The position numbers were made by a program, and so were the translations under genes. A DNA stretch of 48,422 nucleotides from Flavobacteriales bacterium (GTDB lineage: Bacteria; Bacteroidota; Bacteroidia; Flavobacteriales_D; Sanyastnellaceae). The notes beneath the pieces were generated by a model. That model ran no database searches. It was not told the DNA's origin and worked only from the letters and a program-made list of their open reading frames with translations. Positions 1 to 48,422 of this stretch are shown here, one piece after another (the stretch's first letter is position 1; every line of letters starts with the position of its first letter). The DNA lies in contig JAQWFN010000031.1 in assembly GCA_029238785.1 (NCBI GenBank), forward strand, positions 1 to 48,422, read 5' to 3'.

Positions 1-2
1 AG

Positions 3-290
3 ATTGTTATTTCAGAAAACGCTGATGTATTAAGAATGGGAGAATTATTCCACTACGGCCTGTCACCAGCTCTCTTAATCATTGGGCTAATGTTATTTCT
101 TTCAAGAGACTGTTCAATTGAAACAGCTAAAAAACTTTTACTGGCATACATTATTGGTACAGTCGTTCTTATGTATGTATTCTTTGGAATAATGGCAGAT
201 GAATCGTTAATGAATTTTAGTATTGAAAGTGCGGTGCCGGATATTGCAATGTTGGCTCTATCTATCTTTGGCTACTTAAAAGCAAGGTGA
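3..290 (+). CDS. C-terminal part of a small integral membrane protein (5' cut by window edge)
   Basis: The reading frame is open from base 3, so the ATG at 36 is probably internal and the true start lies outside the window. The visible 95 or so residues contain three hydrophobic stretches: one around SPALLIIGLMLFLS, one around LLLAYIIGTVVLMYVFFGIM, and a weaker one near the end (IAMLALSIFGYL), followed by a basic tail KAR. This fits a small polytopic inner-membrane protein. I do not recognise the family. The gene is more A/T-rich than the genes to its right. It reads toward the tRNA-Arg, with a weak terminator-like hairpin between them. Confidence 0.6.
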   Translation: MVISENADVLRMGELFHYGLSPALLIIGLMLFLSRDCSIETAKKLLLAYIIGTVVLMYVFFGIMADESLMNFSIESAVPDIAMLALSIFGYLKAR

Positions 291-335
291 AAAAGTTCGA
301 AACTGGGACCGTAAGGCCCACAAAATAGTACTGAG

Positions 336-382
336 AGCGAGTAAGGAGCAAGCGGGAAACCCACTTTTTTACTCGCTTTTTC
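336..382 (+). terminator. possible terminator of the left-edge membrane gene
   Basis: An 8-bp inverted repeat (AGCGAGTA at 336-343, TACTCGCT at 370-377) is followed by TTTT and a T-rich stretch. The 26-nt loop is long and contains a small GGG-AAA-CCC hairpin, so the structure is plausible but weak. Confidence 0.35.
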
Positions 383-416
383 GTTCTTTTAGTCGTCATT
401 GGCCAAAAATGATTTT

Positions 417-488
417 GGCTCCGTAGTATAATGGATATTATGTGGGTTTCCGGAGCCCAAGATCCAGGTTCGATTCCTGGCGGGGCTA
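417..488 (+). tRNA. tRNA-Arg (anticodon CCG)
   Basis: The sequence folds as a full cloverleaf. The acceptor stem pairs GGCTCCG (417-423) with CGGGGCT (481-487), including G-U pairs at 1-72 and 4-69. The anticodon stem is TGGGT/GCCCA, the loop is TTCCGGA with CCG at 450-452, and it reads the arginine codon CGG. The T arm is CCAGG, TTCGATT, CCTGG. The D stem has only three good pairs. The discriminator is A488. The 3' CCA is not encoded, since CAA follows, so it must be added by nucleotidyltransferase. A strong terminator starts two bases downstream, so this looks like a single-tRNA transcript. Confidence 0.93.
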
Positions 489-489
489 C

Positions 490-540
490 AAAAAGCAGAA
501 TGAAAAACACAGCGAAAGCGAAGTCTTCATTCTGCTTTTT
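490..540 (+). terminator. strong terminator after tRNA-Arg
   Basis: A perfect 15-bp inverted repeat (490-504 with 526-540) ends in TTTTT on the + strand and, read the other way, in TTTTT on the - strand, so it can act in both directions. The 21-nt loop contains GCGAAAGC, a known extra-stable mini-hairpin sequence with a GAAA loop. Confidence 0.82.
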
Positions 541-668
541 ACTTCATTCTCGTTCTGTTTCTCACTCTTTACTATCCCCTAACTCGCATCCAAGACAAAA
601 ATTGAACACAGAGCTCAGAGCAGTCATAAAAACAGGCAAAAAAAGAAAGGGAAAGTCCAAACTCCCCC

Positions 669-3600
669 CTACTCAATCAACAACTTCACACTTTCTCGTG
701 CACCCTTGCTCAATATGCGAAGCTCATACATTCCGGGAGATAGGTGCGCAAGGGAAATGATGCCTGTGGGCTTTGCTTGTCGATGAACTAAGCGACCAGA
801 AACACTCCAAATCTCTATGATGGAATTGGACAAATCAAAAGCTCCTGGAATCAAACGGATCTGATCGCTAGCGGGATTGGGACTAAGTCCAAAAGCGGCT
901 TCCTCTTGGCGAGGCACACTGAGGTAAATGAATTCGAATGCTTCCGATAAATAAGTACAATCACCATCCGAAATTTCAAGGGTATAAATACCGGTTTGAT
1001 TGACATTTAAAGTCGCTTCGTTGCTCACTTCTACGCCGTTTTGAAACCAGCTAAGACTGTCATAAGTCGCTAGTCCACTAACATCAAACGAAAGTTGATT
1101 GTCTGATTCGAGTACCACTACTTCAACATCCGGGTTGCATTGCTCAAAATGTGCTCGAAACAAGGCTCCGCTGGATACATTTAAATTCAAACTTAAATCA
1201 AAGGCATTGTTTTCATCAATAAATAGATTGTCCTGCCAATGACTGAACACATAGCCCTCATTTTCTATAACAGTGATGCTTACGGGACAACCATTGAAAT
1301 AAATGCCCTGCCAGGGATATTCGTCAGGAATGATGGTGCTGATTTGAATACTTCCAGCTTCGGCAGGTTCAACATCTAAGCTAATTTGAACGAGTCCGTC
1401 AAAGCCCAAGGTGGAATTCACGTGCTGCCTTGCAAAAGCTAAGCGCTGGGCATTGTAATCTTTCAAGCCTTCTACCAATGAAACCCAAGTGCCATAAGTA
1501 GCGGGAAGTTGCCAATAATCAATGTGATCGGGCATGGCCTGATTAATAAGTCCGCTCACCCCATCAACTGTGGCGTTAAACTTAGTGGGGATGAATTCCG
1601 TATTCATGAGGTCGGCATAACGGTTGGCGAAATTGCAGCGAAAGGTTTCATTCTGAAGGTTGCGCTGAAAGAGTTCACTATGTTGAGATGCTACAAGGGG
1701 AGACTGCGCCCATTCCACGAAATTTGTGGAAGGCTCAGCTCCGAAGTAACCGAAACCCGCATCAGTATCATACAACACATAGTTCCATTTACCGTTCTGT
1801 TGCGAGCGCCAAAATTTGACGTTGTTCACTCCCCACAAAATCCCCATCCAATCTAAATTCTGAACATAGGTTTGAAGGATGAAGTAATCCATGTAATTCT
1901 CCACGTTGAACTCACTTTCTAGTGTTTGGAGGTAACTGGTAGACGTGGGTTCGATGGACATCAAATGAGCGTGCGCCAGGTCAAAGTCTGAAGAACTTCC
2001 AGCTAAAACGGTGAACGAATTCATCAAGTCAACATGATCTTCACTCACCCCAAAATTATCCTCAATGTACTGCTCGTCGATCTTCTCGCGCATGCCGTAA
2101 ACCCCAAAATATTGTCCATTTAAATAGACCAAACAAGGTTCATAAGCCATGTTGTGACAATGAGTTCGGCCGGTAATGGTTGAAAAAATAGCATCTTGGA
2201 TTTTATTGCCGATGCTGTGTTGACCTCCGCTTCTCACGTTAATGTTGTTGACTTCCTCAATCCATGGTTTCTGGCTGAAAATGGGGTATTCTAACGAACC
2301 GGTATAGGCCGATTTGAAATCGAAGCGAAAGGACTTTTGCGGTTCAGCCCTCGACCATCCGCCGTGAATTTCCAAGTCGAATTCTGCTGTCGCTTGAAGT
2401 TCTTGGTTGGCATCGAAATAATGAAGTCGCGACCATTTCGACCACGGCTGCCAGAAGTTACTTCCGAAATAAGGGTAATCTGGTGAAGCGTTCGGACCAG
2501 AAACATAAATCCCCTCCTCAAAACCCCAAAGGTTCAAAGAATCAGTGATGACCGACAATACGGGAAGTCCATGGTTGTCTTCATTGATGATGAACGTGAG
2601 ATCCGCTGATTTACTGGGAAGTTTGTTAGCGGTGCTGAAAGCGCGTACGCTCAATACGGAAGAAGACGACAAGGTGATGGGCGATGCATAGAGCGGCGAC
2701 GTTTCACTTGGAAGATCACCGTTGGTGGTATAACGCAAAACTTGTGTTGCACTTGATGGGTAAACAATCACCGTTTGAGGCGATGAATACCAGCCTGAGC
2801 TAATTGAAAATTGTGCGGGTGGCTCAATGCCTTCATAACAGGAACTGCCTTGGTTGCTCGCGAATGGACTCGGGGTATCGAAAATGCACACAGTTTCAAA
2901 ATCCGGACCTTGTCTGCCCACCGTTAATCCTTCAGAAAGTGATGCGTCGAGCTCTACCATATCAAGGAGGTTACCTTCTTCGTCTGATAGCATCACCACC
3001 TCGCCCGGACTCAATTTGAAGTTGGTGTGCAAGAGCGTGTTGATGGGAGAGAACCAAGCTGGTGGTGCTCCGTAAGGCAGTTCCTCCTCATCGCCTGAAA
3101 AAGACAGAAAAAACCTGCCTGAGAGGTCGGATGAAAAGCTGTTGTTATTGAGCACATGAACAGCCAAGAGGTTTTCGCCTTCTTGAAGAACATTTTGAAG
3201 TTCATCAAACAAAAAACCTTCAGGAGCTAAGCCTTGATATAAAAGTGCCTCGTGTAGGCCTGTAGTGAAGGCGTCATAGCTATCAACAACACCTTCCATT
3301 GTTGCAGAACGCGCAATTTCTTGTCCGTTCAAATAAGCAACAAAACCATCGTCATAATCGGCATGCAAGAACATGTATTGCAAGTCATCAATCGAATCAA
3401 TGTTGAAGGTTTTTCGGATGTACACTCCGTTTGCTCCCACAATTTCCGTTGCATCATCGCCATCTTCAAAACCAAATCCTCCTTCACCACTTTCCCAAAC
3501 AATATCGTTAAAATCAAGGGTGGTCCAGTTAGACGGGGGGGGGGCGTAAGCCGGAAAATAGCGCCAAACATCGTTGTCGTAAATAGCCGTTCCCCAATGG

Positions 3601-3923
3601 TTTGCCAGGTAGGCTTTGTCCTTTCCTGATGCCAAAACCACCAGGTATTCACCTGCTTGTATCGTTATCGAAGGCAGTTCCCACTTGTCCCATTCTTCGC
3701 TATCGTCGGAAAGCCGGTATCCTTCCAAATTAAGGGCTTCATTCCCCGCATTGTACAACTCAATCCAATCTGAATCGGTACCCACCACATCCGTCAGTCC
3801 TTTGAAGGCAGCTACTTCGCTGATATAAATCTGGCTTTGGGCTGAATACGTGCTGAACACCAGAATGAACAGCAAAGCCAATGCTCGTAGAAGCGGTATA
3901 AAGAAATTAGATTGAAGATTCAT
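669..3923 (-). CDS. CotH-kinase / lamin-tail domain protein with T9SS sorting signal
   Basis: Large secreted protein, about 1084 residues. From the chosen start the N terminus is a signal peptide (MNLQSNFF, hydrophobic core, cleavage after AQSQ). It is followed by a lamin-tail domain (about 20-100, with SDWIELYN and LEGYRLSDD), a chitobiase-like C-terminal domain (about 375-440, YTTNGDLPS), a CotH region (about 455-770, with FGVYGMREK and YDTDAGFGYF) and a C-terminal T9SS type A sorting domain (LSPNPASDQ ... LSPGMYELRIL). CotH proteins are kinase-like; the activity of this secreted form is unknown. A start at 3965 adds 14 non-signal-like residues; I prefer 3923 because a -7-like box TAACTTTA (3930-3937) lies just upstream. 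A C10 run at 3535-3544 (coding strand) encodes three prolines around residue 127 and could slip out of frame. Confidence 0.88.
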   Translation of the reverse strand: MNLQSNFFIPLLRALALLFILVFSTYSAQSQIYISEVAAFKGLTDVVGTDSDWIELYNAGNEALNLEGYRLSDDSEEWDKWELPSITIQAGEYLVVLASGKDKAYLANHWGTAIYDNDVWRYFPAYAPPPSNWTTLDFNDIVWESGEGGFGFEDGDDATEIVGANGVYIRKTFNIDSIDDLQYMFLHADYDDGFVAYLNGQEIARSATMEGVVDSYDAFTTGLHEALLYQGLAPEGFLFDELQNVLQEGENLLAVHVLNNNSFSSDLSGRFFLSFSGDEEELPYGAPPAWFSPINTLLHTNFKLSPGEVVMLSDEEGNLLDMVELDASLSEGLTVGRQGPDFETVCIFDTPSPFASNQGSSCYEGIEPPAQFSISSGWYSSPQTVIVYPSSATQVLRYTTNGDLPSETSPLYASPITLSSSSVLSVRAFSTANKLPSKSADLTFIINEDNHGLPVLSVITDSLNLWGFEEGIYVSGPNASPDYPYFGSNFWQPWSKWSRLHYFDANQELQATAEFDLEIHGGWSRAEPQKSFRFDFKSAYTGSLEYPIFSQKPWIEEVNNINVRSGGQHSIGNKIQDAIFSTITGRTHCHNMAYEPCLVYLNGQYFGVYGMREKIDEQYIEDNFGVSEDHVDLMNSFTVLAGSSSDFDLAHAHLMSIEPTSTSYLQTLESEFNVENYMDYFILQTYVQNLDWMGILWGVNNVKFWRSQQNGKWNYVLYDTDAGFGYFGAEPSTNFVEWAQSPLVASQHSELFQRNLQNETFRCNFANRYADLMNTEFIPTKFNATVDGVSGLINQAMPDHIDYWQLPATYGTWVSLVEGLKDYNAQRLAFARQHVNSTLGFDGLVQISLDVEPAEAGSIQISTIIPDEYPWQGIYFNGCPVSITVIENEGYVFSHWQDNLFIDENNAFDLSLNLNVSSGALFRAHFEQCNPDVEVVVLESDNQLSFDVSGLATYDSLSWFQNGVEVSNEATLNVNQTGIYTLEISDGDCTYLSEAFEFIYLSVPRQEEAAFGLSPNPASDQIRLIPGAFDLSNSIIEIWSVSGRLVHRQAKPTGIISLAHLSPGMYELRILSKGARESVKLLIE
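3535..3544 (-). repeat. mononucleotide C10 tract inside the CotH gene
   Basis: Ten consecutive G on the + strand (C on the coding strand) lie inside the N-terminal third of the surface protein gene. The frame is intact in this sequence. It is the longest G/C homopolymer I noticed in the window. Confidence 0.9.
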
Positions 3924-4094
3924 AAGGCTTAAAGTTACGGCATAAGTCTTTTGGCGCGGCGACATAAATTGAGAACTACTACAATACCCATACTAAGACA
4001 GCATCAACAAGGTGCTTTTGGATGTGACCTTTGGAGTTAAGCAAAATTTTGATCTATCTTCTAGTTCAAGCGCTGCCCACTGACCGACCAAAAC

Positions 4095-4619
4095 TCAAGG
4101 AGCATAAATCGACTCCAACTGTTGAATTTTAGGTACCCTCACAAAAAACGACTTCCCTTCGTGGATGAATTCCAACATGCCCTGAAACTGCGGCAAGACG
4201 GTGTCGGTTTTCATGTATTGAACTTGGTCTAGATCCATTCCCGGAGCAGGTTGGTAGTAATTTCGAGAGGTGTAAGCGTCTAATTTTCCCTCTCCATTCA
4301 ATAAAAACTGAGCACCCGTCATGCGCTCATCATTCCATTGGGCGTAAGAAATGTTCAACTTCACTGAATCAACCCAGAGATAAGCCGGCGAAGTGTTGGC
4401 TTCAAACTTTCCTAACATCGAAACGGCATAAGTTCTGGTCTTCTTCAAATTTGAAAAAACACCCGGATAAGCATCTTGATAAGTAGCCAAGCGCACTTCA
4501 GTGTTGGTTACAGGAATAATTTGCTGCTTGCCCTGTGTTCCTTTGTGACCACAAGAGAAGGAAAATGTTACGAGAGTGACAAAAATCAGGAGAGATATCG
4601 GCGCTTTTGTACGTTTCAT
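4095..4619 (-). CDS. hypothetical lipoprotein
   Basis: 174 residues. The N terminus MKRTKAPISL is followed by a hydrophobic segment ending in SFSC, which reads as a lipoprotein signal peptide with the lipid-bearing cysteine at about residue 23. The mature part is polar, with no motif I recognise. The middle and end (VKLNISYAQWN, FIHEGKSFFVRVP) look like beta strands. A -7-like box TAACTTTC lies 4 bases upstream of the ATG, so the mRNA may be leaderless. The gene diverges from the FkbM methyltransferase. It is probably anchored in the inner or outer membrane; function unknown. Confidence 0.7.
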   Translation of the reverse strand: MKRTKAPISLLIFVTLVTFSFSCGHKGTQGKQQIIPVTNTEVRLATYQDAYPGVFSNLKKTRTYAVSMLGKFEANTSPAYLWVDSVKLNISYAQWNDERMTGAQFLLNGEGKLDAYTSRNYYQPAPGMDLDQVQYMKTDTVLPQFQGMLEFIHEGKSFFVRVPKIQQLESIYAP

Positions 4620-4623
4620 GAGC

Positions 4624-4631
4624 GAAAGTTA
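4624..4631 (-). promoter_or_regulatory. -7 box (TAACTTTC) of the lipoprotein gene
   Basis: One mismatch to the Bacteroidota -7 consensus TAnnTTTG. It ends 4 bases before the start codon at 4619. No clear -33 TTG was found. Confidence 0.45.
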
Positions 4632-4668
4632 GTTCCTTTTGGCGAATGTGCATATTTTTACCGCCCGC

Positions 4669-5391
4669 ATGAGTCCATTGCTTAAAAATAAAATAAAAAA
4701 ATTGTTGTCTGCCCTTGGGGTAAACATCACGCAGAATCAGCGATATGATGCCCAATCGCTTAAAATCATGCACCTGGTTTTGAGCAAGGACTCGAATTGT
4801 ATCGACATTGGTGCGCACAAAGGCGAGGTGCTCGACGAAATGATTTCCATCGCCCCGAGAGGAACCCACTTTGCTTTCGAACCAATTCCCTCGTTTTTTA
4901 AAGATTTAGAACAGCGCTATAAGGGAAAAGCCATCATCCATAACTTGGCGCTTTCAGATAAAGAAGGAACAACCAGCTTTCAACACGTGGTGAGCAATCC
5001 TGCTTATTCTGGGATGAAACAAAGGGCCTATCAGCAAGATGAAACAATTGAGGAAATCAAGGTGAACATGGCGCGTTTGGATGATGTGATCGACAAGAAC
5101 ACGCCTATCGACTTAATCAAAATCGACGTTGAAGGCGCGGAAATGCAAGTGCTCCTTGGGGCGGAAGAACTCATCAAGAGAAACCGACCAGTGATCATCT
5201 TCGAACACGGGAAAGGCGCTTCTGAATTCTACGGAACAACTCCGAGTGCCCTTCACCGCTTTCTGAAACAATGCGGTTTGGACATTTCACTCATGAAGGT
5301 TTTTCTGGCTGATGGCGCATCGCTCACTGAAACGGAATTCATTCAACAATACGAGAGTAGTGAAAACTACTACTTCGTGGCTCACCCCTGA
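4669..5391 (+). CDS. FkbM family methyltransferase
   Basis: SAM-dependent methyltransferase of the FkbM type, about 240 residues. The SAM-binding motif I is CIDIGAHKGEV, the acidic residue after strand 2 is in FAFEPIPSFF, and the later family motif is LIKIDVEGAEMQVLLGAEELI followed by RPVIIFEHG. Such enzymes O-methylate sugars or other small groups and are often encoded near surface polysaccharide genes; the substrate cannot be read here. I chose 4669 (MSPLLKNKI, a basic amphipathic start) over 4639, because 4669 lies 8 bases after a -7-like box TATTTTTA (4653-4660). The 3' end overlaps the convergent membrane-protein gene by 10 bases. Confidence 0.85.
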   Translation: MSPLLKNKIKKLLSALGVNITQNQRYDAQSLKIMHLVLSKDSNCIDIGAHKGEVLDEMISIAPRGTHFAFEPIPSFFKDLEQRYKGKAIIHNLALSDKEGTTSFQHVVSNPAYSGMKQRAYQQDETIEEIKVNMARLDDVIDKNTPIDLIKIDVEGAEMQVLLGAEELIKRNRPVIIFEHGKGASEFYGTTPSALHRFLKQCGLDISLMKVFLADGASLTETEFIQQYESSENYYFVAHP

Positions 5392-6407
5392 AACTGAGCG
5401 ATAAGCACAAAAAGCTTCACCCCAAATAAAGTCAACAAAACGAGGAATGTACTCCAAGTTCGATTGATCATCCATAAAGGCAAAAAGAAGATGAATACGA
5501 GTACCTGAGCGCTTCTCGTTAAGGAGGCTTCTTCAAGGCTCAAACACGCAAGCCCAACAAAGGCAGTGAGGGCGAAAATCACCAACTTCACCCCGCGCTC
5601 TTCGGAATCGAAATAAACAAAATACAGGCCGATTATAGGTCCCAAGACCAAACTCGCGGCTTCCACTACACTTTTCCCTCCAAGAAAAAAAGCAAGTAGC
5701 AAAAGCAGCAAAACGAAGCTCAATGCTGTTCTCGAAAAACTACCGCTCTTGTGAAGAAAAGCGCCTTGTCCTCGTTTAAAAAGGAAACTTAAAAACAAAG
5801 CAATGGCCAGCATCAGCAAGAAAAAAACATCAAAACGCTCTAAAAAAAGCACCCGCCAAGAAAACATCGCTTCAGGTGCTGTTGGAATGACTTGTTGAAT
5901 CTTAAAACCAAGAACTAAGGCCCAAACCACTCCCCCAACTAAGCCAAAACTGCTGGTGAGATAATGCGTCCGCTCTTCCTTTCTCAAAGCGGCATTCAAG
6001 AGCAGAACGGGCAGGAGAAGTGCCGACCATGAAAACAAAAAGCCCAAAGCCGCATGAGTAAGGGCACTTCCCACCTGGTGTTTCTTGTAATCGAAAGCCA
6101 AGGCTATAAGAAAAAGAGCAGCACTCAAACCTAAAGCAGACCCCGGTGTTAACTGCGCTGCCAAAGGAAAAATCAAGCTGAGGAGGTAATATTTTAAGGG
6201 CAACTTGAGCTCATTTCCAAAATAGGAAAGCGACAAGAGCAAGACAAGCAGCGGGAAAAAGCGCTTCCATGAACCTGCTTCGATCAATGCCACTTCAGCC
6301 AAATAAGTGGGAAGCACACCGGCAGCTTTAAAAATCAAGAGCGGCAACAAAACAGAAATTAGTGCAAGCAAGGAATACTTGTACCAATGACTCAAGGCAT
6401 CGTTCAT
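5382..6407 (-). CDS. polytopic membrane protein, DUF6427-like
   Basis: 341 residues, almost entirely hydrophobic, with about nine or ten membrane segments separated by short basic loops (for example RKEERTHY, FKRGQG). Length and style suit the DUF6427 family of Bacteroidota membrane proteins, but this is a tentative assignment. The start codon overlaps the stop of the T9SS gene upstream by 4 bases (ATGA), so it is the last gene of the long leftward run that begins at dapF. Its 3' end overlaps the convergent FkbM gene. Confidence 0.65.
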   Translation of the reverse strand: MNDALSHWYKYSLLALISVLLPLLIFKAAGVLPTYLAEVALIEAGSWKRFFPLLVLLLSLSYFGNELKLPLKYYLLSLIFPLAAQLTPGSALGLSAALFLIALAFDYKKHQVGSALTHAALGFLFSWSALLLPVLLLNAALRKEERTHYLTSSFGLVGGVVWALVLGFKIQQVIPTAPEAMFSWRVLFLERFDVFFLLMLAIALFLSFLFKRGQGAFLHKSGSFSRTALSFVLLLLLLAFFLGGKSVVEAASLVLGPIIGLYFVYFDSEERGVKLVIFALTAFVGLACLSLEEASLTRSAQVLVFIFFLPLWMINRTWSTFLVLLTLFGVKLFVLIAQFQG

Positions 6408-7891
6408 CGTTGGATGACTATTCTAGATTGGTGAACACCGAACTGGCTTGAAACGCGTAGGAGATAAACCGCATTGGGCAGGTCTTCGAGGTCAATGGTG
6501 CTTCCAAGCAACAGACCATCTTTCAAGGTTCTTCCTTGTAAATCGGTGATCCAGTATTTTTCTCCTTGAAGTTTAGGGCTGATGTTGATCTGGTCTTGAG
6601 CAGGGTTTGGGTGAAGCAACAAGAGCTCTTCCTGAGCTTCATTGAGTCCTACAAGCAAGGAGTTATCTAAAAACTCCTCCGTTTCAAAAGTGTATTCACT
6701 GGCCACGAAGGTGTCTGGAATCCTCAAGACATAAGCATCTTTCGAGTTGATGCCATAACTCTCCGTCCAGCCACAAATCACAAATCTACCTTCGCTATCT
6801 TCAATAATATCGTAAGCCCACTCGTTGTTTTCACCTCCAAAAACATGGGCATTGTTCCAAGAGCCTTCATTGATTCTTCGCTCGATGTATATACCGCTCC
6901 CACCTTCTCCAAATAATTCATCGGAGTTGGCCACATGCATGCCCACATCCAAGGCCCATTCAAAACAAGCCGCTTCTTGATTGCCACTAAGCTCTATTTG
7001 ATAGCGACCAATTTCCAAACCATCCGTTTCTAAGCGTAGGAGCACGGTTTCATCGCCAAAATCAGTATCGTTAAATCGGGTGTAAACCAAACCTACGCTA
7101 TTGATATCGTCAACATCTATGTTTTTTGGCTGAAAGTGAACCTCATCAAAGGCCATTTCACTCCACTCCCAAAGGAAGTTTACACCATTATCGTAGCCTT
7201 GAAGCACGACGTCTGAAGCCCCCACAGCTCCTCTTTCGAAGGCCATGTAAACTTGTCCGTTATAAGCAAAAGCATCACTCAAAAACTCCCGCTCATCTGA
7301 TGGGAAAATCCATTCTGTTTGAACCACTCCCTCGTTATTGACTTGGCACAACCAGCGGTTTCCGATTTCCGCACCACTGCGGTAAGTCGTTCCAGCGAGG
7401 TAAAGCTCATCATCAAGCATAAAAAGCGACTGAGGTATATCCCAAGCCTCGCTTCCGATGTAGGTAAACCATTCTTGTTGAAATCCACCGCCTTCGGTAT
7501 TGGAGTACTTCGCCAGCAAAGCATCGTAGCCCCCTTGATCGCCGTTGCTTGCTTGTGCCAAAACGAAGATTTCGCCTGCGGCATTAAGCACTACGTCCAC
7601 TCCCCTTTCAGTGCCCGGGTTATTGATGTCGATGGTGTTTTTGCTATCCAATAAATTCAGCTCATCGTCGAACTTCACCAAGTAGCATTTCGACGTGTTT
7701 AGCCAATCTGGTGTGGCCGTTGATCCAACAAAGAAATAAGCATCGCTCAACTCCACAGCAGCCCTAAACTCGTCGTTTCCGCTTCCACCAATACTGCGCA
7801 CTTGTGCAGTTTGAGCGCTGAGCGACCAAGGCAACAAAAGGAGCATCGCAAGGATGCCGTGTGTTATTTTACAGCATCGTGTATTCGGCAT
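6404..7891 (-). CDS. secreted T9SS protein with propeller-like repeats
   Basis: 495 residues. The signal peptide ends at LPWSLSAQ. The body contains recurring short units of the form FFVGSTA, LYLAGTTYRSGAEIG and FVICGWTESYG, typical of Bacteroidota SBBP-like or propeller repeats in which each blade reports a displayed value. The C terminus is a T9SS type A sorting domain (LLLHPNPAQDQINISP ... LEDLPNAVYLLRVSS, ending IVIQR), so it should be exported across the outer membrane and anchored or released. The start overlaps the end of kdsA by 28 bases; an internal ATG at 7846 would leave too short a signal peptide. Cargo function is unknown. Confidence 0.82.
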   Translation of the reverse strand: MPNTRCCKITHGILAMLLLLPWSLSAQTAQVRSIGGSGNDEFRAAVELSDAYFFVGSTATPDWLNTSKCYLVKFDDELNLLDSKNTIDINNPGTERGVDVVLNAAGEIFVLAQASNGDQGGYDALLAKYSNTEGGGFQQEWFTYIGSEAWDIPQSLFMLDDELYLAGTTYRSGAEIGNRWLCQVNNEGVVQTEWIFPSDEREFLSDAFAYNGQVYMAFERGAVGASDVVLQGYDNGVNFLWEWSEMAFDEVHFQPKNIDVDDINSVGLVYTRFNDTDFGDETVLLRLETDGLEIGRYQIELSGNQEAACFEWALDVGMHVANSDELFGEGGSGIYIERRINEGSWNNAHVFGGENNEWAYDIIEDSEGRFVICGWTESYGINSKDAYVLRIPDTFVASEYTFETEEFLDNSLLVGLNEAQEELLLLHPNPAQDQINISPKLQGEKYWITDLQGRTLKDGLLLGSTIDLEDLPNAVYLLRVSSQFGVHQSRIVIQR

Positions 7892-8673
7892 AGCTTTTCT
7901 AAAAGTGCTTCTAGTTGATCCAATGGAAGCATGTTTGCTCCATCTGAAAGTGCTTTTGAGGGATCGGGGTGGGTTTCAATAAACAAACCATCTGCACCAA
8001 CAGCAATTGCGGCTTTTCCGATGGTTTCAATCAATTGCGGCTTACCGCCTGTAACCCCTGTACTTTGATTGGGCTGTTGCAAGCTGTGGGTCAAATCAAC
8101 CACGGTTGGTGCCATTGTTTTCATCACTGGAATACCTCTGAAATCAACCACTAAATCGGTATAACCGAAGGTGGTTCCACGCTCGCAAAGCCATACATTT
8201 TCGTTACCGCTCTCAAGCACTTTATTTACGGCGAAACGCATGGCATCAGCAGAAAGAAACTGACCTTTTTTAATATTCACCACTTTCCCTGTATTTGCAG
8301 CAGCAACGAGCAAGTCGGTTTGCCTACAAAGAAATGCTGGAATTTGTAACACGTCAACATATTCCGCAGCCATTGTCGCTTCTGCAGCGCTGTGAATATC
8401 TGTAGTCACCGGCAAGTCGAGTTCTTTTCCAACCTTTTGCAAGATTTTCAAGGCTTTTTCATCGCCAATGCCCGTGAATGAATCCAATCGACTTCTGTTG
8501 GCTTTTCGGTAGGAACCTTTAAAAATGTAAGGAATGCCCAAGCGATCTGTGATTTCTTTCACAGTTCCAGCCACTTCAAAAGCCAGGTCTTCGCTTTCGA
8601 TAGCGCATGTACCAGCAATTAGGAAAAAGCGGCCGTTTTCAGTGTTCTTTATTTTAGGGAGATTTTCGATCAT
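7864..8673 (-). CDS. kdsA: 3-deoxy-8-phosphooctulonate (KDO-8-P) synthase
   Basis: Condenses phosphoenolpyruvate with arabinose-5-phosphate to give KDO-8-P for lipid A/LPS core. Visible motifs: GSYRKANRS, TTDIHSA, QIPAFLCRQTDLL, VNIKKGQF, CERGTTFGYTDLVVDFR and ETHPDPSKALSDG. The segment LIAGTCAIES carries Cys23, the metal ligand of the metal-dependent class; the E. coli-type enzymes have Asn there. The start at 8673 (MIENLPKI) matches the usual family N terminus; a start at 8703 adds ten unlikely residues. It overlaps the upstream DUF5723 gene by 20 bases and the downstream T9SS gene by 28, so translation is probably coupled. Confidence 0.96.
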   Translation of the reverse strand: MIENLPKIKNTENGRFFLIAGTCAIESEDLAFEVAGTVKEITDRLGIPYIFKGSYRKANRSRLDSFTGIGDEKALKILQKVGKELDLPVTTDIHSAAEATMAAEYVDVLQIPAFLCRQTDLLVAAANTGKVVNIKKGQFLSADAMRFAVNKVLESGNENVWLCERGTTFGYTDLVVDFRGIPVMKTMAPTVVDLTHSLQQPNQSTGVTGGKPQLIETIGKAAIAVGADGLFIETHPDPSKALSDGANMLPLDQLEALLEKLCRIHDAVK

Positions 8674-9910
8674 GGTGTTGTAAAAGTCGGGAGAAGCGGA
8701 CATACAATCCTCTTCCTTTCATGTTGTTTAATACGAATCCTGGGACATCGTCTGTAAGCACCGCAAGGTACCAATTGTTGCCCACCCATTTTTCAATGGA
8801 AGCACCAAAACGAAGTTGACCATAACCTCCATATCTGAAGGTGGCCGAAACTAAGGTTTTTGGGTTGGTGAAGTAATGATATCCTCCATAAATCTGAGGG
8901 ATGTAGGCGATTTGTGGACGAACATTCATTCCAATTTCAAAGAAATCTCGATTGGTATTTCTTCTTCTTAATGAAACATCTACACTAGCGGGAAGCCATT
9001 GAAAATGAGTCTTCTGTTCTGATGTGTACCCAAGGGTATCTTCCAAAACAGGAAACTGAATATTACTCACCCCTTCATCAAAAAGGTCTTGAACATCAAA
9101 TCCAGTGTAATTAAAAACGGTGTCTGCCTTTTGGTGAAGTGTTTTTCGTCCCCAATTGACGAATCCAAAATCCCTTAGCGCTATGCTTAAATATCCCTTT
9201 CCGCCCTCCAAAGGTAAATTCCAATCGGCATCAATTGCAGCACCAACACCATTGCCTCTTCCGAAGCCACGAAGGGTGGTGTCTGATTGAAGGAAATCGC
9301 CCGCATACCTTAAACTCAAACTATCGCCCAAAAAACTCGTAAACAAATCGGCGTCATCAACAGTAACACTTGTAAATTCTTGTCCGTTCACCAAGCTCAA
9401 TCGCACTCCTGACAAGGTCTCTTTGTGAAAAATGCCGAAGCCCATTTTTTGATAGCTAATGCTATTAAACTGACTCCCAGACAAATCCGCATGAGCGCCT
9501 CTAAACTGCTTGTTTCCTTGAAAACCTAAGCGGAAAGCATCGTCGGTAAAGTTGGCATAAGTGGTGCTTCGGTGCGTCAATTGTAGGGTCCAAGCCCACT
9601 TTTGATTGCGAAAGAGTGAATCATCAAAAGCAAAAAACTGAGCTCCCACTTGAAGATCTACACCAAAACGGTTCATGTCCTTCAAGTTTTCTTCCAAATC
9701 GCCCACATTCATTGGGTCAAGTCGTCCTCCGAAAGCCAGCTTGTCGGTCATTTGATTGTTAAACACATTCGAACGATAGTCGCCTTTTGCCTCAAGAAGC
9801 ACTGCTCCATAAGACGATCGCCAGGTGCTATCTTTGCCCATGAGCCAAAGGTTCTGAGCACTTGCATGAAGTCCGAACAGCAAGAAGAGTATGCCAAATA
9901 AGTGCTTCAT
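8654..9910 (-). CDS. DUF5723 family outer-membrane beta-barrel protein
   Basis: 418 residues with a signal peptide (MKHLFGILFLLFGLHASAQ) and alternating hydrophobic/polar strands. The N-terminal pattern NNQMTDKLAFGGRL and a C-terminal block of strands with aromatic residues (LVSATFRYGGYGQLRFGASIEKW) suit DUF5723, a Bacteroidota family of predicted outer-membrane barrels. Its role is unknown. It overlaps the upstream lipoprotein gene by 4 bases (ATGA), implying translational coupling, so the two may work together in the envelope. Confidence 0.75.
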   Translation of the reverse strand: MKHLFGILFLLFGLHASAQNLWLMGKDSTWRSSYGAVLLEAKGDYRSNVFNNQMTDKLAFGGRLDPMNVGDLEENLKDMNRFGVDLQVGAQFFAFDDSLFRNQKWAWTLQLTHRSTTYANFTDDAFRLGFQGNKQFRGAHADLSGSQFNSISYQKMGFGIFHKETLSGVRLSLVNGQEFTSVTVDDADLFTSFLGDSLSLRYAGDFLQSDTTLRGFGRGNGVGAAIDADWNLPLEGGKGYLSIALRDFGFVNWGRKTLHQKADTVFNYTGFDVQDLFDEGVSNIQFPVLEDTLGYTSEQKTHFQWLPASVDVSLRRRNTNRDFFEIGMNVRPQIAYIPQIYGGYHYFTNPKTLVSATFRYGGYGQLRFGASIEKWVGNNWYLAVLTDDVPGFVLNNMKGRGLYVRFSRLLQHHDRKSP

Positions 9911-11517
9911 TCTACGCTAAGTGTGGTGTTAACATCAGCAACAATCTTGGCTTTCAAGTGCTCGTTTCCGGTAATTTTAAGTTGCTCTCCACTTCCGAGA
10001 AGGGCAATGCGAAGAATAAATTGCGCTCCGTTTTGAAGCAGCTCAAAATCGTCTTCACTCAAATGAATGCTCACCTGACTTTGATTGGGCGACACAGGGC
10101 TACCAAAGGCATTCTGAATTCCAGGTTCAAAAAGATCATCAGCCACCAAAACATCCCCCTCCACTGAAGTCAAATACAGCTGCACTTGTCCGCCCAAAGG
10201 AAAATGATTCTCCAAGTACAAATGCACCTCACCAGAGCTTTCGGGCAATTCAGTGAGGTCGCTTTCAATAAAGAGGGTGTCTTGCAAAATCAAACCGTCA
10301 ACGCTCATGCACAGGGGCACATCGAGGTTGAAAATGAGTTTGAAGGTTTCGTCGGTATAAATGAAATCGTTTCCTCCCGAAATATCTCCAAAAGGGTTCA
10401 TCTGAAGGTCGGCCACCAAATCAATGCTGTGCGGCAGAAGTCCGATAAAATCCAGAACATTGGAATTGTCTTGGTCGAAATAGTATTCGTTAGCGCTAGG
10501 CAAAACCTCAGGTGGAAAAAGCGGCAAGGCGGCGCGAGTAACATTGATGGGATTTCCAATGATGGCGTGATTGAGGTCGATACCATTGTATCCATCTCTT
10601 TGCGCTTGAAGCTGATGAATCAACACTTGAGCATCCACACCAAGGTGGTTTTCCAATTTCAAATCGAGCGAAATTTCTTCGAGCTGAATGCCTTCTCCAC
10701 TGAACACATCAGCCAAAGCATCAAGCGCAATGTTTTCGGAGAGGTCGTAAAGGTCATCACCAAAAAAACCTCTGGCAAAAGCCACTCGCGCATCCACAAA
10801 GCTCAATTCCACACTCACGGTATCGGTCCCAAAAACCTCTGCATTCAACGCGGCACCATCGTAAACGGTGACCAAATAATTAGCAGCCACACGGTTGTAG
10901 CCCACTTGTGAACTTCCGGTAAGATCAATGCTGTAATCGCTTAAGTCAATAAAACCTTCATCCACAAAAGCAGCATCGGCACTTGCACTGCTGCTAATGA
11001 CGTTCAAAGACAAAGGCACTCCATTTTTTATCACACCGGGCAAATCAAATTGGATATCGAGCTCTCCATCCACGGTTGATTTGAGCTTATAGAATAGAAA
11101 ACCTGAGCTTAATTTTGCTTCGCGAAGCTGCACGTTATTGACACTTAAAGCGATGTCTGACTGATCATTATACAGCTCATTTCCTGGAGGAACAGAAAAG
11201 GGCCCTCCTGCGAAGGGCAAACTAAATGTATTCTCGATGATGGTGTCTGGAAGTTGAACCAAAGTATCGAGATCGAAGGCCTGTAAGGTATCTGTGTAAA
11301 GTAAGTGCAGGAGTCCGTCTGCATCGGTCACCAAATACTCTTCCTGGTCTTGTGTGAGGTCGGCAAAAGAAATATTCCCTTGAGCAATAGGGAAAAGGGC
11401 GTCGATTTTCCAGCTTGTAGGTTCTTCGCGTTTGCATGCTGAAAAAAGGGCAACAAGCATCAAAAACGCTACAATAGCGATTGAATGTTGTATTTGTTTT
11501 CTTTTTGATCGACTCAT
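9907..11517 (-). CDS. large envelope lipoprotein, unknown function
   Basis: About 536 residues. The start at 11517 (MSRSKRKQ) is favoured over 11550 and 11523 because an AAGGA Shine-Dalgarno sequence sits 7 bases upstream. The signal peptide ends LFSAC, a lipobox, with Cys at about residue 28, followed by KREEP. The mature protein is beta-rich and acidic, with repeated strands of the type VQLYLTSVEGD and VSIHLSEDDFELL. I do not recognise a named domain. It lies between a DUF4105 gene and a DUF5723 barrel gene, so an outer-membrane-associated role is likely by context only. Confidence 0.7.
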   Translation of the reverse strand: MSRSKRKQIQHSIAIVAFLMLVALFSACKREEPTSWKIDALFPIAQGNISFADLTQDQEEYLVTDADGLLHLLYTDTLQAFDLDTLVQLPDTIIENTFSLPFAGGPFSVPPGNELYNDQSDIALSVNNVQLREAKLSSGFLFYKLKSTVDGELDIQFDLPGVIKNGVPLSLNVISSSASADAAFVDEGFIDLSDYSIDLTGSSQVGYNRVAANYLVTVYDGAALNAEVFGTDTVSVELSFVDARVAFARGFFGDDLYDLSENIALDALADVFSGEGIQLEEISLDLKLENHLGVDAQVLIHQLQAQRDGYNGIDLNHAIIGNPINVTRAALPLFPPEVLPSANEYYFDQDNSNVLDFIGLLPHSIDLVADLQMNPFGDISGGNDFIYTDETFKLIFNLDVPLCMSVDGLILQDTLFIESDLTELPESSGEVHLYLENHFPLGGQVQLYLTSVEGDVLVADDLFEPGIQNAFGSPVSPNQSQVSIHLSEDDFELLQNGAQFILRIALLGSGEQLKITGNEHLKAKIVADVNTTLSVE

Positions 11518-11524
11518 TATCATC

Positions 11525-11530
11525 GTCCTT
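11525..11530 (-). promoter_or_regulatory. Shine-Dalgarno AAGGAC deciding the lipoprotein start
   Basis: AAGGAC on the - strand lies 7 bases before the ATG at 11517. Strong SD sequences are uncommon in Bacteroidota, so this one is informative for start choice. Confidence 0.55.
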
Positions 11531-11552
11531 ACAGACCTAAAGTAGTACATTT

Positions 11553-12713
11553 TTAAGCCCTTTCACCCCAATACGCAGGCAAAGTAGCTAGGCGAATACA
11601 CAGCACAAAGTTTGCCGCTCCCAAGGCCCAAAAGCTATGATGAAAGTCCATAGGCCACCACCACTCAGAACAAAGGAAAACAAATAAAACGATGCTACAA
11701 AAAGCGAAATAGTGCTTTATCCAAGTCTTAGAGAGAAAGAACAGAGCAAAAAGATGCAGGGGACTGGCCCAAACAAGGTTCAAGTTGATTTTGGTGATGG
11801 TATGGTCTGTGGCAAACCAAAGTAAAAACACGGCTACTCCTATCAGCCCAAAAAGCACCAAAAGCACACGATCAAACCACAAACGTTCTTTCCTTCTTGT
11901 GGTAGCGCGAAAGGCCCACACAAAGGTGGCAATCATCAATAAAACAGCCAATAAATAAGGCCAATCAAAGGCTTTGTTTTCGAGGTTATTGACCATCAAA
12001 GGCACGAGTTCTTTGGGCTGTGCACAAAGTGTTTTCCCTTGAAATTGCGCTTCGCCCAAATGCTTCATGAGGTAATCTGGGATAAACATGTCTTCCTCAG
12101 CCTCCATGTAACGATCGCAAGGAACGCCAAGGGCCAAATCAATTCCAAAATCGCCCCAAGGAATATGGCCTTGGTAGCTTTCAATCATCTCCCTGAAGGT
12201 CATGCTTTCCGGTGCAATTGGGTTGGGAAACACGAGCTCATCTCCCAAAACTTCTTTCAAAATGTCCCTCACTCTGGTGCAACAATTATCGAAAAAGAAG
12301 TCGTATCGGTAGTAACGATTTTCAGGAAGGTAGTTCTTTTCTAAGGCATCGAGCAAGGCTTGGCGATCTAGCAATTCAATGATCAATTCCTGCTCCAATA
12401 CCTGCCTGCCAAAATAAATGTATTCGTTGGTGAAGTTGGTGAGGTCGGTTTTACTCAAAGCATAATCAAGTTTTCCTTGGGCGAAGAGCAGATAGAAGTC
12501 ATCGCTAAACTCAAAAGTGCCATAATTGTACACCCAATCAATATTTCGAGCAGGATCATGCACCCTTATGGCGGTGTGTCCGAAGGTACTATACAACTCT
12601 GCCCCAGGCGAGCAGGTGAGTACACTTACTTTACTGGAAGGACTCAACTGAAGTGCGCTTAGCATGGGCACCAAGGCAAACAGAAACGCAATAAAAACAA
12701 TCCCTTTTTTCAT
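11553..12713 (-). CDS. DUF4105 (Lnb N-terminal-like) membrane protein
   Basis: 386 residues. A signal peptide (MKKGIVFIAFLFALVPMLSA) is followed by the DUF4105 domain, about 28-210: GAELYSTFGHTAIRVHD, WVYNYGTFEF, the YIYFGRQ region and DFFFDNCCTRVRD. The His in FGHTAIRV and the Cys pair in DNCCTRV are the conserved candidate catalytic residues. The C-terminal third has about five membrane segments (around VLLMIATFVWAF, LFGLIGVAVFLLWF and onward), which tether the domain on the periplasmic side. Bacteroidota proteins of this layout are common but unexplained. Spacing to its neighbours is 12 and 35 bases, so it belongs to the dapF run. Confidence 0.82.
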   Translation of the reverse strand: MKKGIVFIAFLFALVPMLSALQLSPSSKVSVLTCSPGAELYSTFGHTAIRVHDPARNIDWVYNYGTFEFSDDFYLLFAQGKLDYALSKTDLTNFTNEYIYFGRQVLEQELIIELLDRQALLDALEKNYLPENRYYRYDFFFDNCCTRVRDILKEVLGDELVFPNPIAPESMTFREMIESYQGHIPWGDFGIDLALGVPCDRYMEAEEDMFIPDYLMKHLGEAQFQGKTLCAQPKELVPLMVNNLENKAFDWPYLLAVLLMIATFVWAFRATTRRKERLWFDRVLLVLFGLIGVAVFLLWFATDHTITKINLNLVWASPLHLFALFFLSKTWIKHYFAFCSIVLFVFLCSEWWWPMDFHHSFWALGAANFVLCIRLATLPAYWGERA

Positions 12714-12725
12714 TCTGCCGGCAAT

Positions 12726-13562
12726 TTACAAATGATGTTCGAAAAGCGGCTCTATTGGTCGCTTTACCATTTTGCCCAAGTTCACTCCTCGTGCTTCGCA
12801 AGCTGCTTCGAGTTCTTCTTTAAAGATGATACCGATAGATCCCACCATGTTTAATCGGAGGGTTTTGTGCTGCGGATAACGGCAAACATAGTCGTCTAAA
12901 AATGAAGAAAAAGCTGCGTTTAAAACTTCTTGCACCTTTGAGTTTGATCGATGTTTAACTGCAAAAGTGGTGAGCTTGGCCATCCATCGGTTGGCCAAAC
13001 CTCCTTGGTAAACGCGGGCGATAATTTCATCGTGACTCATCCCCAAATCGGCAAATAAATCAGCGCTCAGGGTTGTTTTCCCTCCTTCCAACATGCACAA
13101 GCGCAGCAAGCGTTTTCCAATGTCTGCTCCACTGCCTTCATCGCCCAGAACATAGCCCAAAGAAGGCACATGATGTGTTATTTCGCCGTTCTCAAAGACA
13201 CAAGAATTAGCTCCTGTGCCCAAGATACCCACCATAGCGCTTTCGCGGCCAGCTGCGGCTAAACAAGCCCCTAATAAGTCGTGATGTACCTGAACCTCTC
13301 CAGTTGGAAAACACTGTCGAAACAAGTTTTTATACCTGTGAACACCCAAAGCACTGGACAAGCCAGACCCGTAAAAATAAACGCCCTTTATGGCAAGTGG
13401 ATCTTCAATTTGGAGAAGCAATTCTTTCAGCACTTCCACTACTTCATCGTCGCTAACGAAATAAGGATTCAATCCTTGGGTGCGAACCCTTTGTGCTGTT
13501 TTAAGTGATGTTCCAATGAGCCAATCTGTTTTGGTAGAACCACTGTCTGCTACAATAATCAT
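12726..13562 (-). CDS. BadF/BadG/BcrA-type ATPase, N-acetylglucosamine kinase-like
   Basis: 278 residues of the ASKHA sugar-kinase fold. The phosphate 1 motif is VADSGSTKTDW, phosphate 2 is GILGTGANSCV, and GYVLGDEGSGADIGKRLL is the typical GlcNAc-kinase signature. It probably phosphorylates an amino sugar recovered from the cell wall, but the substrate is inferred. The start at 13562 overlaps the dapF stop as ATGA, indicating coupling; a start at 13571 would extend further into dapF. The C terminus (KRPIEPLFEHHL) matches this short kinase subfamily. Confidence 0.88.
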   Translation of the reverse strand: MIIVADSGSTKTDWLIGTSLKTAQRVRTQGLNPYFVSDDEVVEVLKELLLQIEDPLAIKGVYFYGSGLSSALGVHRYKNLFRQCFPTGEVQVHHDLLGACLAAAGRESAMVGILGTGANSCVFENGEITHHVPSLGYVLGDEGSGADIGKRLLRLCMLEGGKTTLSADLFADLGMSHDEIIARVYQGGLANRWMAKLTTFAVKHRSNSKVQEVLNAAFSSFLDDYVCRYPQHKTLRLNMVGSIGIIFKEELEAACEARGVNLGKMVKRPIEPLFEHHL

Positions 13563-14365
13563 AATTCCCACTCCCCTCGAAAAACAAATTCTGCCGGACC
13601 TTCAAGAAAGATCTTGTCATAACCTTCATTCCCGGGTTCAAATTCTACTCGAAGTTGTCCGCCTTTTGTGTTGATGAGACGGAACCGCTCTCCTCCGTGC
13701 TCCTGGTAATCACTGATGGCAACCGCTGTAACACCTGTGCCACAGCTTAAGGTCTCTTCTTCCACGCCGCGCTCATAAGTTCGAACATAAAGCACATCAT
13801 TACTTCGTTGCACAAAGTTGACATTTACGCCTTCTTGACGAAATGCGGCACTGTATCTAATTTCATGCGCATCGCCATAGAGGTCGACACGATCTACATT
13901 TTCGCAATAAACAATGTAATGAGGAGATCCGGTATGTAAAAAGAAGTGCTTCGGTTCTGGTTTCAGACTGGCGGGGTTTTCAAGTTCTCTTTCCACCAAT
14001 TTGGGAACACCAGTTGGGCGCATTCCCATTTTGTAAGTGTCTTTTAATACCTGATAGGTATGAATACCATCGATGGCTTCGAAACTTCCTTCTGGTTTAG
14101 CTTTTTTAAGATGAAGGGCGAAGGCCAATGCGCAGCGACTCCCGTTACCGCAAAAAGATTGGCTCGCATCAGGATTGTAGAAAACCATGTTGTAATCGGC
14201 ATGTTTGCTTTCTTCCAAAAGAATCAAGCCATCAGAACCAATTCCAAAGCGACGATCACACATTAAAATAATGTCGTCTTCTGTTAATTTGATTGTTCCA
14301 TCGAAATTATCAATCAAGATAAAATCGTTTCCCGTACCGTGATATTTAAAGAAAGGAATGCTCAT
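13559..14365 (-). CDS. dapF: diaminopimelate epimerase
   Basis: Interconverts LL- and meso-diaminopimelate for lysine and peptidoglycan synthesis. The 268-residue protein (MSIPFFKYHGTGNDF) has both catalytic cysteines: Cys72 in SQSFCGNGSRC and Cys208 in TLSCGTGVTA. Other family motifs are RRFGIGSDGLI and GVNVNFV. Starts at 14374 (MRLMSIP) or the TTG at 14383 are possible, but 14383 lies inside the promoter box. It is the first gene of an eight-gene leftward run reaching 5382. A good Bacteroidota promoter lies directly upstream. Confidence 0.96.
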   Translation of the reverse strand: MSIPFFKYHGTGNDFILIDNFDGTIKLTEDDIILMCDRRFGIGSDGLILLEESKHADYNMVFYNPDASQSFCGNGSRCALAFALHLKKAKPEGSFEAIDGIHTYQVLKDTYKMGMRPTGVPKLVERELENPASLKPEPKHFFLHTGSPHYIVYCENVDRVDLYGDAHEIRYSAAFRQEGVNVNFVQRSNDVLYVRTYERGVEEETLSCGTGVTAVAISDYQEHGGERFRLINTKGGQLRVEFEPGNEGYDKIFLEGPAEFVFRGEWEL

Positions 14366-14380
14366 CAGCCTCATTTTAAG

Positions 14381-14409
14381 CAAATGTACATTTTTGAAGT
14401 AAGCTGCAA
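14381..14409 (-). promoter_or_regulatory. promoter of the dapF operon
   Basis: On the - strand TTG (14407-14409), an 18-base spacer and TACATTTG (14381-14388) match the Bacteroidota consensus TTG-N17-19-TAnnTTTG exactly. The expected transcription start is about 14375, next to the ATG at 14374 and ten bases before that at 14365. Confidence 0.75.
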
Positions 14410-14416
14410 AGGGGAT

Positions 14417-14448
14417 AAAAAAAACAGTCCCGAATCAACGAGACTGTT
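14417..14448 (-). terminator. strong intrinsic terminator, leftward, of an unassigned small transcript
   Basis: On the - strand a 10-bp hairpin (AACAGTCTCG pairing with CGGGACTGTT, one T-G pair, loop TTGATT) is followed by eight T. It points leftward, upstream of the dapF promoter, yet no annotated gene lies to its right on this strand. It therefore ends a short leftward RNA arising between 14450 and 14650. Confidence 0.75.
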
Positions 14449-14500
14449 CCCAACTTAACCAAAATTCTACGTAACCTTAACTACTACAGTTTTAACGCAG

Positions 14501-14575
14501 CTAAGCACTAGCTGTGCTTGATGATTCAAACTTAATGCGCTTTATAAAGTCGCTTGTGGGTCTGAAAGCCAACAT
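14501..14575 (-). CDS. possible 24-residue small ORF
   Basis: A short open frame on the - strand, MLAFRPTSDFIKRIKF then ESSSTASA and TAG. It ends 52 bases before the strong leftward terminator and so may be its coding sequence. A GTAGG-GCGATT-CCTAC hairpin (14580-14595) sits just before the ATG, and a 6-bp hairpin AAGCAC/GTGCTT (14503-14519) overlaps the stop. An AAGGAG lies further upstream. The peptide is basic in the middle with a Ser/Ala-rich end. I do not recognise it; the RNA itself may be the functional product. Confidence 0.3.
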   Translation of the reverse strand: MLAFRPTSDFIKRIKFESSSTASA

Positions 14576-14650
14576 TAGTGTAGGAATCGCCCTACTCCTT
14601 CAAATCCGCCCGCTTTTGATTAACTTGCAAACCCAAAATGAATGTGCGGA

Positions 14651-16720
14651 ATGGCAACGAAAACAGCGACGAAGAAATCAAGTACCTCTATTGAAAAACT
14701 CCTGAAGGCTTACGAGCTCATGACAACAGCTCGGGCCATGTCTGACATCTACGAAGCCAATGCAAAACTCACATCAAAATACGTGCATGCAACTTCTCGC
14801 GGACACGAAGCCATTCAGATTGCTGCCGGTTTACAACTCAAAGCAAGCGATTACCTGAGCGCCTACTATAGAGACGACAGTATTCTTTTGTCGATGGGAG
14901 TTAGTCCGTACGAACTCATGCTCCAGCTCTTCGCCAAGAAAGACGATCCCTTTTCCGGCGGAAGGACCTATTATTCACACCCTTCTTTAAACCAAGAAGG
15001 ACGAACCAAAATCCCGCATCAAAGCTCTGCTACTGGTATGCAAGCCATTCCCGCTACGGGTGTTGCAATGGGAATTCAGTACATGGAATCAAAAGGTCTC
15101 CTCAACAAGGAAGATCAGGCCATTATGCTTTGTTCTATTGGCGATGCGGCAATGACTGAAGGTGAAGTTGCTGAAGCCTTCCACATGGCCGCCTTGAAAC
15201 AGTTTCCAATTGTGTATTTGGTGCAAGACAACGAATGGGACATCTCGGCAAATGCAGAGGAAATTCATTTTGGCGATGCGACTACTTTCGCCCAAGCATT
15301 TCCGGGAATCAAAGTATTTAGCGCTGTAGGTCACGATATGATGGCTACACTCGAGTGCATGGAAGCCGCGGTGGAATACACAAGAACGAAAAGAAAACCG
15401 GCCATGGTGCATGCAAAAGTTCCCTTGCTTGGCCACCATACCAGCGGTGTGCGACGAGAGTGGTACCGCGACGACCTCGAAGAAGCCGCGCAAAGAGACC
15501 CGCTCCCCTTCTTGGAAAAACAACTCATCAATCTTGGAATTTCAGAAGGGCAATTGCAAAGCATTTTTACCGAAAGCGTTAAAGAAGTTGAAGCAGCCTA
15601 CGAGAAAGCTAAAAACGCCGAAGAACCAGATCCAAGTTCCATTTTCGACCATTTTTATGCACCCACTCCAATTACTGATGAGAAGGGAACACGAACACCT
15701 GCAAACGGTGAAATGACACTGATGGTTGATTGTGCGCTTTTTGCCGTTCAAGAGATCTTAGAAAAACATCCCGAAGCATTGCTTTACGGTCAAGATGTTG
15801 GAGGCAGATTGGGTGGTGTATTCCGCGAGGCAGCCACCCTAGCGAAGAAATTTGGCGATGACCGGGTATTCAACACCCCCATACAAGAAGCCTTTATTAT
15901 TGGGTCAACCGCCGGAATGAGCGCGGTTGGCGCAAAACCAATTGTTGAAGTTCAATTTGCAGATTACATCTGGCCCGGTTTAAATCAACTTTTTACGGAG
16001 TTGAGCCGTTCTTGTTATTTATCGAACGGACAATGGCCTGTGAGTTCACTCATTCGCGTGCCCATTGGCGCTTATGGTAGTGGCGGACCGTATCACAGCT
16101 CGAGCATTGAGTCGGTATTGAGCAATATTCGTGGAGTGAAGGTGTGTTACCCAAGCACTGGAGCCGACATGAAAGGATTGATGAAAGCCGCCTTTTATGA
16201 TCCAAACCCAGTGGTCATGCTCGAACACAAAGGCTTGTACTGGTCGAAAATCCCTGGCACCGAAGGAGCTAAAAGTATTCTTCCTGATGAAGACTATATT
16301 TTGCCACTTGGAAAAGCCAACACCCGTTTGAGTGCTGAAGCAGATCAAGACACTAAAATAGCGGTGATCACTTACGGTATGGGAGTTTATTGGGCGTTGA
16401 GCGCTGCGAAGTCATTTCCTGGACAAATTGAAGTGGTTGATTTACGAACCATTGTTCCTTTGGATGAAGCACATGTTTTTGAAGCCGTGAAAAAATGCAA
16501 TCGTGCGCTTGTGCTCACGGAAGAACCCGCCAGCGGAACCTTTGCCCGAGCATTATCTGGAAGAATTGCCGAAATGTGCTTTGAACATCTCGATGCACCT
16601 GTTCGCACCTTGGGCGCGGCAGAAACACCCGCAATTCCTCTGAACGAAGCACTTGAAGCGGCCGCTTTGCCGAATGCAGACAAAGTTCGAACAGCACTTC
16701 AAGACTTGCTCGATTATTAG
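14651..16720 (+). CDS. 2-oxoacid dehydrogenase E1, fused alpha and beta subunits
   Basis: Thiamine-diphosphate-dependent E1 of a branched-chain 2-oxoacid (or pyruvate-like) dehydrogenase complex, about 689 residues. The alpha half (about 15-330) has SRGHEAIQIAAG, YYRDDSILLSMG and the TPP motif. That motif reads GDAAMTEGE (164-172) ... VQDN, so the usual GDG...NN is GDA...DN. The beta half (about 355-689) has LYGQDVGGRLGGVFR, FNTPIQEAFIIG and VQFADYIWPGLNQL. The fused form is common in Flavobacteriales. The start at 14651 (MATKTATKK) is preferred to 14642. E2 and E3 genes are not in the window. It is followed after 30 bases by a secreted protein gene. Confidence 0.92.
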   Translation: MATKTATKKSSTSIEKLLKAYELMTTARAMSDIYEANAKLTSKYVHATSRGHEAIQIAAGLQLKASDYLSAYYRDDSILLSMGVSPYELMLQLFAKKDDPFSGGRTYYSHPSLNQEGRTKIPHQSSATGMQAIPATGVAMGIQYMESKGLLNKEDQAIMLCSIGDAAMTEGEVAEAFHMAALKQFPIVYLVQDNEWDISANAEEIHFGDATTFAQAFPGIKVFSAVGHDMMATLECMEAAVEYTRTKRKPAMVHAKVPLLGHHTSGVRREWYRDDLEEAAQRDPLPFLEKQLINLGISEGQLQSIFTESVKEVEAAYEKAKNAEEPDPSSIFDHFYAPTPITDEKGTRTPANGEMTLMVDCALFAVQEILEKHPEALLYGQDVGGRLGGVFREAATLAKKFGDDRVFNTPIQEAFIIGSTAGMSAVGAKPIVEVQFADYIWPGLNQLFTELSRSCYLSNGQWPVSSLIRVPIGAYGSGGPYHSSSIESVLSNIRGVKVCYPSTGADMKGLMKAAFYDPNPVVMLEHKGLYWSKIPGTEGAKSILPDEDYILPLGKANTRLSAEADQDTKIAVITYGMGVYWALSAAKSFPGQIEVVDLRTIVPLDEAHVFEAVKKCNRALVLTEEPASGTFARALSGRIAEMCFEHLDAPVRTLGAAETPAIPLNEALEAAALPNADKVRTALQDLLDY

Positions 16721-16750
16721 TAATTTCACCAAAAAAGAAGCCTTGTTACT

Positions 16751-17371
16751 ATGAACATACTCAAAAGCGCTTTGGTCTTGTGTTTTTTCGCCCTGTCTTT
16801 ACTTTCTGGAGCGCAAAGCTTCGAAGGATTGGTGATTTATAAAGTGGAATACCTTTCTGTACCTGAAGGAATGAGTGAAGACCGCCTTTGTGAACAGATT
16901 TACCTCTACACCAATGGCGATCAGCACCGCGTCGAAGAAAAAGGCATCGCTTCTGGAAACGTTTTCCTTTACAGCGCCGGCTATCCTTTTGAAACGGTAC
17001 TTTTAAATTGGTTGGGGCATCCTGTAGCCATTTCTCAGTCTTTGAACTACCCTGAGTCTCCCCTATCGCTCGAATCAAAAACAAGCAGCGTTGCCGGACA
17101 ATCGTGTTCTTTAGTGAAAATCAATGATCAATTGGTTTTTTGTGCCGATGAGCTAAAAGGCCAATTCCCATGGCTGCCGATGATTGAAAATTTACCACTT
17201 TCCTTCAACATTGTGCGCTATGGCTGTGAAATGCAAGTTACGGCCATTCAAATCGAGCACATGCCCATCGATATTGCCTATTTTCAAGTACCAAAGGAAT
17301 ACAGCATGATGGACAAATCCGAACTGCAAGGACTTTTTGGTGAATTTGACACACAATATTCTAAGGAATGA
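16751..17371 (+). CDS. secreted protein, GLPGLI/DUF4412-like
   Basis: 206 residues with a signal peptide (MNILKSALVLCFFALSLLSGAQS). The mature start FEGLVIYKVEYLS and the later QHRVEEKG, YLYSAG-like strands resemble the GLPGLI/DUF4412 group of Bacteroidota periplasmic proteins, a tentative assignment. Three cysteines remain in the mature part (SCSLVK, VFCADE, YGCEM), which fits its coupling to a thioredoxin-like gene. The stop overlaps the start of the TlpA-like gene as ATGA, so the two are probably translated together. Confidence 0.7.
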   Translation: MNILKSALVLCFFALSLLSGAQSFEGLVIYKVEYLSVPEGMSEDRLCEQIYLYTNGDQHRVEEKGIASGNVFLYSAGYPFETVLLNWLGHPVAISQSLNYPESPLSLESKTSSVAGQSCSLVKINDQLVFCADELKGQFPWLPMIENLPLSFNIVRYGCEMQVTAIQIEHMPIDIAYFQVPKEYSMMDKSELQGLFGEFDTQYSKE

Positions 17372-17856
17372 AGAAACTTGGTCAAATTGCTTTTTTCATC
17401 TTTGCCATTGGCGTAGCGCTATTTCTTTATAAGAGATATCGCGTAGCGCCTGATGTTAACCCGCTACTCATTGAAGTTTTGGATCAAAACGGCGAGGTAA
17501 AAACACTTGGTGAACTCCACCAAGGTACAATGCTCGTGAATTTCTACGCTTCTTGGTGCGGACCCTGCATGAGCGAAATGCCAGATCTTCAAAAGGGTTC
17601 ACTCAATGCTAAAGGCATTCAATTTATTGGCTTAACAGACGATACTCCAGAAAGAATCCAACAAGTGAAAGATCACTTTGGGATTACTTACCCCATTTAT
17701 AAACTCGCCACCACACTCAAGGAAAACGATGTTTATTCCATCCCCACCACCTATGCTTTTAAGGATGGTGTGGAAATCATGAATTATTTAGGACCTAAAG
17801 ATTGGAGCGATGAACAACTGCTGGAGCAGTTGACATCAGGACAAGCTATCAAGTAA
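17368..17856 (+). CDS. TlpA-like membrane-anchored thioredoxin
   Basis: 162 residues. The N terminus holds one membrane anchor (about 5-21, IAFFIFAIGVALFLY). The periplasmic thioredoxin domain has the active site WCGPC (Cys64, Cys67) inside LVNFYASWCGPCMSEMPDL and the cis-proline region YSIPTTYAF. It should reduce or isomerise disulfides of periplasmic proteins or apocytochromes. It overlaps the upstream secreted-protein gene by 4 bases, making the Cys-containing GLPGLI-like protein a candidate partner. A ferredoxin gene follows after 7 bases. Confidence 0.88.
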   Translation: MKKLGQIAFFIFAIGVALFLYKRYRVAPDVNPLLIEVLDQNGEVKTLGELHQGTMLVNFYASWCGPCMSEMPDLQKGSLNAKGIQFIGLTDDTPERIQQVKDHFGITYPIYKLATTLKENDVYSIPTTYAFKDGVEIMNYLGPKDWSDEQLLEQLTSGQAIK

Positions 17857-17863
17857 TACAACC

Positions 17864-18157
17864 ATGTCAGACATTAAAAACGCACAGATCATCGTAACAC
17901 TTGACGATGAGCAATTCGAATTCAACTTAAACCAAAAAGGGAACGTTATTCTCGATGCCGCTATTGATGCTGGCGCTGACGCCCCTTTCAGTTGTAAAGG
18001 TGGTATTTGCACCACGTGTAGAGCAAAATTGATCGAAGGAACGGTGCACATGGATTCCAACTTCGCATTGACTGATGGTGAAATTGCTGAGGGTTATATC
18101 CTGACTTGCCAATCGCATCCTAGCTCTGAAAAAGTGGTCTTGACTTACGACGAGTAA
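17864..18157 (+). CDS. stand-alone 2Fe-2S ferredoxin, PaaE-type
   Basis: 97 residues, plant-type ferredoxin fold. The cluster ligands are Cys44, Cys49, Cys52 (CKGGICTTC) and Cys82 (LTCQSHP), spacing C-X4-C-X2-C-X29-C. The stretch from ICTTCRAKLIEGTV to FALTDGEIAEGYILTCQ resembles the C-terminal ferredoxin domain of PaaE, the reductase subunit of phenylacetyl-CoA epoxidase, but the FAD/NAD domains are absent. It is therefore a soluble one-electron carrier; its reductase and acceptor cannot be read here. It ends 7 bases before the convergent queE. Confidence 0.9.
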   Translation: MSDIKNAQIIVTLDDEQFEFNLNQKGNVILDAAIDAGADAPFSCKGGICTTCRAKLIEGTVHMDSNFALTDGEIAEGYILTCQSHPSSEKVVLTYDE

Positions 18158-18164
18158 GCTTTAC

Positions 18165-18776
18165 TTAAGGTATTCCAATAAACTTGTGGGTTTGGAGAGA
18201 CAATCTCCAGCTTGGATTGTTGCGCACGTAATTCAAAATGAGCGGCAAGTTTTGTTCTTGCTTGTCCCACTCTGGTTGAAGAAAGCGCTGAGCCTCTTTG
18301 TTGAGTAAGTCTGCATGATTTTGCGCCCATACAATATCTGATTGATGGTAGACCACCACTTTCAGTTCATTGGCTTTTTCGTATGCCTCAGCCAAAGGCT
18401 TTTTGAACTTTTTTGGAGAGAAACAGACCCAATCCCAATCGCCAGTGATGGGATAAACTCCGCTTGTTTCAAGATGGGTTCTAATCCCTGCTTCGCGAAG
18501 AAGACTGGTTAATTCTAGGAGGTTGTACATGCAAGGTTCGCCCCCTGTAATCACAGCGATATTGGCTCCAGAATCAAGCACATCCTCAACAATGCTTTGT
18601 GCACTTTTACCCGGATGAGCACTGGCATCCCAACTTTCTTTCACATCACACCACACACAACCCACATCGCAACCACCCGTGCGAATGAAATAAGCTGGTG
18701 AACCGGTGAAAGCACCTTCCCCCTGAACAGTATAAAACTGCTCCATGATTGGAATTAAAGCTGTGGATTGTTCCAT
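18165..18776 (-). CDS. queE: 7-carboxy-7-deazaguanine synthase
   Basis: Radical SAM enzyme that converts 6-carboxytetrahydropterin to 7-carboxy-7-deazaguanine in queuosine biosynthesis. 203 residues with the QueE N terminus (MEQFYTVQGEGAFTGSPAYFIR), the 4Fe-4S ligands Cys36, Cys40, Cys43 (GGCDVGCVWCD) in the family C-X3-C-X2-C spacing, and ITGGEPCMY for SAM binding. The start is the ATG at 18776; the TTG at 18785 lies inside the promoter box. No other queuosine genes are nearby. Confidence 0.94.
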   Translation of the reverse strand: MEQSTALIPIMEQFYTVQGEGAFTGSPAYFIRTGGCDVGCVWCDVKESWDASAHPGKSAQSIVEDVLDSGANIAVITGGEPCMYNLLELTSLLREAGIRTHLETSGVYPITGDWDWVCFSPKKFKKPLAEAYEKANELKVVVYHQSDIVWAQNHADLLNKEAQRFLQPEWDKQEQNLPLILNYVRNNPSWRLSLQTHKFIGIP

Positions 18777-18782
18777 GAGCTG

Positions 18783-18812
18783 CAAAAGTACTATTCAGTT
18801 TGCAGTCTCGAA
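18783..18812 (-). promoter_or_regulatory. promoter of queE
   Basis: TACTTTTG (18783-18790) is an exact TAnnTTTG -7 box, with TTC 19 bases upstream (18810-18812) near the -33 position. The box ends 6 bases before the ATG, so the mRNA should be leaderless or nearly so. Confidence 0.65.
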
Positions 18813-18859
18813 GCATGAAATGAAAAAAACCGCAGGATTTCCTTGATCGGACGTGGACA

Positions 18860-19030
18860 ATAAGAGAGCTTGTAACTTTAAGGAAGACCAGTAAATTCGC
18901 TCTCAAAGATCAAAAAAACGCATGCGGCTTGTTCAAGACGAACAAATTTAATGTACTCATTTCCAGTACAAAACACTGTTTTAAAAAGACTTAGCTTATC
19001 AACACTTCACCCACAGCACTTATCAACAAT
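18860..19030. other. structured intergenic region with inverted repeats and two TTATCAACA repeats
   Basis: The 264-bp gap between queE and the next leftward gene has no open frame I trust. It contains GAGAGC/GCTCTC (about 30-nt loop), TTGTTC-AAGAC-GAACAA (18929-18945), TGTACT-N7-AGTACA (18952-18970), and two direct copies of CTTATCAACA (18995-19004 and 19019-19028) 24 bases apart. TTATCAACA is one base from the DnaA box TTATCCACA. Confidence 0.45.
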
Positions 19031-19040
19031 TGTTCAAAAG

Positions 19041-19562
19041 CTACTTTGCCTGCCCTACGAAATAGTCGTCTTTTCTACTGAATAGCACATTAAAAGTGGT
19101 TAAACTACCGTAACATCGAGTGATGTATTGTTGAAGGTTCACCTTCTCCTCGTCGCTCAAACCTTTGTGTGAATTGATGTTCTGCTCCAAAACGCGAAGT
19201 CGATCGCGCAGTATCACTATTTTATGGAAGAAGGTTTCGATGGGTACATCTTTGCTTTGCAAGCCCTCCTCTCCTGGGATAAGGCGCATCACTCCTCCAT
19301 CCCACTTAGCGCCCAAATCAACGAGCTGCATGCTTTCTTGCTGCTTATCAAACACCGCTTGAACAGCTTCAATAAGGTCGTCTTTACTAAAACCCTCATT
19401 ACTCAAGCCGGGCTCTAGCAACTCAAAGCCTTCGTAATTCTTGCCTATGAGTTCTTCGCCGTGCTCCTGGAAATAGATTTTCCAAGCATTTTCTGTTTCA
19501 CCAAAAACAGCTCCCTCGCCCTTTGTAGGATGATTAATGAGGGCTCCAATAGATAGTTTCAT
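19041..19562 (-). CDS. conserved hypothetical protein with Tudor-like N terminus
   Basis: 173 residues, soluble, acidic. The start MKLSIGALINHPTKGEGAVFGETENAWKIYF resembles the small beta-barrel (Tudor/CarD-like) segments that begin with a NHPKFGEG motif in nucleic-acid-associated proteins. The rest is helical (IEAVQAVFDKQQES, VILRDRLRVLEQNI). I do not recognise a named family. The ATG follows the stop of the Kir channel gene directly, with no spacer, so they form an operon; a functional link is not evident. Confidence 0.7.
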   Translation of the reverse strand: MKLSIGALINHPTKGEGAVFGETENAWKIYFQEHGEELIGKNYEGFELLEPGLSNEGFSKDDLIEAVQAVFDKQQESMQLVDLGAKWDGGVMRLIPGEEGLQSKDVPIETFFHKIVILRDRLRVLEQNINSHKGLSDEEKVNLQQYITRCYGSLTTFNVLFSRKDDYFVGQAK

Positions 19563-20483
19563 TTAGTTCAGTTTATCGTAATCATGTATCTTATTGATGT
19601 TCATGTAAGCTTCCCCATTAGCTCTAAGCTCAAATGCCGGTTTAAATTTAGCATCAAATTCGAATTCATCAGCAGTGTAAGAATAACGCGCATGTACATC
19701 TTGATTAAAGGTGTCGTCAAAGCCGAAAATAAGAATCATTACCTCAGCGCGCTGCATCATCAATTGTTGATGATTTAAACCAAAAAGCGGACTGTCTTCA
19801 TCAATCGGGTGCACAACGGTCCACGACAAAGGCAAGAATTGAACCTGATCCAACTCCAAAGGAAGGTTGTAATAGCTTCTTCTACTGGGGTCGTTTTCAT
19901 CTTCTTTGATCATAAAAATCACCTCAGCCTTCATTTTCATTAAAACGTTAGACCTGCGATTGGCTAAACGAAACATCAAAGCTTGCTTATCGCCATACGG
20001 GGCTATAATTGCCTTCTCAGAAAAGATCAGTTTTGATTTTGGCCGAGAAAACCTCCCATAAAGCACACCGGTAACCAAGGCAAAGTACATGCTTCCGGCC
20101 AGCGCTTCAATGCTCGCTATCGAATTGGCGCCAAAACCAAGAGGAGCTACCGCGCCATAACCAACTGTAGTGAAGGTTTGAACCGAAAAGTAAAAGCTTT
20201 TAAAAAAGGCATCCCAGCCCTCAACTACAAGGCCTCCACTTAAATTTTCGACACCGTTGAAGAGATAAAAAAGCGCAAATAAAGCATTCAAGATGAAATA
20301 CAACAAGGTAACATTGAGTACAAAACGCAAGTTTGAAATGGTAATTAAGCCCTGATAGAGGTCCCTAATTCCACTGTCAATTCCCTCTCGAACAACATTA
20401 AAACTGCCGTCTTTATTGATGATGCGCTTGGTGGTATTTCCATATTTGGAACCAAATCCAGGATCTTGTGCTTGTTGTCTCAT
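19563..20483 (-). CDS. inward-rectifier (Kir/KirBac-type) potassium channel
   Basis: 306 residues with the Kir layout. A cytoplasmic N-terminal slide-helix region (GIRDLYQGLITIS) precedes outer helix M1 (about 54-78). The pore helix and selectivity filter TFTTVGYG (filter TVGYG at 106-110) follow, then inner helix M2 (about 120-145, ALAGSMYFALVTGVLYGRFSRP). The C-terminal immunoglobulin-like cytoplasmic domain (about 150-300) has FRLANRRSNVLMKM and HPIDEDSPLFG, both typical of Kir. It should pass K+ across the inner membrane. Bacterial Kir channels are patchily distributed. Confidence 0.93.
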   Translation of the reverse strand: MRQQAQDPGFGSKYGNTTKRIINKDGSFNVVREGIDSGIRDLYQGLITISNLRFVLNVTLLYFILNALFALFYLFNGVENLSGGLVVEGWDAFFKSFYFSVQTFTTVGYGAVAPLGFGANSIASIEALAGSMYFALVTGVLYGRFSRPKSKLIFSEKAIIAPYGDKQALMFRLANRRSNVLMKMKAEVIFMIKEDENDPSRRSYYNLPLELDQVQFLPLSWTVVHPIDEDSPLFGLNHQQLMMQRAEVMILIFGFDDTFNQDVHARYSYTADEFEFDAKFKPAFELRANGEAYMNINKIHDYDKLN

Positions 20484-20503
20484 ATTAATTCACTGAATTT
20501 ACG

Positions 20504-20511
20504 TACTTTAG
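20504..20511 (+). promoter_or_regulatory. -7-like box (TACTTTAG) for the T9SS gene
   Basis: One mismatch to TAnnTTTG, 32 bases before the ATG at 20544; no clear -33 TTG is seen. Confidence 0.35.
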
Positions 20512-20543
20512 AGTCTTAGAGAATCTTAACTGAATCGAACGAA

Positions 20544-21866
20544 ATGCATCAACTAAGATATACCATCTGCTTGGTCTTGGCAATCTTGCCGAGCCTTTGC
20601 TTTAGCCAAGCTCCGTTTAATGGCTTAGTGGTCGAAGAAATACCGATTCCACCAGCGATTGCAGCTCAAATGCAAGCAGAACACAACGCCTCTCCATACG
20701 TTGTTGCGAACCCTTCTCTGCAGATGCTTGGCCTACCAAGAACGTGGAGAGTATACGCTTGCCAAAGTGATGCCGACTGGGAACTGCAGGCAATGGTTGG
20801 TCTTGATTACTTGACTGAGAATTACCCGCTCAACCTAAACACAACCACTTCTTTTTATCAGAATATATTTGGGTCTGCCAATGGCCTGCGGGATGAGAAT
20901 CCATTTTTTCTTGGTTTTTCTCCACAGCTTGCATTCGACTCTTGGTTAACTATAGGGCCCAATCCTCGAGCGCTTAATGATGCCGAAATTTTTATTACAA
21001 GTGGCGCAAACCAATTAACAAACATCTTTGAAGCTCAAAAGTCAAGCTGTTCTATAAACGACATTGTTGGTACGGTTATCTCGTCTTTAGTGATTCCAGC
21101 TGTTGGAGTTTCTCCACCAGGTATCCCAGATGCCAATGCCCGCGTGCTCTTTGGCCAGTTTACCTCTGACGGTATCGTAAGTGGAAACATAAGCTTCCAA
21201 TACCGTTTCTTAAATCCTGACGGAACCATTTACGACCCGCCCGGTGCCGATCTATCAGTAGTTGTTAATGTATATAATGTGCCTTTCGACCTCACCCCTG
21301 GTGTATTACCTATTGAATGTTCTATCCAGTTTTTACCGGTTGAATTAGTGAGTTTTGATGCCTTTCCTCAAGAAAATGATGTGGTCATTCGATGGGAAAC
21401 GGCTTCTGAAAAAGATAGTGATTACTTTGTGGTTGAACGCAGCACAGACTTGCAAAATTGGAGCAAAGTTGGGGAAATTGAAGGAGCTGGAACGAGCGAC
21501 CTTCATCGCATCTATGTCTTGAAAGACGAAGCCCCTTTGTATGGCGAAAGCTATTACCGCTTGAAGCAATTCGATTATAACGGTCAAAGCGAAACACATG
21601 CACCAAAAACAGTGCTCTACTATCCAGAACAAGACATTTCAGTTTACCCCAACCCAGCCAAGGGACGGGTTTTGGTAGAAGGACTCAACGATCATGTGAA
21701 CAGAATAGAGCTGATTAACGCTCGCGGACAAGTAGCCAAGACCTTTATGAGCTCCCAAGAAATGAAGCAGGAGCTCGATCTCCAAGCACTAAGCCCTGGA
21801 ATGTATACCGTTCAAGTGATTATGGAAAGAGGAACTGCTATCCGCAAAAAACTGATTATTCAGTAA
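20544..21866 (+). CDS. secreted T9SS type A sorting-domain protein
   Basis: 440 residues. A signal peptide (MHQLRYTICLVLAILPSLCFSQ) is followed by an N-terminal region of unknown fold (about 25-255). Then comes the common Bacteroidota pre-sorting module LPVELVSFDAF ... VIRWETASEKDSDYFVVERS (about 265-360), and a C-terminal T9SS sorting domain (ISVYPNPAKGRVLVEGL ... LSPGMYTVQVI, ending KLIIQ). The cargo function is unknown. The stop codon directly abuts the stop of the convergent rimO gene, with no bases between them. Confidence 0.82.
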   Translation: MHQLRYTICLVLAILPSLCFSQAPFNGLVVEEIPIPPAIAAQMQAEHNASPYVVANPSLQMLGLPRTWRVYACQSDADWELQAMVGLDYLTENYPLNLNTTTSFYQNIFGSANGLRDENPFFLGFSPQLAFDSWLTIGPNPRALNDAEIFITSGANQLTNIFEAQKSSCSINDIVGTVISSLVIPAVGVSPPGIPDANARVLFGQFTSDGIVSGNISFQYRFLNPDGTIYDPPGADLSVVVNVYNVPFDLTPGVLPIECSIQFLPVELVSFDAFPQENDVVIRWETASEKDSDYFVVERSTDLQNWSKVGEIEGAGTSDLHRIYVLKDEAPLYGESYYRLKQFDYNGQSETHAPKTVLYYPEQDISVYPNPAKGRVLVEGLNDHVNRIELINARGQVAKTFMSSQEMKQELDLQALSPGMYTVQVIMERGTAIRKKLIIQ

Positions 21867-23180
21867 TTAGCAAACACTTCCGTAAAGGTCGTAATGATCA
21901 GCATCATCAATAAGTACCTGAGCAAAATCGCCAATGCGCAAGTAAGTTTCGTCTGTTGCTTTAATCAACACTTCGTTATCTACTTCAGGAGAATCAAATT
22001 CTGTTCTTCCGATGAAGTAGTCGCCTTCTTTTTTATCAATCAAAACCTTGTAGGTATTGCCGATCTTCGCCTGATTTAATTCGTAAGAAATTTGCGATTG
22101 AATTTCCATGATTTCCTCTGCTCTAGCCTTCTTCACTTCTGCCGGAACATCGTCTTCAAAATTGTGAGCGTGGGTATTTTCTTCGTGGGAATATTCGAAA
22201 ATCCCTAAACGATCAAAACGCATTTCTTTCACCCAAGCCTTCATTTCTTCAAAATCAGCCTCCGTTTCACCTGGGTAACCGCTTATTAGCGTTGTTCTCA
22301 TTGCAATGCCAGGTACCGTTTCACGAATTTTCTGCATCAACTCAGTGGTCTTCTCTCTGGTGATTCCTCTTCGCATGGCCTTAAGCATGTTGGTGCTTCC
22401 GTGCTGAAGGGGCATGTCGAGGTAGTTGCAAATGTTGTCGCGCTCGGCCATCACCTCAAGGGCATCCATCGGGAAACCACTTGGAAAGGCGTAATGAACA
22501 CGAATCCAGTCGATGCCCTCCACATCAGACAATTGTCTCAACAATTCCGCCAACTTGCGTTCTTTGTACAAATCTAGACCGTAGTAGGTACTGTCTTGCG
22601 CAATCAACATCAACTCTTTTACTCCTTTAGCGGCCAAACTTTTTGCTTGTGCTACCAAATCTTCAATTGGCGTTGAACGGTGCTTCCCTCTCATCAAAGG
22701 AATGGCGCAGAAAGAACAAGGTCGGTCACAACCCTCTGAAATCTTGAAATAAGCAAAGTGATTTGGTGTGGTGAGCAAACGTTCACCTACCAACTCGTGC
22801 TTGTAATCTTCTTTAAGTGTTTTGAGCAAACGAGGAAGCTCACGCGTACCGAAATAAGCGTCCACATTAGGAATTTCAACGCTCAACTCGTCTCTGTAGC
22901 GCTCAGAAAGGCAGCCGGTGACGTAAACCTTATCTACCAAACCTTGCTCCTTTGCATCAGAAAACTGCAAGATCGTGTTGATCGACTCTTCTTTAGCATT
23001 ATCGATAAACCCGCAGGTATTAATGATCACAATGGAAGCATCGTCGCTGTCTGACTCGTGCTCAACATCAAAAGAATTTGCTTTTAGTTGGGCCATCATT
23101 ACTTCTGAATCGAAGATATTCTTGGCACATCCGAGGGTAACTACGTTAACCTTATTTTTTTTGAGTGTTTTCGTTTTCAC
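21867..23180 (-). CDS. rimO: ribosomal protein uS12 methylthiotransferase
   Basis: Radical SAM methylthiotransferase that adds a methylthio group to the conserved aspartate of ribosomal protein S12. 437 residues: N-terminal UPF0004 domain with cluster ligands Cys18 (VTLGCAKN), Cys56 (INTCGF) and Cys90 (VTGCLSERY); radical SAM domain with Cys151, Cys155, Cys158 (EGCDRPCSFCAIP) and MRTTLISGYPGETE; C-terminal TRAM domain (about 370-437). It overlaps ftsY by 4 bases, the usual Bacteroidota gene order. Confidence 0.96.
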   Translation of the reverse strand: MKTKTLKKNKVNVVTLGCAKNIFDSEVMMAQLKANSFDVEHESDSDDASIVIINTCGFIDNAKEESINTILQFSDAKEQGLVDKVYVTGCLSERYRDELSVEIPNVDAYFGTRELPRLLKTLKEDYKHELVGERLLTTPNHFAYFKISEGCDRPCSFCAIPLMRGKHRSTPIEDLVAQAKSLAAKGVKELMLIAQDSTYYGLDLYKERKLAELLRQLSDVEGIDWIRVHYAFPSGFPMDALEVMAERDNICNYLDMPLQHGSTNMLKAMRRGITREKTTELMQKIRETVPGIAMRTTLISGYPGETEADFEEMKAWVKEMRFDRLGIFEYSHEENTHAHNFEDDVPAEVKKARAEEIMEIQSQISYELNQAKIGNTYKVLIDKKEGDYFIGRTEFDSPEVDNEVLIKATDETYLRIGDFAQVLIDDADHYDLYGSVC

Positions 23181-24142
23181 GCTTTGTCGCTGCTAAATAA
23201 TGAATCAACAAATTCTATTCGGTTGAAGACTTGAAGATCATTGATCCCTTCTCCCACGCCGATGTACTTCACTGGAATCTTAAACTGGTCGGAAATGCCG
23301 ATAACAACACCACCTTTCGCAGTGCCGTCGATTTTTGTGAGTGCCAAGGCCGTTACTTCTGTGGCTTTGGTAAACTGTTTCGCTTGTTCAATGGCATTTT
23401 GCCCTGTAGAACCGTCGAGCACCAAAAGCACTTCATGCGGTGCATCAGGAATCACCTTTTGCATTACCCTTTTGATTTTTGACAGCTCGTTCATCAGGTT
23501 GACTTTGTTGTGCAAACGGCCCGCAGTATCGATCAAAACCACATCTGCGTTTTGACTCACAGCAGATTGCAATGTATCATAAGCCACAGAGGCTGGATCT
23601 GCATTCATGCCTTGAGACACAATGGGAACACCTGCGCGTTCGCTCCAGATGATTAACTGGTCAACAGCTGCAGCCCTAAACGTATCCGCAGCACCAAGCA
23701 CCACTTTGTTTCCAGCCGATTTGAACTGGTGGGCCAATTTCCCGATGGTTGTTGTTTTTCCAACTCCATTGACCCCAACGACCATGATGACATGGGGAAC
23801 ATCCCGCTTTGGTACTGTAAACTCGCTCCCATCTTCTGAATTGCTTTCGCTAAGAAGTGAGGCGATTTCTTCTTTCAAGATGCCGTGGAGTTCATCCGTA
23901 CCGAGGTACTTGTCTTTCGCCACCCGAGCTTCAATGCGCTCAATGATTTTCAGGGTGGTTTCAACGCCAACATCTGAAGAAACAAGAACTTCTTCAAGAT
24001 TATCAAGCACTTCATCGTCCACCTTGCTTTTTCCGGCTATGGCTTTCGAAAGCTTTGAGAATACACTTGTTTTGGTCTTTTCGAGACCTTTATCAAGTGT
24101 TTCTTTCTTCTCTCTGGAAAATATTTTTTTGAAAAAACTCAT
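23177..24142 (-). CDS. ftsY: signal recognition particle receptor
   Basis: SRP-dependent GTPase that docks ribosome-nascent chain complexes at the inner membrane. 321 residues: a short charged N terminus, the four-helix N domain (about 25-110), and the G domain with G1 GVNGVGKT (123-130), DTFRAAA (153-159), DTAGR (205-209) and TKIDG (269-273). Unlike E. coli FtsY there is no long acidic A domain, as usual in Bacteroidota. It precedes rimO with a 4-base overlap and follows a hairpin that separates it from DUF4295. Confidence 0.97.
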   Translation of the reverse strand: MSFFKKIFSREKKETLDKGLEKTKTSVFSKLSKAIAGKSKVDDEVLDNLEEVLVSSDVGVETTLKIIERIEARVAKDKYLGTDELHGILKEEIASLLSESNSEDGSEFTVPKRDVPHVIMVVGVNGVGKTTTIGKLAHQFKSAGNKVVLGAADTFRAAAVDQLIIWSERAGVPIVSQGMNADPASVAYDTLQSAVSQNADVVLIDTAGRLHNKVNLMNELSKIKRVMQKVIPDAPHEVLLVLDGSTGQNAIEQAKQFTKATEVTALALTKIDGTAKGGVVIGISDQFKIPVKYIGVGEGINDLQVFNRIEFVDSLFSSDKA

Positions 24143-24169
24143 GGGTGTAAGTTGGGGAGAGTAAAATAC

Positions 24170-24202
24170 AAAAAAGGCCTTTTCGCATAGAAAAAGCCTT
24201 TA
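24170..24202 (-). terminator. terminator/attenuator between DUF4295 and ftsY
   Basis: On the - strand AAAGG-CTTTT pairs with AAAAG-(G)-CCTTT around an 8-base loop and runs into TTTTTT. It would reduce read-through from rpmG-DUF4295 into ftsY-rimO. Confidence 0.6.
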
Positions 24203-24225
24203 AATATACCTTGCGTTAACAGCAC

Positions 24226-24378
24226 TTAACCTTTGAAAAAGGCTTCGATGTTATCGTTGTGTACAATTTCTTCTGTGAAGACGTAAGCCCCTGATTTCTC
24301 AGAACGAACCAACTTAATCACTTTCGAGTGTTGTTTACCTCCACCTTTTTGGAGCGATGCTACGGTTTTCTTTGCCAT
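24226..24378 (-). CDS. DUF4295 family protein
   Basis: 50 residues, too short for many gene callers: MAKKTVASLQKGGGK, then HSKVIKLVRSEKSGAYVF and EEIVHNDNIEAFFKG. This is the small basic DUF4295 protein found beside rpmG in Bacteroidota and thought to be ribosome-associated from this context; its biochemical role is unknown. It starts 8 bases after the rpmG stop and is followed by a terminator-like hairpin. Confidence 0.92.
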   Translation of the reverse strand: MAKKTVASLQKGGGKQHSKVIKLVRSEKSGAYVFTEEIVHNDNIEAFFKG

Positions 24379-24386
24379 GGTTCAGC

Positions 24387-24575
24387 TTATTTAATTTCTT
24401 TATGAACAGTCATTTTACGCAAGATCGGATTGAACTTTTTGATCTCCATACGATCTGGCGTATTCTTACGGTTCTTGGTCGTCACGTATCGTGAAGTTCC
24501 AGGCATACCTGACTCTTTGTGCTCGGTGCACTCAAGAATAACCTGTACTCTATTTCCTTTTCCTTTCTTGGCCAT
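24387..24575 (-). CDS. rpmG: 50S ribosomal protein L33
   Basis: 62 residues, [20 protein letters not shown] ... [26 protein letters not shown], a clear bL33. Only one cysteine (Cys16) remains, so this is the zinc-free (C-minus) form. An in-frame extension to 24755 is not coding: the start at 24575 lies 27 bases after a good -7 box. In many Bacteroidota rpmB (L28) precedes this gene; here the upstream space holds only the divergent ftsK. Confidence 0.96.
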
Positions 24576-24602
24576 TTCTGTTACTTTAACTTTTAAGGAG
24601 TG

Positions 24603-24610
24603 CAAAGATA
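24603..24610 (-). promoter_or_regulatory. -7 box (TATCTTTG) of rpmG-DUF4295
   Basis: Exact match to TAnnTTTG, with TTT 17 bases upstream at the -33 position. It leaves a leader of about 20 bases before the rpmG ATG. Confidence 0.6.
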
Positions 24611-24713
24611 AGAAGTTCCATTGAATTAAAAAACATTCGAGTGCATTTCGCGTTTTCACCTTTGAATGTTGATAGTTACCGAAGAACTTCCACGCTTCCA
24701 TCCTTAGTTCTGC

Positions 24714-24721
24714 TACATTTG
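24714..24721 (+). promoter_or_regulatory. -7 box (TACATTTG) of ftsK
   Basis: Exact match to TAnnTTTG, 18 bases before the ATG at 24740. It supports that ATG over the frame's first start at 24641, which lies upstream of the box. Confidence 0.6.
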
Positions 24722-24739
24722 AAAATTGGTAAATTTTAT

Positions 24740-27361
24740 ATGGCGAAGAACACAAATAAAGCCCAAAGCCCTACGGAATCTAAGAAAAACGAGACCAAAG
24801 GGAAAACAAGCTCAAGCTCGAAAAAAAAGACTGCTCCTAAATTATCTTCAAAATTAGGCTTTTTGAAAGATGAACGGTTCAGAAAAATATTCGGAATTTT
24901 CTTAATTATTTTGGCTGTTTTCCTCACAATTTCGGGAATCAGCTTCATTTTTACGGGAGCTCACGACCTGCACATCCTCGCTGGCGACATCCTCGACTTG
25001 GAGGAAAGCCGACGCTTTAAAAATGTCACAGGCAGAATAGGTGCGGGCAGTGCTAAATTGCTGATGCACGACGGTTTCGGTTTAGCTGGTTTGATCATTC
25101 CTTTTTTGATTTTCCTTATTGGAGTGAAAATCGCCCTAAAAAAGACACTCTTGCCTTTCGCTAAAACCTTTCGTATTAGCCTCTTTGCCTTGTTCTTCGT
25201 CCCCTTATTTATCGGTTTCTTTTTTCATCATTCAAACCCAGAGAACGGGCAAATCATTCTTTCTTGTAACGACAATCTGGTAGGTGCTTTTGGTGTTTTT
25301 GCTACGCGATGGTGTGTCTTTACCTTAGGTTGGTTTGGCGCCTTATTACTGATCTTGGTGATTTCCGCAGCGGTCGTCATCATCAACTTCAACCCGAGTA
25401 TTCCTCAATTGGCCTTCATCAGCAATTTCTTCGCCCAGAAAAAAAATGAGTCTGCAGCTGCTAACGATGAGCAAGACGATGCGCCTTCACCCAGAGAAGA
25501 AAAGAAAAATGCCTTTGGAGCGGCTGTGGTTTCGGAACAGAAAAACAGCATGGACGATATCTTGGACGAGATGATTGGTGAAAAAACTCAGGCGACTTCG
25601 AATACAGGAAATCAAGAGACTAAAATAGAAGAGATAACAGAAGTTGACTTTGAAACAGCTGCTGCAGCAGAAGAGGCACCGCCATTTTCACTTGATAGCA
25701 CTGCTGAAATTGAAAAGGAGGAGTTGGAATTAACACCTGCTGTAAGCGCCACAACCGAAAAAGACGAGGCGGAAAGCGATGACCTTGAGATTGAAAACAT
25801 TAAGGAAGAAGTTGAACTGAGTGAAGACCAAATCGACCAGAAAGTGCAAGAATTTGGGGAGTACGACCCTACGCTCGACCTTTCTCGTTATGAGTTGCCC
25901 AACATCGACCTGCTCGAAGCGCACGGCACAGGTACACTTGCCGTAGATAAAGATGAACTCGAGGCCAATAAAAATAGGATTGTTGAAACGCTGAATCATT
26001 ATAAAATCGAGATCAGCAAAATCAAAGCAACCATTGGTCCTACCGTTACACTCTACGAAATCATTCCCGCTCCGGGAGTTCGAATTTCGAAGATTAAAAA
26101 CCTGGAAGACGATATTGCTTTGAGTCTAGCGGCCTTGGGGATACGTATCATTGCGCCCATCCCTGGAAAAGGCACCATTGGTATTGAAGTGCCTAATTCA
26201 AATGCCGACGTGGTGGCCATGCGCTCGCTCATTGCTTCAGACAAGTTTCAGAATGCCAAAATGGAGCTTCCTATTGCCATTGGTAAAAGCATTTCTAATG
26301 AAACCCACGTTTTTGACTTGGCGAAAATGCCTCACCTTTTGATGGCGGGTGCTACCGGACAAGGTAAATCGGTTGGTTTGAATGCCATGTTGGTTTCCTT
26401 ACTTTACAAAAAACACCCTTCCCAACTCAAGTTTGTTTTAGTTGATCCAAAGAAGGTGGAGCTGACTTTATATAACAGAATTGAGCGTCACTTCTTAGCA
26501 AAACTGCCCGATGAAGAAGAAGCCATCATAACAGATACCAGCAAGGTGGTGAAGACGCTCAACTCCCTGTGTATTGAAATGGACGATCGCTATGAGTTAT
26601 TGAAAGAAGCTCAATGCCGTAACATTAAAGAGTACAACCAGAAATTCATCAAACGGAAACTTAATCCAGAGAACGGACACCGTTACCTGCCCTACATTGT
26701 TTTGGTGGTGGATGAGTTTGCTGATTTGATCATGACCGCAGGTAAAGAGGTGGAAACACCCATTGCCCGACTAGCTCAATTGGCCCGTGCCATTGGAATT
26801 CACTTGATCATTGCTACGCAACGTCCGTCGGTAAACATCATTACAGGTACCATCAAGGCCAACTTCCCTGCGCGAATTGCCTTCAGGGTTACGAGTAAGA
26901 TTGACAGTAGAACAATCCTCGATGCTGGAGGTGCAGATCAACTGATTGGTAGGGGTGATATGTTGATGTCGACCGGAAACGACCTCATCCGTTTACAGTG
27001 TGGTTTTGTGGATACACCCGAGGTAGAAGAAATAACCGACTTTATTGGCTCGCAGCAAGGTTATCCTGATGCCTTTTATCTTCCTGAAGTGGCCGACGAA
27101 GGTGGTTCAGAAATCGGTAATATTGCAGATGAAGATCGTGATGCATTATTTGAAGATGCTGCGCGCGTCATTGTTTTGCATCAGCAAGGATCGGCCTCAC
27201 TGCTTCAACGAAAATTAAAGTTAGGATATAACCGTGCAGGACGAATCATCGACCAACTCGAAGCCGCAGGCATTATTGGTCCGTTTGAAGGAAGCAAAGC
27301 CCGAAAAGTTTTAATTCCCGATGAAATGAGTTTGGAACAGTTATTGAATAACCAGGGATAA
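24740..27361 (+). CDS. ftsK: DNA translocase FtsK
   Basis: Septum-anchored DNA pump that clears and resolves chromosome termini during division. 873 residues: a basic Ser/Lys/Thr-rich N terminus; four membrane segments (about 50-220, first near [17 protein letters not shown]); an acidic Glu-rich linker (about 230-390); the alpha/beta motor with Walker A GATGQGKS (537-544) and Walker B VLVVDEF (Asp658); and a C-terminal winged-helix gamma domain (about 800-870, [23 protein letters not shown]) that reads the KOPS sequence. The start follows a good promoter box. A LolA-like gene follows after 31 bases. Confidence 0.96.
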
Positions 27362-27392
27362 ATTGAACAATACCAGTTTAAAGAAGATAAAC

Positions 27393-28034
27393 ATGAAAAA
27401 AATAAGTTTCCTTTTATTGCTCATGATGGCTGCTGTGGGAACACAAGCCCAAGACGCCGCCAAGATTTTAAATGAGCTCAGCGCCAAGGCGAAAAAATAC
27501 CAGTCAATTGAAGCTGAATACACCTCAAGAATGATTGATAAAATCAACGGTGTGGATATTTCAACTCAGGGCAGCATCAAAATCAAAGGTGAAAAGTACC
27601 ACCTCGATTTGGGCGATTACACCCTCATTTCAGATGGGGCTACCCTTTGGACCTATCAAAAAGAAAGCAACGAGTGCATGATTGACGATTTGGCCGACAT
27701 GGAAGATGAGGCCTTCAACCCTTCAGACATGTTTACACTGTGGGAACAAGACTTCAAAAACGAATACAAAGGAGAAGTAAATGTAGATGGTGTGGATTGT
27801 TTTCTCATTCACCTCTACCCTACTGACACCGAGGAACGCGATTTCCATACCATTAAGATGTACATCGACAAAAACAAGATGGAATTGTTTAAGATGGAAG
27901 TTAAAGGGAGAGAAGGAAGCGACATGGTATATAAGGTAAAGTCGTTCAAGACCAACACCAGTTTAAGCGACGCCGTTTTCAAATTCAACAAAGCCCTTTA
28001 CCCTGGCGTTGAAATGATCGACAACCGCTTTTAA
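27393..28034 (+). CDS. LolA-like outer-membrane lipoprotein carrier
   Basis: 213 residues. Signal peptide MKKISFLLLLMMAAVGTQAQ, then the LolA/LppX-type half-barrel: ILNELSAKAKKYQSIEAEYTS, a STQGSIKIKGEKYHLDL strand pair, LISDGATLWTYQKESNE and DMFTLWEQDFKNEY. It should ferry lipoproteins from the inner to the outer membrane, or bind another lipid. The location just after ftsK is common in Bacteroidota. The start at 27393 places the signal peptide correctly; the TTG at 27363 adds ten residues before it. A strong terminator follows 27 bases after the stop. Confidence 0.88.
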   Translation: MKKISFLLLLMMAAVGTQAQDAAKILNELSAKAKKYQSIEAEYTSRMIDKINGVDISTQGSIKIKGEKYHLDLGDYTLISDGATLWTYQKESNECMIDDLADMEDEAFNPSDMFTLWEQDFKNEYKGEVNVDGVDCFLIHLYPTDTEERDFHTIKMYIDKNKMELFKMEVKGREGSDMVYKVKSFKTNTSLSDAVFKFNKALYPGVEMIDNRF

Positions 28035-28061
28035 TTGAAAGATTGAATTTAAGATGATATT

Positions 28062-28092
28062 AAAAAGCCTCCTGATTGGGAGGCTTTTTTTT
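28062..28092 (+). terminator. terminator after the LolA-like gene
   Basis: AAAAAGCCTCC and GGAGGCTTTTT form an 11-bp stem with a TGATTG loop, followed by further T (eight T in all). Confidence 0.88.
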
Positions 28093-28412
28093 GTGCTTCA
28101 TCAAGGAACAAATCATCGAACTGAATGACCATATAGGTGAAACTAACATTGGCTAATACTTCTTCAATTGCAGCATGAGGCACCGTGAAATCTCGAACGA
28201 ATAGCTTAGCTCGCAGAATTGATATCCATTAATACACGCTGCCGGTAAAAGACGAAAAACATGAGAACCAAAGTTCTCATGTTTTTTTTCATGAAACTCT
28301 CTGACTTCTAAAAATTTAACTACCTTCTCCATGCTGTAAAAGGCAAACCGACTAAACCATTAACAAGATTCTGCAGCTTTCCGGAGCTTTGGACGACCAA
28401 ACAATCTCTACT
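28093..28412. other. intergenic stretch, possible decayed coding remnant
   Basis: Between the LolA-like terminator and the giant T9SS gene I find no complete gene. On the - strand from 28228 to 28094 a stop-free frame reads RAKLFVRDF, PHAAIEEVLANVSFTYMVIQ and FDDLFLDEA, which looks protein-like but has no start codon; it may be a remnant of a former gene or chance. A second terminator-like hairpin lies at 28255-28288. Nothing recognisable lies from 28290 to 28412, apart from the leader of the next gene. Confidence 0.25.
28255..28288 (+). terminator. second strong hairpin terminator
   Basis: AAAAACATGAGAAC pairs perfectly over 14 bp with GTTCTCATGTTTTT around a CAAA loop, and the T run extends to eight. 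It can act in both directions and is the second terminator within 200 bases. Confidence 0.75.
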
Positions 28413-31400
28413 ATGAAACGCCTTGCCCCCTTCTTGGCTATGGTCACGCTTTTTGTGATCATGCTACTCAATCCCTTTCAATCTTTTTCTCAGGTCAATT
28501 GCGGTGGATGTACTGATCCTGCGGCATGTAACTTCAACCCTGCTGCATTCGATGATGACGGTACTTGTGTTTTCACACCCGATTGTGGTGTTTGGGCAGC
28601 CGATGATGTGATCTGTATTAACGACGGAGAGTTTATCAATTACAACATTTTGTGCAATGATGGAATTTCTGACTTCCCCTTTATCATTGAATCTGAAGGA
28701 GATGAGTGCTTTTCTATTGGCGAAGATGGACAAGTGATTCAAAACAACTTGCAGGACATTGACTGTTGTGGCGAACACTTCATTCCATATTTGATTTTCT
28801 TTCAAGATGAAACCCTTCAACCCTTACAAGCCAACTTGCGCATTACCGTGAAATGCGGTAAACCCGATTGTTCGATTATTGATCTTGAAACGATGCTTGG
28901 CGTAGTTCCAGGAACTGAAGATGTGAGCGTAGTTCGATGTTTTGATGTGTGCGAAAACTCAGTGGCTACCCTTCAGTTTCTTTTCAACCCACTGTTTTCT
29001 TACGACTGGGTGAATGTAGTTGGCGGAACAGGAAGCCCTGGAGCAAACCCTGCTGAACTGATTGTGAGTTGGGACGTTTTTGGAAGCGGTTTTGTAACAC
29101 TTGATGTCTACGATGCCAACGGTATTCCTACGACATATAACTTCTGCGTGAATATTTTAGAAGGCCCAACGGCAGCTTTCACATCTGCGGGATATGTTTG
29201 TTTGGACTCGCCAATATGTTTTACCAATCTCAGTACTAACGCTGATAGTTATCAGTGGGATTTTGGCGATGGAAATGTATCCAACATGTCCGACCCTTGC
29301 CACACTTATGCAAGTCCGGGCACCTACATGGTAACGCTTACTGCAACAAAAGCCAACTACGATGCCGAAGGAAACCCGCTTTGCTGCTGCACCAATGTAA
29401 TCACTTCCACAGTTGAGGTAGACGACCTTCCTGGTCCGAACATTTATTGGATTTCAACCTTGTGCGAAGGAGACAACTCTGATTACTGGACCGATGCTGC
29501 GAACTGTGGTACTTATCTTTGGAGCGTCTCGGATGCTGATGGAAACCCAATCCTCACTTTCACAGGACAAGGAACCGACACCATAAATGTGACTTGGGGA
29601 GCTGGACCAGTAGGAACGGTGAGTTTAGCTGTTACCGATTGCGATGCTGCTTATTGCTCTAACCCAACAACAGTAACAGTGCCCATCATTTCTGCCAATG
29701 GTGAAATCGATGGCAATGATGTAGCTTGTGAATTTAGCACTGAGACCTATTGCGTCCCTAAATGGCAGAGCACCGAATATACTTGGACTGTAGTTGGTGG
29801 AACCATTGTTTCCTCTGACGATGGAAATTGTATTTCTGTACTTTGGGGTGCTGCAGGTGTAGGAACGGTTCATGTTGATTATGAGAGCAGTTTCTTGGCA
29901 GGTTTGCCCAATCACAGTGCTGGCGACTGCAGTGGATCTGCAGACCTTGAAGTGAATATTGTTCCTTCATTTGATATCACAAATGCAGGCCCAAGCGTGG
30001 TTTGTGTAGGAGATGTGTCCAACATTCTGGCTTTCTCATCGCCCAATCCCAATTGTACTTGGACCATCACACCAGCCCACCCCTTTAGTGGCGACGGTAG
30101 TGATCAAATCAATATTAATTGGACCGCTGGCGGGACCTACATCATTCAAGCAACTCCATTGAACCCAATGGATTATTGCAACACAACATCATCAACCATT
30201 GTACAAGTACAAGACATTCCCGCCCCAACGGCCATCGATGGGGCTGTCTCGGTTTGTCCTAACTCTACACACTATTACAGCATTCCTTCACCCAACCCAG
30301 GTGTGACGTATTACTGGACTGCCTTGAATGGAAACTTAAGTGCTCCAACGGGAAATACAGTTGGAGTTGATTGGTTAAGCGCACCAGGTCCATTTGTTTT
30401 ATCGGTTTATGCCCAATCCAATGGCCCCGCTGCTTGTAGCTCTAGCACCTTCTCCATTAATGTTGACATCAAAGAAATTAATGGCCCATTATTGATATCA
30501 CCAGGCATTGCCTGCTCAAACACCATCAGTTCGCATAGCTTAAGTCCGGTTCAAGATGCAGACGCTGTAATCACTTGGTCGGTATCTCCTCCTGAAGCAG
30601 GTAGTGTGTTGATACAAAACAATGCCAATACCCAGATTCAATGGAACAACTGGTCGGGACCCGGACCGGCACAACTCACCGTGGAGGTTGAACTTTGTGG
30701 CATCACATCAACAGAATTCATCAATGTACCCGTGAACCAAGCCATTGTTCCGGTGATCAGCCAAGGTGGAATTCTTTGTCCTTCCGTTAATGCTGTGCTA
30801 TCAACCACCACTCCGTTTACTTCTTACGCATGGTCAACAGGAGATACTTCTCCCACCACAGTTATATCGGCACAAGGGAACTATGCTGTTACCACCATTG
30901 ATGCCAACGGCTGTTCTGCAACGGCAAGCTTTGACGCTAATGCTGTGCCCGGACCAACAGCTGCTATTTCTACCGGTGACCCCACCATCATTTGTTTAGA
31001 CAACCCGCATACCGTCACCCTCATTGCTCAGTTCAATGCCAATAACAGTTATCAATGGTATTGCGGTGGAGTGCTTGTTCCAGGTGCAACGAACGACACC
31101 TTCGACCATCCTTTTCAGGGAACTCCAGGGAGCTACGTTTATTATGTAGAAGTTACAGACACGAATACAGGGTGTACAAGCGACTCGGATCCTATTGTGG
31201 TTAATGAATCGGATTGTGTTCCAGATCCATGCACCCCTCAGCCTTACAGCTTTGCAATCACCACTGCTCAAAATCAATCTCCCAATTGCAATATTGTTGA
31301 CTTTCAAGCCAGCATGAGTAATGCTAGTTTCAGCAATTGGAATTTTGGAGATAGCAATGGATCAGGTGCTAACCCTACTTCTCACGCATACACCACTGCA

Positions 31401-34400
31401 GGGTGTTATTTTGTTCAAGCAACAGGCTCGGTGCCGCATGTGAATGGTGTGGATTTTTGCGCAGTGAGCGACTCCAGAACCGTTTGTGTTCCCGTAGCCG
31501 CGGAGTTTGATTTTTCATTCAATTCTTGCACTGAAGTGCAGTTCAACGAGTTTGCCACCTTTATCAACACTGATCCCGACAATACGATTGTTTCCTACGT
31601 TTGGGACTTCGACGGCTTTGGAACATCAACTGCCATGAACCCAAGCTTTGATTTTGCCCTGCCCATTCCTCCAGGAAATCACCCCGTAACCCTGACGGTC
31701 ACTACCGATGGTGGTTGTCAAGCAAGCATTACTCACAACGTATTTATTGATTCTGTTGGGGCAACAAACATTTCGATTGCAGCAGGTCCAACTTGCGTAG
31801 GCGACCCTATAGCCATGAGTGCTTCTGCTGCAGGAGCAAGCGAGTACAATTGGGATTTTGGTGATGTTTCTTTCTTTGTAGGAGCAAACACAAATCACAC
31901 TTATACTAGTGCGAATACTTACACCGTGAGTGTGGTTTCAAGCAATGCAGCTGGCTGCTCATCAACGAGTTCAGTTTCAATTACCGTTTCTCCTGCCATT
32001 CCAGATTTAAGCATCACTGCAAGTCCCGGATTAGCGGTTTGCTTGGGCGAAACCACTGTTTTGTCGGCACCGCCTGGTTATACCTATTTATGGTCGAACG
32101 GCTCAACAAGCCCTTCCATTACTGTTGGGGCTGGTGTTTATAATGTATTGTTGACGGATGCCAATGGATGCCAATCGTTATTGGATGAAGTTGAAGTTGT
32201 TGAATTACCGCTTCCAAATGCTGTGATCTCTGGCAATCCTTTTATTTGTGATGCGGGATGCACTACCTTGAGTGTTCCATATAGCGCTGGTTTGAGCTAT
32301 CAATGGTACAATCAATTTGGGTCTCCGCTTGGTGGAGGCCATCAGCTTTCAGTATGCACTCCTTTGACTTCAACTCAATTCTATGTTGAAGTCACTGATG
32401 AGAACGGGTGTACAAGCGTTTCAGCTCCTTTCGAGGTGTTCTTGGTAAGCTCTCCTTCCTTTAGCGTAAGTGTAGCTCCTAATGGCTGCGAAGGTGAACT
32501 AAACACCCTTTCTGTAGTTCCCGTTCAAGCTGGTGTTTCCTATGTTTGGAGCAATGGAGAAGTTGGCCCGGTGATGACCACTACCCAAGCAGGCACCTAT
32601 TACGTTACTGGAACAGACGACAATACTGGTTGCAGTTTTACCTCACAAGGAACAGTGAATCCTCAACCCGATTTGTGTTTGGTTCCCGTGGGATGCTACA
32701 CGGCTTGCGATCCTTATGAACTATGCGCTCCACTCGGATATGTGAGTTATCAATGGAACCTAAATGGAAGCCCAATTCCCGGTGCCACGATGCCATGCTA
32801 CATGGCGACTATGAGCGGAACGTACACGGTAACCGTGGAGAACAGTTTTGGTTGTAGCGATACTTCAGGACTCTTGGTTCTTGAAATCATCCCCTGCAAC
32901 GGTTGTGAAGATGTATTTGTGAGCTCGACACCTGTAGTGAATAACAACGAACCTGATCCTTGTTGCTTTGACCTTCATTACAGCAACGGATACAGCGGTC
33001 CGCTTCAAGGCATTTCCATCTACACTTCCGATGCTGATTTCGCTTTTGATCCACTTTCGATTCATCCCTCATTGAGTTTGACGGGGAGTACTTCCAACTC
33101 AGTAACTTTAGTTTCAAATGTTCTTGGAAGCCCTATACCTATGGGTGTCTTGAACGATGTGATCACCCTTTGTTTGGAGAACGTGGTGAATAGTCCGCAA
33201 ACGGTTTACATTGATTGGTACGACTTCGACAATCTCGTTGCTTGTCAAGATTCCTTGATTTTTGAGTGTCCAGTAGAACCTGATTGTCTTTACCTGCGCG
33301 ATCATGAGATCTATTGTGAAGATGGGCAAACAGTCTACAACTTTACTGTTTGCAATCCACACGACGCACCTTGGTCTGTAGGTTATTTCAGTATGGACGC
33401 GATCAGTCCGGGCTTTTTAACGGTAAGTCCGTCCACATTCACTCCATCACCAGCAATTGCCCCTGGTACTTGCCAGAGTTTTACGGCCATTCTATCTGGT
33501 CCTGCCATCGGTGGAGAGGTATTCTGCTACAACTTGATTGCACATGAATTTGACCCCTTAGAAGTTCCAAACACGGAGTGCTGTAGTTTGGATACCTTGT
33601 ATTGCATTGACATCCCTCCTTGTGATCCTTGCGAAGACGTGGGTGTTTTTGCTGTCAACAGCACAGATCCGGAAGATTGTTGTTTGAGCGTTGATTTGTT
33701 CAACAATTACTCACCTGCTTTCTTTGATGAAATTGCTATTTGCGCCATCTCGCCTTCCACCACGCTTACCGTGGGCAATTTTATTGGATCGGGTTGGCTC
33801 ACGAGCAATTACACCGGCACCTCTTTCAGTTTGATTCCGGATGCCACATTTGGGAATTTTGTACCGGGAGGCACCTTTACCTTGCCCGAAATATGCGCAC
33901 AAACCAGCGTTGCTCCTCCCCAACTGATGGAAATCAAATGGATGGTAGCGGGCGAAGTGGTGTGCAGAGATACAATATCAAACTACTGCGAACCAGAGTG
34001 CGGTTATTTCACCGAGGAAAGCATCAACTGCGAGCAGAACTCTTGGGATTGGAGTGCTGTACTGAAGAACACTTCTAACTTTGTGGTTTCTGAGGCGGTC
34101 ATTACCTTCAATGATCCTGCACTTTGGGCTTACAATCAAGTGGTGAGCACAGGCACATTGGTGCCGGGAGCCTTTTTTGGACCAGTGAATTTGAACATCG
34201 GGGCTCCCGCCCTTGCCGGACAAACCATCTGTTTCACCGTTACCTTGCATGAAATCGGACCCAACGGTCAGTATTTAAGCTGCTGCAATTTCGAGCATTG
34301 CATCACTCTTCCCGACTGTGGTTTCCAGCAAGACTGCGTTTGTGACGACAACTTCTTCAATGCCGTTGATTTAGGGTTTACGACCACTCCTGTAGGCACT

Positions 34401-34892
34401 TATACGCTAGGATTTACGATGACAGATTTCCAATTCTTTAGCGATTGTGACCTGATTTATTGGAAGTTTGGAGACAATACACCTATAGAAACATCTCTTG
34501 GCAATCAGTCCATCATCCACACTTTTCCTGGTTCTGGTCTCTATACGGTGTGTATTCGGGTTTACAGAACCGCTTCGGATGGTACTACATGCATTAAGAA
34601 AATGTGTATGGAAGTATTTGTGCCGAATGCTTTCGCATTAAATGAGATGATTACTGTTTTCCCGAACCCGAGCAACGGAAACTTCAAAATCGCCTTTAGC
34701 AATGCGCTTGACGAAGAACTGAGTATCAACATCTACGATGGCACACAAAGGTTGGTGCAATCGAGGAGGTTGACCATAGCTGATGAAGGTCAAATTCAGA
34801 ATTTCAATCTTCAAGAGCTTGGAAAGGGAATGTACTACATCCACTTCAGAAGAGGTGCTGAATTGTATGTTGAAAAGGTGATTGTATTTTGA
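28413..34892 (+). CDS. giant PKD-type T9SS surface protein
   Basis: About 2159 residues; the largest gene of the window. The start at 28413 gives a signal peptide (MKRLAPFLAMVTLFVIMLLN, cleavage near SFSQ); the TTG at 28389 is less likely. Directly after it is the marine Bacteroidota motif GCTDPAACNFNP...DDDGTC, a putative Ca-binding element. Many PKD/Ig-like units follow, for example YQWDFGDGNVSN with HTYASPGTYMVTLT, and several SYxWSNGSTSPSITV-type units. A Cys-rich tandem duplication spans about 1498-1969, then a last PKD unit (IHTFPGSGLYTVCIRVY). The T9SS type A sorting domain (ITVFPNPSNGNFKIAF ... LGKGMYYIHF) closes the protein. It is probably an adhesin or matrix component on the cell surface. 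Confidence 0.9.
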   Translation: MKRLAPFLAMVTLFVIMLLNPFQSFSQVNCGGCTDPAACNFNPAAFDDDGTCVFTPDCGVWAADDVICINDGEFINYNILCNDGISDFPFIIESEGDECFSIGEDGQVIQNNLQDIDCCGEHFIPYLIFFQDETLQPLQANLRITVKCGKPDCSIIDLETMLGVVPGTEDVSVVRCFDVCENSVATLQFLFNPLFSYDWVNVVGGTGSPGANPAELIVSWDVFGSGFVTLDVYDANGIPTTYNFCVNILEGPTAAFTSAGYVCLDSPICFTNLSTNADSYQWDFGDGNVSNMSDPCHTYASPGTYMVTLTATKANYDAEGNPLCCCTNVITSTVEVDDLPGPNIYWISTLCEGDNSDYWTDAANCGTYLWSVSDADGNPILTFTGQGTDTINVTWGAGPVGTVSLAVTDCDAAYCSNPTTVTVPIISANGEIDGNDVACEFSTETYCVPKWQSTEYTWTVVGGTIVSSDDGNCISVLWGAAGVGTVHVDYESSFLAGLPNHSAGDCSGSADLEVNIVPSFDITNAGPSVVCVGDVSNILAFSSPNPNCTWTITPAHPFSGDGSDQININWTAGGTYIIQATPLNPMDYCNTTSSTIVQVQDIPAPTAIDGAVSVCPNSTHYYSIPSPNPGVTYYWTALNGNLSAPTGNTVGVDWLSAPGPFVLSVYAQSNGPAACSSSTFSINVDIKEINGPLLISPGIACSNTISSHSLSPVQDADAVITWSVSPPEAGSVLIQNNANTQIQWNNWSGPGPAQLTVEVELCGITSTEFINVPVNQAIVPVISQGGILCPSVNAVLSTTTPFTSYAWSTGDTSPTTVISAQGNYAVTTIDANGCSATASFDANAVPGPTAAISTGDPTIICLDNPHTVTLIAQFNANNSYQWYCGGVLVPGATNDTFDHPFQGTPGSYVYYVEVTDTNTGCTSDSDPIVVNESDCVPDPCTPQPYSFAITTAQNQSPNCNIVDFQASMSNASFSNWNFGDSNGSGANPTSHAYTTAGCYFVQATGSVPHVNGVDFCAVSDSRTVCVPVAAEFDFSFNSCTEVQFNEFATFINTDPDNTIVSYVWDFDGFGTSTAMNPSFDFALPIPPGNHPVTLTVTTDGGCQASITHNVFIDSVGATNISIAAGPTCVGDPIAMSASAAGASEYNWDFGDVSFFVGANTNHTYTSANTYTVSVVSSNAAGCSSTSSVSITVSPAIPDLSITASPGLAVCLGETTVLSAPPGYTYLWSNGSTSPSITVGAGVYNVLLTDANGCQSLLDEVEVVELPLPNAVISGNPFICDAGCTTLSVPYSAGLSYQWYNQFGSPLGGGHQLSVCTPLTSTQFYVEVTDENGCTSVSAPFEVFLVSSPSFSVSVAPNGCEGELNTLSVVPVQAGVSYVWSNGEVGPVMTTTQAGTYYVTGTDDNTGCSFTSQGTVNPQPDLCLVPVGCYTACDPYELCAPLGYVSYQWNLNGSPIPGATMPCYMATMSGTYTVTVENSFGCSDTSGLLVLEIIPCNGCEDVFVSSTPVVNNNEPDPCCFDLHYSNGYSGPLQGISIYTSDADFAFDPLSIHPSLSLTGSTSNSVTLVSNVLGSPIPMGVLNDVITLCLENVVNSPQTVYIDWYDFDNLVACQDSLIFECPVEPDCLYLRDHEIYCEDGQTVYNFTVCNPHDAPWSVGYFSMDAISPGFLTVSPSTFTPSPAIAPGTCQSFTAILSGPAIGGEVFCYNLIAHEFDPLEVPNTECCSLDTLYCIDIPPCDPCEDVGVFAVNSTDPEDCCLSVDLFNNYSPAFFDEIAICAISPSTTLTVGNFIGSGWLTSNYTGTSFSLIPDATFGNFVPGGTFTLPEICAQTSVAPPQLMEIKWMVAGEVVCRDTISNYCEPECGYFTEESINCEQNSWDWSAVLKNTSNFVVSEAVITFNDPALWAYNQVVSTGTLVPGAFFGPVNLNIGAPALAGQTICFTVTLHEIGPNGQYLSCCNFEHCITLPDCGFQQDCVCDDNFFNAVDLGFTTTPVGTYTLGFTMTDFQFFSDCDLIYWKFGDNTPIETSLGNQSIIHTFPGSGLYTVCIRVYRTASDGTTCIKKMCMEVFVPNAFALNEMITVFPNPSNGNFKIAFSNALDEELSINIYDGTQRLVQSRRLTIADEGQIQNFNLQELGKGMYYIHFRRGAELYVEKVIVF

Positions 34893-34910
34893 GATTGATT
34901 AGAACAAGAA

Positions 34911-34940
34911 AAAAGGGTCGGATTAAACCGACCCTTTTCT
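34911..34940 (+). terminator. terminator after the giant T9SS gene
   Basis: AAAAGGGTCGG and CCGACCCTTTT form a perfect 11-bp stem with an ATTAAA loop, ending in TTTT. The stem's A run also gives T on the other strand, so it may serve the convergent hemF gene. Confidence 0.85.
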
Positions 34941-34993
34941 ATTTCCATCAATAAAATAATAACAAACTCATGATTATTCATCCTTGAAAGCAA

Positions 34994-35887
34994 TCACCAA
35001 TCGATCCCCTTCTTCAAAAGTTTCAAGGTATTCTCCTCCTCACTTCCTGGTATAACTTGATGCTGATAGGCCCAATTGGCGGTATTTGGTAGGCTCATGA
35101 GAATGCTTTCTGTTCGTCCGTTAGACACCAAACCAAAACGTGTTCCTCTATCGTGAACGAGATTAAACTCAACATACCTTCCTCGACGAAGCAATTGCCA
35201 ATCGCGGTCTTTTGCGTTGCGCTCTTGTGTTTTGTTTTTGTTAACGAGTGTGGTGTAAATGGGGGCAAACTGAGAAGCAAGATCAATGGTGAAGGCCTTA
35301 ATTTTCTCATGGAGTGTAGCGTCGTGCTTCCCAAGGTGGTCGTAGAAGATTCCTCCAATACCTCTTGTCTCTTCGCGGTGAGGGATGTAGAAGTAATCGT
35401 CTGCCCAAGATTTGAATTTGGGGTAGGATGCTACTTCTGGGTGACGCTCGCAAACGTCTTTTAGCACCTGATGAAAGAAGTGAGCATCATTTTCATCCAC
35501 AAAATGTGGGGTGAGGTCTATTCCGCCTCCAAACCATGCTACACCATCAGAGAGCTCGAAATAGCGCACATTCATGTGAATGATGGGTACTCGAGGATGG
35601 TTGGGGTGAATGACAATTGAAACGCCTGTTGCGTAGAATTCTTGGGCCTTCGTGTTCAATTGACTTTGAAGAGCGGGGGTTACTTCCCCATGCACTTCAC
35701 TGAAGTTCACTCCTCCTTTTTCAAAAATGGCTCCGTTCGCAATAACGCGAGAACGTCCACCGCCACCGCCTTCGCGGTCCCAACTATCTTCTTGAAATGT
35801 GGCCTCACCATCGCAGCCTTCTAAGGCGCTACAAATATCATCTTGAAGCCCTTTAAATGCGCTTACCAAGTTTTCTTTATCCACCAT
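34994..35887 (-). CDS. hemF: oxygen-dependent coproporphyrinogen III oxidase
   Basis: Oxidatively decarboxylates coproporphyrinogen III to protoporphyrinogen IX in haem synthesis, using O2. 297 residues with the family blocks ATFQEDSWDREGGGGGRSRV, VNFSEVHGE, VIHPNHPRVPIIHMNVRYFE, WFGGGIDLTPHF, YFYIPHREETRGIGGIFYD and RRGRYVEFNLVHDRGTRFGL. Full length. It starts 11 bases inside the 3' end of the LysM gene, the last cistron of the guaA operon. Presence of hemF indicates aerobic growth. Confidence 0.96.
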   Translation of the reverse strand: MVDKENLVSAFKGLQDDICSALEGCDGEATFQEDSWDREGGGGGRSRVIANGAIFEKGGVNFSEVHGEVTPALQSQLNTKAQEFYATGVSIVIHPNHPRVPIIHMNVRYFELSDGVAWFGGGIDLTPHFVDENDAHFFHQVLKDVCERHPEVASYPKFKSWADDYFYIPHREETRGIGGIFYDHLGKHDATLHEKIKAFTIDLASQFAPIYTTLVNKNKTQERNAKDRDWQLLRRGRYVEFNLVHDRGTRFGLVSNGRTESILMSLPNTANWAYQHQVIPGSEEENTLKLLKKGIDW

Positions 35888-37706
35888 GTACCAGCTCTAA
35901 CTTGAAGTTATTGTAGCGCAAAAGCACCGTGCTTTCATTTTCGAAACCCGACTCAATGCCCGTTTTGTAATAGTCCATTCCGATGTGCAATAGACCGTCT
36001 TGTTTCACCCTATCGAACTCATTTGGAAAGTTTAGACCAAACTGCAGGAGTGCTTGACCGTAGTACAGCATCACATCATATCCCAAATAGCCATAATCTC
36101 CAGGTTCCGTTTGGTATTTATTTCGGTAGTTTTTAAGAAGCGCCTTCACTTGCTCGTTTTCGTAGTCGATGTAAAGTGAAGTAGGCACACAAAGGTGAAT
36201 CTTGTTTTTAAAAGCGGTATCCAAAAAGTCGAAACTCATCCAGTCTTCCGTTCCAAAAACAACAACATCGTAGTCTTCTGCTTCGAGCAGTTGGAGTTTG
36301 GTTTGCAGGTTGGCAATCATAGAGCGGCTATCTTTCCCAGCGGGAACGACCAGCACATTTCGTCTGAATTTGCTCAATTTCCCTTTCAAGTCGCCTACAA
36401 ACTTTGAGGAGGCTGTGAACTCAATCAAACTGCGTTGCGCAGAATCTGCTTTGTTTTGGGTGTATTCTCCGTAGTACTTTTTAAACAACTGCACCTTGCG
36501 TGCATCTGACACGTCCATGCTGTTGATCAAGATCACATTGTCTTGGCTGTGGTTTTTCGCCACGTACTTCGCCATGGTCTTGATGTGAGAACTCTCCGAA
36601 CTTTTAACCTTTGATAAATTCGGGCTTGCAAGCAGGATGTTGTTTTTGCTGATGCTTGGACAAACGATGTGAATGCCTCTCTGGTTGGCGAACTTGGAAA
36701 CGCTCATCAAAGCACTTTTTTGAAGTGGCCCAATGATCAAATCGCTTCCAAGAAGTTCATTTCTTGAGAGGATGCGATCGACGTCTTCGTCGCTGCTCAC
36801 GTCGAAGACCTTCACCTTAAGGTTCGCTCCTCGTTTTTTAAGGCTATCTAAGGCCATCATTGAACCCCGGTAGAAGCTCATTCCAATTTCTTGAAGGCGC
36901 TTGCTTTTGGAGTCAAGTTCGATATCGCCTTTCAGCGACTCCAAATAAAAGGGCAAGAGTAAAGACACAACATACTCCTCTTTAATCATCACAGAATCTG
37001 GCAAGACCAGTTTGAAGTCCATTTTCGCTTCGCCCATAAAATCCTCTCGAACTTCGGGCAAACGAAGCTTTTGGCCAATGTCCAAGCCCAGTTCAGACCC
37101 CGGGTTCAAAGCAACGACCTCATCTACTCGGTGTCCGTATAATTTCGATATACTATAAAGCGTTTCTCCAGCTTGAACAATGTGCGTTTCGAGTGAATCT
37201 TCTGCCGTTTCTGGAAGTTCCAAGGCCACGCTTTCGATCTCAATTTGCTTCGGGATTTTCAACTCAATTCCTTCTTTTAAACCAAGTTCAATACCAGGGT
37301 TAAGCCCAAGCATGTCGTTCATGTCAACGTTGTACTCTTTGCTGATGCTGTAAAGTGTTTCTTTCCGTTGAACACGGTGAATCATGAAACCGTTTTCAAT
37401 TCTGATTGGGTTCTCCCAGCGGTCTTCATCGTAGCTTTGTGGCACTGGAATGTAGAGGGTTTGACCAATACTTAGTCCGTTTTCTACTCCCTTATTGTGT
37501 TTTTCAATAGCAGCTACATCAACTCCATAGAGTTTGGAGAGCGAATAGAGCGTGTGTCCGCTCGCTACTTGATGAACAAAAAATTCTTTTCCGTCTCGAA
37601 TTTCAATCACCCGGTCTTGAGCAAAGCTTAAGGCAGCGTAAAGCGTGAAGATCAATACGAGGAGGACTGATTTCGACAAGTAGTTGAGCGTATTTCTTTT
37701 TTTCAT
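35877..37706 (-). CDS. LysM protein fused to a periplasmic-binding-like domain
   Basis: About 609 residues. A signal peptide (about 1-30, ending LSFAQ) is followed by three LysM domains that bind peptidoglycan: SGHTLYSLSKLYGVD (first), KETLYSISKEYNVD (second) and GETLYSISKLYGHR (third), spaced about 65 residues apart within the first 220. The rest (about 250-605) is an ABC-type substrate-binding fold like Leu/Ile/Val-binding proteins (VSLLLPFYLE, LIGPLQKSALMSVSKFA, DYGYLGYDVMLYYGQALLQFG). It may sense or scaffold cell-wall processes; ligand unknown. The start at 37706 overlaps the guaA stop by one base (TAATG), so it is translated from the guaA mRNA. Confidence 0.85.
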   Translation of the reverse strand: MKKRNTLNYLSKSVLLVLIFTLYAALSFAQDRVIEIRDGKEFFVHQVASGHTLYSLSKLYGVDVAAIEKHNKGVENGLSIGQTLYIPVPQSYDEDRWENPIRIENGFMIHRVQRKETLYSISKEYNVDMNDMLGLNPGIELGLKEGIELKIPKQIEIESVALELPETAEDSLETHIVQAGETLYSISKLYGHRVDEVVALNPGSELGLDIGQKLRLPEVREDFMGEAKMDFKLVLPDSVMIKEEYVVSLLLPFYLESLKGDIELDSKSKRLQEIGMSFYRGSMMALDSLKKRGANLKVKVFDVSSDEDVDRILSRNELLGSDLIIGPLQKSALMSVSKFANQRGIHIVCPSISKNNILLASPNLSKVKSSESSHIKTMAKYVAKNHSQDNVILINSMDVSDARKVQLFKKYYGEYTQNKADSAQRSLIEFTASSKFVGDLKGKLSKFRRNVLVVPAGKDSRSMIANLQTKLQLLEAEDYDVVVFGTEDWMSFDFLDTAFKNKIHLCVPTSLYIDYENEQVKALLKNYRNKYQTEPGDYGYLGYDVMLYYGQALLQFGLNFPNEFDRVKQDGLLHIGMDYYKTGIESGFENESTVLLRYNNFKLELVHGG

Positions 37707-39235
37707 TATTCCCATTCAATGGTTGCCGGCGGTTTACTGCTGATATCATAAACAACACGATTAACGCCTTTTACACGATTGATGATTTCATTCGAAACTC
37801 GTGCCAAAAATTCATAGGGCAGGTGACACCAATCTGCGGTCATACCGTCCGTTGAACTTACCGCTCTTAAAGCAACAGCTTGTTCGTAGGTTCTTTCATC
37901 GCCCATAACACCAACGCTTTGTACCGGGAGCAATATTGCCCCAGCTTGCCAAACCTCATCATAAAGTCCGGCATTTTTCAAACCATTGATCCAAATATGA
38001 TCTACTTCTTGCAAGATACGCACCTTTTCTGGGGTGATATCGCCGAGAATCCTGATTCCAAGTCCTGGTCCCGGGAAAGGGTGTCGGCCTAAAATACTTT
38101 GTTTAATCCCCAAAGCTTTCCCTACTCGTCTCACTTCGTCTTTGAACAACAAGCGGAGCGGCTCAACCACTTCAAGTTTCATGTAATCTGGAAGTCCACC
38201 TACGTTGTGGTGGGATTTGATGGTTGCAGAAGGACCACCGCTAGCAGAAACTGATTCAATCACGTCTGGGTAAATTGTTCCTTGACCGAGCCACTTTGCG
38301 TCTGTAACCAGGTGCGACTCTTCATCGAACACCTCAATAAACACTCTTCCAATAGCTTTACGCTTGGTTTCAGGATCTTTTTCTCCCTTCAAAGCATCGT
38401 AGAAACGGTCGGCTGCACGCACCCCTTTAACGTTCAAGCCCATGTCTTTGTAGCTCTCGAGTACTTCTTCAAATTCGTTTTTACGTAGTAAACCGTTGTC
38501 TACAAAAATGCAGTGCAAGTGCTTGCCAATGGCTTGGTGTAAGAGCATGGCTGCTACAGAACTATCAACACCTCCAGACAATCCTAGGATAACTTTATCA
38601 TTACCTAACTTGGCTTTCAGTCCAGCTACGGTCTCTTCAACAAAAGACATTGGCGTCCAATCTTGCTTGCATCCTGCGATGTTCACCACAAAGTTTTTCA
38701 GCAATGTTGCTCCATCGGTGCTGTGATATACCTCAGGGTGAAATTGAATACCGAAAGTTGTTTCACCTTCAATGGCATACCCTGCGTATGTCACATCACC
38801 TGTGCTACAGATGGTTTTAAAATTGGAAGGCACTTTTTTGATGGTGTCTCCATGCGACATCCAAACTTGTGATCCCTCATTCACTCCTTCGAGCAAAGGG
38901 TGTTGATCAACAAAAGCAAGGTTGGCTCTACCGTATTCGCGAATTTCAGAGGGGAGCACCTCTCCTCCACTTGATTGGGCGAGGTATTGCGCACCGAAAC
39001 AAACACCTAAAAGTGGGAGTTTCCCGCGGTAGGCGCTCAAATCTGGTTTTGGTGCCTTTTCATCTCGCACAGAATGCGGACTACCAGAAAGGATAATGGC
39101 GCGCACGGAGTCGTCGATTTCTGGAGCTTTATTCCATGGATGGATTTCAGAGTAAACGTTTAGTTCACGGACTCTTCGGGCAATCAACTGCGTGTATTGC
39201 GAACCGAAGTCGAGGATAATGACCTTCTCTTGCAT
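37706..39235 (-). CDS. guaA: GMP synthase (glutamine-hydrolysing)
   Basis: Makes GMP from XMP, ATP and glutamine. 509 residues: an N-terminal class I glutamine amidotransferase with the triad Cys79 (LLGVCFGAQ), His166 and Glu168 (QFHPEV); the ATP-pyrophosphatase domain with the P-loop SGGVDSS (220-226); and the C-terminal dimerisation domain ending in [16 protein letters not shown], an invariant GuaA terminus. It is the first gene of an operon with the LysM protein and hemF. An exact -7 box lies only 4 bases before the ATG. Confidence 0.97.
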
Positions 39236-39239
39236 GCTG

Positions 39240-39247
39240 CAAAATTA
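39240..39247 (-). promoter_or_regulatory. -7 box (TAATTTTG) of guaA
   Basis: Exact TAnnTTTG match followed by CAGC and then the ATG at 39235. The expected transcription start falls at or beside the start codon, so the mRNA would be leaderless. Confidence 0.65.
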
Positions 39248-39318
39248 GTCTTATTGATGATTGTGTAAAAGCGAGTTATTAACCTTTTATCCCAAGTGCA
39301 TGAAATTTCTATTCTTCG

Positions 39319-39326
39319 TTACTTTG
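39319..39326 (+). promoter_or_regulatory. -7-like box (TTACTTTG) of maf
   Basis: One mismatch to TAnnTTTG, 8 bases before the ATG at 39335. It supports that start over the GTG at 39296. Confidence 0.45.
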
Positions 39327-39334
39327 CAGCCACT

Positions 39335-39925
39335 ATGCGCAGCCTATTAAAACAAGGCCTCAAGGGCCGAAAAATCATCCTTGCGAGTAAATCGCCAAGA
39401 AGACAAGAATTATTGAGAGGACTAGAGATCGACTTTGAAATTCGTGTAAAAGAAGTTGATGAATCTTTTGACCCTTCGCTTCAGGGTGCAGAAGTAGCTC
39501 GTTTTTTAGCCCAGGTGAAGGCGAGCGCTTTTCTTTCCAGCCTTCAGGAGGATGAAATTTTAATTACTTCAGATACCACGGTTTGTTTGGGCGATGAAAT
39601 ATTGAATAAACCTGCTGATAGAGATGAAGCCATCAGCATGCTTTCTAAGTTGAGCGGACAAACACACAGCGTCGTTAGTGCTGTTGCCTTAACAAGTGAA
39701 GCGAAGCAAGTTCTATTTCACGATGAAACATCAGTGCATTTCCGAGAGCTCACTTTAGAAGAAATCGAGCACTATGTTGATCATTATCGTCCTTTCGACA
39801 AAGCCGGGAGCTATGGTATTCAAGATTTTATTGGCTTTATTGGCATTGACAAAATGAACGGTTCGTATTACACCGTTATGGGCTTGCCACTTCACCTGTT
39901 ATATCAGGAGTTGAGCAACTTTTAA
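39335..39925 (+). CDS. maf: Maf-like nucleoside triphosphate pyrophosphatase
   Basis: House-cleaning hydrolase that converts non-canonical or modified NTPs to NMP and pyrophosphate. 196 residues with IILASKSPRRQELL (the SxSPRR substrate loop), a KEVDESFDP segment, ITSDTTVCLGDEILNKP, LSGQTHSVVSAVAL and DKAGSYGIQDF. The KAGSYGIQ block and the DTTV replacement of the usual DTVV suit the dTTP/UTP-type (YhdE) subgroup. The start at 39335 is preferred to the GTG at 39296, whose 13 extra residues precede the promoter-like box. A weak hairpin follows, before feoB. Confidence 0.92.
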   Translation: MRSLLKQGLKGRKIILASKSPRRQELLRGLEIDFEIRVKEVDESFDPSLQGAEVARFLAQVKASAFLSSLQEDEILITSDTTVCLGDEILNKPADRDEAISMLSKLSGQTHSVVSAVALTSEAKQVLFHDETSVHFRELTLEEIEHYVDHYRPFDKAGSYGIQDFIGFIGIDKMNGSYYTVMGLPLHLLYQELSNF

Positions 39926-39951
39926 ACAGACGTTTAAGATTCCTTGGGAAA

Positions 39952-39978
39952 AATACCTTTAAGGTGGTATTGGTTTTT
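39952..39978 (+). terminator. palindrome between maf and feoB, weak terminator or operator
   Basis: AATACC (39952-39957) pairs with GGTATT (39966-39971) and is followed by GG and five T. Its centre ACCTTTAAGGT is itself a palindrome. It could end maf transcription or be an operator for feoB. Confidence 0.35.
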
Positions 39979-40022
39979 GACGAATTAGGAACGAATTTCG
40001 CTGTCTAATTTAGCCCCCGATA

Positions 40023-42122
40023 ATGCTCAAAATAGCCCTAGTAGGAAATCCGAATTGCGGTAAGACGTCACTTTTCAACGTGCTTACAGGACTAAAGCAA
40101 AAAGTGGGCAATTTCGCTGGGGTTACTGTAGATAAAAAGTTGGGTTACTTCTCCTTGCCCTCGGGTGATAAAGTTCAGCTTACCGATCTTCCAGGAGCTT
40201 ACAGTTTGTATCCCAAATCACTTGATGAGCAAGTCGTTCACGATGCTTTGTTGAACAAGGCTTCTCTTGAATCGCCTGAACTTGTAATCTTGGTTTTGGA
40301 TGCCTCTAACTTGAAGCGCAACCTCTTTCTAGCCTCTCAAGTGATTGATCTTGGTTTGCCGGCGATTTGTGTTTTGAACATGACCGATTTGGCAGAAGAT
40401 AAAGGCTTTCAAATTGATCTTGATGGACTCTCAGAAGCAATAGGCATTCCCGTGGTGACACTCAACGCCGCTACAGGAAAAGGAGTACAAGGTTTAAAGC
40501 AGGCCATTTCAGAAGGCAGGTATACGTCTGGTAAAAGCACCATCGACTTTAGTGCTTGGTTGGATGAAAGCGAAGCGAATACCCTTCCTGAGCTTCAAAA
40601 CTATTCTCGTTTTCATGCGCTCGCTTCTTTGCCTTTACAAACTTGGATGAGCGAAAATGACAAATCGCTTTTGCAAGATGAATTTGCCCTTAAAGGGAAA
40701 AGTGAGAGTGAATGGCAGTTGTGGGAAATTAGTGAGCGTTATGTGTGGATCAATCAGGTTCACAAGTCTTTTGTGCACCGACCAGGAAGAAGCGAGAAAA
40801 GTGCTTTGATGACCAAACGTTTAGACAAAGTACTCACCCACAAAGTGTGGGGAACGCTCTTCTTTCTTGGGGTGTTTTTCTTGTTGTTTCAAGCTGTATT
40901 TACCGTTGCCGCCTACCCCATGGAGTGGATTGATGCCGGAATGGCTTGGCTGATAGAAAGCGTTGGAGCCGCTTTGCCTTCAGGTTTATTGAACAGCTTT
41001 ATTACCGATGGCATCTTAGCCGGATTAGCAGGTGTGGTGATTTTCATTCCTCAGATCATGATTCTTTTTGGCTTGATTACCGCTTTGGAAGACAGTGGTT
41101 ACATGACGCGCGTGAGCTTCATTAACGACCGATTATTGAGCAAAGTAGGTTTGAACGGAAAAAGCATTGTTCCTTTGGTTGGTGGATTTGCCTGTGCTGT
41201 TCCTGCTGTTATGGCTGCACGAAGCATTGAGAATGTGAAAGAGCGTTTGCTCACCATCTTCATCACCCCCTTGATGAGCTGCTCTGCTCGCTTGCCCGTT
41301 TATGTTTTCTTGGTGGCTTTTATTGTTCCGAATGAGCGCCTTTTTGGATTGATTAACCTTCAGGGTTTATTCATGTTGGGCTTGTATTTATTGGGGATTG
41401 TGATGTCTGGAATGGTGGCTTGGGTGATGAATAAGTTCATCCAGCAAAATCAGCGTTCAACCTTCGTAATGGAGCTGCCTTTGTTCAAAAAACCAAGTTT
41501 TAAAAACATTGCAAGCAGCATGTGGGCGAAGGGGAGAACATTCGTTACCGAAGCAGGTAAAGTGATTATGGTGGTATCGATGATCCTTTGGGTATTGAGT
41601 AGTTTTGGTCCGGGCGACACCTTTGAGAACATCGAGAAAAAATATCAAGACAGCGCTTATGTGGATGGATTGAGTCAAGAAGAAATTACAGTTCAAGTAA
41701 ACAGCGAAAAATTGCGTGAGAGCTATGCTGGACAAATGGGTCGCTTAATTGAACCCGCAATTGAACCACTTGGTTTTGATTGGAAAATTGGTATCGCCTT
41801 GATTACATCATTTGCGGCACGAGAGGTGTTTGTTGGCACCATGAGCACCATCTATAGTGTAGAAGGAGATGAAGCCCACAGCATTAAAGAGTTGCAGGAT
41901 AAACTCATGAACAAAATCGACCCGAATACGGGAAAGGCTGTTTTCTCGAGGGCTACAGCTTTAAGTTTGGTGATCTTTTATGTCTTCGCCATGCAATGCA
42001 TGAGCACTGTGGCCATTGTAAAGAAAGAAACCGGTGGTTGGAAATGGGCCTTAGCGCAATTGGTATTTCTAACTGTTTTGGCTTATGTGGCCAGTTTAAT
42101 CACCTACCAAATCTTCGCTTAA
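40023..42122 (+). CDS. feoB: ferrous iron transporter FeoB
   Basis: Inner-membrane Fe(II) transporter, 699 residues. The N-terminal G domain has G1 GNPNCGKT (8-15), G2 Thr in FAGVTVDKK, G3 DLPGAYSLYP and G4 NMTD. It is followed by the helical GDI-like spacer (about 165-270) and the membrane region with two Gate modules (about 280-690): GFACAVPAVMAARS with TPLMSCSARLPVY, and ITSFAAREVFVGTMSTIYS with its partner near the C terminus. A -7-like box TAATTTAG (40006-40013) lies 9 bases before the ATG. The feoA partner is not upstream; it is convergent, with 3' ends overlapping by 4 bases. Confidence 0.96.
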   Translation: MLKIALVGNPNCGKTSLFNVLTGLKQKVGNFAGVTVDKKLGYFSLPSGDKVQLTDLPGAYSLYPKSLDEQVVHDALLNKASLESPELVILVLDASNLKRNLFLASQVIDLGLPAICVLNMTDLAEDKGFQIDLDGLSEAIGIPVVTLNAATGKGVQGLKQAISEGRYTSGKSTIDFSAWLDESEANTLPELQNYSRFHALASLPLQTWMSENDKSLLQDEFALKGKSESEWQLWEISERYVWINQVHKSFVHRPGRSEKSALMTKRLDKVLTHKVWGTLFFLGVFFLLFQAVFTVAAYPMEWIDAGMAWLIESVGAALPSGLLNSFITDGILAGLAGVVIFIPQIMILFGLITALEDSGYMTRVSFINDRLLSKVGLNGKSIVPLVGGFACAVPAVMAARSIENVKERLLTIFITPLMSCSARLPVYVFLVAFIVPNERLFGLINLQGLFMLGLYLLGIVMSGMVAWVMNKFIQQNQRSTFVMELPLFKKPSFKNIASSMWAKGRTFVTEAGKVIMVVSMILWVLSSFGPGDTFENIEKKYQDSAYVDGLSQEEITVQVNSEKLRESYAGQMGRLIEPAIEPLGFDWKIGIALITSFAAREVFVGTMSTIYSVEGDEAHSIKELQDKLMNKIDPNTGKAVFSRATALSLVIFYVFAMQCMSTVAIVKKETGGWKWALAQLVFLTVLAYVASLITYQIFA

Positions 42123-42376
42123 ACCTTTGCTTGGAGTTCAGGAAGAAGTCTTACCATAATGTGCTTCGCATCACGCTTGCGCAAACTTAGTTTGTAGCCA
42201 GAAAGCGTAATGGCAATAGGGTCGCCAAGCGGGGCGATGTGATCTAAGCGAAGTTCTTCACCAGGAAGACAGCCCATCTCCATCAATTTTGTCACCTTTT
42301 CAGGGTGATTCACTTCTGCAATGATACCGCGTTCTCCAGGTACTAATTCAGACAAGGCTTTGATTTTAGCTTCCAT
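42119..42376 (-). CDS. feoA: FeoA domain protein
   Basis: 85 residues with the SH3-like FeoA fold: LSELVPGERGIIAEVN, a KLMEMGCLPGEELRLDHIAPLGDPIAITLSG-like core and LSLRKRDAKHIMV. It is thought to assist FeoB at the cytoplasmic face. Here it runs opposite to feoB with a 4-base overlap of the stops, instead of the usual feoAB order, so the two have separate promoters. An exact -7 box sits 4 bases upstream of the ATG. Confidence 0.93.
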   Translation of the reverse strand: MEAKIKALSELVPGERGIIAEVNHPEKVTKLMEMGCLPGEELRLDHIAPLGDPIAITLSGYKLSLRKRDAKHIMVRLLPELQAKV

Positions 42377-42380
42377 GCGT

Positions 42381-42388
42381 CAAAGGTA
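42381..42388 (-). promoter_or_regulatory. -7 box (TACCTTTG) of feoA
   Basis: Exact TAnnTTTG match followed by ACGC and then the ATG at 42376, predicting a leaderless mRNA. No clear -33 TTG is seen. Confidence 0.6.
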
Positions 42389-42442
42389 GTTCGGAAATGT
42401 TTCCCTCATCATCCCCTTTTCAAGGTATTTTGCGTTTTCCCT

Positions 42443-43987
42443 TTATTTCAGATTTTTTGAAATGCTAAAGTGGAATTCGCTTCCTTCTCCAAAAACAGAA
42501 GTAACATCTATCTCTCCACCATGCAGTTCAATAATCTTTTTGCAATGAGCTAATCCAATACCCGTTCCGTCGAACTCACTTCGCGAATGGAGTTTTTGAA
42601 AAATGAGGAAAACACGTTCGAGGTAGGCTTCTTCGATACCGATGCCGTTGTCTGTAAGTGTGAAATTCCAAAAGCTTGCATTTTCGCTACAAGAGAGATG
42701 AATCTTGGACATTTCGTTTGGTTTTCTAAATTTCAGAGCGTTAGAAAACAAGTTTAATAAGAGGAGGTGCAACTCACTTTTACTGCCTTGAACTAAGGGC
42801 ATTTCATCCCAAGAGATGGCCACCTTTATTTTGTTAGTAATGGCTGAAAGGTCGTGCATTATTTCAGAAACCGTAAGATTGAGGTCTACTCGTTCAAACA
42901 CACTCTTGTTTCCCAATTTGGAATACTCCAGGATGTCTTGAGTTTGTCTGCTCATCCTTCTTGCAGCAGTATTAATAAATCCTAAGTGGGTTTTAGCTTC
43001 TAAGATTTCATCTTCACTTAGGTCGCCAATTAAGGTTTCTTGGAGAATTTCAGAAAATCCAATGAGGGTTCTCAAAGGTTCCTGAAGATCGTGCGAGGTG
43101 AGGTAAGCAAATTGCTCAAGGTCTTTGTTTGATCGTTCTAAGGATTCTAGCGCTTCGTGCTTGTCTGTAGTGTCTCTTAATACGATAATGGCATAAAGTG
43201 CCTCCCCAGCATTGGGATCTTTAGCTAAGGAAATGGTAAAATTCGCCCAGAACAATTGCCCATCTGCATCCTTGAATTCCTTTTCTTCTTGAAAAGAACT
43301 TTTTTCTTCATTAACAACATCAAAAAAAGCAGCTTCCAAACTTGCTCTGCTTTCAGAGGGAAAGAAATCGAACAAGCACACCGCTCGCTTATCTCCTTCG
43401 TCTTGAATCTTGAAGAGGGTATTGAGCATGGAGTTGGATGAAGTAATTAATCCATCTGGAGAAACCAGCGCCATTCCAACACCGGCATTTGCAAATGCTG
43501 TTCTAAATCGTTCTTCGCTAGACCTAAGGGCAATTTCAAATTGTTTTCTTTCGGTAATGTCGACATGACTCCCTACGGCTCTCAAAGGAGCTCCATTCTC
43601 ATCCCACTTGATTACCTTTCCTTTGCACCATACCCAAACTGTGCTTCCGTTCTTGTGCTTGTACCTCACTTCACAAGTGAAAGGTATCTCACCTCTGCTT
43701 GCCACATGTGCCTCAAAAGCCGCGAATGTGATACCTAGATCTTCCGGAAACATAATGCGCTGCCATGACTCAGGAGAATTTTCCATCTCGTGGTCTTCAT
43801 AACCAAACATTTCTTTGAAAGTAGGACTTAAGTATTCCTGATTGGAAGGAATATCCCAATCCCAATAGCCCGCAAGTGTTCCTTCAATAACAGATTGAAG
43901 CACTTGATTTTTGTCTGCAAGCTCTTGTTTTACCAAGAACAATTCATCTTCTAGAGAATTGAACTTAGGTTGTGATGTTTGTGGCAT
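42443..43987 (-). CDS. PAS-domain sensor histidine kinase
   Basis: 514 residues, no membrane segment, so a cytoplasmic sensor. After a short coiled-coil start (LFLVKQELADKNQVLQ) come two PAS domains: PAS1 (about 30-148, PESWQRIMFPEDL and GSHVDITERKQ, PAS_3 type) and PAS2 (about 155-278). The HisKA phosphoacceptor is His299 in LTSHDLQEPLR. The HATPase_c domain (about 380-512) has LLLNLFSNALKF (N box), DNGIGI (G1), FQKLHSR and GTGIGLAHCKKI (G2). The sequence after the His is the phytochrome-like subtype common in Bacteroidota orphans. No response regulator gene is adjacent, so the output is unknown. Confidence 0.92.
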   Translation of the reverse strand: MPQTSQPKFNSLEDELFLVKQELADKNQVLQSVIEGTLAGYWDWDIPSNQEYLSPTFKEMFGYEDHEMENSPESWQRIMFPEDLGITFAAFEAHVASRGEIPFTCEVRYKHKNGSTVWVWCKGKVIKWDENGAPLRAVGSHVDITERKQFEIALRSSEERFRTAFANAGVGMALVSPDGLITSSNSMLNTLFKIQDEGDKRAVCLFDFFPSESRASLEAAFFDVVNEEKSSFQEEKEFKDADGQLFWANFTISLAKDPNAGEALYAIIVLRDTTDKHEALESLERSNKDLEQFAYLTSHDLQEPLRTLIGFSEILQETLIGDLSEDEILEAKTHLGFINTAARRMSRQTQDILEYSKLGNKSVFERVDLNLTVSEIMHDLSAITNKIKVAISWDEMPLVQGSKSELHLLLLNLFSNALKFRKPNEMSKIHLSCSENASFWNFTLTDNGIGIEEAYLERVFLIFQKLHSRSEFDGTGIGLAHCKKIIELHGGEIDVTSVFGEGSEFHFSISKNLK

Positions 43988-44099
43988 CTGAGTTTGGTTA
44001 AGCGTTTCAGTTAAGTTAGCGAAAGGTCGGGAAATTTCTAGAAAAAGGAAAACCCTTTAAAACAATTGGTTTGAGCACTTTTCAGCCATTATTGTTCAC

Positions 44100-45593
44100 T
44101 CATTTTACCTTATATACTGCGAGCTCCGTATTTGCGTGAAGGAGTTCAAGTTCCTGATGCCAATTGGCGAGGTCTTTTCCTAGGGTTACAACAAAGCCCA
44201 AGTCTTTGCTTTTGTATTCGTTCAGCTCTTTCGCATCAAGGTCAAAGTTCATGCTTGTCCAGCCCTTTCTTTTCAGGGTGAGTAGCGCTCCATTTGGACT
44301 GCGATCGCCAATAATTAAGAGACGAGCATCCTTATGGATACCTAAGTCATCGAGGTAAGGCAACAAGTGTTTAGCTTGTTTTGATGAAATGGCATAGTAT
44401 TCATCTTCGTGTGAAAAGCGTTGCGCTAGTTTTGTGTGTGCATAGTTGATACTCAGAACGCTTATTGCAGCAAGTGCTATGGGTAAAACCATTTTCCATT
44501 TCTTGCTTGAAAGGGCTTCGCGAAGCAAAAAAACCGACCCGAGGACCAAGAAGAACAAAGCCGGAAGTAGGTTTAAAATGTAATAGTCGTGATCTTTGAA
44601 CTGCACATAAAACAAGGCAAAGTAAGACAAGGAGCCCAGTACCATTAAGATCAAAAGTGGCGCTATTTTTCCTGGTATCTTTTTGATCAAGGCCAAGGCA
44701 ATCAGCAGTAGCGCCATGAATACGTGCCAAGTGCTCATGTAATAATATTCGGCTCTCCAAAACCCCGTAATGTAGCCCCAAACCTCTCCTATTCCGGCTG
44801 AATTTAGCGACCATATGGGCAAGGCAGAGGTCAAGAAATACTCATCGTGGTGCACGGTGTTGTAATCAATCATAAAGCTATTCCACATCAGGATGGCCAT
44901 CAAGCAGAAAAAAAACAAGCCCAGGATACCCGCATAATTTCTAAAGAACAGCTTCAAATCGCTTCGATGCGTGAAGAGGAGAAAACCTGCGATGGCTAGA
45001 GGATGAATGAAGAAGGTAACTTTCAGTAGCGCTGCTAAACCGAAGAAACTCATCGAGCAATACAAGCTCTTTTTAGTTTGGTTTACCCAGTATTTTGCAA
45101 AGGAATGCCATCCAAGGAGCGTTAGGGCAAAAGCACTAGAGTCTGGCAGAAAGTTGGCCGAATAATAAAGCAGAACCGTTGACGAAATCAGCCAAAACCC
45201 AAGAATGAGGGTGTATACTTGGTTTTTAAAAATAAGGTAGATGGTTTTAAAGAAGGCCACAAAACCGGATGTCATGAGCAATAGGCTTATTGTACGAAGC
45301 ACTGCAGGATGTTCACCTGTAGTTTGATAAATCAAGGCTGTAAGGTAATAGAGCAGTGGAAATTCACAGGCGGCTTTGGCATCATCACTTTGCAGGTTAA
45401 AGAGTCCGGGCGAAAAGAAATCCATCCCAAAATGGTAGTAGTGACTAGCGAAGGAGAGGCTATCTGTTTGCCTTACAAAGTGCAATCCAAAGGGCTCAAG
45501 TAAAAGAACAGAAAAAACACCCATGATCGCATAAAAGCAAAGTATGAGTGTTAAGTACAGTAAACTTGAGCTGCCTTGAACAAAGGATTTCAT
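44100..45593 (-). CDS. GT-C fold glycosyltransferase-like membrane protein
   Basis: 497 residues with about 11 to 12 membrane segments and a soluble C-terminal part (about 400-497). The first periplasmic loop contains FVRQTDSLSFASHYY, where Asp44 would be the catalytic acidic residue of a GT39/ArnT/PMT-like enzyme. Such enzymes transfer a sugar from a polyprenyl phosphate donor to lipid, glycan or protein. The end LLIIGDRSPNGALLTLKRKGW is a Rossmann-like strand-loop typical of this group. It stands alone on its strand between the kinase and the araC remnant, with its own -7-like box 4 bases upstream. Confidence 0.8.
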   Translation of the reverse strand: MKSFVQGSSSLLYLTLILCFYAIMGVFSVLLLEPFGLHFVRQTDSLSFASHYYHFGMDFFSPGLFNLQSDDAKAACEFPLLYYLTALIYQTTGEHPAVLRTISLLLMTSGFVAFFKTIYLIFKNQVYTLILGFWLISSTVLLYYSANFLPDSSAFALTLLGWHSFAKYWVNQTKKSLYCSMSFFGLAALLKVTFFIHPLAIAGFLLFTHRSDLKLFFRNYAGILGLFFFCLMAILMWNSFMIDYNTVHHDEYFLTSALPIWSLNSAGIGEVWGYITGFWRAEYYYMSTWHVFMALLLIALALIKKIPGKIAPLLILMVLGSLSYFALFYVQFKDHDYYILNLLPALFFLVLGSVFLLREALSSKKWKMVLPIALAAISVLSINYAHTKLAQRFSHEDEYYAISSKQAKHLLPYLDDLGIHKDARLLIIGDRSPNGALLTLKRKGWTSMNFDLDAKELNEYKSKDLGFVVTLGKDLANWHQELELLHANTELAVYKVK

Positions 45594-45597
45594 GCTG

Positions 45598-45605
45598 TAA
45601 AGTTA
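45598..45605 (-). promoter_or_regulatory. -7-like box (TAACTTTA) of the glycosyltransferase
   Basis: One mismatch to TAnnTTTG, followed by CAGC and the ATG at 45593; the CAGC-ATG arrangement is the same as at guaA. Confidence 0.45.
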
Positions 45606-45631
45606 GGCTTTTAGACAGCACTTACTTTCAA

Positions 45632-45980
45632 CTAGTTGACTTTCGCGTTCAATCGATCTTGGAAAGCTTGGGGGGAATCATTGTGCATTCTTTTGAAGAG
45701 GTGATTGAAGTAGGAGCGATTTTCAAAGCCGCATTCGATATACACTTCTTTGATGGAGTGCTGCGGATTCTTGAGCATTTTACTCGCTTTTTGGAGTCGC
45801 TCCGTATTGATGAAATCCACAGGCGACATACCCATTTCGTTTTTAAAGACCTTCCGGAAATTCGACTCGCTCATGCAGGCCATACCGCTCAGTTGGTTTA
45901 TGGTAAACGACTGGTGAAGGTTTTTCTTGATGAAGTCGATGACGTGGGCTAATCTGCAATTCGTGCTATTTTCAGCCGCA
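45632..45980 (-). pseudogene. C-terminal remnant of an AraC-family regulator
   Basis: The frame encodes a complete two-helix-turn-helix AraC DNA-binding domain: [39 protein letters not shown] (first HTH) and EVYIECGFENRSYFNHLFKRMHNDSP (second HTH). The sensor domain of about 150 to 200 residues is missing. Going upstream the frame stays open to 46025 but contains no suitable start codon and runs antisense into the aldehyde dehydrogenase fragment. The first ATG (45883) would cut off the first HTH. The break with dehydrogenase DNA is near 45980-45987. I read it as inactivated; leaky expression of a bare DNA-binding domain cannot be excluded. Confidence 0.8.
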
Positions 45981-45983
45981 TTT

Positions 45984-46411
45984 TTGAGGTGCTTGCTGGT
46001 GGTGAAGCCGCTTACAACGAAGGTTTAGAAGGCGGATATTACATTCAACCCACCATCTTGAAGGGGAACAATAAAATGCGTGTTTTTCAAGAGGAGATTT
46101 TCGGACCAGTGCTTTGTGTGACCACGTTTAAGGACGAAGCCGAAGCCATTGAAATCGCTAACGACACCCTGTATGGTTTAGGCGCTGGTGTATGGACAAG
46201 AGACACGCATCAGGCTTATCAAATTTCAAGAGCAGTTCAGGCGGGGCGATTTTGGGTGAATTGCTACCACGCTTATCCAGCACATGTGCCTTTTGGTGGA
46301 TACAAGAAATCGGGAATTGGCAGGGAAACGCACAAGATGATGTTGAACCACTACCGTCAAACCAAAAACATGTTGATTTCTTGCGACAAGAAGGCACTTG
46401 GATTCTTTTAA
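45984..46411 (+). pseudogene. C-terminal remnant of an ExaC-type aldehyde dehydrogenase
   Basis: About 140 residues matching the last quarter of an NAD-dependent aldehyde dehydrogenase: [13 protein letters not shown] with [77 protein letters not shown] and a C terminus ending KKALGFF. The family is about 500 residues long; the NAD-binding half and the catalytic Cys and Glu are absent, so no activity is possible. In frame, only a stop and short unrelated codons lie upstream (stop 45950-45952). Its N-terminal side joins directly to the araC remnant. A terminator follows at 46425. Confidence 0.85.
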
Positions 46412-46424
46412 TCGAAACTAAAAC

Positions 46425-46454
46425 AGGCCTGTGGGATTTGCTCACAGGCCTTTT
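46425..46454 (+). terminator. terminator of the former aldehyde dehydrogenase gene
   Basis: AGGCCTGTG (46425-46433) pairs with CACAGGCCT (46443-46451) and is followed by TTTT. It lies between the dehydrogenase remnant and the DUF779-LysR gene. Confidence 0.8.
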
Positions 46455-46475
46455 ACTTTAAAGACCTATTTTGAG

Positions 46476-47636
46476 ATGATTGTAAGACGAGTTAGTATCA
46501 GCCAAGAAGCAGAAGCTTTGTTGAACAGTTTAAAAGCGCAGTACAAAGACCTTATTTTTCATCAGAGCGAAGGTTGTTGTGATGGCTCAGCCCCCATGTG
46601 TTTGCCCAAAGCCGACTTCTTTATCGATGAGACCGACTATTATTTGGGAAGCATCGCTGGGTGTGACTTCTTTATTGCTGCAGATCAGTTTGAGTATTGG
46701 CAATACAGCCACTTGTATATTGATCTTGTTGAAGGGCGAGGTTCAAGTTTTTCGATTGAGATTCCTATAGGGTATCGTTTCATTACCAAGGCTGTTCAGG
46801 CGCTTCACCTTACACAACCCGCGGTTTCCATTCAATTAAAAAAGCTTCAGGATCAGTTTGACATCCCCTTAACTGAGGTGGTGGGTAGAAAAATTTACAT
46901 TACTGATTTCGGTTATGAGATTGCTGCCTCGGCTGATCGAATTATGAATGAAGTGCTCGACATCAAGCATCGGGCGGCGGCGCATCAAGGTCGTTTAAGC
47001 GGACGATTGAAATTAGCCATTGTGTCTACTGCGAAATATGTGATGCCTTTTTTCTTGAGTGATTTTTTATCGCGAAATGAGGATGTTGAATTGGAGATGG
47101 ATGTCACCAACAAAGCCAAAGTACTCGAGAGTTTAGCCGCTAATGAAGTTGATTTTGCCTTGGTTTCTGTGCTTCCAGAGCAGCTTCAATGCGAAAAGGA
47201 AACCCTCATGGAAAACAGGCTCTATCTTGTTGGTCCGGCAGCCGCTGTTGTATCAGAAAACGACGATGTGCATCTTTTGGAAGGACTCCCGCTTATTTTT
47301 CGCGAACCCGGTTCAGCTACGCGCAGGGCCATGGAAGAATTCATCAATAGTCAGGAGCTCCAAGTGAATGTAAAGATGGAGCTGACGAGCAATGAAGCCG
47401 TTAAACAAGCGGTGATTGCCGGCTTGGGATTCAGCATCATGCCCCTCATCGGAATCCGCAATGAACTTAGTTCTGGTAGATTAAAAATCATTGAGATGCC
47501 CGGTTTGCCTTTGGTCACATCCTGGAATTTAATCTGGCTGAAAGGAAAACAACCGGCTGTGGTGGCAGAAGCGTTTCTAAAACATCTAAGAGAAAACAAG
47601 GCGAGCATTATTGAAGAAGCCTTTTCTGGGTTTTAA
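46476..47636 (+). CDS. DUF779-LysR fusion protein
   Basis: 386 residues made of two normally separate proteins. Residues 1-105 are DUF779, the small protein usually encoded next to ExaC-type aldehyde dehydrogenases: FHQSEGCCDGSAPMCLPKADF, an AADQFEYWQYSHLYIDLVEGRGSSFSIEIP block and GYRFITK. Residues about 103-386 are a LysR regulator: ITKAVQALHLTQPAVSIQLKKL (HTH helices 2-3), FDIPLTEVVGRKIYITDFG and a full effector domain (about 185-370). The LysR start and helix 1 (about 16-20 residues) and the DUF779 tail are lost. The join lies at 46782-46792 (ATTACCAAGGC), coding ITKA-like sequence expected in both parents. The frame is open, so a hybrid could be made; DNA binding is doubtful. The ATG at 46476 is preferred to the frame's earlier start inside the terminator. 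Confidence 0.85.
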   Translation: MIVRRVSISQEAEALLNSLKAQYKDLIFHQSEGCCDGSAPMCLPKADFFIDETDYYLGSIAGCDFFIAADQFEYWQYSHLYIDLVEGRGSSFSIEIPIGYRFITKAVQALHLTQPAVSIQLKKLQDQFDIPLTEVVGRKIYITDFGYEIAASADRIMNEVLDIKHRAAAHQGRLSGRLKLAIVSTAKYVMPFFLSDFLSRNEDVELEMDVTNKAKVLESLAANEVDFALVSVLPEQLQCEKETLMENRLYLVGPAAAVVSENDDVHLLEGLPLIFREPGSATRRAMEEFINSQELQVNVKMELTSNEAVKQAVIAGLGFSIMPLIGIRNELSSGRLKIIEMPGLPLVTSWNLIWLKGKQPAVVAEAFLKHLRENKASIIEEAFSGF

Positions 47637-47642
47637 GACCGA

Positions 47643-47717
47643 GATTCGGGAGACGGGAGACGGGATTCGGGATTCGGGAGACGGGAGACGGGAGACGGGA
47701 GACGGGATTCGGGAATC
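47643..47717 (+). repeat. tandem heptamer repeat with G-quadruplex potential
   Basis: Ten head-to-tail 7-bp units of two kinds, A = GATTCGG and B = GAGACGG, in the order A B B A A B B B B A, then a partial unit. Every unit gives a GGG run separated by exactly four bases (ATTC or AGAC), a regular G-quadruplex pattern on the + strand. It begins 7 bases after the stop of the DUF779-LysR gene. Confidence 0.93.
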
Positions 47718-47760
47718 ATGCGAAAATCTGAAAAGTGCCAACGAATATTCAAAGGTGACC

Positions 47761-47788
47761 TTGCTTAAAACATATATTATCAACTTTG
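47761..47788 (+). promoter_or_regulatory. promoter of the M23 peptidase gene
   Basis: TTG (47761-47763), a 17-base spacer and CAACTTTG (47781-47788), one mismatch from the Bacteroidota consensus. It leaves a 15-base gap to the ATG at 47804. Confidence 0.6.
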
Positions 47789-47803
47789 ATGAAAACGAAA
47801 GCC

Positions 47804-48334
47804 ATGGCTAAATTATTCAGCAAGAAAAAATTCTTTTTAGGTGTTATTATCTTACTTCTTTTGGGATTTCTGTTTCCAGAAAACTTCAAAATGCCAGTCG
47901 ATGGAGCAAACATGGGTGATTACAATCAAAAAAGCTTTTGGTTTTATCCTTGGGGGAAATCCACTACCCATAAAGGCATAGATGTTTTCGCCAAAACAGG
48001 AACCCGCTTGAATTCGTCTACCAACGGCATGGTGCTCTACGCGGGAGAAATTCAAGTGGGAGGAAAAGTTGTTGTGGTACTTGGACCAAAATGGCGCTTG
48101 CACTATTATGCCCATTTGGATGAAATCGACACCCACGCTTTGAGCATTGTAGGTTCATCAACACAAATTGGGCGTGTTGGTAGCTCGGGAAATGCCGCTG
48201 GAAAACCTCCCCACCTTCATTACTCAATCATGACTCCCCTGCCTCACTTTTGGAAAATGGATGACGATCATCAAGGATGGAGAAAGATGTTTTACGTAGA
48301 CCCTACTCCGCTTTTAAACAACTGTTTTGAGTAG
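47804..48334 (+). CDS. M23 family metallopeptidase
   Basis: About 176 residues: a basic start and one membrane anchor (about 9-25, FFLGVIILLLLGFLFP), then a compact LytM/M23 domain. Zinc ligands are His and Asp in THKGIDVFA and the HLH of PPHLHYS; another conserved His is in LHYYAHLDE. The GSSGNAAGKPPHLH block is characteristic. It should cleave peptide cross-links of peptidoglycan in the periplasm, or be a regulator of that. The start at 47804 (MAKLFSKKKF) is favoured because the ATG at 47789 lies directly at the promoter box. Confidence 0.88.
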   Translation: MAKLFSKKKFFLGVIILLLLGFLFPENFKMPVDGANMGDYNQKSFWFYPWGKSTTHKGIDVFAKTGTRLNSSTNGMVLYAGEIQVGGKVVVVLGPKWRLHYYAHLDEIDTHALSIVGSSTQIGRVGSSGNAAGKPPHLHYSIMTPLPHFWKMDDDHQGWRKMFYVDPTPLLNNCFE

Positions 48335-48341
48335 TCAGCTT

Positions 48342-48422
48342 TCAGTCGACATCGTTTTCACTTGCGTCCTGATTGTGCTGTTCCTCTTCAAAATGCACCT
48401 TGCTCGAATCTTCGCTCAAACG
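48342..48422 (-). CDS. C-terminal end of a gene cut by the right window edge
   Basis: On the - strand a frame with no interruption from the window edge reads RLSEDSSKVHF, EEEQHNQDASENDVD and then TGA at 48342-48344. The 26 visible residues are a highly acidic, hydrophilic tail. It converges on the M23 peptidase with a 7-base gap. The family cannot be told. Confidence 0.5.
   Translation of the reverse strand, partial: RLSEDSSKVHFEEEQHNQDASENDVD

Follow-up and report, generated by a model that had tools for sequence, protein, structure and literature searches.

Does a promoter box that ends four bases before a start codon mean that the mRNA begins with that codon? The question is raised by guaA in a Flavobacteriales bacterium (assembly GCA_029238785.1, contig JAQWFN010000031.1, positions 1 to 48,422; this whole stretch of 48,422 nucleotides is called the window). 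The minus strand at 39236-39247 reads TAATTTTG-CAGC-ATG, the ATG of guaA lying at 39235.

39240..39247, minus strand: -7 box TAATTTTG of guaA, exact match, gap 4 (CAGC).
37706..39235, minus strand: guaA, GMP synthase; Pfam GATase (residues 7-185) and GMP_synt_C, N-terminus aligned with relatives.

In F. johnsoniae the -7 box spans -12 to -5, and probable promoters are those with 4-5 nt from the box to the start inferred from RNA-seq (PMC6847099); in F. psychrophilum the box is likewise reported at -12 to -5 (PMC9723704). Because of this published spacing, a gap of 4 or 5 bases between box and ATG puts +1 on the A of AUG. The 5' end of the guaA mRNA is accordingly predicted at the ATG at 39235, and we consider it very probable that in a whole class of genes the -7 box of a primary promoter is placed so that the mRNAs are leaderless, with translation beginning on the first AUG.

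The original prediction had named nine genes in the window with the box TAnnTTTG 4-9 bases before the ATG, and all nine gaps were correct on re-reading. The box matches exactly in three of the nine (guaA, feoA and the gene called "queE") and carries one mismatch in the other six. Similarly, among four genes said to share a box, four bases and ATG, two have exact boxes and two only near boxes. One exact box, that of dapF, had been overlooked.

42381..42388, minus strand: -7 box TACCTTTG of feoA, exact match, gap 4 (ACGC).
42119..42376, minus strand: feoA, Pfam FeoA from residue 7; leaderless by prediction.
18783..18790, minus strand: -7 box TACTTTTG of a radical-SAM gene, exact match, gap 6.
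18165-18776, minus strand: that gene, Pfam Radical_SAM; queE is the name given in the original prediction only.
14381..14388, minus strand: -7 box TACATTTG of dapF, exact match, gap 6.
13559-14374, minus strand: dapF, Pfam DAP_epimerase.
45598..45605, minus strand: near box TAACTTTA of a glycosyltransferase gene (44100-45593), one mismatch, gap 4 (CAGC).
4624..4631, minus strand: near box TAACTTTC of gene 4095-4619, originally called a lipoprotein, one mismatch, gap 4.
3930..3937, minus strand: near box TAACTTTA of a CotH-domain gene (ATG 3923; Pfam CotH), one mismatch, gap 6; choice of start codon uncertain.
39319..39326, plus strand: near box TTACTTTG of maf (ATG 39335), one mismatch, gap 8.
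4653..4660, plus strand: near box TATTTTTA of an FkbM methyltransferase gene (ATG 4669; Pfam Methyltransf_21), one mismatch, gap 8; doubtful.
40006..40013, plus strand: near box TAATTTAG of feoB, one mismatch, gap 9.

A search of gene 4095-4619 gave zero Pfam matches. The starts of "queE" and dapF are less sure than that of guaA, because a later in-frame Met exists in both. In the window, four exact boxes lie at gap 3-6 before the ATG of an ORF, against 0.03 expected, and none at 14-40.

The distances between box and start codon were counted in a sample of 808,383 bases (26%) of the genome to which the window belongs (3,111,384 bases in 132 contigs), which held 638 exact boxes. Each exact box was paired with the nearest following ATG that starts an ORF of at least 80 aa (40 where the end of a stretch cuts it) and has an in-frame stop at most 30 codons upstream, and the chance expectation was taken from 29 other arrangements of the box letters. 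This count, proposed with the original prediction as its check, gave 39 exact boxes at gap 3-6 where 1.6 were expected, and no permuted box among the 29 exceeded 4. From gap 3 to gap 10 the counts were 1, 23, 8, 7, 1, 1, 4 and 2, and at gaps 11, 12 and 13 they were 0, 0 and 0; gap 4 alone had 23 against 0.41 expected, and gaps 4-5 held 31 of the 39 short-gap cases. Wider ranges gave 8 observed and 3.1 expected at gap 7-13, 56 and 14.3 at gap 14-40, and 21 and 14.6 at gap 41-79. The claim that short gaps form a distinct class is borne out by this distribution, with its sharp peak at 4-6, the empty gaps 11-13 and a second, broad class at 14-40. The short-gap excess was robust to ORF cut-offs from 60 to 200 aa, to the use of TAHHTTTG and to leaving out the window (share 0.36-0.43). 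G is avoided in the two middle positions of the box, TAHHTTTG retaining 37 of the 39 short-gap cases while the number of boxes falls from 638 to 429. A -33 TTG, starting 19-21 before the box, was weak in both classes (8/38 leaderless, 3/56 leadered genes), and in F. johnsoniae this element is said to be difficult to detect (PMC6847099).

These counts bear on one alternative, that a box beside an ATG reflects chance or base composition and transcription comes from further upstream. With 34 copies where 40 are expected, TAnnTTTG shows no general excess in the window, and six of the nine originally listed boxes are one-mismatch forms, as such an account would have it; permuted boxes, however, give 1.6 where 39 were observed, which refutes chance as a general account and leaves it extremely improbable.

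The range of gaps in the original prediction has to be narrowed. Its core, 4-6, is a sharper peak than was claimed, and the cases at gaps 8-9 (maf, FkbM and feoB) do not clearly belong to the class; they carry little weight, because one-mismatch boxes are less enriched than exact ones. In the genome sample there were 26 one-mismatch boxes at gap 4, 20 at gap 8 and about 10 at each of the other gaps; the 20 at gap 8 may be a chance maximum over 40 gaps or mark a second class. At gap 4, TAnnTTTA was found 5 times, against 1.2 per gap at 11-39, and TAnnTTTC 3 times, against 0.5 per gap over the same range. Two of the six one-mismatch boxes in the window, both at gap 4 (glycosyltransferase and gene 4095-4619), are credible.

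The maf box was rejected as a main TAnnTTTG box. Read as TACTTTGC (39320-39327) it fits TAnnTTGC at gap 7, and maf in a genome of the same genus (G162, locus L254) has TACCTTGC, again TAnnTTGC at gap 7. This form resembles motif SM5 (TAnnTTGY) of F. psychrophilum, which has been ascribed to an alternative sigma factor (PMC9723704). The feoB near box is probably not a promoter box; the same-genus genome G162 reads CAATCTGC at its position and does not keep the box. Separately, an inverted repeat of the form ATACCTTT-AAGGTAT lies upstream of feoB (39952-39971), with an imperfect copy at 42411-42429 (feoA), and the same form stands upstream of feoA in several genomes of the family (L142, L152, L155, L158-L160 and L162). 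It resembles an operator for a metal-dependent repressor.

A further reading takes UAnnUUUG before the AUG as an element of the mRNA, with a longer leader on which the ribosome or protein S1 recognises it, and with no promoter involved. The nearness of the box to the start codon would suit it, and it has been proposed that S1 binds AT-rich signals in Bacteroidetes (PMC5397173, PMC3160421). Yet the same letters are enriched 14-40 bases from other starts, where a promoter box is expected, gaps 11-13 are empty, and gap 4 equals the published distance from box to transcription start (PMC6847099). On this distribution of gaps we rejected a box read by the ribosome and regard it as very unlikely.

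The short-gap excess also requires a long ORF after the box. ATGs of ORFs shorter than 40 aa showed no excess (29 over gaps 3-6, 12 of them at gap 4, and 8.0 per gap elsewhere). Start codons of long ORFs at gap 3-6 were ATG in 41 cases, GTG in 4, TTG in 3 and CTG in 2; three of the four GTG cases are at gap 4, against 0.39 per gap elsewhere, which leaves room for some GTG starts. If the promoters were real but the true start codons lay downstream, the leaders would be short and ordinary. Start codons were picked by rule rather than by proteomics, and another in-frame Met follows shortly after the called start in dapF, panD and the queE-like gene. For guaA, carA and mnmA, on the other hand, a later start is impossible, because the stretch from the called start to the conserved domain contains no Met, and the excess sits on the ATG of long ORFs. 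Wrong starts were therefore rejected as a general account, with guaA, carA and mnmA fixed, and we judge them highly improbable.

The bases next to the ATG also set the class apart. In this genome, leadered genes are rich in A from -14 to -3; since the box occupies -12 to -5 in gap-4 genes, the comparison is confined to -4 to -1. A at -4 occurs in 13% of gap-4 genes (n=23) versus 45% of leadered genes (n=56), A at -3 in 30% versus 50%, and C at -1 in 61% (14/23) versus 34%. Among the guaA cluster representatives with gap 4 described below (n=45), C stands at -1 in 31 and at -4 in 35, so that CAGC is one form of a loose pattern. The A-rich stretch of the leadered class resembles the Kozak-like pattern of F. 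johnsoniae; the Kozak-like initiation described for leadered genes of Bacteroidota does without Shine-Dalgarno sequences (PMC6847099). That route needs a leader, whereas the gap-4 class has four bases between box and ATG and is A-poor and C-rich.

Conservation was examined gene by gene, using the ATG nearest the query's own start; loci without such an ATG were dropped (mnmA 4/30, feoA 3/30, ffh 1/30, guaA and carA 0). For each gene the family set comprised the 30 best-matching loci among 41 genomes (61 for feoA), the own genome being one of them, and the weakest matches therefore fall outside. In the best 80 of 592 confirmed named guaA loci, mostly Flavobacteriales MAGs for that reason and overlapping the family set, an exact box at gap 3-6 was present in 67, with one mismatch in 2 more; the nearest of these 80 are MAGs filed as Flavobacteriales and Crocinitomicaceae, at no more than 80% identity. 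Some record names look wrong (Chitinophaga, Saccharospirillaceae). Within the family, 20 of 30 guaA loci had an exact box at gap 3-6, 5 more a one-mismatch box, and three an exact box at 17-19 instead. When the two sets (110 loci) were pooled and clustered by the DNA above the box, 67 of the 85 resulting clusters were headed by a locus with an exact box at gap 3-6. The box and its distance are thus kept while the remaining upstream DNA is not, a result that also stands against chance. Beyond the family, Brumimicrobium has gap 4 and three Rufibacter have gap 3; 13 of the best 80 of 592 named loci, Labilibaculum among them, have no exact box at gap 3-6.

For mnmA, 20 of 26 family loci had an exact box at gap 3-6 and 3 more a near one. 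The picture was mixed for carA (14/30 exact, 2 more near) and feoA (7/27 exact, 7 more with one mismatch). The leadered control ffh had 0/29 at gap 3-6 and an exact box at 12-59 in 21/29. Measured against this control, leaderlessness would therefore belong to the individual gene and persist in much of the family, in the case of guaA also outside it. No functional theme was found in the 39 short-gap genes, which include metabolic enzymes, tRNA modification, transport and secreted proteins. A homologue of SUI1/YciH-family initiation factors (Pfam SUI1; L008:4652-4999, minus strand) is itself predicted to be leaderless, at gap 4.

Direct observations are the geometry of box and start codon, found more often than chance predicts, its need for ATG and a long ORF, and its conservation in particular genes. 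The leaderless reading offered originally gains support from the agreement with the published 4-5 nt spacing, from the need for a long ORF and from conservation per gene. From the sequence we infer the 5' end of the mRNA at the AUG and the route of translation. The promoters would be primary Bacteroidota promoters of the sigma-ABfr type, with the -7 box TAnnTTTG at -12 to -5, and transcription would start either at the A of the ATG or at most two bases upstream of it, giving a leaderless mRNA. Translation would then follow the general leaderless route, starting at the 5'-terminal AUG with a 70S ribosome or with a 30S subunit and initiator tRNA. Leaderless mRNAs are translated without leader contacts (the 70S route), and their translation is kasugamycin-tolerant. 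Such a route would suit Bacteroidota, because their ribosomes do not use Shine-Dalgarno pairing; Bacteroidetes ribosomes have been reported to conceal the anti-Shine-Dalgarno sequence (PMC10783764).

We expressed the leaderless share as a fraction of exact-box promoters with leaders below 80, background removed, counting exact boxes, ATG starts and ORFs of at least 80 aa (40 where cut by the end of a stretch) only. In the whole sample of the own genome the share was 0.41 (bootstrap 0.31-0.53), the stretches coming from contigs hit in other searches, a choice that could bias the count towards short gaps. Leaving out the window, contigs of at least 40 kb gave 0.37 (0.23-0.50); smaller contigs gave 0.40 (0.21-0.58). 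Independent of the choice of contigs, TAHHTTTG-N-ATG occurs in the whole genome 187 times with N of 4-6, 89 times with 11-13 and 99 times with 22-24. The share was 0.24 (0.11-0.36) in G158, of the same family, and 0.35 (0.21-0.50) in G115, and the class was almost absent from G017 (0.07, 0.01-0.14) and G021 (0.02, 0.00-0.08); a 100 kb sample of G029 (4 at gap 3-6, 3 at 14-40) was too small for a share. By Fisher's test the own genome differed from G017 (p 1e-6) and G021 (p 2e-5), and not from G115 (p 1.0) or G158 (p 0.25).

A survey of 148 sampled genomes across the phylum with TAHHTTTG, all rows transcribed by hand, found more boxes at gap 4-6 than at 11-13 in all 37 genomes of the own class, 20 of them at p < 0.01, and in 81 of the 111 other genomes, 11 of them at p < 0.01. 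Eight of those 11 are all the sampled members of one family (f22: G027, G059, G086, G101, G105, G113, G136 and G144), which has the strongest excess outside the own class (484 versus 120). The excess at 4-6 versus that at 22-24 was 98 versus 10 in the own genome, 104 versus 15 in a same-family genome and 105 versus 4 in a same-order genome; in family f6 the two were mostly similar, or that at 22-24 was larger.

The leaderless class itself is not new, since leaderless or near-leaderless mRNAs with the same box have been reported in Bacteroidota at 4-13%. In F. psychrophilum 5.5% of 890 genes are given as leaderless (PMC9723704), leaders of at most 10 nt make up 13% in F. johnsoniae (PMC6847099), and about 3.7% of leaders are below 10 nt in Bacteroides thetaiotaomicron (PMC7366714). 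These three species belong to the same phylum, have the same -7 box TAnnTTTG and show near-zero leaders; the share here (0.37-0.41) exceeds the 4-13% of their maps, although a sequence-based share is not the same measure as a map of transcription starts. A further difference is that the genes tested here keep their layout across relatives. Leaderless genes average 19% and 39% in Actinobacteria and Deinococcus-Thermus (PMC3160421), where a box, TANNNT, likewise places +1 at the start codon. In the same study (Zheng 2011), which took a Pribnow box as its reference and whose authors note that other boxes could escape it, one of 37 Bacteroidetes/Chlorobi genomes had leaderless genes. For Bacteroidetes, base frequencies led Nakagawa 2017 to suspect leaderless mRNAs or S1 sites (PMC5397173). 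Among the matches listed for open-licence PMC papers, titles and the beginnings of abstracts named neither conserved leaderless genes nor a leaderless-rich lineage in Bacteroidota, and by title and abstract none of those on guaA and leaderless mRNAs concerned Bacteroidota.

What would be new, on the DNA evidence, is how common the class is in this lineage and that a set of genes conserves it. Tentatively, and with clearly less than even confidence, we suggest that parts of the Bacteroidia have moved at least a third of their primary promoters to leaderless positions, with a gene set held by selection: guaA, mnmA, carA, feoA and perhaps others of the 39 short-gap genes, such as pyrD, queA and dapF.

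From the published maps, covering three species, leaderless mRNAs seemed a marginal feature of Bacteroidota; the sequences point to a dependence on lineage. The named genes, guaA first, allow a direct test of leaderless initiation in a cultured relative such as Brumimicrobium. Moreover, the position of the box marks the start and would help start-codon prediction. If a third or more of the promoters have indeed moved, leaderless initiation would form a second regular route alongside the A-rich leadered one and might have a control of its own, for example by the initiating nucleotide at nucleotide-synthesis genes.
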